This document shows, piece after piece, positions 1 to 33,700 of a stretch of DNA of 33,700 nt (the stretch's first letter is position 1; every line of letters starts with the position of its first letter). This stretch comes from Lactobacillaceae bacterium (GTDB lineage Bacteria; Bacillota; Bacilli; Lactobacillales; Lactobacillaceae). The notes under the pieces are model-generated. The model was not told the DNA's origin, did not search any database, and saw only the letters and a program-made list of their open reading frames with translations. Location of the stretch: the NCBI GenBank assembly GCA_031289615.1, contig JAITPD010000055.1, forward strand, positions 1-33,700. The letters are read 5' to 3'. A program made the position numbers and the translations under genes.

Positions 1-57
1 TTTTTCGCGAAAAATTACGAAAGAAAAGCAACAGAACTTTTAAATTCCGCTGCTTGA
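1..57 (+). CDS. possible 3' end of a plus-strand gene (partial)
   Basis: Frame 1 is open from the window edge to a TGA at 55-57 and gives an 18-residue tail ending in ELLNSAA. It would be convergent with xpkA, and the hairpin at 112-147 has a T-rich run on the plus side, so it could terminate both. The stretch is too short to recognise a family, and an open run of 18 codons can occur by chance. If real, it is the only plus-strand gene in the window. Confidence 0.25.
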   Translation, partial: FFAKNYERKATELLNSAA

Positions 58-111
58 TCTTGAATGGTTAATTTACTTGATTTTTTGTTCATCAGTCCTA
101 TTTGACGTAGA

Positions 112-150
112 ACCAAAAAAGCTACCGGAAAAATTTCCGATAGCTTTATT
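112..150 (-). terminator. Rho-independent terminator of xpkA
   Basis: On the minus strand AAAGCTATCGG pairs with CCGGTAGCTTT (11 bp with one G-T pair), then TTTTTTGG. It begins about 45 bp after the xpkA stop. The plus-strand side (tagctttatttttt) is also T-rich, so it may work in both directions. Confidence 0.85.
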
Positions 151-192
151 TTTTGGATTGAATTAAATCAACAAAAGTTTAACCTTAACGGA

Positions 193-2646
193 TTAAACCA
201 ATGGTGACCACTTCCAGTCAGTGAACTCTTCGATATCGCGTCCTTCGTTACGAGTAACGTCGAAGTGCTTTGCCAAGATGGCATCCATGTCCTTGAAGAA
301 TTCAACAGCCTTAGCTTCATCAACTACACCGTTGTCTAACAATGCTGAAACGGCATCCTTAGCTTGGTTGAAACGATCCAAGTGTGAGTAAACACGCATG
401 TCGTAAGTTGTAGTGATGTCACCATCTTCACGGTATCCATGAACATGCAATCCAAGGTGTGCACGCTCGTAGAAGAATGATTCGATCAAGTCTTCATAAC
501 CGTGGAATCCAAAGACAACAGGTGTTCCTGACTCACCGAAGAACTTAGTAAATTCTTCGTCAGTCAATGAACGTTCTGCGTTCATAGGTCCGTTCTTCTT
601 TTGCAAACGCATTAATTCAACCACGTTCACGTAACGCATTGCTACGTCAGGGAATGCATGGTTCACGATGTTCAAAGCAGCCAAAGTTTCGATTGTTGGC
701 TCAACACCAGCAGATGCGAAGACGATGTCAGCCTTACCTTCTGGTGCAGTAGATGCCCAGTCGATAACCTTCAATCCCTTAGTAGCCAATTCTGCAGCTT
801 CTTCAGTTGAGAACCATTGTTGACGAGGTTGCTTTGATGCAACAATGTGGTTCACCTTGTGGCGTTCAGTGAAGGCACGTCCGAAGACAGCCAACAACGA
901 GTTACCATCAGCTGGCAAGTATTGACGGATAAAGTCTGACTTCTTTTCGGCCAAGTGAGTCAACATACCAGGATCTTGGTGTGTGTAACCGTTGTGGTCT
1001 TGTTGGAAGACAGTTGAAGTTGAAATCAAGTTCAATGATGGGTAATCATTACGCCATGCTTGTTCTGAGGCGTGACGCAACCACTTGAAGTGTTGAGTAA
1101 TCATTGAGTCAACTACGCGCAAGAATGATTCGTATGATGCGAAGATTCCGACACGACCAGTCAAAGTGTAGGCTTCAAGCCAACCTTCTGCTTGGTGCTC
1201 TGAAAGTTGTGAATCAATGATCCGACCTTCTGGAGCTTGGTATTGGTCAAATGGTTCCTTAACTTGTTCCATCCATTGACGGTTGGTTACGTTAAACATG
1301 TCCCATAGACGGTTTGACATAGTTTCGTCAGGTCCAAAGACACGGAATGTCGTTGGGTTCAACTTTGAAACTTCAGCAAAGTAAGCTGACAAAACGTTCA
1401 TGTCCATGTTACGGTTTCCGTCTGCCAATTCAGTACCGCGGTTAGCAGCAGTGATTTCGTTAGTGTATTGCTTCCAATCTGGCAAAGTCAAATCAGTAGC
1501 CTTTTCACCACGGGCACGTCCACCGTTTGTAACAGGGTTAGCAGCCATACGCTTGTCACCCTTTGGATGCATTTCAGCCAATTCAGGCTTCAAAGTTCCA
1601 TCAGCGTTAAACAATTCTGTTGGCTTGTATGAGTTCAACCACTCTTCAAACTTAGGCAAAGTTGCAAGCTTGTTTTGTGATAGAGGCAATGGAACTTGGT
1701 GCGCACGGAATGAACCTTCAATAGGTGCTCCAGACTCGTCATGAGTTGGTCCACCCCATCCCTTAGGCAAACGAGCGATGATAACTGGCCATGCAGCAAC
1801 AGTTCCATCTTCGTACTTTCCGTTTTCACGGGCGTCCTTTTGGATAGCTTGAATGTCTTCGATCGCTTGGTCAAGAACTTTAGCTGACAATTCGTGATAT
1901 GCAGTGTAATCATGGATGTCGTCGTTTTCAATGAAACGAGGTGAGTATCCAAGACCTTCGAAGAACTTAGTGATTTCTTCGTCTGACATACGTGAGAACA
2001 AAGTTGGGTTTGAAATCTTAAATCCGTTCAAATCCAAGATAGGCAAAACTGCACCGTCGTTCTTAGGGTTAATGAACTTAATTGAGTGCCAAGCAGTCAT
2101 TGCTGGCCCAGTTTCAACTTCACCGTCACCGATAACTGTAAATGCGATTTGGTCAGGATTGTCCAAGATTGCACCAGTTGCGTGTGACAATGAGTATCCA
2201 AGTTCTCCACCTTCGTGAAGTGATCCTGGAGTTTGCGCAGTCATGTGAGATCCAATTCCACCAGGGAATGAGAACTTCTTAAACAACTTTGCCATACCCT
2301 CAACATCTTGAGTGATTTCAGGGTAATTTTCAGTATATGAACCGTCCAAGTATGAGTTAGTAACCATGACTTGTCCACCGTGACCAGGGCCACCGATGTA
2401 GAACATGTTCAAACCATACTTGTTGATCAAGCGGTTAGCGTGAGCATACAAGAACGTTTGTCCTGAGATGGTTCCCCAGTGTCCGATTGGCTTAACCTTA
2501 ACGTCGTCTGCAACGATTGGTGTACCTGTAACTGAGAACAATGGGTTGCTCTTCAAAAAGATCATACCTGCTGAAAGGTAGTTGGTAGCACGCCACCAAG
2601 CATCAACCTTCGCAAGGTATTCCTTTGAATCAAAATCTACTGCCAT
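193..2646 (-). CDS. xpkA: D-xylulose-5-phosphate / fructose-6-phosphate phosphoketolase
   Basis: Thiamine-diphosphate enzyme that splits xylulose-5-phosphate with phosphate into acetyl phosphate and glyceraldehyde-3-phosphate, the defining step of heterolactic fermentation in the cytoplasm. The 817-aa protein has the usual family length. Visible motifs are IGGPGHGG (about 84-91), [13 protein letters not shown] (about 144-156) and the ThDP/Mg motif GDGEVETG (about 173-180) followed by [10 protein letters not shown]. The ATG has a good SD (AAAGGAG, 2658-2664 region). It is monocistronic: its own promoter lies at 2720-2748 and its own terminator at 112-147. A palindrome just upstream of the -35 resembles sites in front of the neighbouring GntR gene, suggesting regulation by it. 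Whether it also uses fructose-6-phosphate cannot be told from sequence. Confidence 0.97.
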
Positions 2647-2690
2647 TTTGATTAAATCTCCTTTATAGTTGTGAGAATTATATTTAGAAA

Positions 2691-2710
2691 CTTAGGGACA
2701 ATCCCCTAAG
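2691..2710 (-). promoter_or_regulatory. 5' UTR hairpin of the xpkA mRNA
   Basis: CTTAGGG and CCCTAAG form a perfect 7-bp stem with a 6-nt loop. It lies only a few nucleotides after the expected transcription start (about 2713) and about 45 nt before the ATG. A hairpin so near the 5' end can protect a highly expressed mRNA from decay; that role is inferred. Confidence 0.55.
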
Positions 2711-2719
2711 AACAGTTCA

Positions 2720-2748
2720 ATAATAACAGATTTTCAAACACAATTCAA
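2720..2748 (-). promoter_or_regulatory. sigma-A-type promoter of xpkA
   Basis: On the minus strand TTGAAT (2743-2748), a 17-bp spacer and TATTAT (2720-2725). This predicts a leader of about 65 nt containing the hairpin at 2691-2710 and the SD. Confidence 0.75.
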
Positions 2749-2759
2749 TAAAAAACGTT

Positions 2760-2779
2760 AAATTGGACCGTTCCAATTT
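2760..2779 (-). promoter_or_regulatory. putative GntR/HutC operator at xpkA
   Basis: AAATTGGACCGTTCCAATTT is an 18/20 symmetric palindrome starting 11 bp upstream of the -35. Its AAATTGGWCC half recurs twice in front of the GntR gene (3860-3893), which links the regulator to xpkA. A position upstream of -35 fits either activation or upstream repression. Confidence 0.6.
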
Positions 2780-2813
2780 AGAAAAGTTTAAGGTTCATTT
2801 TTACAAACAAAGT

Positions 2814-2838
2814 AAAAAGGCCTTTCTGGGCCCTTTTT
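2814..2838 (-). terminator. terminator downstream of the GntR gene
   Basis: AAAAAGG and CCTTTTT arms with G/C pairs in the middle form a symmetrical hairpin ending in a T run on either strand. It lies about 250 bp after the GntR stop, beyond element A copy 1, so that element would be transcribed as part of the GntR mRNA. Confidence 0.6.
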
Positions 2839-2849
2839 GAGTGAATAAA

Positions 2850-3047
2850 GATATTGCATTTGAGTGCTCAGCTTCGCTAAAGATTCTTTACGTTCGGACG
2901 GGCCTACACGAATCTGTATGAAAGGCGAAATAATTCGCCAATTCCACTAACTGTTGGGCCTGGTATTAGTGTTATGGTTTATCCAGATTCGGCAGGCACT
3001 ATCATCCGACGACAGAATCGCTTCGCTGATCAACCAAAGGCAATATC
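2850..3047 (+). repeat. element A, copy 1 (divergent)
   Basis: Imperfect terminal inverted repeats run from gatattgcatttgag to ctttggttgatc-type ends (right end caaaggcaatatc). Inside are the conserved left arm gcttcgctaaagattcttta and right arm gacagaatcgcttcgctgat. The first apical hairpin is ggcgaa-ataa-ttcgcc. The second is cactaa...ttagtg, with a sequence unlike other copies but still paired. This is the most diverged full copy. The short plus-strand ORF just after it is not supported. Confidence 0.85.
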
Positions 3048-3084
3048 ACAAAACTAGCACACGGCCAAATGATCTTCCGTTTGT

Positions 3085-3816
3085 TTATTCGCCATCCATC
3101 GAAACAAACGAATTGTAATGCATATATTGATAATGAACCCGCATCGTTCCATATTCAAACGGCGTCCCATCGTCCAAGAAATAAATTCCGGACATCACTC
3201 CAACTGGTTCGTTCTCATTTAAATCAAGCATCTGTTGATCGTGTTCATTTGAGGGCTCAACCGTGACAGTCACAAACGACTTAGTAACCGCCTTATTCGT
3301 CGCAGTTTCCGCATAATGAAACATTGAATACTTAAAGTCTTCTTCTGTGGCAACCGGCAAAAGTTTCACTGGAATCAACGCATTTTCAATCATAAAATAC
3401 TTGTTGTCCAATGTTCTCAAGCGTTGAACGTTCCACACTTCTTCGCCCGGAATCAAGAACAGAGCCAAACGAGTTTCTTCATCAGCCTCTTCTTTTTTAG
3501 CCGAAAGCAAATGAATCGCCGGCGTTTCACCGTTATGCCGAAATGAATCAGACACTCCCAAATTTGTACCCATTGAGCGAAACAACGACTTGTTCTTTAA
3601 ATAAAGTGGATTGACAAATGTCCCAGCCCCACGCTTTTTAAAGATGATACCCTGCCCAACCAGCCCACTAACCGCACGCTTAATCGAACTTCTCGACACA
3701 TCATATTCGAGCGCCAAAGAACGTTCATCTGGTAATTTCAATGTTTTAAATTCATCCGCATCGATCCGTTTTTGCAAATCAATCATCACACGGGTGTAAA
3801 TCGCACCTTCAGCCAT
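3085..3816 (-). CDS. GntR family (HutC/UTRA type) transcriptional regulator
   Basis: DNA-binding regulator of 243 aa. The N-terminal winged helix (about 1-70) contains the typical PDERSLALEYDVSRSSIKRAV helix-turn-helix region and the GAGTFV wing. The rest matches the UTRA effector domain that binds sugar phosphates or related metabolites in HutC-type members. It stands alone between the M50-like gene and xpkA. Its upstream region holds two palindromes that resemble one at xpkA, so autoregulation and control of xpkA are the simplest reading. The effector is unknown; a sugar phosphate of the phosphoketolase pathway would be a logical guess. The ATG is preceded by GAAGGGATGG, an acceptable SD. 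Confidence 0.9.
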   Translation of the reverse strand: MAEGAIYTRVMIDLQKRIDADEFKTLKLPDERSLALEYDVSRSSIKRAVSGLVGQGIIFKKRGAGTFVNPLYLKNKSLFRSMGTNLGVSDSFRHNGETPAIHLLSAKKEEADEETRLALFLIPGEEVWNVQRLRTLDNKYFMIENALIPVKLLPVATEEDFKYSMFHYAETATNKAVTKSFVTVTVEPSNEHDQQMLDLNENEPVGVMSGIYFLDDGTPFEYGTMRVHYQYMHYNSFVSMDGE

Positions 3817-3859
3817 TATTCCATCCCTTCAAAAAATCCTTGTGTTTATTTTAACATAA

Positions 3860-3893
3860 AATTGGTCCAACCAAATAACTCTGGTCGGACCAA
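3860..3893 (-). promoter_or_regulatory. paired GntR operators upstream of the regulator gene
   Basis: Two palindromes lie about 19 bp apart centre to centre: TTGGTCCAACCAA (3862-3874) and TGGTCGGACCA (3882-3892). They resemble the TGGTCTAGACCA-type sites known for HutC-family regulators. A likely -10 (TAAAAT) follows directly, so bound protein would block the regulator's promoter. The shared half with the xpkA site is AAATTGGWCC. Confidence 0.6.
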
Positions 3894-3909
3894 TTTGGAA
3901 TTATATTTT

Positions 3910-4617
3910 TCATCTAAGAATCGCGACAATGAGCCTTATCAAGATGCCCAGACCTAAGAGTATTCCGAAAAAGATTAATTCAGGAATCAGTATAAATTGT
4001 TCGATATTAGAGATCTGTACATGCAAAATAATTATAAATATACTGCTAATTGTAAGAAACAACAAATATACTAGAATTCCACTCTGTGCTCCTTGCCAAT
4101 CTGCCGAGCTTAAATCAATTCCAAAAAGCAAGGTTAAAAATAAATATGCCCAAATCAAAGCCAGCCACCATGGACTAGGAAGATGGAAATCGCCCTGCAA
4201 TAATGTTGGCCATAAGAGCCAGGTCACTAGATACGCACTTGCCCCAATTCCAAAGATCGGAGCAATTCCGATGAAAAAATTCCCCATGCGTTGATAAAGG
4301 CTCTTTGGATTCCACGTATGCTGGACATAGCCTAAAGTTCCGTTTCCATCGGCGTGTTGCAACAACGATATTTTTTGAATTTTATGTCCAAATATAAGCG
4401 CAACTCCAGCATGCGAAAGTTCATGAATTATGATTCCCAGCCATGCTAAATAGACTTTTCCACCGAGCTTTGACGTTGTTTGACGCATAATCACTGAAAT
4501 CAAATAGCTGCCAAGCACAGGGATAATAAAAAACGTCGCAATGATTGTCAGCCACACTGCGAACGCTGGGTATTGATACATGATTTTTTGAATAGCATGC
4601 ATTTTGTCATAACCCAC
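3910..4617 (-). CDS. M50-like membrane zinc metalloprotease
   Basis: Integral membrane protein of 235 aa with about five hydrophobic segments. A canonical HExxH zinc motif, HELSH, sits at about 65-69 at the start of a membrane helix (IIIHELSHAGVALIFGH), as in M50 intramembrane or M50B-like proteases. A possible third ligand region is IDLSSADWQGA near residue 170. The start is uncertain: 4617 is a GTG without a clear SD, and an ATG at 4602 (MHAIQK) is an alternative. It is the last gene of the GNAT, 47-aa peptide, protease unit, with 32 bp to the peptide gene. The substrate is unknown, and some members of this group are uncharacterised housekeeping proteins. Confidence 0.7.
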   Translation of the reverse strand: MGYDKMHAIQKIMYQYPAFAVWLTIIATFFIIPVLGSYLISVIMRQTTSKLGGKVYLAWLGIIIHELSHAGVALIFGHKIQKISLLQHADGNGTLGYVQHTWNPKSLYQRMGNFFIGIAPIFGIGASAYLVTWLLWPTLLQGDFHLPSPWWLALIWAYLFLTLLFGIDLSSADWQGAQSGILVYLLFLTISSIFIIILHVQISNIEQFILIPELIFFGILLGLGILIRLIVAILR

Positions 4618-4649
4618 TTAATCTAGGTGCTTCGTTGCCACACCTTTGC

Positions 4650-4793
4650 TTATACCAAAATCCATCCGGCTACAGTTGCTAAAAGTACTAGCAAACCGAG
4701 AAGCCAAACCCACGGCCGTTTAATATCTTTTCCAACCACGATTAAAGAAACACTGACGAATATCCCAATTAAAGCCAAAACATCCTTAAACAT
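4650..4793 (-). CDS. small hydrophobic membrane protein, 47 aa
   Basis: An ATG at 4793-4791 preceded by GAGGATGATCGAG (good SD) opens a frame of 47 codons ending in TAA at 4650-4652. The peptide starts MFKDVLALIGIFVSVSLIVV, then has a charged turn GKDIKRPW, then a second hydrophobic stretch ending in GWILV. That is a two-span hairpin topology with a positive loop. It is 24 bp after the GNAT stop and 32 bp before the M50-like protease, so the three are probably co-transcribed. I do not recognise a family. Start, SD, placement and clean two-helix pattern support a real gene. Confidence 0.65.
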   Translation of the reverse strand: MFKDVLALIGIFVSVSLIVVGKDIKRPWVWLLGLLVLLATVAGWILV

Positions 4794-4817
4794 CTCGATC
4801 ATCCTCTTTCTAAATTC

Positions 4818-5867
4818 CTAATTTCCAGGCAAATAAATTGTTCCATCGACGGTTTCAAGTACGGTGGGAAATAATTCCTTCACCATCAGCTTGTCCTTCT
4901 CAACACTCAAATCAGTAGTGACCTCTGTTGTCTCAACTGGAACATATCCAAAGCGCTTCCAATATTTTGGAATGCCATGCGCCACAAACATCACGGCAGG
5001 TGTCGAAAGGGTCATTGCAACCTCTAGTTCAACTTGCAAACGCCACCCTAAGCCACGTCCGCGAAATTCGGGATGCACGACCAACGGACCAACCACCCCA
5101 ACCAGCCATTCGCTATCTTGCCGTTCAGAAGACAAAACTGCTGGTAAAACCATTCCATAGCCGACAATCTTGCTGCCCAACTTCGCAATAATTTCGAGAT
5201 TGGGGAAACTTTCATTAACCCTAGCACGCCCCTCATGCACCAACTGAACTTGTTGTGCTCCGTCGTTACCATTTTCCGTGAACCCATTTTGCACTAATTC
5301 ATCAATCAAATCGTAATCCTTGGGTGTTGCAAAATGAAACTCCAGCTGGTTCAACGGATGAGTGTTGTTCATTTGACGCAATGGAAAGCGATCAAATACG
5401 TAGCCAAGTTCGCTGAGCATTCCTACCTTTTGCAAATCCGAAACCTGCATCTCAGTGGGCCGTTCTGGAACTTCTTCCAAAATCTGAAACATGCGATTCA
5501 AGTCAAACGCCGTCAATACCTTATAATCCGGCTGTCGATGTTCAAAAATATATTTCATTGGAACCTGATGCCCCAATAGTTCGGACAATTCAAGATAGCC
5601 AACAATTGCAACAGTAATCTCACCGTCATAAAAAACCGGGTCATCTTCAGCTCCAATTCGGTTAAATCCAAGCGTTTTTAATGACCTGTTTAGTTCTTCA
5701 TTGTCATCAACCGCTTCTTGTGGGAGGGCAATTGGAAAAATAGTCGATCCTAAGTCATAGCCTGTGATGACTTCAATCGCTGCTGTACCGGTTAAAATCG
5801 GTGACAGATCCTGGAAGTTAAATCCGGCCATCACGGTTTCAAATTTGGTAAATTTTTCAATATCCAT
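4818..5867 (-). CDS. GNAT-family N-acetyltransferase with an unassigned N-terminal half
   Basis: Predicted 349-aa cytoplasmic protein. The C-terminal half (about 180-330) is a GNAT domain: HFATPKDYDLIDELV opens it, VVHPEFRGRGLG carries the acetyl-CoA R-x-x-G-x-G loop, and YWKRFGY is the typical late motif. The first about 170 residues are not a GNAT fold that I recognise. An upstream in-frame ATG at 5888 exists, but the ATG at 5867 has GGTGGGGG as SD. A TATAAT at 5903-5908 would start transcription near 5896, which favours 5867. It heads a unit with the 47-aa peptide and the M50-like protease. The substrate cannot be predicted. Confidence 0.75.
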   Translation of the reverse strand: MDIEKFTKFETVMAGFNFQDLSPILTGTAAIEVITGYDLGSTIFPIALPQEAVDDNEELNRSLKTLGFNRIGAEDDPVFYDGEITVAIVGYLELSELLGHQVPMKYIFEHRQPDYKVLTAFDLNRMFQILEEVPERPTEMQVSDLQKVGMLSELGYVFDRFPLRQMNNTHPLNQLEFHFATPKDYDLIDELVQNGFTENGNDGAQQVQLVHEGRARVNESFPNLEIIAKLGSKIVGYGMVLPAVLSSERQDSEWLVGVVGPLVVHPEFRGRGLGWRLQVELEVAMTLSTPAVMFVAHGIPKYWKRFGYVPVETTEVTTDLSVEKDKLMVKELFPTVLETVDGTIYLPGN

Positions 5868-5938
5868 CAAGATGTCCCCCACCCGCATAATATCATTATT
5901 TAATTATACAATAACTTACGCGTTGTGCTAGTTGTGTA

Positions 5939-6133
5939 GTATTACACTTTGCTTGATCAGCTTCGCTAAAGATTCTTTACGTTCAGATTGGCCTTGCACG
6001 ATTCATGGCGAATGGCAAAATAATTTGCCAATTTCACGGCGCTAAAGCCCGCGTGAAAAATTTCGCCTAGATTCGGCAAGGACTGGTCATCCGACGACAG
6101 AATCGCTCCGCTGATCAACCAAAGTTCAATATT
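5939..6133 (+). repeat. element A, copy 2
   Basis: The core is at 5953-6118, with ttgatcagc at one end and gctgatcaa at the other; the inverted repeat extends outward (actttg-cttgatcagc against actttggttgatcagc). Apical hairpins are tggcaaa-ataa-tttgcca and ttcacggcgctaaagcccgcgtgaa. It fills most of the gap between the GNAT start and the MATE stop. No separate terminator is seen for the MATE gene, so the element's stems may also end transcription. Confidence 0.9.
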
Positions 6134-6156
6134 TTAATAAACACCATTGCCCAAAT

Positions 6157-7530
6157 TTATTCGTTCACAACCTTAGCAATCACATCGTCCGCCAACTGTT
6201 TGACGATTTTGCGGTGAAACTTGATCCACGCCGGAACTAGGAATGACACTGAAGCCATCCACGCCAACGGATTTGAGAAACTTGCTCCAAAGAAGCCGAG
6301 CCACACAACTAATGTGAACGCAGCGACCGAACGCATGACCATTTCGCCGATGCCAGCCATGGTTGGCGTTTTTGTATCACCCAAACCTTGAAGGGCGTAC
6401 CGTAAGACAAATAAGACCGCCAAGATTGCATAGAATGGCCCGTTCGCCCAGAAATAAACTTGCGATAATTGCTTGACGACGTGAGCCTGACCACCAGCTT
6501 CATTCAAGAAGAGGTTGACCAGATAATGACCAAACGCGATTTCTAAAATCCCTAAGACAATTGCAGAACCAATGCTGATCTGCAAAACGCGCTTCATTCC
6601 AATAATGATGCGCCGGAATTCGCCAGCCCCATAATTTTGTGCGACATAGGTAGCCATCGTGACCCCAAACGACATCAAAACCAACACCAAAATCTGATCA
6701 ACCTTTGAACCAGCCGTGTAGCCCGCCACAGAATCAGTTCCAAGTGAGTTAACTGCTGCTTGCAGAGTGATCGAACCAATTGCGATAATTGATTGCTGAA
6801 ATCCCATTGGTAAGCCGGCTGATAAATGAGCACGAACCTCTCGCCGATCCCATTTTAAATCTGCTCGTGACAAATGTAGCGCCGGAACATAGCGATGAAT
6901 ATGCCACCAGCTCGTCAGCGTTGAAATCAAATAGGCCACAACCGTTGCAAATGCTGCTCCGGCCGTTCCCCAATGAAAGACAAGGATAAAGACTAATTCC
7001 AAGATGACGTTAATCACCATTCCTAAAATCAGATGGTACAGAGGCGCCCGAGAATTTCCCACAGCACGCATTGCATTGGCCAAAACATTATAGCCAACTT
7101 GTGAAACGATTCCGCCCCAAATGACCAGAATAAAAGCGTGTGCCATTTCAAAAATCGGTTTTGGAGTCTGCATCAAGATCAACAACGGACGCAACCCGAT
7201 GACGCCGACTAGCGTTAGGAAAAATGTCACCACTACGGCTGCGACAATACTTTGACCGAATGAACGCTTAACGCCCTCCATGTCTTTGGCGCCATATCGT
7301 TGCGCTGTTAGAATCGACATTCCCGAAGTAAAACCACCGACAAAGCCAAGCGACAAGAACATAATGGCTCCGGTTGACCCGACAGCTGCAAGGGCCTTGA
7401 CGCCCAACGTTTGCCCAACAATCAGTGTGTCGATAATGTTATACAAATTTTGAAAAAGATAGCCCACAATGATTGGCAGCGTGAACATTACAATTAATTT
7501 TGCGGGACTACCTTTGGTTAAATCTTGCAT
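6157..7530 (-). CDS. MATE family multidrug/organic cation exporter
   Basis: Twelve-span inner-membrane antiporter of 457 aa, the normal MATE length. The N terminus (LTKGSPAKLIVMFTLPIIVGYLFQ) and the NIIDTLIVGQTLGVKALAAVG stretch are typical of the NorM/DinF-like branch. The two pseudo-symmetric halves are visible, the second beginning near HLSAGLPMGFQQSI. The ATG has AAAGGAATG upstream. It is flanked on both sides by repeat elements (A copy 2 after the stop, A copy 3 before the start) and appears monocistronic. Ion coupling and substrates are unknown. Confidence 0.9.
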   Translation of the reverse strand: MQDLTKGSPAKLIVMFTLPIIVGYLFQNLYNIIDTLIVGQTLGVKALAAVGSTGAIMFLSLGFVGGFTSGMSILTAQRYGAKDMEGVKRSFGQSIVAAVVVTFFLTLVGVIGLRPLLILMQTPKPIFEMAHAFILVIWGGIVSQVGYNVLANAMRAVGNSRAPLYHLILGMVINVILELVFILVFHWGTAGAAFATVVAYLISTLTSWWHIHRYVPALHLSRADLKWDRREVRAHLSAGLPMGFQQSIIAIGSITLQAAVNSLGTDSVAGYTAGSKVDQILVLVLMSFGVTMATYVAQNYGAGEFRRIIIGMKRVLQISIGSAIVLGILEIAFGHYLVNLFLNEAGGQAHVVKQLSQVYFWANGPFYAILAVLFVLRYALQGLGDTKTPTMAGIGEMVMRSVAAFTLVVWLGFFGASFSNPLAWMASVSFLVPAWIKFHRKIVKQLADDVIAKVVNE

Positions 7531-7573
7531 CGTTATTCATTCCTTTTAATTATTTTGGTGGTGACGAGTTGTT

Positions 7574-7737
7574 TGTTCAGCTACGCTAAAGATTCTTTAC
7601 GTTTCGGATTTGCCCTGCACGATTCATGGCGAATGGCAAAATAATTTGCCAATTTCACGGCGCTAAAGCGCGCGTGAAAAGTTTCGCCTAGATTCGGCAA
7701 GGGCTGGTCATCCGACGACAGAATCGCTTCGCTGACC
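7574..7737 (+). repeat. element A, copy 3
   Basis: Core from tgttcagctacgctaaagat to cagaatcgcttcgctgacca. The middle stem gccctgc/gcaagggc and the hairpins tggcaaaataatttgcca and ttcacggcgctaaagcgcgcgtgaa are clear. Its right end lies 6 bp from element B copy 1, making a composite A-B unit between the MATE and ABC-F genes. Confidence 0.9.
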
Positions 7738-7743
7738 AGCGAA

Positions 7744-7918
7744 CACCTTGGTCATTTTAGTGAAAGCGTGATGATTTGAGATAATGATAGTAGGTGAATA
7801 AGCGAGGTAGCGGTACCAATTCGACTCATTTTGCAAAAATGTGTAGTCGAATGGGACCGTGTCGCCACTTACTATCTTTATCGAAAAGTCAGCATGCTAT
7901 GTTAAAAATGACCAATGT
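7744..7918 (-). repeat. element B, copy 1 (reverse orientation)
   Basis: Terminal inverted repeats are accttggtcatttta and taaaaatgaccaatgt. Inner arms gatagtaggtg and cacttactatc pair, as do gcggtaccaattcgact and agtcgaatgggaccgtgtcgc. The apical hairpin is CATTTT-tgc-AAAATG when read in the forward sense. Relative to A the order is the same as in the other three composites (B forward, then A reverse, read on the opposite strand). Confidence 0.85.
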
Positions 7919-7956
7919 ACTTTAACAATTCGTTCCCAATAAAGTATTTGTCATTT

Positions 7957-7983
7957 TCAAAAAAAGAGCCGTTAAGCTCTTCT
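7957..7983 (-). terminator. terminator of the ABC-F gene
   Basis: AAGAGC-ttaacg-GCTCTT followed by TTTTTT on the minus strand, starting about 20 bp after the ABC-F stop. The repeat elements lie beyond it, so they are not in this transcript. Confidence 0.85.
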
Positions 7984-7999
7984 TGCTAACCATTTTGCC

Positions 8000-9631
8000 T
8001 TACAGAGTAATGTGCATCTCTTCTAATTGCTTTTGTACTTCTGGATGCGCCATGAATTCATCATACGTCGTTTCAGCGCGATCAATTGATCCTTCATCTG
8101 AAACAATAACGATGTGGTCTGCAATCGTTTGTGCAAACGTGTGGTCATGTGATGTGAAAATCAAAGCACCTTGATAATCAACCAAACCATCATTCAAAGA
8201 CGTGATTGATTCCAAATCCAAGTGGTTCGTTGGATCATCCAAAATCAAAACGTTTGCCTTTGTCAGCATCAACTTAGACAACATAACACGAACCTTTTCG
8301 CCTCCAGACAAAACGTCCAAAGTCTTTTCGGCATCTTCACCACGGAACAACATCCGTCCCAACAACCCACGCAAGAACGTATTGTCGTTTTCTTCCTTTG
8401 AAGCGAAATCGCGCAAGAAGTCCAAGATTGGCATCTCAGGCTTTTCAAAGTTTGACCCCATGTCCTTAGCCAAATAATCGCGAGTCGTCGTAACACCCCA
8501 AGTAACAGTTCCAGTGTCAGGTTCAACCCGACCAGCTAAAATATCAAGCAAAAGCGTGGCTGCCACGTCATTTTCGGCCATAACAAGCGTCTTTTCATTT
8601 GGTGAAAGTGTAAATGTGACGTTGTCGAGCAATTTCACGCCATCCACTGTTTTTGAAATGTTTTCTACGCGAACCAAGTCATTTCCGATTTCGCGCGTGA
8701 TTTCAAAGTGAATATATGGGTACTTACGCGTTGAAGGTTGGATGTCATCAAGTGTGATTTTGTCCAATTGCTTCTTACGTGAAGTGGCTTGCTTTGACTT
8801 TGAGGCGTTGGCTGAGAAACGCGCAATAAAGTCTTGGAGTTCCTTGATTTGTTCTTCTTTTTTAGAATTCGCATTGGCTTGCAAACGTGAAGCCAATTCT
8901 GAGGATTCTTTCCAGAAATCATAATTTCCGACGAAGAGTTTAATCTTTCCAAAGTCAACGTCCAAGATCATTGTTGAAACAGCATTCAAGAAGTGACGGT
9001 CGTGGGAAACAACCAGCACGATATTTTGGTAATCGGCCAAGAAGTCTTCCAACCATGCAATCGTCTTTGTATCAAGTCCGTTGGTGGGCTCATCCAAAAT
9101 CAAGATGTCAGGGTTACCAAACAAAGCTTGCGCCAACAAAACCTTAACCTTAGTAGTTTCAGGAAGGTCTGCCATCAGCGTGTAATGCATGCTTTCATCA
9201 ATTCCGATACTTTGCAAAAGTTGAATAGCATCAGTTTCAGCATTCCATCCGTTCATTTCTTCAAAACGAGCTGACAATTCACCAACTTTGATTCCATCTT
9301 CGTCCGTGAAAGGATCGTGCAGATAGATTTCGTCCATGGCATTTTTAACATCATGCAATTCCTTGAACCCTTGCATCACAGTGTCCAATACCGTGAATTC
9401 GTCAAAGGCAAAGTGATCTTGGACCAATGAAGACATCCGCTCGTTGGCTTCCATCGAAATATTTCCAGTTGTAGGAGCGAGTTTGCCTTCCAAAACCTTC
9501 AAAAACGTTGACTTACCAGCTCCATTGGCTCCGATAATTCCATATGTGTTACCTGGAGTGAACTTTAAATTAACTTCGTCGTACAATTTTTTACCACTGA
9601 AGGCGACCGATACATTTGAAACAGTTAACAT
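8000..9631 (-). CDS. ykpA: ABC-F family ATPase (YkpA/YbiT type)
   Basis: Soluble twin-ATPase of 543 aa without membrane domains; ABC-F proteins act on the ribosome in translation control or rescue. NBD1 has Walker A GANGAGKS (34-41), Walker B LILDEP (176-181) and H-loop SHDRHF. A lysine/glutamine-rich linker spans about 255-305. NBD2 has signature LSGGEK (441-446) and the LDDPTNHLDLESI segment. NBD2 Walker A is degenerate (AENDVAAT, about 353-360, no lysine), and the NBD1 signature reads LPETTK (156-161). The YbiT/YkpA group is known for a non-canonical NBD1 signature. It has an SD AAAAAGGAAG and its own terminator. No resistance role is indicated. Confidence 0.85.
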   Translation of the reverse strand: MLTVSNVSVAFSGKKLYDEVNLKFTPGNTYGIIGANGAGKSTFLKVLEGKLAPTTGNISMEANERMSSLVQDHFAFDEFTVLDTVMQGFKELHDVKNAMDEIYLHDPFTDEDGIKVGELSARFEEMNGWNAETDAIQLLQSIGIDESMHYTLMADLPETTKVKVLLAQALFGNPDILILDEPTNGLDTKTIAWLEDFLADYQNIVLVVSHDRHFLNAVSTMILDVDFGKIKLFVGNYDFWKESSELASRLQANANSKKEEQIKELQDFIARFSANASKSKQATSRKKQLDKITLDDIQPSTRKYPYIHFEITREIGNDLVRVENISKTVDGVKLLDNVTFTLSPNEKTLVMAENDVAATLLLDILAGRVEPDTGTVTWGVTTTRDYLAKDMGSNFEKPEMPILDFLRDFASKEENDNTFLRGLLGRMLFRGEDAEKTLDVLSGGEKVRVMLSKLMLTKANVLILDDPTNHLDLESITSLNDGLVDYQGALIFTSHDHTFAQTIADHIVIVSDEGSIDRAETTYDEFMAHPEVQKQLEEMHITL

Positions 9632-9767
9632 TTATTTTATCTTCCTTTTTCTAATCATTATTTTATGTAGACCAGGCTAGCTAATTCGCCATCTCAAGTC
9701 CGCGCTATTTTATTTTTCATCAGGCAATTTACCATTTGATGGCACATTGCGTTATCTTATCATTCTA

Positions 9768-9798
9768 ACAGAAAACCGAGCCTTGTGGGGACTCGGTT
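9768..9798 (-). terminator. terminator of the zinc uptake operon
   Basis: AACCGAG and CTCGGTT form a 7-bp stem with an 11-nt loop, followed by TTC on the minus strand. The U tract is short, so it may be a weak terminator. It lies about 55 bp after the permease stop. Confidence 0.65.
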
Positions 9799-9851
9799 GT
9801 TTACATTTTGGTTAATGGTCTGTTCTTTTTTTGAAATATTTAAGGTAAATT

Positions 9852-10634
9852 CTACTTCGTCCTAATCAAGCTCACAAAATAAATTCCCGCTTCCACAATC
9901 GCGATGAAGAAGCTGACCGGGATATTCGTCCAGTACGCCAAAACAAGCGCAACCCAGACTCCCACCACTGCGAACAAAACTGCTAGCCCAATCATTTGCC
10001 AGACCGTTCGTCCCCAGCGCATTGCTGAAGAGGCCGGCAAAATCATCAGAATGAAGATCAACAATGAGCCAACGACTTGTGCCGAAACAGCCACTGTGAC
10101 AGCCATCATTATCAAAAACGTAATTTCGAGGGCCAAAATGTGCTTGATGCTAAAGTGCGCAGTCGAATAATCGAAGGCAAAGTGGCGCAACGGCCGAAAG
10201 AGTAGCAGTCCAACAATCAAAACCACCCCTGCCAGCACCATTACTTGCCAGATGTTTTCGCTACTAATACTAAAGATTGAGCCAAATAAAATTCCAGTCG
10301 CCGCACTTGCATTTTTTTGTGACAATGCTAAGAACGCGACTCCTAGCCCAATCGCAACAGCACTCACTGCCGATATGACTGATTCAGAGCGTTCTTCTGA
10401 TAAACCAATCTGTCCAATGCTCACCGCCGAGATTAACGTGAATAGGAGCATCCCCAGCAACGGCGACCAACTCATAAAGAGGCCAAATGCCGCCCCCGCA
10501 AATCCGATTTCACTCAACACGTGTCCAAAGAAAGACATGCGCTTAGCAACTACAAAGACTCCGATAAACGCTGAAACAATCGCAATTAGCGTTCCAACAA
10601 TGAATGCATTTTGCATGAAGACGTAATTAAACAT
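9852..10634 (-). CDS. zitP: zinc ABC transporter, ABC-3 family permease
   Basis: Membrane subunit of a metal-ion importer, 260 aa with about eight hydrophobic spans, matching the ABC-3/ZnuB family. Typical stretches are AKRMSFFGHVLSEIGFAGAAFG near the N terminus and VAVSAQVVGSLLIFILMILPASSA, the coupling region, near 195-220. The start is taken at 10634 (MFNYVF) because GGAGG precedes it by 7 nt and the ATG overlaps the ATPase stop by 8 bp (ATGTTTAA), which is typical translational coupling. An upstream in-frame ATG at 10649 lies inside the ATPase gene. It is the fourth and last gene of the operon. Confidence 0.9.
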   Translation of the reverse strand: MFNYVFMQNAFIVGTLIAIVSAFIGVFVVAKRMSFFGHVLSEIGFAGAAFGLFMSWSPLLGMLLFTLISAVSIGQIGLSEERSESVISAVSAVAIGLGVAFLALSQKNASAATGILFGSIFSISSENIWQVMVLAGVVLIVGLLLFRPLRHFAFDYSTAHFSIKHILALEITFLIMMAVTVAVSAQVVGSLLIFILMILPASSAMRWGRTVWQMIGLAVLFAVVGVWVALVLAYWTNIPVSFFIAIVEAGIYFVSLIRTK

Positions 10635-11316
10635 TTTGCGCGCCTCCATTCTTAAGCAAACTCAATTTTGTCTCAGCGCACGCACCAAATTGCCCACCGT
10701 CTGAACTTAAAAAGAGATAATCATCAGCATATGTCTGCAAAATTTCCAAATCGTGGCTCACCATAATTACACTCAAATCATGGTGATCACGGTAATGCTT
10801 GACCACGTTCATCAACTCAAACTTTGCATTTTGATCTAAATTAGCTGTTGCTTCATCCAAAATTAAGATATGTGGATTCCGCACCAACGCCTGTGCCAGA
10901 AACGCTCGCTGCCGTTCACCACCTGAAGCTTGGTCAATCCGACGATCTGCAATCTCTGTCAGATTTGTATCCTCAATAATATGTTGCAACCAAGCCTTTT
11001 CATCTTTACCGTACCAAGGCAAGAGACCTTTATCCATGCTCAGCCCAACATATTCTCTGATTTTCAACGGAAACGCCTGCATGTCAGCCCGATATTGCGG
11101 AACATAGGCCACTACGACATCTTGATCATTCCACGTCAATTGGCCTTCAGTCAGTTCCAGTTCGCCCAAAATCGCCCGCAACAAAGTAGTCTTACCAACT
11201 CCATTTTCGCCAATCAATGCCAACATCCTATGATCGTCCAAAGTAAAATTGACGTTGCGATACAGCCAGCGTCCATCAAAATTAATTCCAATTCCTTGCC
11301 CGACTAACATACTCAT
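10627..11316 (-). CDS. zitQ: zinc ABC transporter ATP-binding protein
   Basis: Energises the importer on the inner face of the membrane. Walker A GENGVGKTT, Q-loop in VAYVPQYR, signature ASGGERQRAF, Walker B ILILDEATANLD and H-loop VSHD are all present and intact in about 229 aa. The start is chosen at 11316 (MSMLVG) because it shares ATGA with the stop of the binding protein gene; an in-frame ATG at 11361 would overlap that gene by 49 bp. The order regulator, binding protein, ATPase, permease is that of lactococcal zitRSQP. Confidence 0.9.
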   Translation of the reverse strand: MSMLVGQGIGINFDGRWLYRNVNFTLDDHRMLALIGENGVGKTTLLRAILGELELTEGQLTWNDQDVVVAYVPQYRADMQAFPLKIREYVGLSMDKGLLPWYGKDEKAWLQHIIEDTNLTEIADRRIDQASGGERQRAFLAQALVRNPHILILDEATANLDQNAKFELMNVVKHYRDHHDLSVIMVSHDLEILQTYADDYLFLSSDGGQFGACAETKLSLLKNGGAQNV

Positions 11317-12218
11317 TTTTGGAGTGCCTCTTGAATTTCGTTTAAAATCTTTAATTGCCATTGCACGTATGTTAATCCATCTGGCTTTGTTTCAGTGACA
11401 CCAACCACTGGAACGTTGTGCTCATGCGCGATCTTCATTGCATTTTTAACTACTTTACCCGTCGTTTGCGTGTTTTCGAAAATCAAAGCAACTTGTCCAG
11501 ACTCAATCTCAGCTTGCCATTCTTTCACATCTTTAGGCGTTGGGTCATTGCCCTCATCAACTGCCAATGCAAATGCTTGGTCCGCAATCTTAACATCCAG
11601 GCCAGCCAACGCATTGTCATAAACTGGTTCTGTTGCCATCACAGTCTTTCCGGCGATTAATGTTTTGATTTCAGCACGCTTTTGTGTAATTGGCGCAATT
11701 TTTTCCATGTACTTTTTTGCATTCGCCTTAAAATACGCAGCCTTAGAGGGCTTGATGGCACTTAGCTTTTGCACCAAAGCATCCGTCAACTTCTGCGCCA
11801 TCGTTGGCTTATACCAGAAATGTTCGTTGTCTCCATCTTTATAATTAAAGAGCTTGCCAATATCAATATCCTTGGCTTGTTTATTCGCCTTGGCCAACTT
11901 ATTTGCCCAAGTATCGTAGCCACCACCGTTTGACACAATTAATTGCGCCGCAGCATACTGCTTGGCCGTTGCAGCGGTTGGTTCAAATTCGTGTGGATCA
12001 ATTGACGCCTTGTTTAGAATACTTGTGACCTCTCCTTGATCGCCAACCACGGCTTTGGCAATTTCACCGTAAGTGTTTAGACTGGCTACAATGGTAATTC
12101 CTTTTGTGTTTTGCTTAGTTGTTTCATTATTTTGAAAGGCGCGGAATGCTACCAAACCAATTAATATTAGCACTGCGACAATCGGAATTATCAGCATCGG
12201 GATTTTTGAGTTTTTCAT
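11313..12218 (-). CDS. zitS: zinc ABC transporter substrate-binding protein (ZnuA/ZitS type), no lipobox
   Basis: Captures metal outside the cell for the ABC-3 permease. The 301-aa protein belongs to the cluster A-I (ZnuA/TroA) family: likely ligands are His in DPHEFEP, His in NEHFWYKP and Glu in VMATEPVYDN. There is no long His-rich loop. The N terminus has MKNSK followed by a 19-20 residue hydrophobic span but no cysteine, so it is not a classical lipoprotein; it is either anchored by the uncleaved helix or secreted. The start at 12218 has SD CAGGAGAAC and lies 1 bp after the zitR stop; a start at 12248 would lie inside zitR. Zinc rather than manganese is inferred from the operator and regulator. 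Confidence 0.85.
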   Translation of the reverse strand: MKNSKIPMLIIPIVAVLILIGLVAFRAFQNNETTKQNTKGITIVASLNTYGEIAKAVVGDQGEVTSILNKASIDPHEFEPTAATAKQYAAAQLIVSNGGGYDTWANKLAKANKQAKDIDIGKLFNYKDGDNEHFWYKPTMAQKLTDALVQKLSAIKPSKAAYFKANAKKYMEKIAPITQKRAEIKTLIAGKTVMATEPVYDNALAGLDVKIADQAFALAVDEGNDPTPKDVKEWQAEIESGQVALIFENTQTTGKVVKNAMKIAHEHNVPVVGVTETKPDGLTYVQWQLKILNEIQEALQK

Positions 12219-12219
12219 T

Positions 12220-12684
12220 TTAGTTCTCCTGTTGTAACTTCGCTGCAAGCTGGTGTATGAAATTAATAATAATTGCTTGTTGGTCTTCGGTGTATTCGGT
12301 CAAAATTTTGCGATACTCATGCACTGTTTGCTGATGCCGGTGCGCATGATCTGCGGCAATCTTTCTTCCAAATTCTGTAATCGTCCAACGTACTAAGCGA
12401 CCATCGCTTTCATCTGCGAGTGGTATCACGTTGACATTTGTACCAACCTGGAGAAGTTTAATGGCCTTGGTCACTGCTGCAGCTGTCACGCCAAGCGCAT
12501 CAGCAAGTTGTCGGTTTGTCTGCGGACCGTTTTGTGCCAGTAACATCAATATGTGCCCTTGCGTTGTGGTGACGGCATCTTCATCTGTCCCAAACAGAAT
12601 CTCACGCTGATTCTCAGAAATCAAACGAATCCCATTCAAAAATTCATCAATTTGTTCTGCATTTATTTCAGTCGAAGTGGTCAT
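12220..12684 (-). CDS. zitR: zinc-responsive MarR family repressor (AdcR/ZitR)
   Basis: A 154-aa winged-helix repressor that senses zinc and controls this operon. The recognition region is TNRQLADALGVTAAAVTKAI (about 57-76). Compared with pneumococcal AdcR, the primary zinc site appears kept: Glu24, His44, His113 and His117. The second-site ligands differ: the equivalent of Glu41 is Gly43, the Cys30 equivalent is not cysteine, and Glu107 is Asp112. It is the first gene of the operon, with SD AAAGGAG and a consensus promoter carrying two matching operator boxes immediately upstream. Confidence 0.88.
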   Translation of the reverse strand: MTTSTEINAEQIDEFLNGIRLISENQREILFGTDEDAVTTTQGHILMLLAQNGPQTNRQLADALGVTAAAVTKAIKLLQVGTNVNVIPLADESDGRLVRWTITEFGRKIAADHAHRHQQTVHEYRKILTEYTEDQQAIIINFIHQLAAKLQQEN

Positions 12685-12698
12685 TTTTTAGAATCTCC

Positions 12699-12722
12699 TT
12701 TACTGGTTAATTAACTGGTAAA
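12699..12722 (-). promoter_or_regulatory. two adjacent AdcR/ZitR boxes
   Basis: TTTACTGGTTAA (12699-12710) and TTAACTGGTAAA (12711-12722) abut each other. Each matches the AdcR/ZitR consensus TTAACYRGTTAA at 11 of 12 positions, one on each strand. They begin just after the -10, over the transcription start, so bound ZitR-Zn would block initiation. Confidence 0.85.
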
Positions 12723-12723
12723 C

Positions 12724-12752
12724 AATATATTATGAATTGGCCTTTTTGTCAA
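12724..12752 (-). promoter_or_regulatory. promoter of the zinc operon
   Basis: TTGACA (12747-12752), a 17-bp spacer and TATATT (12724-12729) on the minus strand: a near-perfect sigma-A promoter with operators directly downstream. Confidence 0.85.
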
Positions 12753-12767
12753 GGTCGTCATTTTCGG

Positions 12768-12794
12768 ACAAAAAAACAGCCTTGTGAGCTGCTT
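12768..12794 (-). terminator. terminator of the acyltransferase gene
   Basis: GCAGC-tcacaag-GCTGT followed by TTTTTT on the minus strand, starting at the stop codon of the acyltransferase and ending just before the zinc operon promoter. Confidence 0.8.
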
Positions 12795-14646
12795 AATTTT
12801 GATTATTTTTTAATATCGCCTGTGCAATAAGCTTTGTATATTCTATTGAACCATTTGGACTAGGATGAACCTGATCAGGACCGAGCCAATCTGCATGCTG
12901 TCTTGCCACATCGTTCCAATCAATCACGTGCAAATTATTAAAGCGTTTAGTCGCGTCATTCAAATTTGCATCATTTGATCCAATCCATGGACGATCAGCA
13001 TAGGCGTTGACCCAGTAGACCTGGCGCTTCTGTCCGGTCGCCGTCATGACTTGATTAATCATCTCTGGCTTAACAGCTCCGTTTGTTCCAATCACCACTA
13101 AAACATTATTTGCTAAGGTTTGATTCTGTGCCATGCCAGTGATAATGTCTGCTGCAACCTGAGTTTGGCGCCCAATCTCCGCGTTAATTACCATTTTTGG
13201 CATCACTTCTTGCAGATTTGGAGCGGCATTAAGCAATAGCGAATCACCCACAGCCGAGAAATCCATTCCTGAAATTTGGTTAAATTCTTGATCGCTTATT
13301 CCAAATTTTTGCGCAGTTGGATTATCATAGGTTTGTTTTTGTTCATCCGTTTTAGACGCAGAACTAGATTGCTCATTCTTTTGCGCCTTAAGAGCCGATT
13401 TATTTGCCTTAGCCATCTTGTCTTTGTTAGCCTTCAAACGTTTTTCCAGAGAAGTTAAAGGCTTGGCTTCAGCAGATTGCTTGGTGATGACCGCTTGAGT
13501 CGTCCCCATCAATAATATGAGCGCCAAAAATGCATACACTCGCGAAGAACGAGTCAAGATAAATTGTGTGTTTTTGAAACGCTTAAACATTTGTTCTACA
13601 AAGCGATAACTAATTTCAGCCAGTCCTATAACAAGTCCAATTTTAATTAAATTAATCAGCAATCCATCTTGATGCCCGATCAATTTGTCTGAGAATACAA
13701 ATACCGGTAATTGATAGAGATAGATGCTATACGAACGGGTTCCCAGGTAGTTCAAGAATTTTTGATTGAGCAAGGTACTAAAAGTCGAAGCCGGATGCGC
13801 TGTGATCGCCACAATCACACCCATTAAAATGGTCACAACATACATCCCGCCGAAATACGTCACTGGCTGCTGACCATTCAACCAGATGAATGAGAGACCA
13901 AGCAACCCCAATGTCACCCAGCCGATTAGATTCATTCGTTGTTTGACTGCCGTGCGTACTTTAATACGAAGCTTTTTGGCCGGCCAGATAAATGCCAGCG
14001 CAGTTCCAATGAGAATCGCAAACAGCCGTGTATCGGTTCCATAATAAACCCGGTTAATATTTTCAGGGCTGTAGAAAATAGCCATTAACAATGCAGAAAT
14101 CAGTGATGCAATCAAGATCCCAATCGCAATTTTTTGACGCTTGAATTTCATTTTTAAAACGATAGCGACAATTAGTGGCCAAAATAAATAAAATTGTCCT
14201 TCGATTGAGAGCGACCACAAATGCGTGAAAGGTGATGAACCACCCCATTGATCAAAATAAGAATCGCCATTTGCTGTTGCCCAAAGGTTATAAACATATG
14301 TTAAATTAGTCAACAAAATTGCCCGTAAACTATAAAGTAAAGGCCTAAAATACAAAACTATCATTGTTGAAGTAGCTAGTAACATCACGATTAGTGCAGG
14401 ATAGAGGCGCTTAATTCGGCGTAACCAAAAAGCACCAATTTTGATTTTGCCAGTTCGATCAAATTCTTGGATTAAGATGTCTGTGATTAAATATCCTGAG
14501 AGCACAAAGAAAAGTGGCACACCTAACCACCCTCCTGCCATCACTCCTGGCCATAGGTGGAAGGTGATTACCCCGATCACTGCAAGCGCGCGTAACCCGT
14601 CAAATCCGGTGATATATCGGCGCTTCCCTTCCATTACTTTTTTCAT
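12793..14646 (-). CDS. oatA: OatA-like acyltransferase, membrane AT3 plus SGNH domains
   Basis: Modifies a surface polymer, most likely the O-6 of muramic acid in peptidoglycan, by moving acetyl groups across the membrane. The first about 370 residues are the AT3 domain with about ten spans; FHLWPGVMAGGWLGVPLFFVLSGYLIT carries its conserved His and FFVLSGYL motifs. A charged linker rich in K, A and S (about 390-440) leads to an extracellular SGNH esterase-like domain with GDSLLL (Ser), IGTNGAV (Asn) and DQVHPS (Asp-His catalytic pair). The total of about 617 aa is normal for OatA. The start is uncertain: 14646 (MKKVMEGK) is preferred over an in-frame TTG at 14667; 14634 is also possible. Confidence 0.85.
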   Translation of the reverse strand: MKKVMEGKRRYITGFDGLRALAVIGVITFHLWPGVMAGGWLGVPLFFVLSGYLITDILIQEFDRTGKIKIGAFWLRRIKRLYPALIVMLLATSTMIVLYFRPLLYSLRAILLTNLTYVYNLWATANGDSYFDQWGGSSPFTHLWSLSIEGQFYLFWPLIVAIVLKMKFKRQKIAIGILIASLISALLMAIFYSPENINRVYYGTDTRLFAILIGTALAFIWPAKKLRIKVRTAVKQRMNLIGWVTLGLLGLSFIWLNGQQPVTYFGGMYVVTILMGVIVAITAHPASTFSTLLNQKFLNYLGTRSYSIYLYQLPVFVFSDKLIGHQDGLLINLIKIGLVIGLAEISYRFVEQMFKRFKNTQFILTRSSRVYAFLALILLMGTTQAVITKQSAEAKPLTSLEKRLKANKDKMAKANKSALKAQKNEQSSSASKTDEQKQTYDNPTAQKFGISDQEFNQISGMDFSAVGDSLLLNAAPNLQEVMPKMVINAEIGRQTQVAADIITGMAQNQTLANNVLVVIGTNGAVKPEMINQVMTATGQKRQVYWVNAYADRPWIGSNDANLNDATKRFNNLHVIDWNDVARQHADWLGPDQVHPSPNGSIEYTKLIAQAILKNNQN

Positions 14647-14811
14647 CTTACTTTCACATTTCCCCAATTTATTTAATTAATACTCGAATAAAACACAACT
14701 TAAAGTATACCAATTTTCCAAACTTTTTTATAGTAAAAACATTCTCATTTTTTGTACCGAATCAGTTATGTATGTCGCAATCAAGCGTATTAACTCAATC
14801 ACAACATTAAA

Positions 14812-14842
14812 AGAAAAAAGGTGGAATATTTCCAACCTCTTT
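14812..14842 (-). terminator. terminator of the DUF975-adh unit
   Basis: GGTTGGAA-ATA-TTCC-ACC (one bulged base) followed by TTTTTTC on the minus strand, about 20 bp after the alcohol dehydrogenase stop. Confidence 0.8.
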
Positions 14843-14864
14843 CAAACGACCATCCAAACATTTG

Positions 14865-16040
14865 TTAGATTTCAAATTCCGTTAATGATGCTTGCAACAC
14901 TGCTTCAACATCAGCAGGTAACATTGGTACAAAGACACCTTCTGCCAAACCACCGTGCTCAACAGCGGCCTTTGACATTTCAGCCAGACGACTTTCATCA
15001 ATCCCAACTTCAGGTAACGTCATAGGAATATCCATCTGCTTGTACCACTCAACCGTCTTGCGAATTGCTTCACGGGCGATTTCAAAATCATCTTTATCAG
15101 TGATATCCCAAACGTTTTGACCGTACTTAACAAATTTAGCAACCGTTTGCTCATTTAACGAATACGCCATCCAGCGTGGAGTCACAATCGCCAAGCCAAT
15201 TCCATGCGTAATATCATAGAATGCTGACAGTTCGTGCTCGATTGGGTGAACGGTCCAACCAACAGGCTTTCCAGCGTTTTCAAGTCCGTTCAAAGCCAAT
15301 GACGAAGCCCACATTAATTCTGCTCGAGAATTGTAATTATCAGGTTCGTTCAAAGCAATTGGGCCGTGCGTGATGACAGTTTTCATAATTGCTTCAGCTA
15401 AATGATCTTGCAAATCCGTTTGTTCAACTCGTGCGAAATATTGTTCAAACAAATGCGACAAAATATCAGAAGCACCAGCAGCAGTTTGCCACTTTGAAAC
15501 AGATTGAGTCAATGATGGATCTAAGAATGAAACGCGTGGAATAAAGTTCTTTCCATTCATACCAAGCTTTTCATTGATCGCCATATTTGAAATAACGGCA
15601 TTCCGGTTCATTTCCGTTCCAGTAGCTGATAATGTCAAAACGTCAATCAAAGGGAGCGCATTTCCAGTCCAAGAACCAGACTTAACAACATCCCATGCAT
15701 CTCCGTCATAGAAAACTGAGCCAGAAATAACTTTCGCCGCATCAATGACTGATCCGCCACCAACAGCTAGAATCACATCAACATCATTTGACCGAGCCAA
15801 CTCAACTCCTTGTCGTACAGATTCAATCTTAGGATTTGGCTCAACGCCGGCTAATTCTGTCACTTCAAAATCAGCCAATTGCTCTTTGACTTGTTGATAC
15901 AAACCAGATTTTTTAATTGAACCACCACCGTAAACGAACAAAACTTTCTTACCAAATTGTGCCAAAGCTTCAGGCAACTCAGCTAAGTGATTCTTTCCAA
16001 AACGGACATCAGTTGGCACATAAAAACGAAAATCTTCCAT
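14865..16040 (-). CDS. iron-containing alcohol dehydrogenase (YugJ/butanol dehydrogenase type)
   Basis: NAD(P)H-dependent dehydrogenase of 391 aa that would reduce an aldehyde to an alcohol in the cytoplasm. The dinucleotide region contains VYGGGSIKK and VGGGSVIDAAK. Metal ligands are visible as Asp and His in GASDILSHLFEQ and the His residues of TVHPIEHELSAFYDITHG, as in family III dehydrogenases. Length matches the BDH/YugJ branch. In a heterofermenter such an enzyme can help reoxidise NADH, but substrate is not readable from sequence. SD AGGAG precedes the ATG; the gene follows the DUF975 gene by 30 bp and shares its terminator. Confidence 0.9.
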   Translation of the reverse strand: MEDFRFYVPTDVRFGKNHLAELPEALAQFGKKVLFVYGGGSIKKSGLYQQVKEQLADFEVTELAGVEPNPKIESVRQGVELARSNDVDVILAVGGGSVIDAAKVISGSVFYDGDAWDVVKSGSWTGNALPLIDVLTLSATGTEMNRNAVISNMAINEKLGMNGKNFIPRVSFLDPSLTQSVSKWQTAAGASDILSHLFEQYFARVEQTDLQDHLAEAIMKTVITHGPIALNEPDNYNSRAELMWASSLALNGLENAGKPVGWTVHPIEHELSAFYDITHGIGLAIVTPRWMAYSLNEQTVAKFVKYGQNVWDITDKDDFEIAREAIRKTVEWYKQMDIPMTLPEVGIDESRLAEMSKAAVEHGGLAEGVFVPMLPADVEAVLQASLTEFEI

Positions 16041-16070
16041 GACATTCTCCTCTTAATCTATCGTAAAATG

Positions 16071-16835
16071 TTAAATTTCATCATCTTTGTGTTCATCTTT
16101 TGGATATGGACGGGCTGCACGAATCTCGGCCCGACTACCAAATTGGCGTTCACGTCGTAGCTCCAAATAGAATTCGGCCATTGTTGCTTCATAATAAGGC
16201 AACACCCAAAAACCAGCAATTCCACCAGTAATTGCGACCAAAATCCACCAAGGAATAAAGCCAAGTCGAAGCCAGAAATACTGCATTTTGTGCCCATCCA
16301 TCATATCACGCGAACGTGTGATGTATTCGTTCATTGACTCAATTTTCAAACCAGCTTTTACATCTTCGGCATAGATAAATTCTGCTTGTGAATAAGCGAA
16401 CCCTTTGATGATTCCCGGAATAATGAAAAGCACGCTCCACAAAATTGTATACAGGAAGCGGATCCCCATCAGAACAACTGAGTCCATCACAGTTGCTTTC
16501 CCAAAGAACCGGAAGCTTGAGATCAACGGTGAACGGGGCTCAATTGATTCGCGCCGCCATTCGATCAAAGTCCACACTACTCCAAACCCTAGTACGCCGA
16601 TAATTACAGCTTCAACCAAGCCAGTCCACAAATTCTGTCCAATACTAGATAAGAAAAAAGTTGGTGAAATGACCTGAACACTACTTGATGCTTGTTGTTC
16701 AAATGCTTGGCGTGCTGAGTGGCTAATGGTGAATATTTGCCATAGGATCAAGGGCCATGCTAAAAATACTACTCTTAACCAAGATCCTTTAACTCGTTTC
16801 CACGCTTGTGATTTTAATTCATAATTTTCTAACAT
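16071..16835 (-). CDS. DUF975 family integral membrane protein
   Basis: Predicted 254-aa membrane protein with five to six hydrophobic segments. The DUF975 signature is clear: FAYSQAEFIYAEDVKAGLKI, then the SRDMMDGHKMQYFWLRLGFI segment. The C terminus is charged (ending KDEHKDDEI) and likely cytoplasmic. Function of the family is unknown. A TATAAT at about 16862-16867 with a weak -35 may be its promoter, and AGGAAATAATT precedes the ATG. It is probably co-transcribed with the alcohol dehydrogenase that follows. Confidence 0.85.
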   Translation of the reverse strand: MLENYELKSQAWKRVKGSWLRVVFLAWPLILWQIFTISHSARQAFEQQASSSVQVISPTFFLSSIGQNLWTGLVEAVIIGVLGFGVVWTLIEWRRESIEPRSPLISSFRFFGKATVMDSVVLMGIRFLYTILWSVLFIIPGIIKGFAYSQAEFIYAEDVKAGLKIESMNEYITRSRDMMDGHKMQYFWLRLGFIPWWILVAITGGIAGFWVLPYYEATMAEFYLELRRERQFGSRAEIRAARPYPKDEHKDDEI

Positions 16836-16986
16836 AATTATTTCCTAACTCCCTAAGAATCATTATATACATAGGATAACATATTTAAAGGCCAAAGTTG
16901 CTAATCAGTCGGTAAAATAACATGTCCAAAATCGGCATTTATTCCTTGTTTCGTAGCCGTTTACTAGCAAACTATGTGGGTTGAAA

Positions 16987-17172
16987 AACACTTTGGTGAT
17001 TTTTCACTTGCGTGATGAATTTTAGATAATAATAGTAAGTGGCGACACGGTCCCATTCGACTTTTAATTTCGGTAAACCGAAATTTAGTCAAATTGGTGC
17101 CGCTACCTCGCTTGGTCACCTACTATCATTATCTAAAATTCACCACGCTTTCAATAAAATTACCAAAGTGTT
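16987..17172 (+). repeat. element B, copy 2
   Basis: Terminal repeats aacactttggtgatt and aattaccaaagtgtt match at 14 of 15 positions. Inner arms aatagtaagtgg/cacctactatc and ggcgacacggtcccattcga/tcaaattggtgccgc pair. The apical hairpin here is AATTTCGG-taaa-CCGAAATT, a different but perfectly paired sequence compared with other B copies. No gene is seen between this element and the DUF975 gene. Confidence 0.88.
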
Positions 17173-17181
17173 TACTTTTGC

Positions 17182-17344
17182 ACTCAGCGGAGCGATTCTG
17201 TCGTCGGATGACCAGCCCTTGCCGAATCTAGACGAACACTTTTCACGCGTGCTTTAGCGCCGTGAAATTGGCGAATTATTTCGCCATTCGGCATGAATCG
17301 TGCAGGGCAAATCCGAACGTAAAGAATCTTTAGCGAAGCTGAGT
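17182..17344 (-). repeat. element A, copy 4 (reverse orientation)
   Basis: From actcagcggagcgattctgt to ctttagcgaagctgagt, 10 bp after element B copy 2. Its first apical hairpin is ggcgaa-ataa-ttcgcc rather than the usual ggcaaa-ataa-tttgcc: a paired change in both arms. Confidence 0.9.
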
Positions 17345-17349
17345 AAAAC

Positions 17350-17375
17350 TCAAGTGAAAAATGACCAAGGTATTT
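17350..17375 (-). repeat. isolated element B end
   Basis: caagtgaaaaatgaccaagg is the inverse of the ggtcatttttcacttg left end seen in full B copies. Here it follows A copy 4, so A is bracketed by a full B on one side and an inverted B end on the other. Confidence 0.7.
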
Positions 17376-17380
17376 CAGAT

Positions 17381-17407
17381 AAAAATGGTTCGACTATTAT
17401 TCGAACA
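17381..17407 (-). terminator. probable terminator of the peptide transporter gene
   Basis: GTTCGA-ataatag-TCGAAC followed by CATTTTT on the minus strand, about 40 bp after the transporter stop. The stem is short, so moderate confidence. Confidence 0.6.
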
Positions 17408-17445
17408 AATTCCGAACGTCAGCCAAACCAATATATTATTTAAAT

Positions 17446-18894
17446 TTATTGCACGCCATCCATCAAGCGCTTCACAATTTTAACCATGAAGAGCATTAAG
17501 ATACCCAAGATGACTGCAGCACCTCCAAAGCCCATAAAGTACGTTACCTCGGTTTTTGGAGTGTACAAACCAACGAACTGCGCGTTCAAGGCCGAACCAA
17601 CTGCTGAGGCCAAGAACCACATTGACATCATTTGTGAAGTAAAGACTTTTGGTGCCAGCTTGGTCGTCACAGACAAGCCAACCGGTGAGATCAACATTTC
17701 TCCAACGATAATCAAAGCCCATGAACCCAAGAGCCACAATGGCGAGACGCGACCTGCTGTCCCCCAGAGTGATCCTGGAATTGCGAGGAGTAAAAATGAA
17801 ACCCCCGCAAACATTAATCCAACGGCAAACTTCAACGGGGAAGATGGGGCGTTTTTTGTCCACTTGGTCCACATCCACGCAAAGAATGGCGTGTACAACA
17901 TAATGAAGAATGGGTTCAATGATTGGAACCACGCTGCTGGGAACCAAGATGTATCTGTCCGGTTAGCGGCGAATGTTGCCAAAACGACGGATCCTTGTTC
18001 TTCTAGGGCCCAGAATAAGACAGCCCCTAAGAAGAGCGGAATATATGCAAGGACCCGCGAGCGTTCTTGCTTTGAAACCTTAGACGAGGTGATCATTTGT
18101 ACAAAGTATGCAAGCGGAACCAACACGGCAATCACCGTTAACAAATTAATGAAGTCAGAAATATCATTCCACCCCATCAAAAACATCAACCAGACCACCA
18201 AGCCAAAGACCACCAGTGCAATCACTGTTCGGAAAACCAATGGCTTCACTTCTTCAGCCTGCAATGGATCAGTTGGATACAAAGCATCTGTTGGCAAATC
18301 TTTTTTACCACCAAAGTAATATTGGATTAACCCAAAGAACATTCCAATCGCAGCCAAACCAAAGGCCGCGTGGAATCCAACCGTTTTTTGCGTCCATCCA
18401 ACCAACAATGGGGCAAAAAATGAGCCAACATTAATTCCAAATACGAAGATCGAAAATCCAGCATCACGTCTGCGATCGTTTACACTATAGAGTGAACCGA
18501 CCAATGACGAAACGTTTGGCTTCAAAAGCCCCGTTCCAATAATAATCAACGCAATCGATGTAAATAGGGCAGTAGCTCCAAAGGGCATTGCTAAGACGAT
18601 ATGCCCAAACATGATGAAGACTCCACCAATGAAAACAGCTTTTCGTGATCCAATCAATCTGTCGGCGATAAATCCGCCCAACGAACCTGATAGATAAACC
18701 ATTGATGCATAAATCGCCATCACAGACGCTGCAACCGCCCGTGTAATGTGCAAGTCACCGCTCGCAATCAACGCCCACATATAGTACAACAGGATAGCTC
18801 GCATACCGTAGTACGAGAACCGCTCCCACATTTCGGTCCCAAATAATGTCGCGAGACCCCACGGCTGTCCTAAAAATTTCTTTTCTGTGTTCAC
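17446..18894 (-). CDS. dtpT: POT/PTR family di-/tripeptide:proton symporter
   Basis: Imports di- and tripeptides with protons. The 482-aa protein has the 12-14 span layout of bacterial POT carriers. The ExxER proton-coupling motif is [10 protein letters not shown] (21-30), and the PTR2 signature segment is [17 protein letters not shown] followed by [20 protein letters not shown]. It starts with GTG (18894) preceded by AGGAG at proper distance. It has its own promoter (18949-18977) and terminator (17381-17407). It complements amino-acid auxotrophies usual in LAB. Confidence 0.95.
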
Positions 18895-18948
18895 AATACG
18901 CTCCTAAATTTCTCACTAAAAGTATGTAAATAATTCTACAATACATCA

Positions 18949-18977
18949 ATATTAGCAGTAAATGGCGAATGTTACAA
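18949..18977 (-). promoter_or_regulatory. promoter of dtpT
   Basis: TTGTAA (18972-18977), 17-bp spacer, TAATAT (18949-18954) on the minus strand; leader of about 50 nt. Confidence 0.6.
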
Positions 18978-19046
18978 GTTTTTTTCAAAATTAAAGGACA
19001 AGAATGCCTGTACATAGGCATTGTTTTAATAATCTTATATATTTCC

Positions 19047-19093
19047 GTCATCCGACGACAAAATCACTTCGCCGATAAACAAAGGCCAATATT
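19047..19093 (+). repeat. element A remnant (right end only)
   Basis: gtcatccgacgacaaaatcacttcgccgataaacaaaggccaatatt aligns with the right end of full A copies, including the outer caaaggcaatat extension seen in copy 1, with a few substitutions. The rest of the element is missing. Confidence 0.75.
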
Positions 19094-19150
19094 ATTCTAC
19101 GTTTAATTTGAATTAACTGATACATCATACTTGATTAGTTACGATACGAC

Positions 19151-19181
19151 AAAAAAGCACCAGAATTAACTGATGCTTTGG
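19151..19181 (-). terminator. terminator of the tRNA operon
   Basis: AAAGCATCAG-ttaatt-CTGGTGCTTT (10-bp stem with one G-T pair) followed by TTTTGTC on the minus strand, just after tRNA-Gln. Confidence 0.85.
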
Positions 19182-19185
19182 TTAG

Positions 19186-19257
19186 CTGGGGTAGTAGGAA
19201 TCGAACCTACGCTACATGGTACCAAAAACCACTGCCTTACCGCTTGGCTATACCCCA
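19186..19257 (-). tRNA. tRNA-Gln (anticodon TTG)
   Basis: Acceptor arms TGGGGTA and TACCCCA, D-arm AGCCAAGCGGTAAGGC, anticodon loop TTTTGGT giving TTG, and T-arm GTAGGTTCGAATCCTAC. CCA is not encoded. It is second in a two-tRNA unit, 5 bp after the CCA of tRNA-Tyr. Confidence 0.95.
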
Positions 19258-19261
19258 ATCA

Positions 19262-19347
19262 TGGTGGGGGGTAAAGGATTCGAACCTTTGAACCCGAAGG
19301 AATGGATTTACAGTCCACCGCGTTTGACCAGACTTCGCTAACCCCCC
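19262..19347 (-). tRNA. tRNA-Tyr (anticodon GTA), CCA encoded
   Basis: Acceptor GGGGGGT pairs with ACCCCCC, followed by A and an encoded CCA. The anticodon stem-loop GGACTGTAAATCC gives GTA. A long variable arm (ATTCCTTCGGGTTC region) is expected for Tyr, and the T-loop GTTCGAATC is present. Confidence 0.95.
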
Positions 19348-19382
19348 GATACCGTTGAATAATTAATCATCAACAAGATAAT

Positions 19383-19411
19383 ATAATACAGGCAATCTAA
19401 TCGTTTGTCAA
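19383..19411 (-). promoter_or_regulatory. promoter of the tRNA-Tyr/tRNA-Gln unit
   Basis: TTGACA (19406-19411), a 17-bp spacer and TATTAT (19383-19388) on the minus strand. The -35 lies inside the last codons of the metallophosphoesterase gene. Confidence 0.8.
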
Positions 19412-20218
19412 CACTTTATAGTGAAGTTTATTTATCCAACTTTCAATAAAGGTTTCACCCGTCCACTCTTTGATCCGAGCCCGTTGATAACCAACGCTGA
19501 CATTATCATATTTGACGCCATTTATCTCACGAGTTGGCAACGTCATATGCACGTGACCATAGTAAACATTTTCCAGATTTGAATACTGCGAATACAGCTC
19601 TGCATAGCGCTTAGATCCCATTACCCCGTTCACCATGAGCCAGCGATCATCAAAATCAGGATAACGTAAATCTAAACCATGTGGCGCAAAATGCTGAATG
19701 ACTAATGCGCGTTTGCCCTCTTCCACGGCCTGATCAAGTTGCGCTTGCAGCTGTTGTAAACTCAAGTCGGCGCGTTCTGGATCTGTCATTGGTTGCTCGA
19801 TTACCCGGTCAAAATAAAGTCCACGTTTAAATTGTGCAACGCCATCCTTCTCAGGACCACTAGCAAACGAATAATCATACCAACCATTGTTGCCGATAAT
19901 CCGCAGATCGTCCACGTCTAACACTTGGTTATGCAGGTATAAGGGACTGAGATTCGATTCAAGTTCGTCAAAAGTGACATCCCGGCCCATATCATGATTG
20001 CCAGCAATAAAACGCACTGTTGTCTCTGAGCCCAAAGCTGTTTGCAGTCTTTCAGCATAATTCAATGTCTTTGCAAAACTGTTAAACATGTCCCCTGCAA
20101 TAAGGTAAACATCAACATGCTGTTCGTTTAAATATTCAGCCTGACGCGCCAAAACTTCATCAAGATCCAAGCGATTAACGTCAATGTGATTATCACTACT
20201 AATTGCAATTTTAGTCAT
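19397..20218 (-). CDS. calcineurin-like metallophosphoesterase
   Basis: Two-metal phosphoesterase of 273 aa. All five family motifs are present: SSDNHID at the N terminus (a D-N-H variant of DxH), GDMF, GNHD, VIQHFAPH and YGHVH. It resembles LAB metallophosphoesterases of unknown substrate. The gene starts 23 bp after the MFS stop with an SD (AAAGGAGCCC region) and is probably co-transcribed with it. No transport-coupled substrate can be deduced. Confidence 0.88.
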   Translation of the reverse strand: MTKIAISSDNHIDVNRLDLDEVLARQAEYLNEQHVDVYLIAGDMFNSFAKTLNYAERLQTALGSETTVRFIAGNHDMGRDVTFDELESNLSPLYLHNQVLDVDDLRIIGNNGWYDYSFASGPEKDGVAQFKRGLYFDRVIEQPMTDPERADLSLQQLQAQLDQAVEEGKRALVIQHFAPHGLDLRYPDFDDRWLMVNGVMGSKRYAELYSQYSNLENVYYGHVHMTLPTREINGVKYDNVSVGYQRARIKEWTGETFIESWINKLHYKVLTND

Positions 20219-20241
20219 CAGGGCTCCTTTATATAAATTAA

Positions 20242-21480
20242 TTATTCCACAAACCCAGCAAATTGAGCTGGCATCTTAGCAGCTTTAACCGTTGACCATG
20301 CCGCAAACAACGTGAGTAAAATCATCACAATCACCATTCCCCATGCGCCGGTAAAATGCGAAAGACTGACCATCAAGCTCGAGACCACCATTCCAGCTGG
20401 ACGTGACGCTGAGAATGCTCCAGAGTACGCACCAATTTTAGCAGGATTCATTAAATTTGCGCGAATTGTTTGCCCTGGAGCCACACCAATCATCTCGCCT
20501 ACTGTGAACACAATCGTTGCAATGATCGAGGGCCAAAACGACTGGACTAGAAACGAAACCGCAAATCCAAATCCTTGCAACATGATTCCTACTGTAAATG
20601 CCCGCTTCAAATCAAAACGATTTGCAATGCGTGTGATTATGCCAAAAACCGTCACAACCATCATCGTGTTTAAGACCATCATAATCGACAGCATTCGTTG
20701 CCCATATACGTCTATTCCAAACAAGCGCGTCGGCATAAATGATTCGCCCAAATGTGTTGCTAGATAATAATCTGGTTGATTCATAATGGTACTCGCCGCA
20801 ATAGCTCCCAAAAGGAACAGCATGAATCGCCGGTCACTTAAAACTTCTACGTATGCTTTGATTCCATCCAAAAATGTTGTCGTCTGAGCTTCCCCTTGTT
20901 CTGGAAAAAAAGTTTCACGCATTCCCAGCCAAACAATTACAGCGTTAATAAGTGCAACAACGACTAGGCCCAGCAACAATTCAAATAGGTAATCTCTAAA
21001 GAACCAGCCACCAATTGCAGCGCCGATCATCACGCCAATATTGATAATCCAATAAATCAATGCGAATACGAAATTCCGGTTCTCTTTGGTTGAAGCATCA
21101 ATCATCATCGCCTGGTCAGCTGGATCAGCAAATGCCGCCCCGACCGCCGCCAAGAAAAATCCTAGATACGTAATGTAATGGTTCACAAGCCATGGCGAAT
21201 TAACGAACATCGCAATCGCATAACCAGTAATCATCATTCCAGCGGCAATCAACATGATTGGTTTGCGCCCAATTTTATCTGCTAAATATCCACCGATTAA
21301 CCCTGCAAAAAAGCCAGAAGCAGCAATCACTAAGAGTAAGATACCCGTGATTAGAGCACCAAAATAGCGCACATAATAAATCGTCATGTTGGGGCCAACA
21401 GCGCTACCTAAAAGGACCGTCAGAAAAACGGTTAGCGAACGTAATTTTAAATTGCGATCAAACGCCATGAATTCTTGCAT
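20242..21480 (-). CDS. MFS transporter, 12-span drug/solute exporter type
   Basis: Membrane carrier of 412 aa with about 12 hydrophobic segments. The MFS loop 2-3 motif is GGYLADKIGRKPIM, and loop 8-9 carries TRIANRFDLKRAF. It lacks anything that fixes the substrate; the general look is that of a multidrug or efflux-type MFS. A plausible promoter is TTGATA (21521-21526), 18-bp spacer, TTATAT (21497-21502). It forms a two-gene unit with the metallophosphoesterase. Confidence 0.85.
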   Translation of the reverse strand: MQEFMAFDRNLKLRSLTVFLTVLLGSAVGPNMTIYYVRYFGALITGILLLVIAASGFFAGLIGGYLADKIGRKPIMLIAAGMMITGYAIAMFVNSPWLVNHYITYLGFFLAAVGAAFADPADQAMMIDASTKENRNFVFALIYWIINIGVMIGAAIGGWFFRDYLFELLLGLVVVALINAVIVWLGMRETFFPEQGEAQTTTFLDGIKAYVEVLSDRRFMLFLLGAIAASTIMNQPDYYLATHLGESFMPTRLFGIDVYGQRMLSIMMVLNTMMVVTVFGIITRIANRFDLKRAFTVGIMLQGFGFAVSFLVQSFWPSIIATIVFTVGEMIGVAPGQTIRANLMNPAKIGAYSGAFSASRPAGMVVSSLMVSLSHFTGAWGMVIVMILLTLFAAWSTVKAAKMPAQFAGFVE

Positions 21481-21496
21481 GTTTTTCTCGTTCCTA

Positions 21497-21526
21497 ATAT
21501 AAGTAGTTTAACGCATAGTATATCAA
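21497..21526 (-). promoter_or_regulatory. promoter of the MFS-phosphoesterase unit
   Basis: TTGATA, 18-bp spacer, TTATAT on the minus strand. The -35 directly follows the T run of the terminator at 21526-21556. Confidence 0.55.
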
Positions 21527-21556
21527 AAAAGCGCTAAAAAGGCGCCTTTTGGATTG
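21526..21556 (-). terminator. terminator downstream of the dacA-like operon
   Basis: AAAAGGCGC and GCGCTTTT arms around a T-rich loop, then TTTTTTG on the minus strand. It lies about 420 bp after the DacA-like stop, beyond elements A and B, which would therefore be transcribed in the 3' region of that operon. Confidence 0.6.
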
Positions 21557-21584
21557 AATAATTAATTACTGTCCTAGTATTATG

Positions 21585-21766
21585 AAACTATTTGGTCATT
21601 TTTCACTTGCGTGGTGACTTTTCAATGAAGATAGTAAGTGGCGACACGGTCCCATTCGACTATACGTTTTTACAAAACGAGTCGAATTGGTGCCGCTACC
21701 TCGCGTAATCACCTACTATCATCATCTCAATCCACCACGCCTTTAATAAAATGACCCCGGTGTTTC
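21585..21766 (+). repeat. element B, copy 3
   Basis: Terminal repeats aaactatttggtcatttt and ataaaatgaccccggtgttt. The apical hairpin is CGTTTT-tac-AAAACG, while other copies have CATTTT/AAAATG. Inner arms gatagtaagtgg and cacctactatc are conserved. Confidence 0.88.
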
Positions 21767-21771
21767 ATCAA

Positions 21772-21966
21772 AATATTGCACTTGGATTGATCAGCGGAGC
21801 GATTCTGTCGTCGGATGACCAGTCCTTGCCGAATCGAGGCGAACCTTTTCACGAGTGCTTTAGCGCCGTGGAAATGGCAAATTATTTTGCCATTCGCCAT
21901 GACTCGTGCAGGGCAAATCCGAAACGTAAAGAATCTTTAGCGAAGCTGATCAACAAAGCACAACTT
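21772..21966 (-). repeat. element A, copy 5 (reverse orientation)
   Basis: Outer inverted repeat atattgcacttggattgatcag against ctgatcaacaaagcacaact. Core conserved, with hairpins atggcaaattattttgccat and tcacgagtgctttagcgccgtg. It ends only 6 bp after the DacA-like stop codon. Confidence 0.9.
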
Positions 21967-21972
21967 ATACGC

Positions 21973-23235
21973 TTATTTTCCTTCAGCATCCTCTGAATTA
22001 CCAAACCAATTTTGAATCGACTGCCAAAACATCATAATTGAATTAACGCGCTTAACATTGTTTCTCATCACCAACGAAACACGTGGCGGATCCTCAATAT
22101 TGTCGTTCAGATTCTTAGTTTCCGTGCTATTTTTCCCTTGAATATAAACCATTTCATTGCGATCAACCGCTTCACCCGCCGTCAATGGCGCCGAAAGATT
22201 TAGAATCGGCCGCATCAATACCGTGACATCCTTGTTCGTGATAGCCCAGGGTGCAAACAAAGAAGTCGCAACTTGGGTTTCAATAGTCTGCTTCCCAGCT
22301 TTAATTGCATTTTGTACCGAAATCTTACCAACCGCCTTATGCGCAGGTAAAGTCACCACATGAATTTTGTCATTGATTGCGTTTAAAATATTTACCGCTG
22401 AATCAAAAACACTACCACCATCGTCATTTGCGACCAACACTGCGACCTTCCGTCCGTGGAGCGTCGTAATTGTATCCAAGATCATCCCCGTATTATTCGG
22501 CATGATTCCAACTGCTAGACCTTCAAACTTATAATCTGTCTTCCGAGTCAGAAGTTCATTTTGGTTTTCAATCGTGATTGGCCCGTTTGCAGAAGGAACC
22601 TCCGCCTTAACCAAGTTCGCAATTTTCATTACTTCCGGAAATTCGTTAACCAAATGACGCACTAAAATCGCCATCTCACGCAAAGACAGTTCGTTGTGCG
22701 CTTCTGTCACTGCTCCGGTCGTCGAATCAACAGCTCCAGGATAAAAATCAGTCCCGTGAATACCCCATTCGGCCATTTGATCATTCATTTTAACCGCAAA
22801 ACCTTCTGAAGAACCTTGCAAAAGGCGCGCAAAAACAACTTGAGCTAGGGCTGAGCGTTGCAAAAACATTTGCGTCAATAATTGCTCAACCGTCACCTTT
22901 TGGCCTTCCTTTAAAGGAATTGGTGTATGCACTGTATCATTGCTGAACGCAGCTTCTTGTGCATTAATGGTAATACGATCTGAACGTTTAAACTGTTTTT
23001 CTTTAATCGCTTGCAATACCAAATAAGTCGTCAGAATCTTTGAAGCTGGCGCGACTTGAACTCGGGTTCCACCATCTTGATCTAAAATCACTTGTCCGGT
23101 TTTTAAATCAACTACCAATGCAGAGCTGATTCCATCAATTTTTTCATCTAAAACCGCCGCATGGGCCGTCGTTACTGAGGGTAAAACAATTATCAAGGTG
23201 AGAAACGTCAACATAATTTTTTTAACTGTTGGCAT
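21973..23235 (-). CDS. DacA-like (S11/PBP5 family) protein with all catalytic motifs altered
   Basis: By fold this is a low-molecular-weight penicillin-binding protein: a signal peptide ending AHA (about residue 26), the S11 domain, a PBP5_C-like beta domain (about 290-390) and a C-terminal amphipathic anchor (IMMFWQSIQNWFG). The 420 aa are normal. Its catalytic motifs are changed: where PBP5 has SxxK it reads PASK (63-66, Lys66 kept, nucleophile position Pro), where PBP5 has SxN it reads LQRSALA (SxN absent, about 127-130), and KTG is AVG (241-243). So D,D-carboxypeptidase activity is unlikely. It follows the histidine kinase by 25 bp and has SD AAAGGAAC. It may be a structural or sensory pseudoenzyme. 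Frame is intact, so this is not a broken gene. Confidence 0.85.
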   Translation of the reverse strand: MPTVKKIMLTFLTLIIVLPSVTTAHAAVLDEKIDGISSALVVDLKTGQVILDQDGGTRVQVAPASKILTTYLVLQAIKEKQFKRSDRITINAQEAAFSNDTVHTPIPLKEGQKVTVEQLLTQMFLQRSALAQVVFARLLQGSSEGFAVKMNDQMAEWGIHGTDFYPGAVDSTTGAVTEAHNELSLREMAILVRHLVNEFPEVMKIANLVKAEVPSANGPITIENQNELLTRKTDYKFEGLAVGIMPNNTGMILDTITTLHGRKVAVLVANDDGGSVFDSAVNILNAINDKIHVVTLPAHKAVGKISVQNAIKAGKQTIETQVATSLFAPWAITNKDVTVLMRPILNLSAPLTAGEAVDRNEMVYIQGKNSTETKNLNDNIEDPPRVSLVMRNNVKRVNSIMMFWQSIQNWFGNSEDAEGK

Positions 23236-23260
23236 ATAAAAGGGTTCCTTTACTTTTCGT

Positions 23261-24361
23261 CTAGCTCTCAGGCTGGAGCGGCAGGTGAATTACAAAACTA
23301 GTCAATGCATCATTTGATTCAACACGAACGCTGCCGCCATGTCCCTCTACAATGCCGCTAACAATTGCGAGGCCTAATCCAGAACCACCAGTGTTGAGAT
23401 TACGAGAATTTTCAACACGATAGAAACGGTCAAACACCCGATCAAGAGCTTCATCCGGAATACGCTTTCCATTATTTTCAACGCGAACTTCAGCAATATT
23501 ATCAGGTAAAACATGTGCCTTCAGGCGAATAAACGTTGCGCCTTCACCATACTTGAAAGCATTTGAAATCAAATTCATAAAGACGCGAGCCAATCGGTTT
23601 TGATCACCCATCATTTCGATTGAAGCTGGTTCAGTAATCGCGCTAACAGAAATCCCGTTTTGCTTTGATTCTAACTCATAATTAACCGCGAGTTGGTTCA
23701 ACATCGCTGACAAATCAAGAGGCGCCATGTGCAGTTGCATCTTAAAGTCGCTACCGTTGACCTGTACATACTCGTACAAATCCTCAACCAACGTCCGCAT
23801 ATGCTCGGCCTTGTCAAATGCAATTCCAATATACTTTTCTGTATTTTTAGTACTGCTGTCCATCTTGACCAAACCAAGATACCCGATTAGCGCCGTCAAT
23901 GGTGTCCGCAAGTCATGTGAAATATTTCCAATCATCTCATCCTTTGACTTCTCAATGGCTTTACCTTGAATCTCGGCCACTTGTGCCGCTTCAAAGACCC
24001 CGTTGATACTAGTCACCAAAGGACGCATCCGCCGAGACTTGGTGTTGACTGACAATGTTTGCGTGTCTCTATCAAACACGTGTTCGCTCATCTGCGTAAC
24101 TTCTTCTGTAATCAGATTCAAAATGGCATGCTCAAAAACCGTATAAATCGTCCAAATCCAAATCACAATCGTGCCGGCCAAGATAATCCCAACATAAACA
24201 GTTTGATTAAGCCACATCCATTGAATTTCTTTGAGCCAATTTGCGGTATGCCAAGCAGGCTGAATTACCAAAATCGCACCAATCGCCATAAAGATTAAAA
24301 GCACGGCTGCAATCACTGCTTTGACAATAATTAATAACCAATCCAACGCTTTTAATTTCAT
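23261..24361 (-). CDS. sensor histidine kinase, VanS-like
   Basis: Membrane kinase of 366 aa with two N-terminal spans (about 9-33 and 54-76) separated by only about 20 residues, so the extracellular sensor loop is tiny. HisKA contains ISHDLRTPLTALIGYLGLV with phospho-His149. The ATPase domain has an N box (MNLISNAFKYGEG) and the glycine-rich GGSGLGLAIVSGIVEGHGG. The H box resembles VanS/SphS-type kinases. It begins 6 bp after the response regulator and is followed by the DacA-like gene, so a cell-wall stress signal is likely but inferred. Confidence 0.88.
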   Translation of the reverse strand: MKLKALDWLLIIVKAVIAAVLLIFMAIGAILVIQPAWHTANWLKEIQWMWLNQTVYVGIILAGTIVIWIWTIYTVFEHAILNLITEEVTQMSEHVFDRDTQTLSVNTKSRRMRPLVTSINGVFEAAQVAEIQGKAIEKSKDEMIGNISHDLRTPLTALIGYLGLVKMDSSTKNTEKYIGIAFDKAEHMRTLVEDLYEYVQVNGSDFKMQLHMAPLDLSAMLNQLAVNYELESKQNGISVSAITEPASIEMMGDQNRLARVFMNLISNAFKYGEGATFIRLKAHVLPDNIAEVRVENNGKRIPDEALDRVFDRFYRVENSRNLNTGGSGLGLAIVSGIVEGHGGSVRVESNDALTSFVIHLPLQPES

Positions 24362-24367
24362 AATATT

Positions 24368-25057
24368 TTACAAAACCTCGATTTTGTACCCAACTCCCCA
24401 AACCGTTTGTACAACTTGGTTTCCGCCAGTAGCTTCATCTAATTTATCACGAAGGTGTGACACGTGCACCATGACAGTTTTTGCACTAACCACGGATTCT
24501 TGTTGCCAAACCCGTTCGAAAATATCATCCGCGCTAAACACGCGATTTGGATGTGAAGCAAGCAAATACAAAATGCCAAACTCAAGCGCCGTCAAATTCA
24601 CTTCTGAACCATCAGCCGTCCGAACTTCGTGGCTATCTTTATTGATCGTCAAAGGTCCAATGTCCAAAACTTCAGGAATATTTTGTTGAACACCATTTTG
24701 AGAACGACGCAGCAACGCCTTGATTCGCGCCATTACTTCCAAAGGATTGAAAGGTTTTGTAACGTAATCGTCCGCTCCGGTAATCAATCCTTGAATCTTG
24801 TCCATTGCTCCAGACTTAGCTGAAACCATCAAAATTGGAACTGGATTGTCTTTTCGAACTTCCTTGACGACTTCTGTTCCGTTCATTTCAGGCATCATGA
24901 TGTCCAAAACAACCAAACCAATATCAGGATTAGTCCGCAACTTCATCAAGGCTTCCTTACCATCATAAGCAATGACTGGCTCGTAGCCTTCATTTTTAAC
25001 GTAAATCTCAAGCAATTCTGCAATTTCGTGGTCATCGTCAACAATTAAAATCTTCAT
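24368..25057 (-). CDS. OmpR-family response regulator, VanR-like
   Basis: A 229-aa two-domain regulator. The receiver has Asp8-Asp9, phospho-acceptor Asp52 (VLDIMMPEMNG), Ser79 and Lys101 (TKPF). The C-terminal winged helix (about 130-229) ends in TVMVHVSHLRDKLDEATGGN and VWGVGYKIE. The opening KILIVDDDHEIAELLEIYVKNEGY and the ending VWGVGYKIE are close in pattern to VanR. It pairs with the kinase downstream. The gap of 38 bp from the DUF1129 gene allows co-transcription from that gene. Confidence 0.92.
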   Translation of the reverse strand: MKILIVDDDHEIAELLEIYVKNEGYEPVIAYDGKEALMKLRTNPDIGLVVLDIMMPEMNGTEVVKEVRKDNPVPILMVSAKSGAMDKIQGLITGADDYVTKPFNPLEVMARIKALLRRSQNGVQQNIPEVLDIGPLTINKDSHEVRTADGSEVNLTALEFGILYLLASHPNRVFSADDIFERVWQQESVVSAKTVMVHVSHLRDKLDEATGGNQVVQTVWGVGYKIEVL

Positions 25058-25095
25058 AGCATTAAGCTCCTAAATTTTGATAGTAATAATGTCGT

Positions 25096-25797
25096 TTATT
25101 TTTTGATTGGTCTGCGTGTACTTCCACCTAAGAAGCCACCTGTAATCCCGGTCTTCTTACGCCAAGCTCGGAACCCAAAGAATGTTGCTACGGCGATTGC
25201 AATATACACAAAGCCTGGGAGAATTGGGTTCACCACTGCTGGCAACATTGCTACTCCTAAATAGATTGCAAACCAGAGTACAAACGCAGCAACAGCAGTC
25301 AATAGGCTCCAAACCTTCTTGATTCCTGAAGCAATTGCCTTAGTCCCAAATGCGAACAAGAGTCCACCAAGAACCGACGTGATGAGCAAGGCTGTAATTC
25401 CAGCTGCCCCAGGTGTGCTTCCGGCTGTTTGCTTCTGGAACATGAGTGTAATTCCAAACATCATTGAGAATAACATCAAGAATGTCAACGTGTTGTCGAT
25501 CGTTAAGTCTAGATACTTGTAATCACCGTATGCAGTCCCAGGATTAGCTTGGCGATTCGAAGTTAATTTAACTCCCAACGCATCAGCAGGCGTGCCATAT
25601 AATTGACGCGCAGTCTTTCCAGTCTTTTGGGCAGCCAATAATTCCGTTTGAATCTCTTTAATCAAAGGTGCTTGTTTTTCTTCGTTCGTCACCAAGATAA
25701 TTGTATGATACAAAAACTCTTGGTTTCGCTTGCTCAAGCCAGACGCAGCTAGGTCTTGGCGAGTTGGCACCTTTGCTGGTGTTTGCTCTTCCGTCAT
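25096..25797 (-). CDS. DUF1129 family membrane protein
   Basis: A 233-aa protein. The N-terminal soluble part (about 1-95) has LSKRNQEFLYHTIILV and the TGKTARQLYGTPADAL segment typical of DUF1129 in lactobacilli. About four to five hydrophobic spans follow (105-215), then a basic tail ending RRPIKK. The molecular role of the family is unknown. It sits upstream of the VanRS-like system and may share its transcript. Confidence 0.82.
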   Translation of the reverse strand: MTEEQTPAKVPTRQDLAASGLSKRNQEFLYHTIILVTNEEKQAPLIKEIQTELLAAQKTGKTARQLYGTPADALGVKLTSNRQANPGTAYGDYKYLDLTIDNTLTFLMLFSMMFGITLMFQKQTAGSTPGAAGITALLITSVLGGLLFAFGTKAIASGIKKVWSLLTAVAAFVLWFAIYLGVAMLPAVVNPILPGFVYIAIAVATFFGFRAWRKKTGITGGFLGGSTRRPIKK

Positions 25798-25852
25798 TTT
25801 ATTTCCCTCTTCTTTATGAATTTTGTCATGAATATACTAGTCCGGTTCGCTA

Positions 25853-25884
25853 TGCTTTCAGCGAAACCGTTCCTGCATGCTCTA
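25853..25884 (-). repeat. 32-bp hairpin repeat, copy 1
   Basis: Minus-strand tagagcatgcaggaacggtt followed by tcgctgaaagca. It matches copy 2 at 30 of 32 positions and belongs to a hairpin GGTTTCGCT...AGCGAACC. Confidence 0.7.
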
Positions 25885-25925
25885 TCTAAACGCCTTCCGG
25901 AACTTCTTTTCACCGACTCTAAGCA

Positions 25926-25962
25926 TGTTACTTATTGTCACGTTTCACATAACAAACGTAAC
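25926..25962 (-). other. 9-bp stem hairpin between ychF and the DUF1129 gene
   Basis: GTTACGTTT-gttatgtg-AAACGTGAC on the minus strand forms a 9-bp stem with one G-T pair. No T run follows, so it is not a typical terminator. Together with the flanking repeats it makes this short gap a chain of stems. Confidence 0.45.
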
Positions 25963-25986
25963 TTTCTTAGCTCGGCCAAAAGATTT

Positions 25987-26018
25987 TGCTTTCAGCAAAA
26001 CCGTTCCTTCATGCTCTA
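25987..26018 (-). repeat. 32-bp hairpin repeat, copy 2
   Basis: Minus-strand tagagcatgaaggaacggtt followed by ttgctgaaagca, starting next to the ychF stop. Its stem is TTTTGCT-gaa-AGCAAAA, followed by TCTTTT, so it may help end ychF transcription. Confidence 0.7.
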
Positions 26019-27119
26019 CTATACATTAAACAGGAATTCCATGATGTCGCCATCTTGCACGACATATTCCTTACCTTCTGAACGCAAACGTCCAGCCTCT
26101 TTCACCGCTTTTTCTGATCCATATTGATCCAAATCGTCATAGCTCATTGTCTCAGCCCGAATAAATCCACGTTCAAAGTCTGAATGAATCACGCCGGCAG
26201 TTTCAGGTGCCTTTGCTCCAGCCTTAAATGTCCAAGCCCGCGTTTCCTTAACTCCAGCAGTGAAGAACGTCCGCAAGTCAAGCAAGTGATAAGCTGCCCG
26301 AATCAAGATGTTCAACCCAGGCTCTTCCACTCCGGCCATCTCAAGGAACTCAGCTTGATCTTCCGGTTCCATCTCTGCGATTTCTTCTTCTGCCCGAGCT
26401 GATAACCCAATGACATCAGCTCCCTCAGCATGTGCGTATTCTTCAATTTGCTTGAAATATGTTGAAGCAGTAGGATCAGCCATGTCATCTTCTGCCACGT
26501 TTGCTACATACAAAGTGGGCTTGGTCGTCAACAGAAACAACCCGCGCACAATTTTATCTTGCTCTGGAGTGAATTCAGCTAAACGAGCAGGCTTCCCAGC
26601 ATCAAGGAGTGGCTTAATCTTTTCCAAAACATCAAACTCAGCCTTCGAATCCTTGTCGCCACCCTTAGCAGCACGCGAAACCTTTGCGTAACGCTTATCA
26701 ACTGCTTCGAGATCCGCCAAAATCAATTCTGTGTTAATCGTTTCAATATCATCAATCGGATCAACAGTTCCATTAACGTGCACAATATTGTCATCATCGA
26801 ACGCGCGGACAACGTGTACAATCGCGTTGACTTGGCGAATATTTTCCAAGAACTTATTACCGAGACCTTCACCCTGCGATGCGCCCTTAACAATCCCGGC
26901 AATATCCGTAAATTCAAACGTGGTTGGGATGATTTTATTTGTGTTTACAATTTCTGCAATCCGAGCTAAACGAGCATCAGGGACTTCGACCATCCCCACA
27001 TTTGGCTCAATCGTTGCAAATGGGTAGTTCGCCATTTCAGCGCCGGCCTTTGTAATTGCATTAAAGAGCGTTGACTTTCCAACGTTTGGTAGTCCAACAA
27101 TTCCAGCTGTAAGTGCCAT
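26019..27119 (-). CDS. ychF: Obg-like ATPase/GTPase YchF
   Basis: Universally conserved P-loop protein of 366 aa that binds ribosomes and prefers ATP in studied members. G1 is GLPNVGKST (8-16), G2/G3 lie in PNVGMVEVPD and DIAGIVKGASQGEGLG, and the altered G4 is VANVAED, as in the ATP-preferring YchF branch. The C-terminal TGS-like domain ends in EYVVQDGDIMEFLFNV. It is the last gene of the rsmG-par-DUF951-ychF block, 54 bp after DUF951. This order is conserved near oriC in Firmicutes. Confidence 0.97.
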   Translation of the reverse strand: MALTAGIVGLPNVGKSTLFNAITKAGAEMANYPFATIEPNVGMVEVPDARLARIAEIVNTNKIIPTTFEFTDIAGIVKGASQGEGLGNKFLENIRQVNAIVHVVRAFDDDNIVHVNGTVDPIDDIETINTELILADLEAVDKRYAKVSRAAKGGDKDSKAEFDVLEKIKPLLDAGKPARLAEFTPEQDKIVRGLFLLTTKPTLYVANVAEDDMADPTASTYFKQIEEYAHAEGADVIGLSARAEEEIAEMEPEDQAEFLEMAGVEEPGLNILIRAAYHLLDLRTFFTAGVKETRAWTFKAGAKAPETAGVIHSDFERGFIRAETMSYDDLDQYGSEKAVKEAGRLRSEGKEYVVQDGDIMEFLFNV

Positions 27120-27173
27120 TTTTTATTCCTTCGTTCCTATCTTAATTAATTTAAGTTTGCGTTTTGACAGGAA

Positions 27174-27356
27174 TTATCCTGCTTTTTCTAATATCTTTTT
27201 AAAACGCTTATCAAAATCATGCCGAGTTAGCATCACCATCCGCTCGCATTGTTGACACTTAATTTTCATGTCTGCCCCAACGCGAATGATTTTCCAGCGG
27301 TTGGCTCCACACGCATGCGGCTTTTTCATTTCGACAATATCATTTAATTCATACAT
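27174..27356 (-). CDS. DUF951 family small zinc-ribbon-like protein
   Basis: A 60-aa basic protein. The order HACGANRWKIIRVGADMKIKC then CERMVMLTRHDF is the DUF951 pattern; Cys residues at about 16, 34, and 37 suggest metal binding or an S1/zinc-ribbon-type nucleic-acid role, which is unproven. It lies between parB and ychF, its usual place in Firmicutes. The ATG is preceded by GATGAGGTGTTCAA. Confidence 0.88.
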   Translation of the reverse strand: MYELNDIVEMKKPHACGANRWKIIRVGADMKIKCQQCERMVMLTRHDFDKRFKKILEKAG

Positions 27357-27408
27357 TTGAACACCTCATCAACGTTTTCACACAAAACCAGTGTTCCATG
27401 TCTAATTT

Positions 27409-28308
27409 TTAGTCCAGTTCAATTCCCAAAACATCAAAGATCCGATTCAAATCTTCATCAGACAAGTAGCTTATCTCAATTTTACCAGCTCCCCGTGTGT
27501 TTCGGCTCACTGCAACCTTTGTTCCAAACTTATCTTCGAGGGCCGTTTGCGTTTCCTTGATGAACTGACTTTGCTCAACTGGCTTTGCTTGTGGCTCACC
27601 GGCTTCGTTCAACTGATTAACCAACTTCTCCAATTGACGCACGGTCATTCCTTCGTTAATCACCCGCTTGGCAACTGGTACCACGCGGCGTTTATTGTGA
27701 AGGGCCAAAAGTGTCCGCCCTTGCCCCATTGAAAGATCACCGCTTTGAATCCAGGTTTGCACTGTTTCTGGTAACGTCAACAAGCGCAACGTATTTGCAA
27801 CTGCTGAACGAGCCTTGCCGAGACGCTTGGCAACCTGTTCTTGCGTCAGCCGCATCGTTTCCATCATCATCTTGTACGCAGCAGCTTCTTCCATTGGCGA
27901 AAGATCTTCGCGTTGCAAGTTTTCTAGAATCGCAGCTTGCATCATTGTTTGATTATCATAACTCCGCACAACTGCCGGAATTGTCTTTAGACCAGCAAGT
28001 TGTGAAGCACGCCAACGCCGTTCACCGGCCATAATCTCATATTCGGATTGCTTAGCTGGAGAATGCCGCACGATAATCGGCTGCAAAATTCCGTTTTCTT
28101 TGATTGAATTTGCTAAATCCTTCAACGCTGCATCATCAAAAACGTGCCGTGGTTGATAGGGATTCGCCAAAATTTTAGTCACATCAAGGTCACGAACAGC
28201 ATCCCCAGTCGCAGAAGAAGCGTCAACTCCTTGTTGCCCGAACAATGCATCTAGTCCGCCTCCGAGAATGTTGTCACCCAATGCTGATTTCTTTTTAGAT
28301 GTCGCCAT
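27409..28308 (-). CDS. parB: chromosome partitioning protein ParB (Spo0J)
   Basis: CTPase clamp that loads at parS and organises the origin region. In 299 aa, the N-terminal domain has the AGERRWRASQLAG box (CTP binding), with PYQPR before it. The central HTH contains EQVAKRLGKARSAVANTLRLL. The C-terminal dimerisation part ends in KIEISYLSDEDLNRIFDVLGIEL. The gene overlaps the end of parA by 14 bp. A parS-like site lies 1.6 kb upstream in the rsmG promoter region. Confidence 0.96.
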   Translation of the reverse strand: MATSKKKSALGDNILGGGLDALFGQQGVDASSATGDAVRDLDVTKILANPYQPRHVFDDAALKDLANSIKENGILQPIIVRHSPAKQSEYEIMAGERRWRASQLAGLKTIPAVVRSYDNQTMMQAAILENLQREDLSPMEEAAAYKMMMETMRLTQEQVAKRLGKARSAVANTLRLLTLPETVQTWIQSGDLSMGQGRTLLALHNKRRVVPVAKRVINEGMTVRQLEKLVNQLNEAGEPQAKPVEQSQFIKETQTALEDKFGTKVAVSRNTRGAGKIEISYLSDEDLNRIFDVLGIELD

Positions 28309-29074
28309 GAGCTTTCAAGACCTCCTGTGCTAATTTGTCATACACTTCAGCGCCCTTAGATTTAGGATCATAATCAACAATCGCCAAGCCGTGACTAGGT
28401 GCTTCGGACAAACGAACGTTACGCGGAATCACCGTTTGATAAACCTGTTCTGAATTAAAGTAGTTGCGCACCGCATCCTCAACTTCATTTGAAAGATTTG
28501 TGCGCGAATCAACCATGGTTAGCAAAACGCCTTCAATTTCCAAATCTGGATTCAGCAGGTTCTTGATTTGAGTCACCGAATTCAACAGTTGTCCTAATCC
28601 TTCAAGAGCATAATATTCAGCCTGAACCGGAATCATAATTGAATCAGCCGCCGTAAATGTGTTGATCGTAATCAAACCAAGCGAAGGAGGATTGTCGATC
28701 AAGATATAATCGTATTCGCCTTGAATATTCTTCAAAGCTTCCTTCAAACGGGTTTCACGAGCCATCACCGGCGCAAGTTCTAACTCAGCTCCTGCCAAAC
28801 GAATCGTCGCAGGAATCAAATCTAACCCTTCGTGCGTCGTCTTGGTGATGACCTCTTTTGGATTCACGCCATGCACCAAGACATCATAAATTTCATGTTC
28901 TGGCTCAATCGCCGACTTCTTTACTCCGATCCCAGAAGTCGCATTCCCCTGTGGATCAGCGTCAATAATTAGGACTTTTTTATGCGCATTTGCCAGTGCT
29001 GCTCCTAAGTTGACAGTGGTTGTCGTCTTACCCACACCACCTTTTTGATTTGCCAACGCAATAATGTGTGCCAT
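28295..29074 (-). CDS. parA: chromosome partitioning ATPase ParA (Soj)
   Basis: Deviant Walker ATPase of 259 aa. KGGVGKTTTTVNLG near the N terminus is the ParA-type P loop with its signature lysine; IIDADPQGNATSG and DYILIDNPPSLGLITIN follow. It works with ParB and may control DnaA as Soj does in Bacillus. It starts 30 bp after the rsmG stop with an SD AAAGGGACGAC. Confidence 0.96.
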   Translation of the reverse strand: MAHIIALANQKGGVGKTTTTVNLGAALANAHKKVLIIDADPQGNATSGIGVKKSAIEPEHEIYDVLVHGVNPKEVITKTTHEGLDLIPATIRLAGAELELAPVMARETRLKEALKNIQGEYDYILIDNPPSLGLITINTFTAADSIMIPVQAEYYALEGLGQLLNSVTQIKNLLNPDLEIEGVLLTMVDSRTNLSNEVEDAVRNYFNSEQVYQTVIPRNVRLSEAPSHGLAIVDYDPKSKGAEVYDKLAQEVLKAHGDI

Positions 29075-29104
29075 TGTCGTCCCTTTCTTTAGTTCGTTTA
29101 ATTT

Positions 29105-29824
29105 TTACAAAGTCTTATTTTTAATGTCCCCGAACTTGCGAGGATACTTGAATGGTGTTGGCTTAACCTTTTCAATCACGATAATTTGTCGCGAATCGCC
29201 GTTTGGTAAATCAACTTCAACTTGCTCTTTGACCTGCCCACCAACAATTGGAATCGCCTTTTGAGCAGCTTCTAACTCCTCAGCAGCGCGACTCCCTTTC
29301 ATCGCCAGTAACACTCCGCCAACCTTAACCAATGGCAATGTCATTTCGACCAACATTGGCATTGCCTTTAGTGCCCGAGCCGTCACAACGTCAAACTTGG
29401 CCCGTTGTGGTGCGCCGTGTTGTCCAAATTCCTCAGCACGCCCATGAATCAACGTCACATTCTTTAAATCAAGTTTCTGAACAAGATTTCTGAGGAACCC
29501 AATGCGCTTTTGCAAAGAATCCACGATTGTAATTTCCAATTGTGGAAAAGCAATTTTTAATGGGATTGATGGAAAGCCTGCGCCTGCACCGACGTCAACC
29601 ATTTTAAGTGGTTCAGTTTGCAAGGCAGGATACGCCCATGCCAGAGTTAGCGAATCATAAAAATGCTTCAAATAAACTTCGCCCTCTTCAATGATGTTCG
29701 TTAAATCCATCACTTCATTCATCTCGGCCAAATATTGATAGTACGCCTGGTACTGCTCCATTTGTTGGTCATTTAGTTCAATACCTTTTTGTGCCAAAGC
29801 AGCAGCAAATTCCGTGGGATTCAT
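29105..29824 (-). CDS. rsmG: 16S rRNA (guanine-527-N7) methyltransferase RsmG
   Basis: SAM-dependent methyltransferase that modifies G527 of 16S rRNA; loss gives low-level streptomycin resistance in other species. The SAM site is MVDVGAGAGFPSIPLKIAFP, and VVTARALKAMPMLVE is a late family motif. The start is set at 29824 (MNPTEF) because GGAGG lies 7 nt upstream; an in-frame ATG at 29941 would code through the promoter and the parS site. The resulting 239 aa is the normal length. It is first in the par block. Confidence 0.95.
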   Translation of the reverse strand: MNPTEFAAALAQKGIELNDQQMEQYQAYYQYLAEMNEVMDLTNIIEEGEVYLKHFYDSLTLAWAYPALQTEPLKMVDVGAGAGFPSIPLKIAFPQLEITIVDSLQKRIGFLRNLVQKLDLKNVTLIHGRAEEFGQHGAPQRAKFDVVTARALKAMPMLVEMTLPLVKVGGVLLAMKGSRAAEELEAAQKAIPIVGGQVKEQVEVDLPNGDSRQIIVIEKVKPTPFKYPRKFGDIKNKTL

Positions 29825-29854
29825 CGGCTTCCTCCATAAAATACAATTACATTT

Positions 29855-29883
29855 AGAATAACCTAAAACCCTTGATAATTCAA
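29855..29883 (-). promoter_or_regulatory. promoter of the rsmG-par block
   Basis: TTGAAT (29878-29883), 17-bp spacer, TATTCT (29855-29860) on the minus strand; leader of about 25-30 nt before the rsmG ATG. Confidence 0.65.
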
Positions 29884-29917
29884 GCTTTTTAAACAAGTGA
29901 ATTACTATAAATACATT

Positions 29918-29933
29918 TGTTTCACGTGGAACA
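29918..29933. other. parS: parS-like ParB binding site
   Basis: TGTTTCACGTGGAACA differs from the Bacillus-type consensus TGTTNCACGTGAAACA at one position. It lies about 35 bp upstream of the rsmG -35 and 1.6 kb from parB, the usual place of an origin-proximal parS. Confidence 0.85.
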
Positions 29934-29955
29934 GTGCCCATTATGTCACAACCCT

Positions 29956-29990
29956 TTTAAAAACCGCCATTCCCCGTGAACAGCGGTTAA
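29956..29990 (-). terminator. terminator of the APC permease gene
   Basis: AACCGC and GCGGTT arms, extended by TTC/GGAA, followed by TTTTAAAA on the minus strand; about 12 bp after the permease stop. Confidence 0.75.
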
Positions 29991-30000
29991 TAACTCTAAT

Positions 30001-31290
30001 TTACTTATGGTACTTATCCACGACATAAATGAACCAGCCGATTACGAACATCCCGATGCCCCATAACAAGATTGTCGGCGTAAAGCTTACCAACAGATAC
30101 ATTGCTGCTAAGAACGCCAGACCGGGAATTACGTAGCCCCCTGGCAATTCAAATGTGTGGGGTACACTTGGATCCTTGCGCATTTTGATTACCGCTAAAA
30201 TGGTTGGTACATATTGAACGAACGAGGCTAGGACGATCAGCTTGACTAAGAACAAGTATCCGCCACTCAAGACCATTAAAATTGCTACAGCCGTTGTTAA
30301 AATGTTGGCAACCCACGGCGCTCCATAACGATTGTGTTGCCCAAGTTTTCCAGGTAACAGTTGCTTTTCGTTCGCCAACGATGCCATTTCAATCGGCGTG
30401 TTAAACGACCCAGCAATTGCCACACCCAAAATAGAGATTGACATTCCAATTAATATGACCATTTTCCCAATTGGACCAAAAATCAAATTAAATGCTTGTG
30501 CTAACGGTACTGAGGCGCTTCCAAGTGAACTTCCTAACACTCCGATCACGACAAATTGCGTCGCCAAATATAGTAAAGTCACCACTGCCATAATCAACAT
30601 CAATGCGCGCGGTAAATTTTTTTCAGAATTCTTCATTTCACGAGCTGCGATTGGCAAGAAGTTAAAGCCTGTAAAAATATAGAAGATAATCCCGAACGCA
30701 CTAGTAAATGCAATTAAGAATCCACCCGTAGAGCTAGCCGCGGCCGCTGGCAAGTTTAGCGCAAAGTTGCTGTCCTTCAAGAAAAATACACCTACTCCGA
30801 TGAATCCAATTAACACCAAAAGTTTAGCAACTGTCGCAATGTTATCGAGCTTTTCCATGAAAGAAACGCCAAACATATTTACAATCCCCAGAAATAGCAA
30901 AATGCTAACTGCGACAACATTAAAAATCCAAGAATGCGTTAAAGCTGGGATTACTGCTCGCAAAGCTGTTAGCAACGCACAAATTTCTGCGCTCAATGTA
31001 ATCACACCTAAAAGCCAGCCAAACCAGCCAACTTGAAAGCCCCAGAAGCGGCCAAAAGCTCGATCTGCGTATATCCAAGCCCCACCGTCTTCATCAATTT
31101 TAGCGCTCATAACCGCGTAGTTTAGAGCGATCAAGCAAACGGTCAACCCGGCGACAAGGATCACCAGCAAACTAATGAGCCCCAATTCCTTATAAATTTG
31201 AGATGGCAACAAAAATATTCCCGAGCCGATGATACTGTTAATTCCCAAAAGGAAAACGGCAAAAAATGATAATTGCTTTGTTTTTTGCAT
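30001..31290 (-). CDS. APC superfamily amino acid permease
   Basis: Twelve-span amino-acid transporter of about 429 aa. The opening LLGINSIIGSGIFLLPSQIYKELG is the typical TM1 with the unwound GSGIF segment that binds the amino-acid backbone; TGFNFLPIAAREMKNSEKNLPRA marks the TM6-7 region. Substrate is not readable. The start is taken at 31290 because GGGGGA lies at normal distance from that ATG, while the first in-frame ATG (31299) is only 2 nt after it. Monocistronic, with terminator at 29956-29990 and a repeat composite directly upstream. Confidence 0.9.
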   Translation of the reverse strand: MQKTKQLSFFAVFLLGINSIIGSGIFLLPSQIYKELGLISLLVILVAGLTVCLIALNYAVMSAKIDEDGGAWIYADRAFGRFWGFQVGWFGWLLGVITLSAEICALLTALRAVIPALTHSWIFNVVAVSILLFLGIVNMFGVSFMEKLDNIATVAKLLVLIGFIGVGVFFLKDSNFALNLPAAAASSTGGFLIAFTSAFGIIFYIFTGFNFLPIAAREMKNSEKNLPRALMLIMAVVTLLYLATQFVVIGVLGSSLGSASVPLAQAFNLIFGPIGKMVILIGMSISILGVAIAGSFNTPIEMASLANEKQLLPGKLGQHNRYGAPWVANILTTAVAILMVLSGGYLFLVKLIVLASFVQYVPTILAVIKMRKDPSVPHTFELPGGYVIPGLAFLAAMYLLVSFTPTILLWGIGMFVIGWFIYVVDKYHK

Positions 31291-31332
31291 GATAACCATT
31301 CCCCCTATAATATTTTTTATATTTAACGTCTG

Positions 31333-31351
31333 GTGCTAGTTATACAACATC
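31333..31351 (+). repeat. 19-bp inverted repeat, left arm
   Basis: gtgctagttatacaacatc is the inverse of the 31827-31845 arm with one mismatch. The pair encloses the B-C-A composite. Confidence 0.7.
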
Positions 31352-31650
31352 TTGGTCATTTCTCACTTGCGTGGGGCATTCTGATAATGATAGTAAGTGG
31401 CGACACGGTCCCATTGACTTTACATTTTTGTAAAATGAGTCGAATTGGTGCCGCTACCTCGCTTTAAGGAGTGTGCACAAAGGCGTTCTGAGCTATCGGG
31501 ATAAGGATTGTTTCCGATTTGCTACCAAAGCGTAGCAACGTAGTGATTTGGAAAATGATCTTATAACCGAAGCTCAGCCTTTGTAAACACGATAGTCACC
31601 TACTATCATTATCTCAAACCACCACGCCTCAAATAAAATGACCAAGGTTT
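31346..31650 (+). repeat. element B, copy 4, split by element C
   Basis: Left end acatcttggtcatttctcac, right end aaataaaatgaccaaggttt. The apical hairpin is CATTTT-tgt-AAAATG. The sequence breaks after gccgctacctcgctt (about 31474) and resumes at tcacctactatcattatc (about 31596); other B copies have only about four bases there. Confidence 0.85.
31474..31596 (+). mobile_element. element C, palindromic insertion inside element B
   Basis: About 120 bp with ends gtgtgcacaaaggc and gcctttgtaaacac, followed inward by gagc/gctc. Further inside ataagga...tttcc pairs with ggaaaa...tcttat, and the tip is GCTAC-caaagc-GTAGC. It codes for nothing and is absent from the three other B copies, so it looks like a MITE-like insertion. 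No clear target duplication is seen. Confidence 0.7.
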
Positions 31651-31651
31651 T

Positions 31652-31824
31652 TATGACCAGCGAAGCGATTCTGTCGTCGGATGACCAGCCCCTGCCGAAT
31701 CTAGGCGAACTTTTTCACGCGTGCTTTAGCGCCGTGAAATTGGCAAATTATTTTGCCATTCGGCATGAATCGTGCAGGGTCATCCGAACGTAAAGAATCT
31801 TTAGCGAAGCTGATCAAACAAAGT
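31652..31824 (-). repeat. element A, copy 6 (reverse orientation)
   Basis: From tgaccagcgaagcgattctg to agcgaagctgatcaaacaaa. The middle stem here is perfect (CCCTGC with GCAGGG). Hairpins are tggcaaattattttgcca and ttcacgcgtgctttagcgccgtgaa. It directly follows element B copy 4. Confidence 0.9.
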
Positions 31825-31826
31825 AC

Positions 31827-31845
31827 GATGTTGTATAACTAGTAC
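31827..31845 (-). repeat. 19-bp inverted repeat, right arm
   Basis: gatgttgtataactagtac; pairs with 31333-31351 at 18 of 19 positions. Confidence 0.7.
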
Positions 31846-31921
31846 AACGCTATATTTAATACCCTTATCATATCAATTTTTTATGGATATTTGGTGAAGA
31901 CGTATTTTATTTTTACGTATT

Positions 31922-31948
31922 AAAAAAGAGGAACTCTACATTCCTCTT
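31922..31948 (-). terminator. terminator of the multi-span membrane protein gene
   Basis: AAGAGGAA-tgtagag-TTCCTCTT followed by TTTTAAT on the minus strand, about 15 bp after the stop. Confidence 0.85.
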
Positions 31949-31962
31949 GATGAATTTTTTCA

Positions 31963-33447
31963 TCATTTGCGTTGAACACGATTCCAAAGTGCCTGCCAAC
32001 CAATAACCCCCGTAATCAAAAGTGGCAGAATCGGCATCATAGCGTAATTTTCTTGAACTTCCCACAGCAACACGTAGAAGTACGTCATGGCAACGAAGAA
32101 CCCAGCTATCAACACGACAAAACTTGTTCTCGCCTTGCTTTCACCAATCGGAACTAGCCAAATAAAGATTGTTCCAACCATCATCGCTGTCATTGTTGCT
32201 TGGCTAATAACGATGATTTTTTTCATCAACTTATTAAAATAGTGCGTGGACTTTTCCTGTGCTGTTCGGAATTTCCTGAAATTATCCATCCCAAAATCAG
32301 TCGACCAGCCATACAAAATATTAGTTTTGCTCCGCCATAGTTCAATAACACCGATCGGCCCCATTTTATCAATCTTCTTCATCAACATTTTACGAATATA
32401 TGCTTTTCGTTGGTCATAATTTGTATATTTATCTGTAATTTCGTTGATCGCCTCACCGTTTCGACCACCATCATAATAAGCCGTTAAAAACCATGACTCA
32501 AGTGGCATTTCTGCAGTTGTTTTGGGGTTATATTGCGTGAATGTTTCCCCAGCTTTAATCGCTTGCTGAGCACCTAACAATCCGATGACAATAAGTAAAA
32601 CTAACACCAAAGTCTTACGCCATTCAGATAGTTGTGTGAGAAGCAGTCCTCCGATAATCACAACTACGACCACTGCAACGTTAGCACGAACTAAGATTGC
32701 TAAGCCAAGCAAAAGCGCTCCGCCAAGTGCTGGCAGTATGAATCGACTACCTTTACGCTCAAATGCATTTAAGATTAAAGCGATTCCAAAAATAGCTAAG
32801 GCCCAGCCAATGTTGTCTGAATATGCAACTTGACCAAACTGAACGAGATAGACTGGCATCCCCAAAGTAGCCAAGAAGAACAGAATTTCTGCACGTTCAG
32901 ATACATACCGCCGTACCAAGTCTCCCAACGTGTAAATTGACAAAAATGTTAACACTTGACCAATCAAGGCGTTATACAGCAACCAGTGTTCAGGTGTGTT
33001 AATCAAGGTGTGTACCGGCCAATCAAGAGCTGCTAGTAACAAAGTAATTGCCACATTATTTCCAAAGACAGAAAAATATTCAGGCCACTGCAAATGCCCC
33101 TCTGCCAGTCTAACAGCTTGTTGATTAACAGCCAACGAGTCAAAAACCGGCTTAAACGGAATTACGATGGTTCCGCCAACCATCACTAAGACGATCATTG
33201 CTAAGATACCAAAGCGCAACCATCCTTGATACTTAGGATTTTTTGAAAGCATAAAGACGCCAGCAAAAATTAGCAACACAATTAATGCTAGCAATAATAT
33301 CAATGCTGCGCCAGGCAAGCTAAAGCCATATTTAAATGATTCATTTGTCCCAAGCCATGATTTGGCAGATAACTTTGCTAAGACCGTGACTGCCATCATT
33401 GCACTCAACAATACCAGCAGAACTTTGATAATTCTTTTTTGGACCAT
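31963..33447 (-). CDS. multi-span membrane protein, possible GT-C type glycosyltransferase
   Basis: Integral membrane protein of 494 aa with roughly 12 hydrophobic segments. The layout resembles GT-C glycosyltransferases of the PMT/ArnT type: two N-terminal spans, then a first extracellular loop with an acidic residue (PFKPVFDSLAVNQQAVRLAEG), many spans, and a later large loop (about 305-400: QYNPKTTAEMPLESWFLTAYYDGG and further). I cannot assign a subfamily, donor or acceptor. The start is set at 33447 (MVQKRI) with SD AAGGA; an upstream in-frame TTG (33468) is less likely. It appears monocistronic, with its own terminator. Confidence 0.6.
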   Translation of the reverse strand: MVQKRIIKVLLVLLSAMMAVTVLAKLSAKSWLGTNESFKYGFSLPGAALILLLALIVLLIFAGVFMLSKNPKYQGWLRFGILAMIVLVMVGGTIVIPFKPVFDSLAVNQQAVRLAEGHLQWPEYFSVFGNNVAITLLLAALDWPVHTLINTPEHWLLYNALIGQVLTFLSIYTLGDLVRRYVSERAEILFFLATLGMPVYLVQFGQVAYSDNIGWALAIFGIALILNAFERKGSRFILPALGGALLLGLAILVRANVAVVVVVIIGGLLLTQLSEWRKTLVLVLLIVIGLLGAQQAIKAGETFTQYNPKTTAEMPLESWFLTAYYDGGRNGEAINEITDKYTNYDQRKAYIRKMLMKKIDKMGPIGVIELWRSKTNILYGWSTDFGMDNFRKFRTAQEKSTHYFNKLMKKIIVISQATMTAMMVGTIFIWLVPIGESKARTSFVVLIAGFFVAMTYFYVLLWEVQENYAMMPILPLLITGVIGWQALWNRVQRK

Positions 33448-33555
33448 CTTGATATATTCCTTATCCAATAATAGTTTGTTAGAGTTAACATTTACTCAAA
33501 GTAGTTCTAATTATAGTTTAACAGAAAAGTAATTAGTGCGTTGGGCTATTTGGGG

Positions 33556-33700
33556 AATGTTGCTCTTTGATTAATCAGCTTCGCTAAAGATTCTTTACGT
33601 TCGGATGGCCCTGCACGAGTCACGTCGAATGGCAAAATAATTTGCCAATTTCACGGCGCTAAAGCACGCGTGGAAAGGTTCGCCTAGATTCGGCAAGGGC
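33556..33700 (+). repeat. element A, copy 7 (cut by the window end)
   Basis: Starts aatgttgctctttgattaat, continues with cagcttcgctaaagattctt and the two apical hairpins, and is cut in the right arm at gattcggcaagggc. Confidence 0.88.

Follow-up and report, generated by a model that had tools for sequence, protein, structure and literature searches.

High-copy repeats of bacterial genomes are usually explained as passive MITEs. The REP and BIME hairpins of RAYT transposases are high-copy and imperfect and carry conserved mismatches; REPs are 20 to 40 nt in length and without target duplications. In integrons, the substrate is the folded single strand of attC, which combines variable stems with conserved extrahelical bases. 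According to the published account, the BOX elements of Streptococcus pneumoniae (BOX-type elements in S. suis) number 125 in one genome and are taken as parasitic, and they are built of end modules and optional inner modules, with inverted ends, target duplications and a predicted stem-loop (PMC3049150). The text of that account contains neither "compensatory" nor "covari", and the legend of its Figure 2 colors pairs by compatible interactions (PMC3049150). Among MITEs, Correia, RUP, Nezha and QMITE2 are short, folded and mostly intergenic and have inverted ends, and QMITE2 is accompanied by 7 to 9 bp direct repeats (PMC10969869).

Here we analyze a repeat family in a 33.7-kb stretch of DNA (the window). 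The window corresponds to contig C42 in the assembly of a Lactobacillaceae bacterium (the source genome), which has 65 contigs totaling 2.01 Mb. The family is of a known kind, a BOX-like, MITE-type modular repeat. Its plan, T-A(D)-B(C)-T, is modular, with defined ends and optional inner modules, as is that of BOX-type elements. Judged from the published description, and not from the boxA, boxB and boxC sequences, the BOX repeats of pneumococci appear to be nearest in plan, but the modules here are 100 to 180 nt long, A and B are each a long hairpin in a fixed order, modules nest in hairpins, and one core stays paired in seven species although its stems differ among them. As in MITEs, there are terminal inverted repeats (28 elements) and target site duplications (10 of these 28, at 7 nt or more), whereas conservation is lower at the ends than in the core, and no parent insertion sequence was found among the ORFs between convergent T pairs. 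Unlike REPs, the composites here are about 200 to 520 nt and have duplications in part. Likeness to attC concerns the way of working alone, for target duplications are present here and no cassettes, integrase or attC ends were noticed. We conclude that this is a real, strongly structured, modular mobile repeat, and its nested hairpin plan and shape-first evolution look new.

Copies of the repeat in the window

A covariance model of A detected seven copies in the window (each at E ≤ 3e-41; all but copy 7 are in the alignment of the model), bearing out the seven copies and one remnant reported in the earlier note, the remnant being weak. Copy 1, of subfamily A2, is located at 2859–3061 on the plus strand (model match 2859–3039) and includes a partial right arm T' at 3025–3061. 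Copy 2 (5918–6136, plus strand), supported by the model, profiles, alignment and folding, consists of a left arm T (5918–5961), the core (5948–6124) and a partial right arm to 6136. All other copies were identified, like copy 1, by the covariance model and profiles. Next after copy 3 (7568–7745, plus strand) stands a B module (7743–7915, minus strand; profile and B core model). Copy 4 (17174–17351, minus strand) has its B module at 16993–17171 (plus strand; B core model, profile and fold), that is, behind A in the direction of A, and the B module of copy 5 (21781–21958, minus strand) is at 21592–21763 (plus strand; B core model and profile). The remnant, a right end of A at 19048–19092 on the plus strand, matches copy 1 at 84% over 45 nt and is weak with the A model (match 18953–19084, E = 0.82). 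Adjacent genes for tRNA-Gln and tRNA-Tyr (19185–19347, minus strand) are found about 90 nt beyond it.

The most complete composite of the window spans 31327–31850 on the minus strand and reads T-A-B(with C)-T in the direction of A. Profiles called one T arm (31809–31850), A, B and C, and the second arm, from 31327 on, was read by eye and not called by the T profile. Copy 6 of A (31647–31822, minus strand) is accompanied by a B module on the plus strand that is split by C, with a left part at 31351–31464 (profile; core model match 31400–31466) and a right part at 31592–31648 (profile match 31561–31648, which overlaps C). The nested C module (31465–31591, plus strand, profile) is itself a long inverted repeat, whose own profile matches both strands. 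On both flanks of the composite, at 31318–31326 and 31851–31859, is the target duplication TATATTTAA, which was read by eye and is outside the 28 elements tested statistically. Finally, a T arm and copy 7 of A (33538–33700, with A at 33566–33700, plus strand) are cut by the contig end, and contig C47 begins with an A match of equal score.

The predicted fold of A is a long imperfect stem and a three-way junction with two apical hairpins on top, for which the earlier term "cloverleaf-like" is a fair word. As described before, the first hairpin is GGCAAA/TTTGCC in copies 2, 3, 5, 6 and 7 and GGCGAA/TTCGCC in copies 1 and 4, and the second hairpin of copy 1, in keeping with its A2 membership, is different yet paired (CACTAAC..GTTAGTG). 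The outer arms, the partner module B, the nested modules C and D, the target duplications and the genome-wide number had been missed. A folds more stably than expected by chance. The predicted energy of copy 2 is −76 kcal/mol (z = −7.0 relative to dinucleotide-shuffled sequences), and copy 1 gave z = −3.3 on the plus and z = −6.9 on the minus strand; none of 200 shuffles was as good as copy 2, or as copy 1 on either strand.

Genome-wide number, placement and module order

BLAST identified at least 40 A copies in the 2.01 Mb genome, and a covariance model built on 45 copies (R1) at least 150 matches. Among the 150 matches listed, 11 touch a contig end, including the right end of the window, and five equal-score pairs at contig ends may each represent one copy seen twice; at least four further copies (L169, L170, L179 and L181) are outside these 150. 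Profile searches for the modules, conducted on a merged 408 kb comprising the 150 listed places and their flanks, returned segments of 161 A (120 near full length), 111 B, 24 C, 20 D and 107 T. The clusters marked there cover 47.8 kb or about 2.4% of the genome.

The usual order is an outer arm T, A (at times with D inside), B (at times with C inside) and T. B is present in 90 of the 151 A-bearing clusters, and full B modules stand behind A in the same orientation in 59 of 60 cases; the one other case reads "B+ T+ A+ T-". D is inside A in one orientation in all 20 clusters that have it, at two different sites that characterize subfamilies A3 and A4; together with the main form (99 copies) and A2, the form of copy 1, these are the forms of A. 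For full C, which lies inside B, 19 of 20 clusters agree in orientation, and the remaining cluster has two opposed A copies. Partial B matches occur alone on the other strand in six clusters, where the strand is uncertain because B is near-palindromic. The profiles of B, C and D have lengths of 103 to 178 positions. The T arm is outermost, weakly conserved, and often absent on one or both sides.

The elements are intergenic and without strand bias. Based on ORFs called mechanically, a gene was called on both sides in 125 of 129 clusters, of which two overlap another ORF and 123 do not. Orientation relative to co-directional flanking genes is even (54 versus 49), and 14 and 8 clusters lie between divergent and convergent genes, respectively. 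Insertion directly behind terminators was considered and dropped (45 of 280 sides compared to 27.8 in simple shuffles). Distances to flanking genes bear on the possibility that the copies are transcribed and that the RNA is selected in place, as a 3' end, an attenuator, or a processing or protein-binding site: gene 3' ends are nearer (median 48) than 5' ends (109), which is in favor of such an RNA, as is the transcription of BOX repeats (PMC3049150), whereas the even orientation to genes argues against it.

Marks of mobility and candidate deletions

T was called at both sides of 28 elements, with weak conservation, and some of the second T calls are inner ones and not the true end. Strings of 7 nt or more common to both flanks were present in 10 of these 28 elements (null 7.8%), and strings of 8 nt or more in 5 of 28 (null 2.4%); in 18 of 28 a clear target duplication is absent. 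A minority of two-armed copies bear 8 to 9 bp target duplications. A T pattern with up to three mismatches gave 55 sites and seven convergent pairs within 3 kb, five of which span about 500 nt or less. The two others, of about 2.3 kb, presumably join separate elements around ORFs that are surface-protein-like and 6-phosphogluconate-dehydrogenase-like. No transposase-like ORF is inside the seven pairs, nor was a mobilizing enzyme found among the ORFs between convergent T pairs, and an autonomous element defined by arm pairs was rejected, there being none among the seven.

Elements with both T arms and no A core (L171, L173, L175, L176 and one at C56_22217) have a different junction each time. 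Because each junction is individual, the copies without A, or without A and B, look like deletions, and a homing of A into older T..T elements was rejected. Several copies are without hairpin tops, with a different junction in each, and in L181 (C37:5377–7800 of the source genome, near 6577) the A core, which carries D, is inverted between the outer arms, as arm-to-arm strand switching would make it. These observations favor an explanation by which the elements are neutral long inverted repeats, that is, passive MITEs, in which template switching between arms during replication recopies one arm onto the other and pairing is restored without selection. An inversion of this kind is an outcome named for template switching in PMC8604942, and template switching is argued to be able to create and maintain hairpins in PMC8794818.

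Distribution beyond the source genome

A was found by BLAST in none of the 27 other species of the genus, and by model R1 (E ≤ 0.001, strict filters) in 1 of 120 genomes, namely, the source genome, and in none of the 119 other relatives. The exact A core is not present in the genome contigs of 84,980 species, a collection from which the source genome may be absent, and A was detected neither in viral contigs nor, by blastn, in plasmids and phages. At the gathering score, Rfam reported two tRNAs in the window and no element match; with six loci (A to D and the units of the sister species G022) at E ≤ 5, it reported a chance-level H19_3 match over the G022 unit (E = 0.73; 23.4 versus 46 bits). 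The earlier note had allowed for the copies to be explained by a known, named element, and no such relative emerged from Rfam or from the viral, plasmid and phage collections searched; the lack of an Rfam relative counts against a structured RNA. Among the open-access results listed for Weissella, Leuconostoc and lactic acid bacteria, no paper on such repeats appeared; the genus of the source genome may be Weissella, to judge by phosphoketolase and genome sizes. Outside the element in L181, at 1845–1974 (minus strand), there is an Rfam match resembling a ribosomal S15 leader (36.2 bits; gathering score 39.5).

By contrast, B reaches further. An 18-mer of the B core, sought with up to one mismatch in 301 family genomes, occurred 102 times in the source genome and 25 times in G022, and two other one-mismatch hits (G181 and G267) were set aside as lying in coding-like sequence. 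A B core model (R2) gave 109 matches in the source genome and 93 in G022, which is the nearest genus member by one protein (36% identity, among members having that protein). R2 also matched G005 (3), G006 (3), G007 (4), G008 (2) and G011 (13), with best E-values of 1.4e-6 to 1.2e-4, and had no match at E ≤ 1 in 21 of 28 genus genomes. Besides the source genome, six species of the genus carry the B core on other stems, which makes 7 of 28 in all. Under strict filters, the source genome alone matched among 151 family genomes, genus members among 130 of them not being itemized. Two loci call for comment. L244 (G008) matches L253 (G011), but with blocks of about 200 nt in a different order, which probably reflects an error in the G008 assembly; the match of L244 (E = 3.8) is outside the two counted for G008. 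L208 (G022) contains, at 1108–1271, a unit with a replaced inner hairpin that scored 20 bits with the A model (E = 0.0008), a possible link between A and B-like units.

The very high copy number, conserved core and intergenic placement would also be expected of a chromosomal signal that the host maintains at many sites through use and gene conversion, as with BIMEs to which architectural proteins bind. We consider this very unlikely in view of the distribution just described, with A in the source genome alone of 120 genomes and B in 7 of 28 species.

A fold common to B and the G022 unit, and a third family

Two strands, GTGG(G)CGACA..GTCC.. and ..GTGC..CTACCTCGC, are shared by the B module of the source genome and the G022 unit. 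The folds of the two are similar, with 2 nt facing 5 nt in an unequal internal loop and with a bulge of 5 to 6 nt. The stems that flank the loop strands have different sequences in B and G022 and are paired in both; in some G022 forms, GAG/CTC replaces CGG/CCG between the common strands. Most of the copies read of a third family retain GGTGGCRACGG.GTCCC and GGTGC.CCTGTCCTYGCTT. On the model alignment its GCRA/TYGC helix is paired throughout, with G-C replaced by A-U in 11 sequences. Among eight unconstrained folds of the third family, three have an 8-nt one-sided bulge, three a loop of 3 versus 12 nt and one a loop of 1 versus 10 nt, and one folds otherwise. Template switching should erase mismatched loops, yet the loop strands are common to B and G022, and an unequal loop is left in seven of the eight third-family folds, although drawn in different ways. 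That these loops are not all alike also lowers our confidence in a recognition of folded DNA.

The bulge behind CTACCTCGC (4 to 5 nt) belongs to the most variable portions of B (commonest base 55 to 84%), for example, within 17028–17133 of the window, and its neighbors are nearly invariant; it varies in G022 too. At several G022 places and at the third-family loci L233 and L250, two units in inverted order stand one at each end of an element. In the source genome, A stands in place of one of two inverted units. Directly outside several G022 units (L163, L164, L166, L168 and L190), we noted by eye a small hairpin with a stem that varies but pairs.

Covariation and conservation

Covariation was quantified with our own R-scape-like script, not R-scape, by a G-test with average-product correction, against a null in which inferred substitutions are re-dealt over a FastTree tree, and pairs were counted at E < 0.05 in a test set restricted to the structure pairs. 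It is modest in A, weak in B of the source genome, and strong in G022 and over seven species. In main-form A, 3 of 71 pairs covary, and structure pairs make up 7 of the 20 strongest column pairs (0.09 expected); 3 of 62 pairs covary in A2 (21 copies), 2 of 70 in main and A2 together, and 1 of 43 in B of the source genome. In G022, 25 of 70 pairs covary and 16 of the 20 strongest are structure pairs. The earlier claim, of pairing preserved under sequence change, holds in part for A and more so for G022; it is not upheld for A when the test set is widened to all column pairs, since no A pair then reaches E < 0.05.

Over the seven species, 11 of 22 pairs of the B core covary. The alignment was fitted to the structure, which favors its pairing measures: 96.6% of cells are paired (76.8% in shuffles), paired double changes occur in 343 cells (106 shuffled and at most 91 when slid), and the covariation score is 0.47 versus 0.14. 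Pairs with a double change number 14 compared to 11.7 in shuffles (reached by 14 of 500), and further pair types show no excess (27 compared to 30.9, reached by 500 of 500). The strong covariation in the B relatives, in G022 and over seven species alike, is in favor of a structured RNA, as is a U-G pair that 75 of 83 sequences conserve on one strand.

Paired columns are more conserved than unpaired ones in B (0.96 versus 0.87) but not in A (0.90 versus 0.92), the latter in favor of template switching and lowering our confidence in a folded-DNA reading. Conservation is higher in the A core than in the outer arms. Between orthologous copies of other species (five copy pairs), 44 of 1040 paired sites and 47 of 469 unpaired sites changed (p = 3e-5, treating as independent sites that are not, and with one of the five copy pairs poorly aligned), and in the flanks 747 of 9957 sites changed. 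Among 34 changed pairs, 7 are double-changed and still paired, 9 are changed on one side and still paired, and 18 are unpaired; 22 of the 34 come from L245/L246, whose outer arms align poorly. The lower change at paired sites suggests a constraint in place, after insertion. Constraint of this kind, seen in five copy pairs, is not explained by selection for mobility alone; it is what an RNA selected in place would show, and template switching should not slow the change of stems between orthologues.

Wobble pairs and double changes

Selection on one RNA strand should leave half-compensated pairs as G-U on that strand; the cells counted are not independent. For pairs predicted on both strands, GT versus AC cells were 158/194 in A, 16/45 in A2, 17/25 in B and 25/51 in G022, and in the direction of A the sign of A2 disagrees with that of B and G022. 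Pairs of the given strand alone gave 280/194 in A, an excess of GT that would favor an RNA, and 56/51 in G022, in a set that favors GT by construction. The both-strand counts favor no strand consistently and thus give no support for one RNA strand, which leaves two causes at the DNA level, selection on folded DNA or template switching.

In G022, double changes (274 cells) exceed wobble half changes (76) and other mismatches (53), as template switching would have it. They are not dominant in the source genome, where A has 179 double changes versus 352 wobble-type changes and 428 other mismatches, and B has 13 versus 42 and 53, which speaks against template switching there. That double changes dominate in G022 only has lowered our confidence in the folded-DNA reading and raised that in template switching, which we still regard as rather unlikely to be the whole explanation.

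The earlier note had argued for a functional RNA or a single-strand DNA structure. Single-strand DNA is the form that we tentatively prefer. An RNA is not favored over a DNA-level cause, given the lack of a consistent wobble strand, the even orientation to genes, and the marks of a mobile element, namely, duplications and nested modules. The evidence thus does not place an RNA function above the DNA readings; such a function is possible, and we judge it unlikely. Compensatory changes do not prove an RNA because template switching can make them.

Discussion

We demonstrate here the copies of the element, their order and nesting, the partial duplications, the fold, and covariation that is strong in the B relatives and modest in A. 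Our results suggest that the folded shape is important, most probably for the way in which the element spreads. Tentatively, and with slightly less than even confidence, we propose a modular, non-autonomous and selfish element of the MITE kind, of which A forms the left half and for which the folded DNA matters. Such an element would be built of outer inverted arms T and two long imperfect hairpins, A and then B, with optional D in A and C in B. It would insert between genes with 8 to 9 bp target duplications, would be mobilized by an enzyme supplied in trans, and would be met by this enzyme, or by a replication fork, as a folded single DNA strand or a cruciform. The unequal internal loops may serve as recognition marks; the shape would be kept while the stems change by drift or by recopying from one arm to the other, and the element would spread for its own sake.

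Several of our findings stand against this proposal: no enzyme was found between the convergent T pairs, 18 of the 28 elements with T at both sides are without a clear duplication, the arms are less conserved than the A core, which is the reverse of the usual MITE, covariation is modest in A and in B of the source genome, and paired columns of A are no better conserved than unpaired ones. A wider possibility, which we regard as doubtful, is that there is a genus-wide class of mobile elements identified by the folded strand and not by the ends, in which loops would be recognized, stems would be free to change provided that they pair, modules would nest, and insertion would generate 8 to 9 bp duplications. 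To our knowledge, folded-DNA recognition of the attC or REP type joined with duplication-making insertion has not been described.

The B relatives are a clear case of pairing kept over changing stems. Covariation in dispersed repeats alone is no proof of a functional RNA. These natural variants separate sequence from shape, since one core remains paired in seven species whose stems differ, and this makes RNA function, folded-DNA recognition and template switching alone open to direct test.
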